From Gemmatimonadota bacterium (GTDB lineage Bacteria; 4572-55; J002): DNA of 24,123 bases. Made by a program: the position numbers and the translations under genes. Below the pieces are notes generated by a model that searched no databases, was not told where the DNA came from, and saw only the letters and a program-made list of their open reading frames with translations. The stretch is from positions 1 to 24,123 of the forward strand of contig RFFQ01000080.1 of the NCBI GenBank assembly GCA_003697105.1, given 5' to 3'. This document shows, piece by piece, positions 1 to 24,123 of the stretch (the stretch's first letter is position 1; the number at the start of each line of letters is the position of its first letter).

Positions 1-2
1 AA

Positions 3-47
3 AACTCAAGTAACTCGCAAAACTCATAAAACTCGTAAAACTCAAAA
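3..47 (+). repeat. Five tandem nonamers (AACTC-N4) directly before a start codon
   Basis: Five consecutive 9-bp units fill this stretch exactly: AACTCAAGT, AACTCGCAA, AACTCATAA, AACTCGTAA and AACTCAAAA. The last unit ends on the base before the ATG of the DUF58 gene. The units share AACTC and vary in the last four bases. No Shine-Dalgarno sequence is present in the visible 47 bp, so the array takes the place where a ribosome binding site would be expected. The array may extend beyond the left edge of the window. Confidence 0.85.
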
Positions 48-950
48 ATGATTCCGAAAGAACTGGTTCGCAAAATTCGCAAAATAGAGATTCGGACGAA
101 CCGGCTGGTGAATGATGTCCTTTCCGGGCAGTATCACAGTGTGTTTCAGGGGCAAGGCATTGAATTTGCCGAAGTCCGGGAGTATCAGCCGGGTGACGAT
201 ATCCGCTCGATTGACTGGAACGTGACGGCGCGAACGGGTCATCCGTTTATCAAGCGGTTCCATGAGGAACGGGAATTGACCGTGATGCTCCTTGTTGATG
301 CTAGTGCCTCGCACGATTTTGGTACCGCGAACCCGATCCACCCCGATGAAACACCAAAAACCAAACAAGAAATTGCTGCCGAGTTATGTGCGCTACTGGC
401 ATTTTCCGCTATCAAAAATAATGATAAAGTTGGGCTCATTATGTTTACCAATGAGGTGGAAAAGTATATCCCACCTAAAAAAGGACGGCAGCATGTATTG
501 CGTGTGATTCGGGAGGTGCTCTATTTCCAGCCAAAGTCCCGGCAGGGTAACATTAGTGTCGCACTGGAGTTTTTTAACCGAGTGACAACCCGCAGAAGTG
601 TAGCGTTTTTACTTTCGGATTTCATCGATCAGGGGTATGATAACGCGCTGAAAACGGCGAACCGGAAGCATGATTGTATCGCTATAACGGTCAATGACCC
701 GCGTGAAATTGAACTACCCAACGTCGGACTGATTGAGCTTGAAGACGCCGAAACCGGTGCTACGGCTCTTATTGATACCCGTTCTGCTACGTTTCGGGAG
801 CAGTACCGACAGCAGCAACTACGACGAATTGAGACCCGCAATGCTGTCTTGAAGCAATGCCGGGTCGATGCCATCCATATTGATACGGCTCAACCGTATG
901 TGGACCCCCTTGTGAAATTTTTTAGGATGCGTGCCGCACGTTTCCGTTGA
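48..950 (+). CDS. DUF58 domain protein with von Willebrand A-like fold
   Basis: This is a 300-residue protein of the DUF58 family, usually partnered with MoxR AAA ATPases; the biochemical role is poorly known and is thought to involve envelope or metal-cofactor protein maturation. The hallmark segment EVREYQPGDDIRSIDWN lies near residues 42-58. It is followed by a MIDAS-like DxSxS motif (D84, S86, S88 in VDASAS), the metal-binding signature of vWA domains. There is no signal peptide or membrane segment. The ATG at 48 gives the normal N-terminus for the family (IPKE...IEIRT), although no ribosome binding site precedes it. The transaldolase gene starts 35 bp downstream. A MoxR gene is in the window but about 17 kb away, so the partner is not adjacent on the visible side. 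The family assignment is secure; the function is inferred. Confidence 0.9.
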   Translation: MIPKELVRKIRKIEIRTNRLVNDVLSGQYHSVFQGQGIEFAEVREYQPGDDIRSIDWNVTARTGHPFIKRFHEERELTVMLLVDASASHDFGTANPIHPDETPKTKQEIAAELCALLAFSAIKNNDKVGLIMFTNEVEKYIPPKKGRQHVLRVIREVLYFQPKSRQGNISVALEFFNRVTTRRSVAFLLSDFIDQGYDNALKTANRKHDCIAITVNDPREIELPNVGLIELEDAETGATALIDTRSATFREQYRQQQLRRIETRNAVLKQCRVDAIHIDTAQPYVDPLVKFFRMRAARFR

Positions 951-985
951 TTTTTTAATCTTATGGAGAAGGAGATTTTTCAAGA

Positions 986-1642
986 ATGAGATTTTTTATT
1001 GATACCGCCAATCTGGAAGAAATTCGAGCGGCGGCAGAGATGGGTTTAGTGGATGGGGTGACAACCAATCCCAGTTTGTTAGCCAAAGAAGGACGTAATC
1101 CCATAGAGATTTTTCGCGAAATTTGCCAGATCGTCGATGGACCCGTCAGCGCCGAAGTCGGTTCTACCGAGTACGATGGCATGATGGCAGAAGCCCATAA
1201 ATTAGCCGAAATTCATCCCAATATCGTCATCAAAATCCCAATGACTCTGGATGGGTTACGCGCTGTGCGTACCCTTTCAGAGGAAGGTATCAAAACCAAC
1301 CAAACCCTCTGTTTCTCGCCTTCGCAGGCTATTTTGTCCGCAAAAGCCGGCGCAACCTACGTGAGTCCATTTGTGGGGCGGTTAGACGATATTAGCTCCG
1401 GTGGCATGGATTTAATCGGGCAAATCATCACTATCTATGATAATTATGATTTTGAGACGCAGGTCTTGGTTGCTAGTATTCGCCATCCGATGCATTTAGT
1501 TGAAGCGGCACTAATGGGGGCGGATGTGGCGACGATCCCGTATAAAGTTATCACCCAATTAATCAAACATCCGTTGACGGATATTGGCTTACAGCGCTTT
1601 GTGGATGATTGGAACACTGTTAAAGATTTAGTCCAGTTTTAA
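986..1642 (+). CDS. tal: Transaldolase, small TalC/MipB-like subfamily
   Basis: This is a 218-residue TIM-barrel aldolase of the non-oxidative pentose phosphate pathway. It moves a dihydroxyacetone unit between sedoheptulose-7-phosphate and glyceraldehyde-3-phosphate. The N-terminus [13 protein letters not shown], the TTNPSLL motif (residues 26-32) and the Schiff-base lysine in VIKIPMT (K83) define the family. Two positions separate transaldolase from fructose-6-phosphate aldolase: here Glu57 (in SAEVGST) replaces the FSA Gln59, and Phe129 (in SPFVGRLDD) replaces the FSA Tyr131. Both match true transaldolases. A strong ribosome binding site (GGAGAAGGAG, 964-973) supports the start. The gene follows the DUF58 gene by 35 bp and ends just before an intrinsic terminator. 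The activity call rests on these residues from family knowledge. Confidence 0.92.
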
Positions 1643-1651
1643 GGATAAGAG

Positions 1652-1676
1652 GCACCTCCGCCGAGGTGCTTTTTTT
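1652..1676 (+). terminator. Intrinsic terminator after the transaldolase gene
   Basis: A perfect 7-bp stem, GCACCTC (1652-1658) and GAGGTGC (1663-1669), with a 4-base loop is followed at once by seven T residues. This is a textbook rho-independent terminator. It sits only about 5 bases before the ribosome binding site of the protease gene, so it may also act as a leader structure for that gene. Confidence 0.88.
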
Positions 1677-1692
1677 ATGCAAGGAGTCAACG

Positions 1693-2880
1693 ATGAAAGC
1701 AGATTGGTTTTTACGCTCTGTCGGGGGATTAATTTTACTTCTGGTGCTGGCGTTAGGCGGGTATTATTGGGGGCAACACCCGTCGCATCCACCGAAAGAG
1801 TCTTTTTGGGTTACCACTCCCGCGGCACATGCCGATCCCGCAGGGGCGGTAGATGATATTTCCACCACGCGTCGAAATGCGATTGTGAAAGCGGCTCGAT
1901 TGGTCAGTCCGGCGGTGGTAACGGTCAACGTGATTCAAACTCAAGTCGTACGCGGCTACCGCCCGAATTCACTTTTTGACTGGTTTTTTTATGATTATGC
2001 GCCCTTTTATGCGGAACGCCAGATTCCTTCACTTGGTTCCGGTTTTATCATCAATGATCAGGGGTATATTCTGACCAATGACCATGTGGTCGAAAATGCG
2101 TCAAAAATCACCATCAGTTTACCGGATGGGCGTGAATTTCCCGCTGAGGTCGCCGGAGCAGATGCCGGATTTGATCTGGCATTGGTCAAAATCAAAGACC
2201 CGCCGCATGATTTACCGGTGGCACCCTTGGGAGATTCTGATGATCTGATTATTGGAGAATGGGCAATTGCTATTGGCAACCCCTTCGGCTCCCTCATTGA
2301 AGACCCCAATCCAACGGTCACGGTGGGCGTGATCAGTGCGGTCAAGCGGATGGTAAAATCCTCCCGAAATCAGAAATACCAATATCGTGATCTGATCCAG
2401 ACAGATGCCGCGATTAATCCGGGGAATAGTGGGGGACCACTGGTTAATGCCAACGGGCAGGTGATTGGCATCAATTCCTTTATTTTTACAGAAAGTGGCG
2501 GCTCCGTGGGGATGGGCTTTGCGATCCCAATCAACGCGGCAAAACGGATGGTCGAAGAGGTTATCCGATATGGCAAAGTGCGCGACATCTGGGTGGGACT
2601 GTACGTCCGTGCCATTACACCGATGCTGGCGCAAGTCTTTGGTTTGCCACCGAATATGAAAGGTGTGCTTATCTCCACTATCGAACGCGACGGTCCCGCC
2701 GATAAAGCCGGTTTGGAAGTTGGAGATGTGATTCAATCAATTAACAACACAACCATTACCTCACCGCAGGAAGCCGAACGCCAACTGGTTGGTTTACGGG
2801 TAGGTGATGTGGTGAAATTTGGAATTTGGCGTGAAGGACGGGAATTGCAGATTCAGTTAGTATTAGAAGAACGAAAATAG
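1693..2880 (+). CDS. DegS/HtrA-like periplasmic serine protease
   Basis: This is a 395-residue S1C-family protease that would degrade or sense misfolded envelope proteins. The N-terminus has one hydrophobic segment (about residues 9-27) without a clear cleavage site, so the protein is probably anchored in the inner membrane facing the periplasm. The catalytic triad is visible: His131 (TNDHVV), Asp161 (FDLALV) and Ser246 (NPGNSGGPL). One C-terminal PDZ domain spans about residues 300-390. The single PDZ and membrane anchor resemble DegS more than two-PDZ DegP/DegQ, but I give no symbol because orthology cannot be settled here. The ATG at 1693 has a good ribosome binding site (AAGGAG, 1681-1686); an earlier in-frame start would lie inside the terminator hairpin. 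It may be transcribed by read-through from the transaldolase gene or from a promoter inside it. Confidence 0.92.
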   Translation: MKADWFLRSVGGLILLLVLALGGYYWGQHPSHPPKESFWVTTPAAHADPAGAVDDISTTRRNAIVKAARLVSPAVVTVNVIQTQVVRGYRPNSLFDWFFYDYAPFYAERQIPSLGSGFIINDQGYILTNDHVVENASKITISLPDGREFPAEVAGADAGFDLALVKIKDPPHDLPVAPLGDSDDLIIGEWAIAIGNPFGSLIEDPNPTVTVGVISAVKRMVKSSRNQKYQYRDLIQTDAAINPGNSGGPLVNANGQVIGINSFIFTESGGSVGMGFAIPINAAKRMVEEVIRYGKVRDIWVGLYVRAITPMLAQVFGLPPNMKGVLISTIERDGPADKAGLEVGDVIQSINNTTITSPQEAERQLVGLRVGDVVKFGIWREGRELQIQLVLEERK

Positions 2881-2894
2881 GTGAATGTGCCCGA

Positions 2895-2924
2895 CGCGCC
2901 ATGTACCCGCGAGGACATGGCGCG
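2895..2924. terminator. Hairpin between convergent genes, possible bidirectional terminator
   Basis: A perfect 10-bp inverted repeat, CGCGCCATGT (2895-2904) and ACATGGCGCG (2915-2924) with a 10-base loop, fills the 45 bp between the stops of the protease gene (+) and the TPR lipoprotein gene (-). There is no T-run on either side, so it is not a canonical intrinsic terminator. It may instead protect both 3' ends. Confidence 0.5.
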
Positions 2925-2925
2925 C

Positions 2926-3837
2926 TTACTTCAATTGATCCAATTGAGTTTTGATCTGTTCTGCGCGGACATTATCACCCTGTTGTTGGTATACGGCATA
3001 CAATCGCCTCAAATCCGTTTCCACTTGATGCGTCAACCCCAGGGCGATATGAAGATTCAAACTCCGCTCATAATAGGATGCCGCGGCTTGCCATTGCTGT
3101 TGTGCGGACTCAACATCACCCAAGTATCGTAAATCCAAGCCGATGCCCCGGCTATTTTCAAGTTTCCGATCCCATTCTAGTGCCTGTTGAAAATAATTCG
3201 TGGCGGCAGGGTAACGGTTTTGCTCTAACGCTACCAACCCTAGATTCGATAGGTTTGTGGCAACTCCCGCCGGATAGTGGTGCTTTTTATTGATTTCCAG
3301 TGCCTGTTGGTAGCACACCGTTGCCGCCTCAATTTGACCTGCATATTTGAGCACAAATCCCCGCGTGTTCAGAAGCAACGCTTGTTGCGCCGCATCTGGA
3401 TGTGCATCCAGCAGGGTTTGTGCCTGATCCAAATACGAAAATGCCTGTTCAGGACTCATGGTCAAGACGGTTATTTGTGCTAAATAATTCAAAGTGGTCA
3501 GGGCAAGGGAGGGTGGGGTGATTTGATCGAGTCGCCGGTAGGCTTCCTGAAAAAAAGTGTGTGCCGTCTCCAGTTGACCGGCATCCAAATAGATGCGCCC
3601 CATCGCATTTAAATTTTCGATAATGCCGTTGCCATGGTCTAACCGGCGATATACCGTCAATGCCTTGTCAAATAAGCGTAACGCCCGGTAAAAGTCCCCT
3701 TGTTGGTATGCTTTTAATCCGCTCTGTGTCAAATCTTTGGCATAATCTACTTGTACGTATGGCTTTCGGAAACTGCACCCTGTTCCGCTGAATACAATCC
3801 CAAAAATCAGAAAAAATACAATAATACCCTTGTTCAT
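2926..3837 (-). CDS. TPR-repeat lipoprotein
   Basis: The 303-residue product begins with a lipoprotein signal: a short basic start, a hydrophobic stretch and a lipobox ending at Cys21 (FSGTGC). The mature chain would be lipidated and held at a membrane facing the periplasm. The rest, from about residue 33 to the end, is a run of tetratricopeptide repeats, with recurrent patterns such as ATNLSNLGLVALEQNRYPAA and GLKAYQQGDFYRALRLFDKA. TPR arrays serve as protein-binding scaffolds; nothing in the sequence shows the partner. The gene is transcribed away from the PAS kinase gene across a short shared upstream region (3838-3945) and converges on the HtrA-like protease gene. The ATG at 3837 has only a weak ribosome binding site. 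Architecture is clear; the function is unknown. Confidence 0.85.
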   Translation of the reverse strand: MNKGIIVFFLIFGIVFSGTGCSFRKPYVQVDYAKDLTQSGLKAYQQGDFYRALRLFDKALTVYRRLDHGNGIIENLNAMGRIYLDAGQLETAHTFFQEAYRRLDQITPPSLALTTLNYLAQITVLTMSPEQAFSYLDQAQTLLDAHPDAAQQALLLNTRGFVLKYAGQIEAATVCYQQALEINKKHHYPAGVATNLSNLGLVALEQNRYPAATNYFQQALEWDRKLENSRGIGLDLRYLGDVESAQQQWQAAASYYERSLNLHIALGLTHQVETDLRRLYAVYQQQGDNVRAEQIKTQLDQLK

Positions 3838-3850
3838 CTGTTATTCTCAC

Positions 3851-3879
3851 TTGACAAATGTATACTTAAACTGTTTTAT
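3851..3879 (+). promoter_or_regulatory. Possible sigma-70 promoter for the PAS histidine kinase
   Basis: A perfect -35 hexamer TTGACA (3851-3856) is followed after 17 bp by TTTTAT (3874-3879), which matches the -10 consensus at four of six positions. It lies about 65 bp before the kinase ATG in the divergent intergenic region. The -10 is weak, so this is a tentative call. Confidence 0.4.
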
Positions 3880-3945
3880 TGTAAAATATAGCTCCTCACA
3901 TTAATTTGCTGTTGATTATTGACATTTTACATAACGAGACGAGTT

Positions 3946-5640
3946 ATGTCAAATTCTGTTCAACCGGCTGTTAATACCTATCAAGCCGAAATTGAACAAC
4001 TTCGGGCGGAGAATCGCTATCTTCGGCAGCAACTGACCTCCGCACGAACTAATTCCCTGAATCTAATTTATGATTCTATTCCGGATGCGGTTGCTCTCAT
4101 CCATGTTTCCCCCCAACATCAGTATTGCTTTCAACTTGCCAACCGCGTTTTTCTTCAACAATTGGAATACACCGCTACTCAAATTGATCATCAACCTCTT
4201 GCCAATGTTTATACCCCGGAAGATTACCAATTCTTAAAAGATAAACTGGATCAGGTGATATTGACCGGTAAAGTCTTACGGTATGAGCGTCATTTGAAGT
4301 TACCCCAAGGAGAATCTCGTTTTGAAGAAACCGTAATGCCCATTTTAGATGATGCCGGGAATTGCAGTTTTATCCTGCTGATTTCGCATGATATTACACA
4401 CCAGACAAAACGAGAAGCAGAACTCTGCCGGCGCAATGCTGAATTGGAACAACTGTATGTCCTCCGAACCACCCAATATTATCTTGCCCGTTTGTCACAA
4501 CAGTATGAATTGCAGGAACATGAGCGTACACGAATGCTCCTCCAACGCTCTGAAGACCGCTTTTACAAAGCATTTCATTGTAGCCCAATTCCCACCGCAA
4601 TTTTGATCCTGCAAGATGGACGTTTTGTAGATGTAAATGACCATTTTTGCCGGCTAACCGGTTATTCCCGCCATAGTATTTTAGGGTTGCGAGCTTCAAA
4701 TCTACCTTTGTGGGACCATGCCGCCTTCTTACGTCGCTTCTTGCCGGTGCTCCACGCTGAAGAATCCATTCAGGGTATGCCGGTTCAGTACATTACCCGC
4801 TCCGGCGATTTTCGAGAGGGGTTGTTTTTTGGGGGCGCGTTTGAACTGGAAGGAGAGTGGTGTTTACTCTGTATGATTTACGATCCCGCCGCGGAACAAA
4901 AGACGCTAGATCAGCGCCTGCAGGAACGTAAACACCAATTGGAACAATTGCAAAAGGACTTTATCTCGTTAGTGTCCCATGAATTTCGTACCCCCTTAAC
5001 GGTAATTCTTTCTTCCGCCGAGTTGTTGGAACGGTACGCTGACCAACTAACCACTGAAAAGAAAACCTTGAGCCTGAAAAATATCCAAAAACAGGTGCAG
5101 TATTTGGCACGCCTTTTGGATGATTTTACCGCCATCCAGGAAGGTTCTACGGACCAGTTGTTTGTCCTTCTGAAATCGGTAGATGTGGAATCTTATACTG
5201 CCCAACTGATCGAACGTGTGTATGACAGGACGGAATCTTCGTGCCCTATCCAGTTTTCGCTGAACCTTTCCCATCATCGTTATCGCATCGATAAATCGTA
5301 TTACGGGCAATTGATCACCCATTTATTGAGCAATGCGCTCAAATTTTCGACCCAACAGACCTCCGTTTATCTGCGCTTGTGGGATGAGCCGGAGTGGCTG
5401 GTTATTGAGGTAACGGATCACGGTATTGGCATTCCTGAGCCAGACCTACCCTATATTTTCCAACCCTTTTTTCGGGGATCGAATGTGGGAACCCTGCGCG
5501 GGGTTGGGTTAGGTTTAACTATTGTTGAGCAGATTTTGAACGCCTATGGGGGTACGATTCATCTGGAAAGTACCGCTGGTGAAGGAACACACGTTTGTGT
5601 GCGCCTGCCGCTGGATAATACCGGCGTAATCAAAAATTGA
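3946..5640 (+). CDS. Soluble sensor histidine kinase with two PAS domains
   Basis: This is a 564-residue kinase without a membrane segment or signal peptide, so it probably senses a cytoplasmic cue. A short coiled coil (about residues 10-32) leads into a first PAS domain (about 38-150), a linker helix, and a second PAS domain (about 202-315). A HisKA dimerisation helix follows with the phospho-acceptor His345 (SLVSHEFRTP). The HATPase domain has the N box with Asn463 (LLSNALKFS), the G1 box with Asp491 (DHGIGIP) and a G2 region (GVGLGLTIVEQI). No receiver domain is attached and no response regulator gene is next to it, so it is an orphan in this window. The ATG at 3946 follows a purine-rich stretch. 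A TTG at 3919 is a less likely start. The 3' end overlaps the convergent beta-barrel gene by 11 bp. The ligand of either PAS domain cannot be told. Confidence 0.92.
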   Translation: MSNSVQPAVNTYQAEIEQLRAENRYLRQQLTSARTNSLNLIYDSIPDAVALIHVSPQHQYCFQLANRVFLQQLEYTATQIDHQPLANVYTPEDYQFLKDKLDQVILTGKVLRYERHLKLPQGESRFEETVMPILDDAGNCSFILLISHDITHQTKREAELCRRNAELEQLYVLRTTQYYLARLSQQYELQEHERTRMLLQRSEDRFYKAFHCSPIPTAILILQDGRFVDVNDHFCRLTGYSRHSILGLRASNLPLWDHAAFLRRFLPVLHAEESIQGMPVQYITRSGDFREGLFFGGAFELEGEWCLLCMIYDPAAEQKTLDQRLQERKHQLEQLQKDFISLVSHEFRTPLTVILSSAELLERYADQLTTEKKTLSLKNIQKQVQYLARLLDDFTAIQEGSTDQLFVLLKSVDVESYTAQLIERVYDRTESSCPIQFSLNLSHHRYRIDKSYYGQLITHLLSNALKFSTQQTSVYLRLWDEPEWLVIEVTDHGIGIPEPDLPYIFQPFFRGSNVGTLRGVGLGLTIVEQILNAYGGTIHLESTAGEGTHVCVRLPLDNTGVIKN

Positions 5641-6937
5641 ATTCCACCCGCAGATAAGCATAGTCATTATCCCGATACCGCCCGAAAATCCCGTTTGTAT
5701 CTCCCTCCAATAAATCGATCCCAAACGTGCTATTGACACCATCCCACAACGCGTAACTTCCGCTAAACCGCAAAAACACATCATCGGGGCTGGCATAACC
5801 AAAAGCGGAAAGCCGTAATTTTTCCCGCCAAAATGACCGTTCCAGTAAGAGGGTGAAGATTTCTAGCAGGTCGTCTTCCCGGATAGGTTCCGGCGCATCT
5901 AAAATGTACCGGCGATAGTATTGCCCGCTGGCGATACCCCAACTACCCAAATCCAGATCAACTCCCACCAGCAGGTCCACTTCATCGGCACGTACACTGC
6001 CGTTATCTAGCAGATTATGGGTTGTCCACCGCTTATTCCAAAAATAAGCGCCCTCCCCCCGCACGACAAATCGATTCCAACCAGTGGAAAAACTGCCTCC
6101 CGCCATTGTCAGGAGCGGATACCTCAATACCGGTACCTCCACCGTGACCGGAATCGTGCCAATGATGGTGATGTCCACAGGTTGTGTACTTAATACGGGC
6201 AGATTATCCCTTCCCCGAAAGAAGTAACCCGCTAGATCGACGGTGGCGAATGAATGGAACAGCCGGAGACCCCACTCTGAATTTTTCAGATTCGCCGGAG
6301 GCGTTTCCGCCAATTGCGCCGGATCGGAGGGCAACGGGAGCGTGTCTATCGGGTTAAGGGGATCGAAAGGATTCGGGATCGTTAGTGAATCGGCAGAGAA
6401 AAGCGTCCACGGACTATCAAATGAGGGGAGTTCGTGCCCGCGAAAGGTGGGAATTGCGATAAGTTCAAGTTCGGTGTCCCAGCCATACAGATTTAGCCGG
6501 AGCATGTCTTCCGCCAACCGAATATCATCAAAATCTTGCGTGATGAATTCACTCAAATCTTTGGGGGTGATAATGTCGGTGATGATCAGTCCATCGGTGT
6601 TACCCCACGCGACCACCTGTCGCCCCACACGGACATCCGCATGTTCGAAATAGAACGTGCCGAATGCCTCACGCAATTCGATTTGGATTTCCTCAGTGGC
6701 TTCCAACTTATCGTGTTCAAATTCCAATGCCGTGTAAACTTGTGATTCCCCATAATTGTATAATGCTTTTAGTACCAGTTGGTTACGGTTACTTAAATAG
6801 TCATGGTCTTCTTGTAACCGTACCGCCGTATAATACCGCAGTAACCCGTTCCATTCCAACGATTGGGCGAGTACTGCCAGCGGAAACACCAGCACGATTA
6901 TCAACATCAGGGTGTTTCGGAGGACTTTTTGGTTCAT
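5630..6937 (-). CDS. Outer-membrane beta-barrel protein, porin-like, function unknown
   Basis: The 435-residue product starts with a Sec signal peptide (hydrophobic core about residues 9-23, likely cleaved after AVLA, residue 24). It continues as alternating amphipathic strands rich in aromatic residues and glycine and ends in LRVEFNF, a terminal Phe typical of the signal read by BamA. A distinctive block at about residues 104-131 (VGRQVVAWGNTDGLIITDII, then PKDLSEF) recalls uncharacterised DUF1302-like outer-membrane proteins; I recognise this loosely and cannot confirm it. The ATG at 6937 overlaps the stop of the response regulator gene (ATGA), so the two are translationally coupled. It is the last gene of the run that begins at bamA and overlaps the convergent PAS kinase gene by 11 bp with no terminator between. 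The outer-membrane location is well supported; the substrate is unknown. Confidence 0.7.
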   Translation of the reverse strand: MNQKVLRNTLMLIIVLVFPLAVLAQSLEWNGLLRYYTAVRLQEDHDYLSNRNQLVLKALYNYGESQVYTALEFEHDKLEATEEIQIELREAFGTFYFEHADVRVGRQVVAWGNTDGLIITDIITPKDLSEFITQDFDDIRLAEDMLRLNLYGWDTELELIAIPTFRGHELPSFDSPWTLFSADSLTIPNPFDPLNPIDTLPLPSDPAQLAETPPANLKNSEWGLRLFHSFATVDLAGYFFRGRDNLPVLSTQPVDITIIGTIPVTVEVPVLRYPLLTMAGGSFSTGWNRFVVRGEGAYFWNKRWTTHNLLDNGSVRADEVDLLVGVDLDLGSWGIASGQYYRRYILDAPEPIREDDLLEIFTLLLERSFWREKLRLSAFGYASPDDVFLRFSGSYALWDGVNSTFGIDLLEGDTNGIFGRYRDNDYAYLRVEFNF

Positions 6938-7539
6938 AATGTCTTCGGATCGGGTATTACCAGTTGGCGGTGGGCAATGGTTTTGAGAAAATCTGTCAGC
7001 GTGTGGTGGATTTTGTGAAGTTCACGCTCAAGGGTATCGAGTGTTTCTGTCACGGTTTCCGTTTGGGGATGACGGAGGTCTTCCAGATGGCGCATTACGG
7101 TGTTGAGCGAGGTTTCCAATTGTGAGGCATCATCTCCCCGGACGGATTTGAGCACATGTTGCAAATGTTTCCATTCCCGCCGGATGTGAAAGGATTCAAT
7201 GGCGTACTCCATACGCAGGCGATGAATTTCAAACGAGCCGATCAGGGGTTTGATCATAAAATCGGCGCCACCTGCCGCCATAAACTCCCGTGCCAGTTTT
7301 TCCGAGATGATTGCGGTCAACATAATGACGGGTATGTGGGGGTCAATTTGCCGGAACACTTCCATCCCGTTCATATCTGGCATCATATAATCGAGGATGA
7401 CCAAATCATACGCCGTTTTGGCTAACTTTTCCAGACCCTCTTTGCCGGAATCGACGGCGTCAACCGTGTGGTTTTCCGCCAGAAATTTTTTTAGAAAGCC
7501 TCGAGCGGCGTAATCATCTTCGATAATCAAAATTTTCAT
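6934..7539 (-). CDS. Response regulator with a helical, non-DNA-binding C-terminal region
   Basis: The 201-residue protein has an N-terminal CheY-like receiver domain (residues 1 to about 120). It has the acidic pair Glu7/Asp8/Asp9, phospho-acceptor Asp50 ([12 protein letters not shown]), Thr75 and Lys97 (MIKPL). The remaining 80 residues are predicted to be helical and rich in His, Glu and Leu. They show no winged-helix, HTH, GGDEF or other common output motif, and no clear Hpt signature. It overlaps the upstream hybrid kinase gene by 4 bp (7536-7539) and the downstream beta-barrel gene by 4 bp, so all three are translationally coupled. The hybrid kinase is the obvious phosphodonor. The output is probably through protein-protein contact, which is inference. 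Confidence 0.88.
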
Positions 7540-10500
7540 GAGATAGACCTCTGATTCGGTATCGGGTTAATCTGTTTTCCCCATCGTTTGAGTGTTTCGG
7601 TAAGTTCTTTAATATTCACAGGTTTACTCACATAATCATCCATACCGGCGGTAAGACATTTTTCTCGATCCCCTGGCAAGGTGTTGGCGGTCATGGCAAT
7701 AATACGGGGGCGATTTTGACTGTAGCGGGTGATGATGTGGCGTGTCGTTTCCAGACCGTCCATTTCTGGCATTTGAACATCCATAAAAATGAGGTCGTAA
7801 GACTTCACACGGAGCGCGTCAAGCACTTCTTTACCATTGGCGACAACATCCACGGTATAACCCATTTTGTGGAGCAGTTTGGTGGCAAAACGTTGGTTGA
7901 CTGGATTATCTTCTGCCAATAGTATCTGCAAAGGAAAGACCTCGGCGAGGTTTTTATCAATGGTCGATTGCGGTCGAGCCGGCTTTTTAGTGCGGATTTC
8001 GCTTCCGGAAAGGACGGTGCTAAGGGTGTTGTATAACTGGGATTGCCGGATGGGTTTGGAGATATATGCCACAAACAGGTTGTTGTCTCCGTTTTGAGTC
8101 CATTCGCGCGGGGTGGCTGCTGAAGAACTAAACAGAATCAGGGGAACGGGCGGTTGTAATTTCAAATTTTGTACGTGCCGGGCAAGTTCCACCCCGTTCA
8201 TTTCTGGCATGTGATAATCCAAAATGCCCACATCCACCGCTGGCGCATGGCGGAGGTAGTTCAACGTTTCTTGTGCCGAGCCAAAAACGACCGGTTTCAG
8301 TTTCCACTGTTGGCATTGAAGGGTCAAAATGTGGCGGTTTGTGGCATTATCATCCACAATCAACACCGTTTTGCCCTCGATAGAACGAGTATCGGGAGGT
8401 CGGGTTTCCTCTGAGAGGGCATCTGGGGGGGGCAATTTTGCTTGAAAACTAAAATAAAAGGTTGTGCCGGCACCCGGCTGGCTTTCTACCCAAATCTCAC
8501 CGTTCATCAAATGGATCAATCGCTTGGAAATCGCAAGACCTAGCCCCGTACCGCCGTATTTTCGGGAGGTGGAAGAGTCCGCTTGGGTAAATGCTTCAAA
8601 TAGATCATGTTGCTTTTCGGCGGGGATGCCGATGCCGGTATCTTTAATTTCACAGACCAGCTCGACCCGGTCATCTGTGCGCGCGGTCTGCTTGACATGC
8701 ACATAAACTTCACCGCGGTCTGTAAATTTAACTCCATTCCCGACTAGATTGACCAATACCTGCCGTAACCGGGTGTTATCTCCGCAAATGGTGCGGGGCA
8801 CCTCCGGTTCGATATAGTACAGTAAATCCAAATGTTTTTCGGCGGCGCGTTTGGCAAACAGATCGAACGTTTCTTCAATGCATGTTCGCAACTGAAACAC
8901 GTTTTCTTCCAATTTCAACTGTCCGGCTTCTACCCGCGAGAAATCCAAAATATCATTGATAATTGTCAGTAAGTTATTACCACTTACGCGGATGGTTTCC
9001 ACATAATCCCGTTGTTCGGGGTTGAGGTCTGTTTCCAATAGGAGACCGGTCATCCCGATAACACCGTTCATCGGGGTGCGGATTTCATGGCTCATGGTTG
9101 CCAAGAACTCCGATTTTGCCCGTGTTGCGGCTTCGGCGGCTTCTTTAGCTTTGCGGAGTTCCTCCTGTTGGAGTTCCAGTTCCCTGTTTTTTTCTTGTAA
9201 TTGTTCCTGTTGGATGGTCAATTCTTGGGATTGGCGCTGGGTTTCGTTCAATAATTCCTGTAGTTGCAATCGGGATTGTGTCGACTTAAAGGCGATTCCA
9301 ATATTCGGACTGACTTGACGCAAAAATTTAAGCTCCCATTCTTGGAAAGGTTGAACCGTACCGAGTTCGATAACCCCAATGACTTCGTTTTCAAATGTGA
9401 ATGGGGCAACAACGATATATTTGGGGGTCATACCGCCCAACCCAGAACTGATTTTGATGTAATCCTCCGGGACATCTGAAAAGATGATAATCCGGTTATC
9501 AATAGCGGCTTGCCCGATCAAACCTTCCCCTAATTGAAATTTATTTCGCAAGCCTTTGTGGATTCGATACGCATAACTGCCGATCATATGCAAGACCTGC
9601 TGTTCATCCGTCAGGTAGATCGCACCAATGAGTGCATTGAGATAGGTAGAAAGATAGTTGATGACGTTCGTCGCGAGTTCCTCGATCTGTTGATCACCCT
9701 GCATTTTTTCGTTTAATTCCGCTTGACCGGTTTTGATCCAGTTCTGGGTTGCAATTTCACGGGAGCTGGCTTTTAGATTTTCGCGCATCAATATCAGGGC
9801 ATTCGTCAGTTTGTCATCTGGGCTGCGGAGATTCAGAGGCGCTTCGTAATTTCCCTCTCCGATGGCACGTGCCGCTTGTGATAGTTCACGGTTGGTTTGA
9901 ATCAGGCTTGAAAACACATGTGCCAATTGACCGATTTCATCCTGCGAATCTATATCAACTTCCACATCCACTTTTCCCTGTGCCAGTTCATTGGCGACAT
10001 GGATAACCCGGCGTAGAGGGTCATTAATCGCTTTGATAATCAGAAATGTGAAAATTGCCATCAACACAAAAAAGATGATGATCACGCTGGTGATAGCCGC
10101 CGTTGACCGGCTGTTATTTTTCAATGTTTTTTCAAAAGATTGGGACATCTCTTTTTTGGCTTGCGCGATCTCACTATCCAGATGGGTGTTTATGTCGTTA
10201 TACTTTTCGGTCATGGCTTCTAAGTTTAGCAAGGTTTTCTCGCTCAAAAAGCCGCCTTCAATCATTGCGACTGTTGCCGTACGGGCAATTGTGTAATAAT
10301 CCTCAAATGCGGTTTGCAGGCTATCCAATTCTGCGGGATTGAGAATCGGATTTGTTCGCCCGGAGGCAATGAGGTCTAAAAATTGGCGCTGGAGCCGGTC
10401 AGCCGTCGTAATTTCATCCACATCGGCGGCGGCGACCGCATCTTGCAAGATGCGTTGTACGTCCTGTAGCGTCTGCTTTAAATCCCGGTTCATTTCCAAC

Positions 10501-10655
10501 GCGGGTGCATATCCCTGTTCAATCTCGACCAGCAATTGCTCGTTATTGTGGCTAAAAAAGAGGAAGGTGAGTAAAATCGCGAGGAATCCAATAATGGCGA
10601 TAATGGGTAAAAGGGGGATTTTATATTTAAATTCGATATTGTTCAGTTTGATCAT
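7536..10655 (-). CDS. Membrane hybrid histidine kinase: HAMP, GAF, HisKA, HATPase, two receivers
   Basis: This 1039-residue protein has a transmembrane segment (about 13-33), a helical periplasmic domain (about 35-185), a second transmembrane segment (about 188-208), and a HAMP domain (about 209-262). A further HAMP-like stretch reaches about residue 310. A GAF domain (about 325-458) and a coiled coil (458-515) lead to HisKA with His523 ([11 protein letters not shown]). The HATPase domain shows Asn636/Asn640, Asp672 (DTGIGIP) and [10 protein letters not shown]. Two receiver domains follow: REC1 with Asp813 and Lys867, and REC2 with Asp959, Thr989 and Lys1011. No Hpt domain is present. A C8 run (8425-8432) encodes the prolines linking HATPase to REC1. 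The ATG at 10655 has a good ribosome binding site (GGGGGTGAT). It starts 22 bp after recO and overlaps the response regulator gene by 4 bp. The signal sensed is unknown. Confidence 0.93.
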
Positions 10656-10677
10656 TGGAAATCACCCCCACCTCACG

Positions 10678-11460
10678 CTAGTTATTGAGTTTGTGGATAT
10701 AACTAAGTGATTTTAACGTCTGTGCGTGGGGCATATGGTAGCTGGCAAATGTATTTAGCACCTTTTTACATTGGGAGAGGATGGGTTCGGTGATGCGTAG
10801 CCGACTTACGCGGTGCAGAGAGCCAGCCTGAAGGTATCGCAAGGTTTTGAGGGTTCCCTGCGACAAAAAAAGCGCGCCTGATTTCAGGCGCGGTGCCAGA
10901 CAATCCAGGTGGTAAATCCGACCTTCTGTTGGGACAAATGCTATTTGAATTTCTGTTGCGTTGGTGTGACAGGCGAGGCAGGTTTCAAACTCAGGACGGT
11001 ATCCCAAGATTTCCGCCATTCGGAGCTGAAATGCCCATAGGAGTTGGGGTAAGGCATTTTCGGGGGTACGTTCCACTAACAGTAAAGCCGACTTTAATAG
11101 CTCGAACACCATTTGATTCATGGGTTCTGCTTCCGTTTCGGAGTCCACGATCAGCAGGTTAGTAAGTTCGGTCAACGCACTGGCGTATGCTAATTTTACG
11201 ATACTTTGCTGTAATTGACCAAATACTTTCCGGGGGGTACATTGCGATATGGTCTGCAACTGGCGGCTTTCTTTCATGTAAAAGACGATCTCGGAATGCG
11301 AAAACAGATCGAGACCCGCGCCAAACTGGCTCTTTATACGCCGCGCACCTTTGGCGATCAGAGTAAGTTTACCGTATTTATCGGTCAAGCATGTGATGAT
11401 TTTGCTACTCTCGCTATAGTTGCGGACCTGTAGCACAATCGCTTCCGTTTTGTGGATCAC
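10678..11460 (-). CDS. recO: DNA repair protein RecO
   Basis: The 260-residue protein acts in the RecFOR pathway, helping load RecA onto single-stranded DNA coated with SSB, and it also anneals complementary strands. The N-terminal OB-fold region is typical (KTEAIVLQVRNYSESSKIIT and DKYGKLTLIAKGARR). The central part has a zinc-binding site: Cys161 and Cys164 (CLAC) with His184 and Cys187 (HLDC). The usual bacterial pattern is four cysteines, so this CCHC form is slightly unusual. Translation starts with GTG at 11460, overlapping the lpxA stop by 4 bp (GTGA), so the two are coupled. It is followed by the hybrid kinase gene after 22 bp. Length is normal for the family. Confidence 0.9.
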   Translation of the reverse strand: MIHKTEAIVLQVRNYSESSKIITCLTDKYGKLTLIAKGARRIKSQFGAGLDLFSHSEIVFYMKESRQLQTISQCTPRKVFGQLQQSIVKLAYASALTELTNLLIVDSETEAEPMNQMVFELLKSALLLVERTPENALPQLLWAFQLRMAEILGYRPEFETCLACHTNATEIQIAFVPTEGRIYHLDCLAPRLKSGALFLSQGTLKTLRYLQAGSLHRVSRLRITEPILSQCKKVLNTFASYHMPHAQTLKSLSYIHKLNN

Positions 11461-12263
11461 TTGGCAATACCTTGTCCGTGAGCATGGGGGCTACGGTGTC
11501 GTTCCACCGAATCGGTGATAAAATCCAAGAGAACGTTCAGCTCGGGGGAAGGGGGTAATTCGTTTTGAATGCGTTCTACCGCCTGCGTGGTATTCAAATC
11601 CGAGCGGTAAATCAAACGATAGGCTTTTTTTAAGGTACTCAGTACCTCATCAGAAAAGCCGCGCCGCTTGAGTCCGACTGTATTCAGCCCACTCATTTTG
11701 AGTGGTGAGCCGGCACAGCGAACATACGGCAATACATCCTGTGAAATGCGCGAGAATCCACCGACAAAGGCGTGGGCACCAATCGCCACAAATTGATGCA
11801 CTCCCGTCATTCCGCCAATAATAGCAAAATCATCGATCCGGACATGTCCTGCCAACCCAACGGAATTTGCAATAATCACATTATTTCCGATCACACAATC
11901 ATGGGCGACATGGGCATACGCCATTAGGAGAACTTGGTTCCCCACGGTGGTGGCATCCCCTTCATCAGTAGCCACATTCAGGGTGGCGTATTCCCGAATT
12001 GTCACCTGATCGCCGATCTTCAAAAAGCTGACCGTCCCGGGTTTGTGTTTCAAATCTTGAGGGGGTGTACCGATTACCGCCCCGTGATGGATATGGCAAT
12101 TTTTGCCAATGGTGGTGTGCCCATCGATCCGCACATGCGAATCAATTTGAGTGCCTGCACCAATTTGCACATATTCGGTGATGATGGAGAAGGGTCCGAT
12201 AGTCACAGTCTCATCAAGTTGTGCCTGCGGATGAACAATGGCAGTGGGGTGAATAGTTGCCAC
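11457..12263 (-). CDS. lpxA: UDP-GlcNAc 3-O-acyltransferase LpxA
   Basis: The 268-residue enzyme catalyses the first step of lipid A synthesis, moving a 3-hydroxyacyl chain from acyl carrier protein to UDP-GlcNAc in the cytoplasm. The N-terminal two thirds is a left-handed beta-helix of hexapeptide repeats. The block AHVAHDCVIG holds His121, equivalent to the E. coli catalytic His125, and His118, equivalent to His122. Downstream GGMTGVHQF and the C-terminal helical part GLKRRGFS with YRLIYRS are family hallmarks. Gly169 occupies the place of E. coli Gly173, the residue that permits a C14 chain, so a long hydroxyacyl donor is possible; this is inference. It starts with GTG at 12263 behind a strong ribosome binding site (AGGAGAG) and lies 82 bp after lpxC-fabZ. 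Confidence 0.95.
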   Translation of the reverse strand: MATIHPTAIVHPQAQLDETVTIGPFSIITEYVQIGAGTQIDSHVRIDGHTTIGKNCHIHHGAVIGTPPQDLKHKPGTVSFLKIGDQVTIREYATLNVATDEGDATTVGNQVLLMAYAHVAHDCVIGNNVIIANSVGLAGHVRIDDFAIIGGMTGVHQFVAIGAHAFVGGFSRISQDVLPYVRCAGSPLKMSGLNTVGLKRRGFSDEVLSTLKKAYRLIYRSDLNTTQAVERIQNELPPSPELNVLLDFITDSVERHRSPHAHGQGIAK

Positions 12264-12345
12264 AACTTCTCTCCTTTTATTATTTATGGGAAGTGGTTTT
12301 TTCAGTTTTGGTTTTCTATGATGGTGATCTCCGTACCGTTTACGG

Positions 12346-13644
12346 TTAATTTCGATCCATAACCATCGAGCTTAGGGTGGCTTCGGCGACCAAGGCATCT
12401 TCAACATACGCTTTGGCTTCCATTACACAGACCCGCCGGCGCAGTTTGACCAGTTCCAGTTCTAGCCGGAGTTGATCGCCGGGCACGACCGGCTTGCGAA
12501 ATTTAACATTATCAAACTTGGTAAAGTAAACCAGATGTTTTTCGGGTTCAGGGAAACGGTTCAGGAACAGCACACCCCCGGCTTGACCCATTGCCTCAAT
12601 GATCAGGACACCGGGCATCACCGGTTGGCCGGGGAAATGCCCGTTAAAAAAGGGTTCATTAATGGTTACATTTTTAATGCCAACTACCCGATCCGTACTC
12701 ATTTCTACAATGCGATCTACCAGTAAAAACGGGTAGCGGTGCGGCATGATCTTTTCAATTTGGCGGATATCCATCACCGGTTGCCGGGTTTGTTCTTCTA
12801 GGGCTTTTTTTAGTACTTCCGTAAAGCGTGTATGGTTTGCGTGCCCACTCCGGGTTGCAATGACGTGCGCTTTCAGGGGGTTGCCCAGCAGAGTTAAATC
12901 GCCCACTAAATCCAGAATTTTGTGCCGTACAAACGAGTTATTTTCGTAGGGGAGGTCATCTTCATTCACTACGGAATCATCTCCAATAACGATAGCATTA
13001 CTTAATGACCCTCCTTTGATCAAGCCCATCTGTTTGAGTGGTTCAATATCCCGCATTAGGGCAAAAGTTTTGGATTTCATGATTTCGTTGATGAAATTTT
13101 CGGGGGTGATTTCGTAAGAGGCGAATTCGGTGCCGATCACCGGGTGATCATATTGGATGGTAAAGCTGATACGAAATCCATCGTGAGGCAAGGCGGTGAT
13201 TTGAACGCCATCCCCGTCCTGCAAATGGACGGGTTCTTTAAGGACATAATACTTGCGGGGGGCGTCCTGTTCAACAATTCCGGCTTTCTGAAAGCTTTGG
13301 ACGAACGGGTAGGAACTCCCATCGAGTTCTGGGGGTTCAAAACTATCCAATTCGACCAACAAATTATCAATACCTAGCGCCCGGGCGGCAGCGAGCAAGT
13401 GCTCTACGGTTTCCACTTCCGCGCCATCTTTGCGTAAAGTAGTACGGCGTGATACATCTTTGGGTTGAACTACATAATCAATTAATGCCGGAATTTCGAT
13501 CCGCTCCGGTAAATCAAGGCGAACAAATCGAATTCCAAAGTTGGGGGGGGCGGGTTTGAAGGTCACTTTGACCTCTTGACCAAAATGCAGACTAATGCCG
13601 CTATTGGATACCTCACGCCCGATGGTACATTGTTTTTCTCCCAT
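12346..13644 (-). CDS. lpxC-fabZ: LpxC-FabZ fusion: UDP-acyl-GlcNAc deacetylase and hydroxyacyl-ACP dehydratase
   Basis: The 432-residue protein joins two enzymes. Residues 1 to about 285 are LpxC, the zinc deacetylase that commits the cell to lipid A. The zinc ligands are His82 (TVEHLL), His241 and Asp245 (RHKILDLVGDL), and the general acid-base His268 is in TRSGHAN. Residues about 292-432 are FabZ, which dehydrates 3-hydroxyacyl-ACP in fatty acid elongation. Its active residues are His336 (NGHFPGQPVMPG) and Glu350 (IIEAMGQ). Both active sites are intact. The fusion places the two enzymes that compete for hydroxyacyl-ACP flux in one chain. It is known from Bacteroidota and relatives. The ATG at 13644 has a good ribosome binding site (AGGGAG). 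A C8 run near residues 32-34 is notable in an essential gene. lpxA follows after 82 bp. Confidence 0.95.
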   Translation of the reverse strand: MGEKQCTIGREVSNSGISLHFGQEVKVTFKPAPPNFGIRFVRLDLPERIEIPALIDYVVQPKDVSRRTTLRKDGAEVETVEHLLAAARALGIDNLLVELDSFEPPELDGSSYPFVQSFQKAGIVEQDAPRKYYVLKEPVHLQDGDGVQITALPHDGFRISFTIQYDHPVIGTEFASYEITPENFINEIMKSKTFALMRDIEPLKQMGLIKGGSLSNAIVIGDDSVVNEDDLPYENNSFVRHKILDLVGDLTLLGNPLKAHVIATRSGHANHTRFTEVLKKALEEQTRQPVMDIRQIEKIMPHRYPFLLVDRIVEMSTDRVVGIKNVTINEPFFNGHFPGQPVMPGVLIIEAMGQAGGVLFLNRFPEPEKHLVYFTKFDNVKFRKPVVPGDQLRLELELVKLRRRVCVMEAKAYVEDALVAEATLSSMVMDRN

Positions 13645-13691
13645 TGATTGTCTTTCTCCCTAAAAGTGAAAAGTCTCCTTTATAACACAAA

Positions 13692-13721
13692 AGATTCCAT
13701 CTCGCGGTGGAGATGGAATCT
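13692..13721 (-). terminator. Hairpin between ompH and lpxC-fabZ, weak terminator or attenuator
   Basis: A perfect 12-bp stem, AGATTCCATCTC and GAGATGGAATCT with a 6-base loop, lies in the 128-bp gap between ompH and lpxC. Read on the minus strand it is followed by only TTTT, so termination would be partial. It would reduce read-through from bamA-ompH into the lipid A genes, or act as a processing site. Confidence 0.55.
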
Positions 13722-13772
13722 AATGTAATTAAAATAAATCCGACTGTCAAACGTTATCGTGACCGGAGGGTA

Positions 13773-14414
13773 TTACGGCTTACCCGGATCGTTAAATTGG
13801 GTATCATCTTTAATTGGAAAATCATCTTTACGTTGGGGTTGGTCATCTTTAGGTTGATCTGGTTGTTGGGGGAGTTGACCAGCATCTTGAATAGCACTTT
13901 TATTCAAAAATTCTATTACTTGCGCCGTCAGATCAATTCCCGGAATGGCATAGACGATACCACTTTCCGAAATATCTAAAATCAAGGTATAATTTTGTTC
14001 CGCTCCGATTTGCTCCACCGCGTGGACAATCTTTTCCACCAAGGGGTTGGTGAATTCCACATTGCGCTGGTAGGCTTGTCCTTGCGGTCCCCAAATGTCT
14101 TCAATAAATTCTTGCAGTTCTTGCTCTTTTTGATCAATTTCCAGTTGTTTTTCCGCTTTACGCTCCTCACTCCACATAATAGCGGACTCCAACTCCTTTT
14201 TCATTTTCTCGATTTCTTTTTCGAGAGCCTTTGCTTGCTTTTCCCAATCAGCAAGTAACTGATTATACTGCTCCTCTGCGGTACGCCGCTCTTGCAGATT
14301 TTGCAAAATTTCCACCGAATTGATGTAACCAATTTTGACTTCCGCCCAAGCAAACGAACCCAGACCCAGAACAACAAGTAGGGTCACGCTCCAGATAAAA
14401 TGAAATTTATGCAT
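13773..14414 (-). CDS. ompH: OmpH/Skp-family periplasmic chaperone
   Basis: The 213-residue protein has a signal peptide (about residues 1-24, ending FAWA) and then the OmpH domain opening KIGYINSVEILQNL. A long charged coiled coil (about residues 45-105) forms the tentacle arms that hold unfolded outer-membrane proteins in the periplasm. The return strand (TLILDISESGIVYAIPGIDL) and a helix end the core at about residue 172. A C-terminal tail of about 40 residues rich in Pro, Gln, Asp and Lys extends past the normal family end and is probably disordered. It follows bamA, the usual partner gene, separated by 132 bp holding a heptamer repeat array. The ATG at 14414 has a weak, distant ribosome binding site (GAGGA). 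Confidence 0.9.
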   Translation of the reverse strand: MHKFHFIWSVTLLVVLGLGSFAWAEVKIGYINSVEILQNLQERRTAEEQYNQLLADWEKQAKALEKEIEKMKKELESAIMWSEERKAEKQLEIDQKEQELQEFIEDIWGPQGQAYQRNVEFTNPLVEKIVHAVEQIGAEQNYTLILDISESGIVYAIPGIDLTAQVIEFLNKSAIQDAGQLPQQPDQPKDDQPQRKDDFPIKDDTQFNDPGKP

Positions 14415-14439
14415 GATTATGTGTTCCTCTCTCTGTTTA

Positions 14440-14550
14440 GGGATTAGGGACTAGGATTTAGGGATTAGGGATCAGGGGTTAGGGGTTAGGGGCTAGGAAT
14501 TAGGGATCAATACAACTCCTAATCCCTGAACTCTAAATCCTAATCCCTAA
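14440..14550. repeat. Heptamer array in inverted arrangement (GGGATTA), forming a large hairpin
   Basis: Ten exact 7-bp units close to GGGATTA run head to tail at 14440-14509. After a 10-bp spacer, about four units of the reverse complement (TAATCCC, TGAACTC, TAAATCC, TAATCCC) run at 14520-14547. The two arms can pair into a long imperfect hairpin of about 30 bp in DNA or in the bamA-ompH transcript. The G-rich arm has many GGG or GGGG runs and might form a G-quadruplex on the + strand. The array reaches into bamA: the TAG stop (14547-14549) lies inside the last unit. No other copy was seen in the window. Confidence 0.9.
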
Positions 14551-16853
14551 AATGCCGTTCCAAAGATAAAGTGAGGTTCCCATTTTCCTCCAGATTGGTA
14601 GCGAATACCGTCCCAGTAATCATCTAATCCATAGGCGTAATCAAATCCAAGGGGTCCCATTGGAGTGATGATCCGAATCCCGAACCCGAGAGATCGTTTC
14701 AGCGTTCCGAAATCTACATCCACCAAATCATTCCAGGTGTAGCCCGCTTCGGCAAAGCCAACCAGATACAATTGGCTGGGAGCAACGGTGTAACGGGTTT
14801 CAGCACTGAAAATGCTCATAACTCGGCCTCCTTCCCGATATTCGTTGCCTTCGGGTACTAGCGAATAGTCGGGGTAGCCCCTTAGGCGATTACCGAGTAC
14901 GCCGCCTAGCTCAAAACGCTCATATACCGGTACTTCATCCGCACTTTTCAAGCCATTGATATAGCCGAACTTACCGTCAATTCCGAGAGACCATTTCCAC
15001 GGGAGTTCTGAATACCAACCGGTATTGAACAGATATTTTTGATATTTCACATCACCACCCAATGGTCCTCCAGCGTACTCTGCTGTAAGCGAGGTGCGGG
15101 ATCCACGTGAGGGTTGGTATGTATCATTCCGGCTGTCGCGGGATAAGGTGAGGCGGAAACTGTTACTCCGGCGTTTGCCTTCATAGTCAAATAGGTTTGT
15201 ACCGGTTTCCGGTGGGGTATAACCTTCTTCGACATCAATTTCCACATCTTCTAACCGGAATTGCCCGTAAATTGAGCTATAATCCAGCCACGGAAAGGGT
15301 CGTCCCGCGCGTAAGGCAAAACCGGTCGTGATTCGGTCATAATCTCCGTAATCGCGTAAGGTACGGAAAATATCGAATCCGGCAGAGGTGGGTGTATCCC
15401 ACAACCATGGTTCGGTAAAGCCAAATTCAACGTCCTGCCGGGTGCGTCCGAACTGCCAACGCAGGTTCAGCCGCTGGGAACGTCCAAATAAATTATTTTC
15501 AGCCAGTTCTAAGAAGCCGGTCACCCGATCTTGTGAGCTATAACCGGCACCGGCACTGATCGTTCCGGTACGCTTTTCTGCCACTCCAAAAAAGAGATCG
15601 ACCTCGCTTTCGCCCCCGCCCGGTCCAACAGTATTGACCGGTTGTAAATCAAATTGAAACTGAGTCTCATCAAAAAAGTTCAAGTATAAAATATCCCGTT
15701 GGCTGCGGATCACCTTTGACCGGTCGAAAATTTCACCGGGTAAGATGTTGATCTCCCGGCGTATCACTTTTTCGTACGTTTTGGTATTACCAGTAATAAC
15801 CACATTACGGACGCGTGCCGGTTCACCTTCATCAATGCGATAGGTCACGTGGATCACCCGACCTTCTACACGCTCATCTGGGATGATACTGGCAAAAATA
15901 TGTCCTTTATCGCTGTAAATTTCGTAATATTTTTGGATCGTCTCTTCAAACCGTTTTTGGTCAAAAATCTCACCGGTTTTATACTGGGTCACCATTTGCA
16001 GTTGGGATTTCGTGAACAGCTCGTTTCCATCCCAATCCACTTCACCAAAATAGAACCGCTCGCCTTCTTCCACGGTCACGGTGATCGTCATGTGGGCTAA
16101 GTCTTCATCATAGCCGATGGTATGCCCCACGACACGGGCGTTGATGTAACCCATCCGCCGGTAAAAATCGACGAGCCGTTCAAGATCGCTTTCTAACTGT
16201 GTTTCGTCCAGATAATGGGATTGGTACCAGCGCGTTTCTTTTGTGTCTTCAAATTGTTTGCGTAATTTTTTATCACTAAACGCGAGATTTCCTTCAAACT
16301 GGATCGTTTCGATCTTTACTTTTTTACCTTCGGTAATGTTGATTGTCAGCGGGGTACGCCCCTGTTCATCGGGCTCACCCATCTCATAATCGACTTTAGC
16401 GAGGAGATAGCCTTTTTCTTTGTACAATTCGAGGATGTTTCGGCGGCTGTTGTGGAGTTCCAGTGGGCTGAGGGGTTGTCCTTTGAGCAAGGTAAATTTA
16501 CTGTAGATGTCGCCATTGCCTATCTTTTTGTTGCCTTTTAATGTCACATCCCCCAATAACGGATGTTCTTCTACGGTAATAGTAAGGTGTACGCCATCTA
16601 AATCCAGTTCTTGATCGACTTGAATATCGTTAAACTGTCCGCGTTCATAGAGTTTGCGGATTGCGTCCTGTATCGCTTCGAGTCGAAATTCCTCTCCAAC
16701 TTTCAATCCTGAAATTGTGAGGATATACAGTTCATCCACGTTTGTATTCCCCTTGACTTCCAGCGAAGCGATAGGGTCCGCTAGCGTGCGGTTGAGCCCT
16801 CCCAGTATAAGAGTTGCCACAAACGTGACCATGAGAAGTTGCCAATATTTCAT
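14547..16853 (-). CDS. bamA: Outer membrane protein assembly factor BamA
   Basis: The 768-residue protein is the essential core of the BAM complex and inserts beta-barrel proteins into the outer membrane. A signal peptide (about 1-25) precedes five POTRA domains spanning about residues 27-430, each with the pattern of a paired helix and strand such as DAIRKLYERGQFNDIQVDQE. The 16-strand barrel fills about 435-768 and ends in Phe. The conserved loop-6 motif appears as LRGY (R658, G659, Y660), the equivalent of VRGF in E. coli. The final residues and stop codon run into a heptamer repeat. A strong sigma-70 promoter lies 58 bp upstream. The ATG at 16853 has no close ribosome binding site; AAGGA is 14 bases away. 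It heads the envelope gene run that continues through ompH, lpxC-fabZ and lpxA. Confidence 0.96.
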   Translation of the reverse strand: MKYWQLLMVTFVATLILGGLNRTLADPIASLEVKGNTNVDELYILTISGLKVGEEFRLEAIQDAIRKLYERGQFNDIQVDQELDLDGVHLTITVEEHPLLGDVTLKGNKKIGNGDIYSKFTLLKGQPLSPLELHNSRRNILELYKEKGYLLAKVDYEMGEPDEQGRTPLTINITEGKKVKIETIQFEGNLAFSDKKLRKQFEDTKETRWYQSHYLDETQLESDLERLVDFYRRMGYINARVVGHTIGYDEDLAHMTITVTVEEGERFYFGEVDWDGNELFTKSQLQMVTQYKTGEIFDQKRFEETIQKYYEIYSDKGHIFASIIPDERVEGRVIHVTYRIDEGEPARVRNVVITGNTKTYEKVIRREINILPGEIFDRSKVIRSQRDILYLNFFDETQFQFDLQPVNTVGPGGGESEVDLFFGVAEKRTGTISAGAGYSSQDRVTGFLELAENNLFGRSQRLNLRWQFGRTRQDVEFGFTEPWLWDTPTSAGFDIFRTLRDYGDYDRITTGFALRAGRPFPWLDYSSIYGQFRLEDVEIDVEEGYTPPETGTNLFDYEGKRRSNSFRLTLSRDSRNDTYQPSRGSRTSLTAEYAGGPLGGDVKYQKYLFNTGWYSELPWKWSLGIDGKFGYINGLKSADEVPVYERFELGGVLGNRLRGYPDYSLVPEGNEYREGGRVMSIFSAETRYTVAPSQLYLVGFAEAGYTWNDLVDVDFGTLKRSLGFGIRIITPMGPLGFDYAYGLDDYWDGIRYQSGGKWEPHFIFGTAF

Positions 16854-16917
16854 TGAGGTTTAATCAGTCCTTAAATAATCAAAACGCTAGAAATAATGCG
16901 GGTTAAAAGACCCCCTG

Positions 16918-16946
16918 AGTATAGGTGTGGGGGGATCGAATGTCAA
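16918..16946 (-). promoter_or_regulatory. Sigma-70-type promoter for bamA
   Basis: On the minus strand a perfect -35 TTGACA (16946-16941) is followed by a 17-bp spacer and TATACT (16923-16918), a five-of-six -10. Transcription would start near 16911, giving a leader of about 58 bases. A C5 run (16911-16915) and a G6 run (16929-16934) flank the -10 as a short inverted repeat. Confidence 0.85.
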
Positions 16947-17002
16947 GGTTTTTTGATTTTCAACCGCAGGTCTCCGTGAGAATGCACAGAAAATGCCGTA
17001 TT

Positions 17003-17818
17003 TCAGGAGGCATCAAACAGTTGTTCGGCACGCTTTGCCGCCATCATAATCGCCTTGATTAGGGTGACGCGCAATTTACCTTCTTCTAGTTCCAACAAAC
17101 CGTCAATGGTGACGCCGGCGGGTGTTGTAACGCTATCTTTTAGTTTTGCTGGATGTTCGTTGGTTTCAAGCACCATTCCGGCGGCGCCAAGAACTGTCTG
17201 TGCCGCCAATAATGTGGCGAGGTCTCGGGAAAAACCAACCTTTACCCCCGCTTCTGCGAGAGATTCAATCACCACATAAATATAAGCGGGACCACTGGCA
17301 CTAAGACCGGTTGCCGCATTCATCATGCTTTCCTCAATCCAAGCTGTACGCCCGATAGTATTGAAAATACGTTCGGCGATTTCGTGCTGTTCGGTGGTGG
17401 CATATAACCCGTTGCAGAGGACGGTCATCCCCATGCTGATGAATGCTGGCGTGTTGGGCATGGCACGTATTACCGGTACGGAGACCTGTAAGGTCTCTTC
17501 GATGAAATATGTCGGTACTCCGGTAACGACTGATATTAAGAGGTGGTTTTCGGTAACATGCGGTTGAATCTCTTTCAATACTGTTGTCATGTGGTGGGGT
17601 TTGACCCCGAGTAGGACAATGTCGCTTTGTTGGACAACTGCTAAGTTATCCAGGGTCGTTTTGATGTGTAATCGTTGGTGTACCGCACGGGCGGTATGTT
17701 CGTGCGCGGTACTCGCTATAACGTTCTCTTTACGGAAGGTACGATTTTTTAGCAATCCACCGATCAAGGCTTCGCCGATTTTACCGGCACCAATCACACC
17801 TAGTTTGAGACGTTCCAT
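17003..17818 (-). CDS. proC: Pyrroline-5-carboxylate reductase ProC
   Basis: The 271-residue enzyme makes proline by NAD(P)H-dependent reduction of pyrroline-5-carboxylate in the cytoplasm. The N-terminal Rossmann fold has GVIGAGKIGEALIGG, and LLGVKPHHM marks the cofactor-binding region. The central substrate region has RAMPNTPAF and GLSASGPAYIY. The family signature near the C-terminus is present as TTPAGVTIDGLLELE. The ATG at 17818 is chosen because it is preceded by AAGGGGG at proper spacing and yields the normal N-terminus; an open frame 22 codons further upstream covers the leader hairpin and has no ribosome binding site. The gene stands alone, divergent from the MoxR gene. Downstream lies the bamA promoter region in the same orientation. 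Confidence 0.95.
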   Translation of the reverse strand: MERLKLGVIGAGKIGEALIGGLLKNRTFRKENVIASTAHEHTARAVHQRLHIKTTLDNLAVVQQSDIVLLGVKPHHMTTVLKEIQPHVTENHLLISVVTGVPTYFIEETLQVSVPVIRAMPNTPAFISMGMTVLCNGLYATTEQHEIAERIFNTIGRTAWIEESMMNAATGLSASGPAYIYVVIESLAEAGVKVGFSRDLATLLAAQTVLGAAGMVLETNEHPAKLKDSVTTPAGVTIDGLLELEEGKLRVTLIKAIMMAAKRAEQLFDAS

Positions 17819-17858
17819 GATGTGCCCCCTTAATATTGACGTAGGACGTAAAATGAAA

Positions 17859-17881
17859 ACGACCGAAAGAACTCCGGTCGT
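17859..17881 (-). promoter_or_regulatory. Leader hairpin upstream of proC, terminator-like
   Basis: On the minus strand a 7-bp stem (ACGACCG with CGGTCGT, loop of 9) is followed by TTTC and ATTTTAC. It lies between the predicted start point near 17887 and the proC ATG at 17818, so it would be the first structure in the proC mRNA. It may attenuate transcription or stabilise the 5' end. Confidence 0.45.
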
Positions 17882-17893
17882 CAAAGTGGCTTA

Positions 17894-17922
17894 AGTTTAA
17901 TGTGTTGTCACGGAATTGTCAA
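17894..17922 (-). promoter_or_regulatory. Sigma-70-type promoter for proC
   Basis: On the minus strand a perfect TTGACA (17922-17917), a 17-bp spacer and TAAACT (17899-17894, four of six) precede proC. The start point would be near 17887. Confidence 0.65.
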
Positions 17923-18033
17923 TAATTCTTATCGGCACGTCAAGCAAAAAACTCTTGACTTTTTCAACCTCAATTTCTATTTGTTGGGCGCTGAATTCGC
18001 TTGACTTTATGACTTTTGAAGAGGACAAAGGGT

Positions 18034-19023
18034 ATGGATACCGGACTCACCGTAATTAATGAGAAAATTCGGAAAGAAAGTGTCTTTATTGAAGAATTGA
18101 CCACAGAGATCAACAAGGTTATGGTAGGTCAATCCTACATGATTGACCGGCTGTTGATTGGGTTGCTCGCCAATGGGCATGTTCTACTGGAAGGGGTTCC
18201 CGGGCTGGCAAAAACGACGGTCGTGAAGACGATGGCAGATGCGATCCAACTGAAATTCCAACGGATTCAGTTTACCCCAGATTTGCTGCCCGCCGATTTA
18301 ATCGGAACGATGATTTTCCGACCGAATGACGGTACTTTTGAGGTCAAAAAAGGACCCCTCTTTGCCAATTTGATTCTTGCTGATGAAATCAATCGTGCGC
18401 CGGCGAAAGTGCAAAGCGCCTTGTTGGAAGCCATGCAAGAACGCCAGGTGACCATCGGTGATAATACATACCGGCTCGATGAACCGTTTTTGGTGCTGGC
18501 AACTCAAAATCCCATTGAACAAGAAGGTACATATCCCTTGCCCGAAGCGCAGGTTGACCGGTTTATGCTGAAATTAAAAGTCACATACCCAACTAAGATG
18601 GAAGAGCGGCAAATTTTGGATCGGATTGCTACCGGTCGGCCGATTCCGGTTAAACCGATTATTAGTCCGGAGAAGATTATCAATGCGCGGGCGTTGGTAC
18701 ACGAGGTTTACATCGATGATAAAATTAAGGATTACATTGTAGATATTGTCTTTGCCAGCCGCCAACCAGAGGCGTATAATCTACCAAGTTTGAAGGATTT
18801 AATCGCGTATGGAGGATCGCCTCGTGCAACAATCTTTCTAACAATTGGGGCACGGGCACATGCGTTTTTGCGGGGTCGAGGGTATGTTGTGCCAGACGAT
18901 GTGAAAGCGATTGCCCCTGATGTGTTGCGGCACCGGATCATCCCCACTTATGAGGCGGAAGCCGAGGAAATTACATCGGAAGATATTGTGCAACAAATTT
19001 TGGATCATGTGGAAGTACCGTAA
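18034..19023 (+). CDS. MoxR-family AAA ATPase
   Basis: The 329-residue protein is a MoxR-type AAA ATPase, chaperone-like enzymes that usually work with vWA/DUF58 partners to mature or activate other proteins. Walker A is GVPGLAKT (residues 54-61), Walker B is LILADE (113-118) followed by INRAPAK, and sensor 1 is ATQNP (Asn159). The PLPEAQVDRF segment (168-177) and the C-terminal lid helices fit the MoxR subgroup. The ATG at 18034 has AGAGGA at good spacing and is preferred over a TTG at 18016. It is divergent from proC and ends 27 bp before a strong bidirectional terminator, so it is transcribed alone. This is unusual because MoxR genes are normally followed at once by a DUF58 gene; the DUF58 gene here is about 17 kb away. 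Confidence 0.94.
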   Translation: MDTGLTVINEKIRKESVFIEELTTEINKVMVGQSYMIDRLLIGLLANGHVLLEGVPGLAKTTVVKTMADAIQLKFQRIQFTPDLLPADLIGTMIFRPNDGTFEVKKGPLFANLILADEINRAPAKVQSALLEAMQERQVTIGDNTYRLDEPFLVLATQNPIEQEGTYPLPEAQVDRFMLKLKVTYPTKMEERQILDRIATGRPIPVKPIISPEKIINARALVHEVYIDDKIKDYIVDIVFASRQPEAYNLPSLKDLIAYGGSPRATIFLTIGARAHAFLRGRGYVVPDDVKAIAPDVLRHRIIPTYEAEAEEITSEDIVQQILDHVEVP

Positions 19024-19049
19024 GCACTTGTCATGTCGCAATACGTCAG

Positions 19050-19094
19050 AAACATCAAAGCCTCTATCTTTTTCGGATAGAGGCTTTGATGTTT
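19050..19094. terminator. Long perfect hairpin, bidirectional terminator
   Basis: A perfect 19-bp stem (19050-19068 with 19076-19094, loop TTTTTCG) sits between the stop of the MoxR gene (+) and the stop of the unknown gene ending at 19118 (-). T-runs on both sides are short (GTTTAT and its opposite), so the strength comes from the stem. Confidence 0.78.
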
Positions 19095-19117
19095 ATCGCT
19101 TGGTGTCGTTTCATGGA

Positions 19118-19792
19118 TTAGGGTGTTTCCTGATTAAACCAGAAATCAAAATCGGAGGCATGATCAAATGCGTGGGAGTTTAGTTGCCGCATTTTCAGAT
19201 CGACAACCAATGCTTTTTTTGCCATCATTTTATCAATCAAGGTTTCCGGCTGGTTGATGCCTTTTAACGCGGCGGGCATTTTTGAAGCTTGAATCACACT
19301 CATCCGGTGTAGGATATACGCCGCTAGGCGAGAGGGGATTTTTTCAAGTATTTCGGCGGCTTTTTGATCTTTCAGGACTTCGATCAGCGGTACGGATGCT
19401 TCCAGCGGCATCTCTTCTACCATCTCGGTAAGCAAGCGCTTTCCTTCTCCTTTATCACCTGTTTTCGCTAACTCGTTAATAATGTCAATTATCTTTTGAC
19501 GGTGGTTTCCATTCACGTTGGGATCGAAAAATTTAGGGATGGTTAGCCACATCCCCATGATGACGATTGGCTTGAACTTAAGATTCGCATTGTACCATTC
19601 AATGAAAATCAGGACTGTTGTTTTGATCTGGCAGGCAAGGAAAAAGTTGCACAAGTCCATGAATTTTTTTTCATAGCGATAATCAATCGCACCGGTAGCC
19701 AACGCTACTTTTTTCAGCGCAACGAGCCGATCCGCATGACCCGGTGTGATCAGTGCCCCGGGACGTAGTTTTAACTTTGGTTTTTTGAACAT
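19118..19792 (-). CDS. Hypothetical helical protein
   Basis: I do not recognise this 224-residue protein. It has a basic, proline-containing start (FKKPKLKLRPG), no signal peptide and a moderately hydrophobic stretch at about residues 55-85 (TVLIFIEWYNANLKFKPIVI) that could be a buried core or a weak membrane region. From about residue 97 it is mostly helical; residues about 135-172 (IEVLKDQKAAEILEKIPSRL and on to HRMSV) have the Leu/Ala pattern of MgtE-N-like or FliG-like helical repeats. That resemblance is an impression, not an assignment. It begins 15 bp after the thioredoxin-TPR gene on the same strand without a visible ribosome binding site, so it is probably translated from the same mRNA. 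It ends at the long terminator hairpin. Confidence 0.7.
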   Translation of the reverse strand: MFKKPKLKLRPGALITPGHADRLVALKKVALATGAIDYRYEKKFMDLCNFFLACQIKTTVLIFIEWYNANLKFKPIVIMGMWLTIPKFFDPNVNGNHRQKIIDIINELAKTGDKGEGKRLLTEMVEEMPLEASVPLIEVLKDQKAAEILEKIPSRLAAYILHRMSVIQASKMPAALKGINQPETLIDKMMAKKALVVDLKMRQLNSHAFDHASDFDFWFNQETP

Positions 19793-19807
19793 GGATTATG
19801 TCTGTTC

Positions 19808-20644
19808 TTATAATTTGACTAACATCTGCTTGGCTTTTTCGCTTAATGGACTGCTTGGATACTCATCTACCAACATTTGAAAGGACTTTTTCGCCATCTC
19901 GATATTCTGCATCATATAGAACGTCACTCCTGTGAAATAAAGAGCTTCCGGACGGCGTTCGTGCATGGTGTATTGTTCCGTAAATTGGCTGAAATAAGAT
20001 AACGCTTGCTGGTATTCTTTTGTCTGCCCGTGAATCATGCCTAATTCGAGTAAGACATCCGGTACATGGTTGCTTTGGTTGGCGGGGTCTTCATCAATCA
20101 CCACTTGATAGTACTTTTTGGCTTTATCCGCCTGACCGCTCATCAGATAAGTGCGACCCAAGGTATATGCCGATTGGACATCTTTCGGATTTTTGCGAAT
20201 TGCCGCTTTTGCCGCTTGGAGTTCATTATAGCGGCTCAATGATTTCTCCATGTCCGTTAAAAACGGTTTCGCCGGTTTATATCCCCGAACTTCACCAATG
20301 ACCAATCCTTCCTCATCCAAAAAGAGAACCGCCGGATAACCCGTGATGTTATATTTTTTTAGGATATTTCGATCAAAATTAACACCTTCCGCATTGACTT
20401 TGGCACAGACAAAATCATCTGCTAATGCTAACACTTCTACATTGCGATACGTCGTTTGGTCTAATCGCTTGCACCAACCACACCAATTGGTGTAGAAATC
20501 AATCATAATAGGGCGGTTTAAGGTCTCTGCGGCGATAAGGGCATCCTCATACGTATCGAGCCAAGCAATTTCAGCTTCCGCATGTCTGCCAGAACCGGTA
20601 AATAAGATGATCAAAACGAGACTGCTGGATACAAAATACTTCAT
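19808..20644 (-). CDS. Exported thioredoxin-fold protein with TPR repeats
   Basis: The 278-residue protein has a signal peptide (about residues 1-24, HAEA before the mature part). A thioredoxin-like domain (about 26-130) follows with the redox motif Cys55-Gly-Trp-Cys58 (NWCGWCK) and the cis-proline Pro104 (TGYPAVLFLDEEG). Residues about 145-278 are TPR repeats ending with a YfiO-like pattern (DEYPSSPLSEKAKQML). It should act in the periplasm as a disulfide or thiol exchange protein, with the TPR part as docking surface; substrates are unknown. The ATG at 20644 is preceded by GGAGGA at ideal spacing; a TTG four codons upstream overlaps that site and is rejected. A sigma-70-like promoter lies 27-60 bp upstream. 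The unknown 224-residue gene follows after 15 bp. Confidence 0.88.
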   Translation of the reverse strand: MKYFVSSSLVLIILFTGSGRHAEAEIAWLDTYEDALIAAETLNRPIMIDFYTNWCGWCKRLDQTTYRNVEVLALADDFVCAKVNAEGVNFDRNILKKYNITGYPAVLFLDEEGLVIGEVRGYKPAKPFLTDMEKSLSRYNELQAAKAAIRKNPKDVQSAYTLGRTYLMSGQADKAKKYYQVVIDEDPANQSNHVPDVLLELGMIHGQTKEYQQALSYFSQFTEQYTMHERRPEALYFTGVTFYMMQNIEMAKKSFQMLVDEYPSSPLSEKAKQMLVKL

Positions 20645-20677
20645 GAAATCCTCCAAAATGAAAAGTAAACTGGTTAA

Positions 20678-20706
20678 ATCGTAACACGATTTGCCATGAT
20701 TGTCAA
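20678..20706 (-). promoter_or_regulatory. Sigma-70-type promoter for the thioredoxin-TPR gene
   Basis: On the minus strand a perfect TTGACA (20706-20701) is followed by 17 bp and TACGAT (20683-20678, four of six). The start point would be near 20671, giving a leader of about 27 bases that contains the GGAGGA site. Confidence 0.65.
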
Positions 20707-20788
20707 GATCAAGTGTATCATATAAAAAGTTATATGTTTATATAGTATCCAAAAGGCGGCATGTCAACCGTCGTGTTACCATCGGCTC

Positions 20789-20817
20789 TTGACAAGCGCA
20801 TCAAAGCACTGTATGAT
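20789..20817 (+). promoter_or_regulatory. Sigma-70-type promoter for kdsA-murB
   Basis: TTGACA (20789-20794), a 17-bp spacer and TATGAT (20812-20817, five of six) lie upstream of kdsA. The start point would be near 20824 and the leader about 44 bases. The 80 bp between this and the opposite-facing promoter (20707-20788) is AT-rich at its left end and holds nothing else I can name. Confidence 0.85.
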
Positions 20818-20867
20818 GGCGCCAATAGCACGATGTTATGTACTTCTGAATGGGGAGAAACGTTACG

Positions 20868-21704
20868 ATGGGAAAAACCGTTGTTATTGATGACGTAAAA
20901 ATAGGCACGAATTTGCCATTGACCATTATTGCCGGACCCTGTGTCGTGGAAAATGAAACGATTGTGTTTCAGGTAGCAGAAAAAATGGTACAACTCACTG
21001 AAAAGTTGGGATTTCCCTATATTTTCAAATCGTCTTATAAAAAAGCCAATCGCACCAGTTCCGGTTCGTTCATCACCATCGGTGAAGAGCACGCTCTGGA
21101 AATTTTAGCGGCGGTCAAAACCCGGTTTGGGGTGCCGGTACTAACGGACATTCATACGGAGCAAGAAGCCGATTTTGCCGCTGAGTATGTCGATGTGCTC
21201 CAAATACCAGCGTTTCTGTGTCGCCAGACCGAACTTTTGCAGGCGGCAGGCGCGACGGGGAAAGCGATCAACATCAAAAAGGGTCAGTTTTTAGCTCCGC
21301 AGGATATGGCACTGGCCGCCGAAAAAATTGCCCTCACCGGTAACGAAAATATTTTACTCACCGAGCGCGGTACGACCTTTGGTTACCGGGATTTGGTCGT
21401 CGATATGCGCGGTTTGGTCATTATGGCGCAATCGGAATATCCGGTAATTTATGATGCCACCCATAGTTTGCAATCACCCGGCGGCGCAGGTGGCAAAAGT
21501 GGTGGTCACCGGGAGTTTGCATTACCTCTTGCCCGGGCGGCAGTCGCAACGGGGTGTCAAGGCTTGTTTGTGGAAACACACCCAGACCCGGCTACCGCCA
21601 AGAGTGACGCCGCAACCCAACTCCCGCTGAACCAAATGGAATCGTTACTGCATCAAGTGCGGGACATTCATCAAATTGTCTGCGAGTATACCCCCGAAGT
21701 ATAA
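20868..21704 (+). CDS. kdsA: 3-deoxy-D-manno-octulosonate 8-phosphate synthase, metal-dependent type
   Basis: The 278-residue TIM-barrel enzyme condenses phosphoenolpyruvate with arabinose-5-phosphate to make Kdo-8-phosphate for the inner core of lipopolysaccharide. Motifs include AGPCVVEN, FKSSYKKANRTS, LLTERGTTFGY and GGKSGGHREF. Four residues match the metal site of the Aquifex enzyme with identical spacing: Cys25, His199 (DATHSLQ), Glu236 (VETHPD) and Asp247. The E. coli enzyme has Asn in place of the Cys and is metal-free. This one is therefore predicted to need a divalent metal. The ATG at 20868 is chosen because GGGGAG (20852-20857) precedes it; an ATG at 20850 lies ahead of that site. 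murB follows closely and the two are probably one operon. Confidence 0.95.
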   Translation: MGKTVVIDDVKIGTNLPLTIIAGPCVVENETIVFQVAEKMVQLTEKLGFPYIFKSSYKKANRTSSGSFITIGEEHALEILAAVKTRFGVPVLTDIHTEQEADFAAEYVDVLQIPAFLCRQTELLQAAGATGKAINIKKGQFLAPQDMALAAEKIALTGNENILLTERGTTFGYRDLVVDMRGLVIMAQSEYPVIYDATHSLQSPGGAGGKSGGHREFALPLARAAVATGCQGLFVETHPDPATAKSDAATQLPLNQMESLLHQVRDIHQIVCEYTPEV

Positions 21705-21741
21705 CTATTTTGTCACAACCTCGTCAAATTTAGGTCTGCTT

Positions 21742-22668
21742 TTGCACATTTCACGTCTCCATCAAGTTGTTGCACCCTTTGATTTTATTACGCTCAATGT
21801 ACCGCTCAAGCGGTATATTTCCTTGCGTGTGGGCGGGAATGCCGATGCGTTGGCACTCATTAAAACAGTGCCCGATCTGCAGCGTCTCTTACAGGTCGCC
21901 CGCCAGTATGATCTACCGCTTTATTTTTTGGGAAAAGGTACGAATGTGATTTTCACCGATGCCGGTTTTCGGGGCATAGTGGTTAAACTCGGAGGCGAAT
22001 TTCATCAGTTTGAACGCTTAGAGAGTTCTCTAGTGGATGGCTCGATTGAGATTCGTGCGGGGGCGGCATTGAGCCTGCAAAAACTGGTCAACTATTGTGT
22101 TCGCCATCATTTTACGGGCATGGAAGAGGGCGCCGGAATTCCAGCATCTATTGGTGGTGCCGTGGCGATGAACGCGGGTGTACCCGGGTGGGAATTCGGG
22201 GATTATGTCACGCGAATCGAGGGTCTTACGGCGGATAACCAACGGCATGCATTGATGCCTTCGGATTTCCAATTTGAATATCGCCGGGGGAATTTACCTC
22301 CCGGTTTTGTGGTTACCCATGTAACGATCCGGGTCAAAAAGGGAGACCCCGAAACGATCAAAGCCCGCGTGGGGCGGATTATGCAAATTCGTAAATCCCG
22401 CCAGCCGTTACAATATCCCAATTGTGGCTCCGTATTCAAAAATCCGCCGGGTGATTATGCTGGGCGTCTTATCGAAACGTGTGGGTTGAAAGGTTACCGG
22501 ATTGGAGGGGCGCTGATCTCGGAAAAACATGCCAATTTTATTATTAACCCGAGTGGAGAAGCACCTGCAGCGGATGTGCTTCATCTGATCGACCTCGCAC
22601 AGGAAACCGTCTGGTCTCATCATCATGTCCAGCTAGAAACAGAAGTGCAGATTATTCCCCCCCAATAA
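21742..22668 (+). CDS. murB: UDP-N-acetylenolpyruvoylglucosamine reductase MurB
   Basis: This flavoenzyme reduces the enolpyruvyl group on UDP-GlcNAc to form UDP-MurNAc, an early cytoplasmic step of peptidoglycan synthesis. From a TTG at 21742 it is 308 residues. The FAD-binding part has RYISLRVGGNAD and LGKGTNVIFTDAGFRG; the core has GAGIPASIGGAVAMNAG. The catalytic Ser230 (NCGSVFKNP) and Glu301 (ETEVQII) are present. It resembles the shorter type II enzymes. The frame has no ATG near its beginning and is open from a TTG at 21676, which would overlap kdsA by 29 bp. I prefer 21742 because it gives the usual distance to the PLKRY motif and has AGG 7 bases upstream, but the start is uncertain. 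The TAA stop lies at the edge of a terminator. Confidence 0.92.
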   Translation: MHISRLHQVVAPFDFITLNVPLKRYISLRVGGNADALALIKTVPDLQRLLQVARQYDLPLYFLGKGTNVIFTDAGFRGIVVKLGGEFHQFERLESSLVDGSIEIRAGAALSLQKLVNYCVRHHFTGMEEGAGIPASIGGAVAMNAGVPGWEFGDYVTRIEGLTADNQRHALMPSDFQFEYRRGNLPPGFVVTHVTIRVKKGDPETIKARVGRIMQIRKSRQPLQYPNCGSVFKNPPGDYAGRLIETCGLKGYRIGGALISEKHANFIINPSGEAPAADVLHLIDLAQETVWSHHHVQLETEVQIIPPQ

Positions 22669-22699
22669 AAAAGGCAGATGATCACGGGTATCATCTGCC
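22667..22699 (-). terminator. Intrinsic terminator for the DUF3078-like gene
   Basis: Read on the minus strand, a perfect 10-bp stem (GGCAGATGAT with ATCATCTGCC, loop of 7) is followed by six T residues. This is a strong rho-independent terminator for the gene ending at 22724. Its T-tract overlaps the murB stop codon on the other strand, and the stem may also help end kdsA-murB transcription. Confidence 0.88.
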
Positions 22700-22723
22700 C
22701 CCTTCATCCGGTAATGAGCTGAT

Positions 22724-23617
22724 TTACATCAGCTTATAGGTAAATCCTAAACTTAACACTTCCTTAAACCGTCCCCCGTCGTGAATTTGCTTATCATAGA
22801 GTAATTGCGTGTCGATATTTAGTGAGATGTATTTGATCAGGCTGAAACTGAACGTATTTTGCCAATTCAGGTCGATGGTCTTCCAGTCGTCATTAACACC
22901 TTCTTGGTCTGATTCCGAATAGAACAATGCCTGATATGCTTCCAGCCGGGATTTATAATCCAGCCGGTTGTCCCAAGTTATCCGGTGATAATCCATAATG
23001 AACTGAATCCCGCCGTCATTGGTTGTATCTTCATCTTTGATTACGGTTTGCCGGAAAGCAATACCAAGGCGAGCCGCCAACGTGGCATGTTTTTGATCCA
23101 AAAATTTACGGGCTAATCCGGTCGCTTCGGTGAATGTTTGGGGGTCAAACATCTCATTCTGCAGGTTGGTAAACTGGGTCTGCCATCGACCGGAAACGTA
23201 GGGGTCAACAAACCACCCCATGGTTAGGTGGAGGGCACTTTCATAATCGATTTCGTCGGTAGATGTGGAAGGACTCTTCCACCGGTTTAAGGTTTTTCCT
23301 TGATCGGTGACCCGTTCGGCATCCGTGCGTTGGGTATGAGTCTGTCCAAATGCTAGCTTTAAACGATTTTTCCACATTAATTTATCATTTAATGTGGTAT
23401 TGGCGGTAGTGAGTGCTAATCCCGACCACGAAATTGACCCGGCGGCATCAGCTTCTGCATCGGTCCAATTGGTGTTATAGCTACTTTGGGTTAACGTCAG
23501 ACTAATATCGGATGTAATATCCCATCCAGAAAGGGTGTCTGGGTTGTCGCTTTCTTGAGGCAATCCTACGGACGTCATGAGTAATACAAAACTAGATATA
23601 AGCCAAAATTGGCGCAT
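22724..23617 (-). CDS. DUF3078-like outer-membrane protein
   Basis: The 297-residue product has a signal peptide (hydrophobic core about residues 5-19) and then alternating strand patterns throughout: ITSDISLTLTQSSYNTNWTD near the start, KLMWKNRLKLAFGQ, DNRLDYKSRLEAYQALFYSE and ISLNIDTQLLYD. This matches DUF3078, a family common in Bacteroidota whose function is unknown and which is probably a small outer-membrane beta-barrel. The ATG at 23617 is chosen because AGGAGGAG stands 5 bases before it; the frame stays open for 69 further codons upstream but that part is not signal-like and lacks a ribosome binding site. It ends in YKLM, without a terminal aromatic. It is convergent with murB, with a strong terminator between. 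The small winged-helix-like gene lies 181 bp upstream on the same strand. Confidence 0.78.
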   Translation of the reverse strand: MRQFWLISSFVLLMTSVGLPQESDNPDTLSGWDITSDISLTLTQSSYNTNWTDAEADAAGSISWSGLALTTANTTLNDKLMWKNRLKLAFGQTHTQRTDAERVTDQGKTLNRWKSPSTSTDEIDYESALHLTMGWFVDPYVSGRWQTQFTNLQNEMFDPQTFTEATGLARKFLDQKHATLAARLGIAFRQTVIKDEDTTNDGGIQFIMDYHRITWDNRLDYKSRLEAYQALFYSESDQEGVNDDWKTIDLNWQNTFSFSLIKYISLNIDTQLLYDKQIHDGGRFKEVLSLGFTYKLM

Positions 23618-23798
23618 AACAGCTCCTCCTACTGAAAAGAAATGTGAAGTAAGAACGATTTCATCGGTATGCAATCTGCCAGATGGGATGGGTACCGCGA
23701 CGTATCGCGTGACTGCCAGAAGAATTCTCTGATATGTGTAGGCTAAATTACCACTGAAATGGATAAATATGGGTGCGTGGGGATGGTAATAGTGGGGA

Positions 23799-24119
23799 TT
23801 ATTTCGATAGAGGTGAAGGATCATCTACACACCGTTTGTTGGGTGTTGTTGGAGCTAAATTGAGGTGGGCAACATATTGTGATAGCCGCTCGAGCTGATC
23901 TGATGAACCAACAAAATAATAGGATATCTCATTGGTATAGGCGCGGGTAGAAATCAATCCTTGGGCAACTAGATGTTCTAAAGCTGGCTTTACGACAGAT
24001 TCAGGCTCTTTAACCCACCAATTGGAAATTCCTTCTAACGTATCTTTGGCATAAGGATGGCGGCTAAAGTAGTTTAATATTTGTAACGTAACAGCCGGAT
24101 TCGGGCTGGTATCTATCAT
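23799..24119 (-). CDS. Small winged-helix-like protein, start possibly outside the window
   Basis: The 106-residue product has a fold suggestive of a winged helix-turn-helix: TLQILNYFSRHPYAKDTLEG, a helix SVVKPALEHLVAQGLI, then a short wing (STRAYTNEISYYFV). The motif HPYAKDTLEGISNWWVKE resembles small unnamed proteins I have seen in several uncultured phyla, but I cannot name the family or its target. The ATG at 24119 is only four bases from the window edge and the frame is open upstream, so the true start may lie outside. The last 30 residues are polar and probably disordered. The 181 bp to the DUF3078-like gene contains no clear promoter or terminator. Confidence 0.65.
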   Translation of the reverse strand: MIDTSPNPAVTLQILNYFSRHPYAKDTLEGISNWWVKEPESVVKPALEHLVAQGLISTRAYTNEISYYFVGSSDQLERLSQYVAHLNLAPTTPNKRCVDDPSPLSK

Positions 24120-24123
24120 ATCC

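Follow-up and report, generated by a model that had tools for sequence, protein, structure and literature searches.

The heptamer palindrome between bamA and ompH

The spacer between bamA and ompH in the window (the whole stretch of 24,123 nt that was analysed, on contig C150 of G000, a draft genome totalling 4.18 Mb) raises the question of whether the palindrome it contains is a regulatory element dedicated to these two genes or a local copy of a more widespread repeat. The spacer is 132 bp long and mostly occupied by the arms and core of the palindrome (Table 1). The original prediction, made from the sequence alone, of a heptamer array with an inverted layout between the two genes was confirmed, with an array score of 82.5; the highest score elsewhere in the window was 13, and 100 dinucleotide-shuffled versions of the full window reached no more than 18. 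Both arms consist of tandem G-rich 7-nt units (at least two units being the criterion for an array). The predicted ten forward units were all present (TTAGGGA, TTAGGGA, CTAGGAT, TTAGGGA, TTAGGGA, TCAGGGG, TTAGGGG, TTAGGGG, CTAGGAA, and TTAGGGA), while the “about four” inverted units proved to be five (TTAGGGA, TTAGGAT, TTAGAGT, TCAGGGA, and TTAGGAG on the minus strand).

Table 1. Coordinates of the palindrome, the flanking genes, and a second repeat class in the window
Feature	Position	Strand	Description
Left arm	14437..14506	+	Ten units resembling TTAGGGA, G-rich on this strand; the bamA-ompH mRNA is C-rich here
Core/loop TCAATACAA	14507..14515	.	About 9–10 nt between the arms
Right arm	14516..14550	- (sense)	Five G-rich heptamers, covering and directly 3' of the bamA stop
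bamA stop TAG	14547..14549	-	Bases 2–4 of the heptamer at the outer end of the right arm (14544-14550)
bamA	14547..16853	-	Five POTRA domains and Omp85 (Pfam)
ompH/skp-like gene	13773..14414	-	Pfam match; 22 bp separate its start codon and the array
Octamer/nonamer repeats GAGTTNGG	1-48		Also present in the sampled parts of G000, as 29 merged arrays

The bamA stop codon does lie within the last unit of the array, as had been claimed, and the predicted protein ends in ...FIFGTAF*, such that the terminal Phe is intact. The two genes share a strand, and their co-transcription is plausible. Three further Omp85-like matches occur in G000 (C118:163-1722, C174:729-2330, and C136:5221-6339; 25–32% identity to BamA), and the Omp85 matches of a relative from the same class (G001) are distant (25–28% identity), so that G001 offers no junction comparable to the bamA-ompH spacer. 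The window also holds LpxC and FabZ fused as a single gene (12346-13644), a fusion without a match in G001, which may lack this route to lipid A.

Copy number in the genome and a second repeat class

A pattern search of G000 allowing ≤3 mismatches returned 64 hits in 23 clusters, so the array is not a single copy and the dispersed, multicopy nature suspected for it is borne out. The arrays adjoin unrelated genes and lie mostly in spacers, with 5 of 54 heptamer/octamer arrays intragenic; statistics for this genome are based on ~0.75 Mb of sampled stretches plus the array loci, part of which were chosen for holding arrays. Array lengths and ends differ among copies. Two heptamer arrays sit within long open frames (L079, 2579-2606; L088, 2452-2527), where several units are TCAGGGA or GCAGGGA variants that contain no TAG.

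A second abundant repeat class in G000 is the octamer/nonamer GAGTTNGG, which reads AACTCCCR on the opposite strand. Several contigs end inside this octamer repeat, which therefore probably breaks the assembly. Five composite elements join a TTAGGG arm and an octamer arm around a common core, GGTTCATGTAATTCCC, which was found five times in the genome with one mismatch allowed.

Distribution across bacteria and overlap with stop codons

Near-exact arrays of three units were present in 12 of 386 sampled genomes, and a palindromic pattern in which 24 bases were fixed found 63 matching stretches in named genomes, compared to a chance expectation of ~0.03 by our own estimate under uniform base use. 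The occurrence of palindromes of this heptamer in about a dozen phyla is new, and it extends a poorly studied repeat class, by pattern search, well beyond the source lineage, to which the class is likewise extended here. Hosts include Bacteroidota, Chloroflexota, Planctomycetota, Alphaproteobacteria, Gemmatimonadota, one cyanobacterium, Nitrospirota, Firmicutes, Armatimonadetes, Acidobacteria, Kiritimatiellae, and candidate phyla. Viral carriers were considered and set aside, with only 4 palindromic matches among 2.9 million contigs. Searching with the pattern read backwards does not provide a null control, since reversal of TTAGGGA yields the identical repeat in a shifted phase.

The original prediction had proposed mapping such arrays relative to stop codons. 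Among the 42 palindromes from named genomes that were scored, 33 were within 20 bp of a stop codon and 22 overlapped one. The genes flanking the scored palindromes were aligned (n = 22), convergent (n = 14), or divergent (n = 4). The commonest overlap had the same offset as at bamA (-4), or lay one or two units further in, which makes the bamA case typical. In the consensus repeat, a stop occurs in every frame each 21 nt on both strands; each consensus heptamer holds a TAG that closes any entering frame within ~21 nt, and for this reason the array supplies the bamA stop. The overlap at bamA needs no special explanation.

Comparison with known repeat classes

Cyanobacterial tandem heptanucleotides (Calothrix; cited in PMC4692102) share with the array the placement of 7-nt tandem units in spacers, but they have other units and an inverted layout is not one of their defining features. 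REP/BIME elements are, like the array, multicopy extragenic palindromes that follow genes, whereas the arms here are tandem heptamers of variable length that lack a conserved REP sequence, and no RAYT gene above the cut-off accompanied them in G000 or G228. The closest likeness is to the G-rich heptamers GGGAATC of Xanthomonas and GGGGA(T/C)T of Nostoc PCC 7120 (Rehm et al. 2015, PMC4692102), which bears out the cyanobacterial resemblance noted originally. Those repeats are dispersed, mostly intergenic, and under-represented between divergent genes, form convergent inverted pairs (70 in Xcc and 75 in Xac), overlap stop codons, and place the G-rich strand in sense after stops and in antisense before starts (PMC4692102). 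The G000 repeats agree in being 7-nt, G-rich, dispersed, and mostly non-coding, in their convergent inverted pairs and stop overlap, and in strand preference. They differ in a more degenerate unit, TTAGGGA/TCAGGGA (GGGATTA/GGGATCA), that does not match GGGNATC or GGGGA(T/C)T, and in also pairing with GAGTTGGG octamers. Since the unit sequence differs, the array is assigned to the wider G-rich heptamer kind and not to the named Xanthomonas or Nostoc subclasses. The TAACTGA heptamers of Beggiatoaceae, Cyanobacteria, and Bacteroidetes, patchily distributed across phyla, are also intergenic and near starts, contain stops in all frames, and overlap upstream stop codons, but they have another unit that is not G-rich and are nearly always direct, with a single indirect repeat reported (PMC4679880). 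Among known RNA families, an Rfam 15 search of 13600-17000 yielded no match.

Orientation of the arrays relative to genes

Arrays close to genes had a marked polarity. With gene edges taken from a simple codon-model gene caller of our own, for which starts are approximate, and with the two arms of a pair not being independent, the G-rich strand pointed away from the gene in 28 of the 32 G000 arrays within 20 bp of an edge. The octamers shared the outward polarity of the heptamers (18/19 and 10/13, respectively), though the G000 heptamers reach significance only together with the octamers and G228, a genome from another phylum with 85 pattern hits; the remaining four arms in G000 ran inward. 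All 14 near-edge arrays in G228 pointed outward. Divided by edge type, outward to inward counts were 9:3 at starts and 21:5 at stops in G000, and 5:0 and 9:0 in G228. Beyond 20 bp from a gene edge polarity was unbiased. In spacers flanked by convergent genes, which have no ribosome-binding site to spare, the ratio was 6:0 outward, such that a need to keep G-rich sequence away from start codons may explain only part of the polarity.

The same polarity was seen in pairs. Where two heptamer arrays lay close together in the sampled G000 and G228 DNA, they were convergent (G..C) in 12 cases and divergent in none, divergent pairs were likewise absent from the named loci, and an exact-pattern control across 13 genomes gave 6 convergent compared to 1 divergent. 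The array in the window conforms, being antisense 22 bp before ompH and sense over the bamA stop, within the ≤50 bp of a start or stop used for the strand comparison. This outward G-rich strand at gene edges, in G000 and in an unrelated phylum, is a new observation; it shows that something non-random, either selection or the mechanism of origin, governs how arrays are oriented, and suggests that the strand preference of the class amounts to a single outward rule at gene edges. The rule also makes the origin of the arrays testable through comparison of strains.

Origin and possible function

Overall, the array is probably one copy of a dispersed G-rich heptamer class, and any influence on mRNA would be no more than generic. 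G-rich heptamer arrays, here with the unit TTAGGGA, build up in short spacers at gene ends, and those adjoining a gene edge have the G-rich strand directed away from the gene. Where both edges of a spacer carry outward arrays, a G..C palindrome results, as at bamA-ompH. The bamA-ompH mRNA would be expected to carry a long intercistronic hairpin lacking a U-tract, and any effects would most likely be generic, namely protection of RNA 3' ends, spacing, and mild effects on readthrough. Copy number, layout, the orientation rule, the stop overlap, and a predicted hairpin are established by the analysis, while we infer near-neutral persistence at gene ends and no locus-specific regulation; bamA-ompH itself no longer calls for a special mechanism.

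A MITE- or REP-like palindrome mobilised by a transposase, in line with the mobile miniature repeat that the original prediction had offered as an option, appears unlikely as a general account, though some palindromes, those with identical cores, may have been transposed. The five copies of GGTTCATGTAATTCCC in G000 speak for whole-element copying, as do repeated cores in two other groups. Eight G228 palindromes (L185, L190, L197, L201, L210, L213, L216, and L219) share a similar core of 16–28 nt, typically CTAGTAAGAAAGAAGAGCTTTTGCTAA, in both orientations, and by this likeness look like copied elements; an identical core of 24–28 nt recurs at several G228 loci. A AGAGCGCTCT-like core between heptamer arms recurs in seven palindromes of Chloroflexota (L122, L140, L151, L156, L163, L167, and L171) and crosses genera, occurring in Promineifilum and in an Ardenticatenia MAG. 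Against mobilisation, no transposase family tracks with the palindromes that share identical cores in G000 and G228, and a search for Y1_Tnp (RAYT-type) transposases returned one fragment below the cut-off near a contig edge in G000 and none in G228 (68% complete). Array lengths vary freely, and lengths and ends differ between copies in place of the fixed terminal inverted repeats of a MITE. Homology of the window core, TCAATACAA, to the five-copy composite core was considered and rejected, with 30% of shuffles matching as well, so that sharing of the core is not detectable at bamA-ompH.

The original prediction favoured an mRNA hairpin that sets the BamA:OmpH ratio. Selection on such an intercistronic hairpin, acting through stabilisation of the bamA 3' end or attenuation of ompH, is quite improbable, and a locus-specific switch is disfavoured. 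The fold itself is strong: the sense-strand RNA of the array has a predicted energy of -47.9 kcal/mol (z -5.3; none of 200 shuffles folded as well), and the array lies in an apparent two-gene unit, in which bamA is preceded by a promoter-like site and ompH is followed by a terminator-like one (13721-13692). However, arrays adjoin many unrelated genes at the 23 places in G000, and no intrinsic terminator was called at the array, where the hairpin has no T run or U-tract. The arms of the palindromes also show no sign of co-variation, a new observation, since in four genome groups (4–9 palindromes each) own arms paired no better than swapped arms, and in G228 they paired worse. The composite elements, in addition, combine a 7-nt arm and an 8-nt arm, which is likewise new.

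A G-quadruplex element, in which folding of at least four G-tracts, in DNA or in RNA, would influence transcription, is very unlikely. Such an effect on transcription has been proposed for the Xanthomonas/Nostoc heptamer class, and similar oligonucleotides fold in vitro, but the authors were unable to assign the class a part in gene regulation (PMC4692102). The left arm has a canonical motif on the plus strand only. The bamA-ompH transcript contains no G3 G4 motif at the array, leaving the template DNA strand alone able to fold, and many G000 copies have GGA interruptions.

Interstitial telomeric repeats of eukaryotes provide a precedent for the addition of repeats at breaks followed by end joining. 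An equivalent in bacteria, with G-rich repeat added by a hypothetical enzyme to the 3' ends at a break in a spacer before the ends are joined, would give outward G strands and G..C palindromes, cover starts and stops with one rule, and account for the 12 convergent compared to 0 divergent pairs and for the unlike 7-nt and 8-nt arms of one element, but with polarity unbiased beyond 20 bp and with identical cores at several loci pointing to copying of whole elements, it is the least probable of these explanations. The broader proposition, that telomere-like bacterial repeats have the G-rich strand running 3' outward at any gene edge in a manner that fits end-extension at breaks across phyla, is a comparably long shot; if true, bacteria of many phyla would have an active equivalent of interstitial telomeric repeats.
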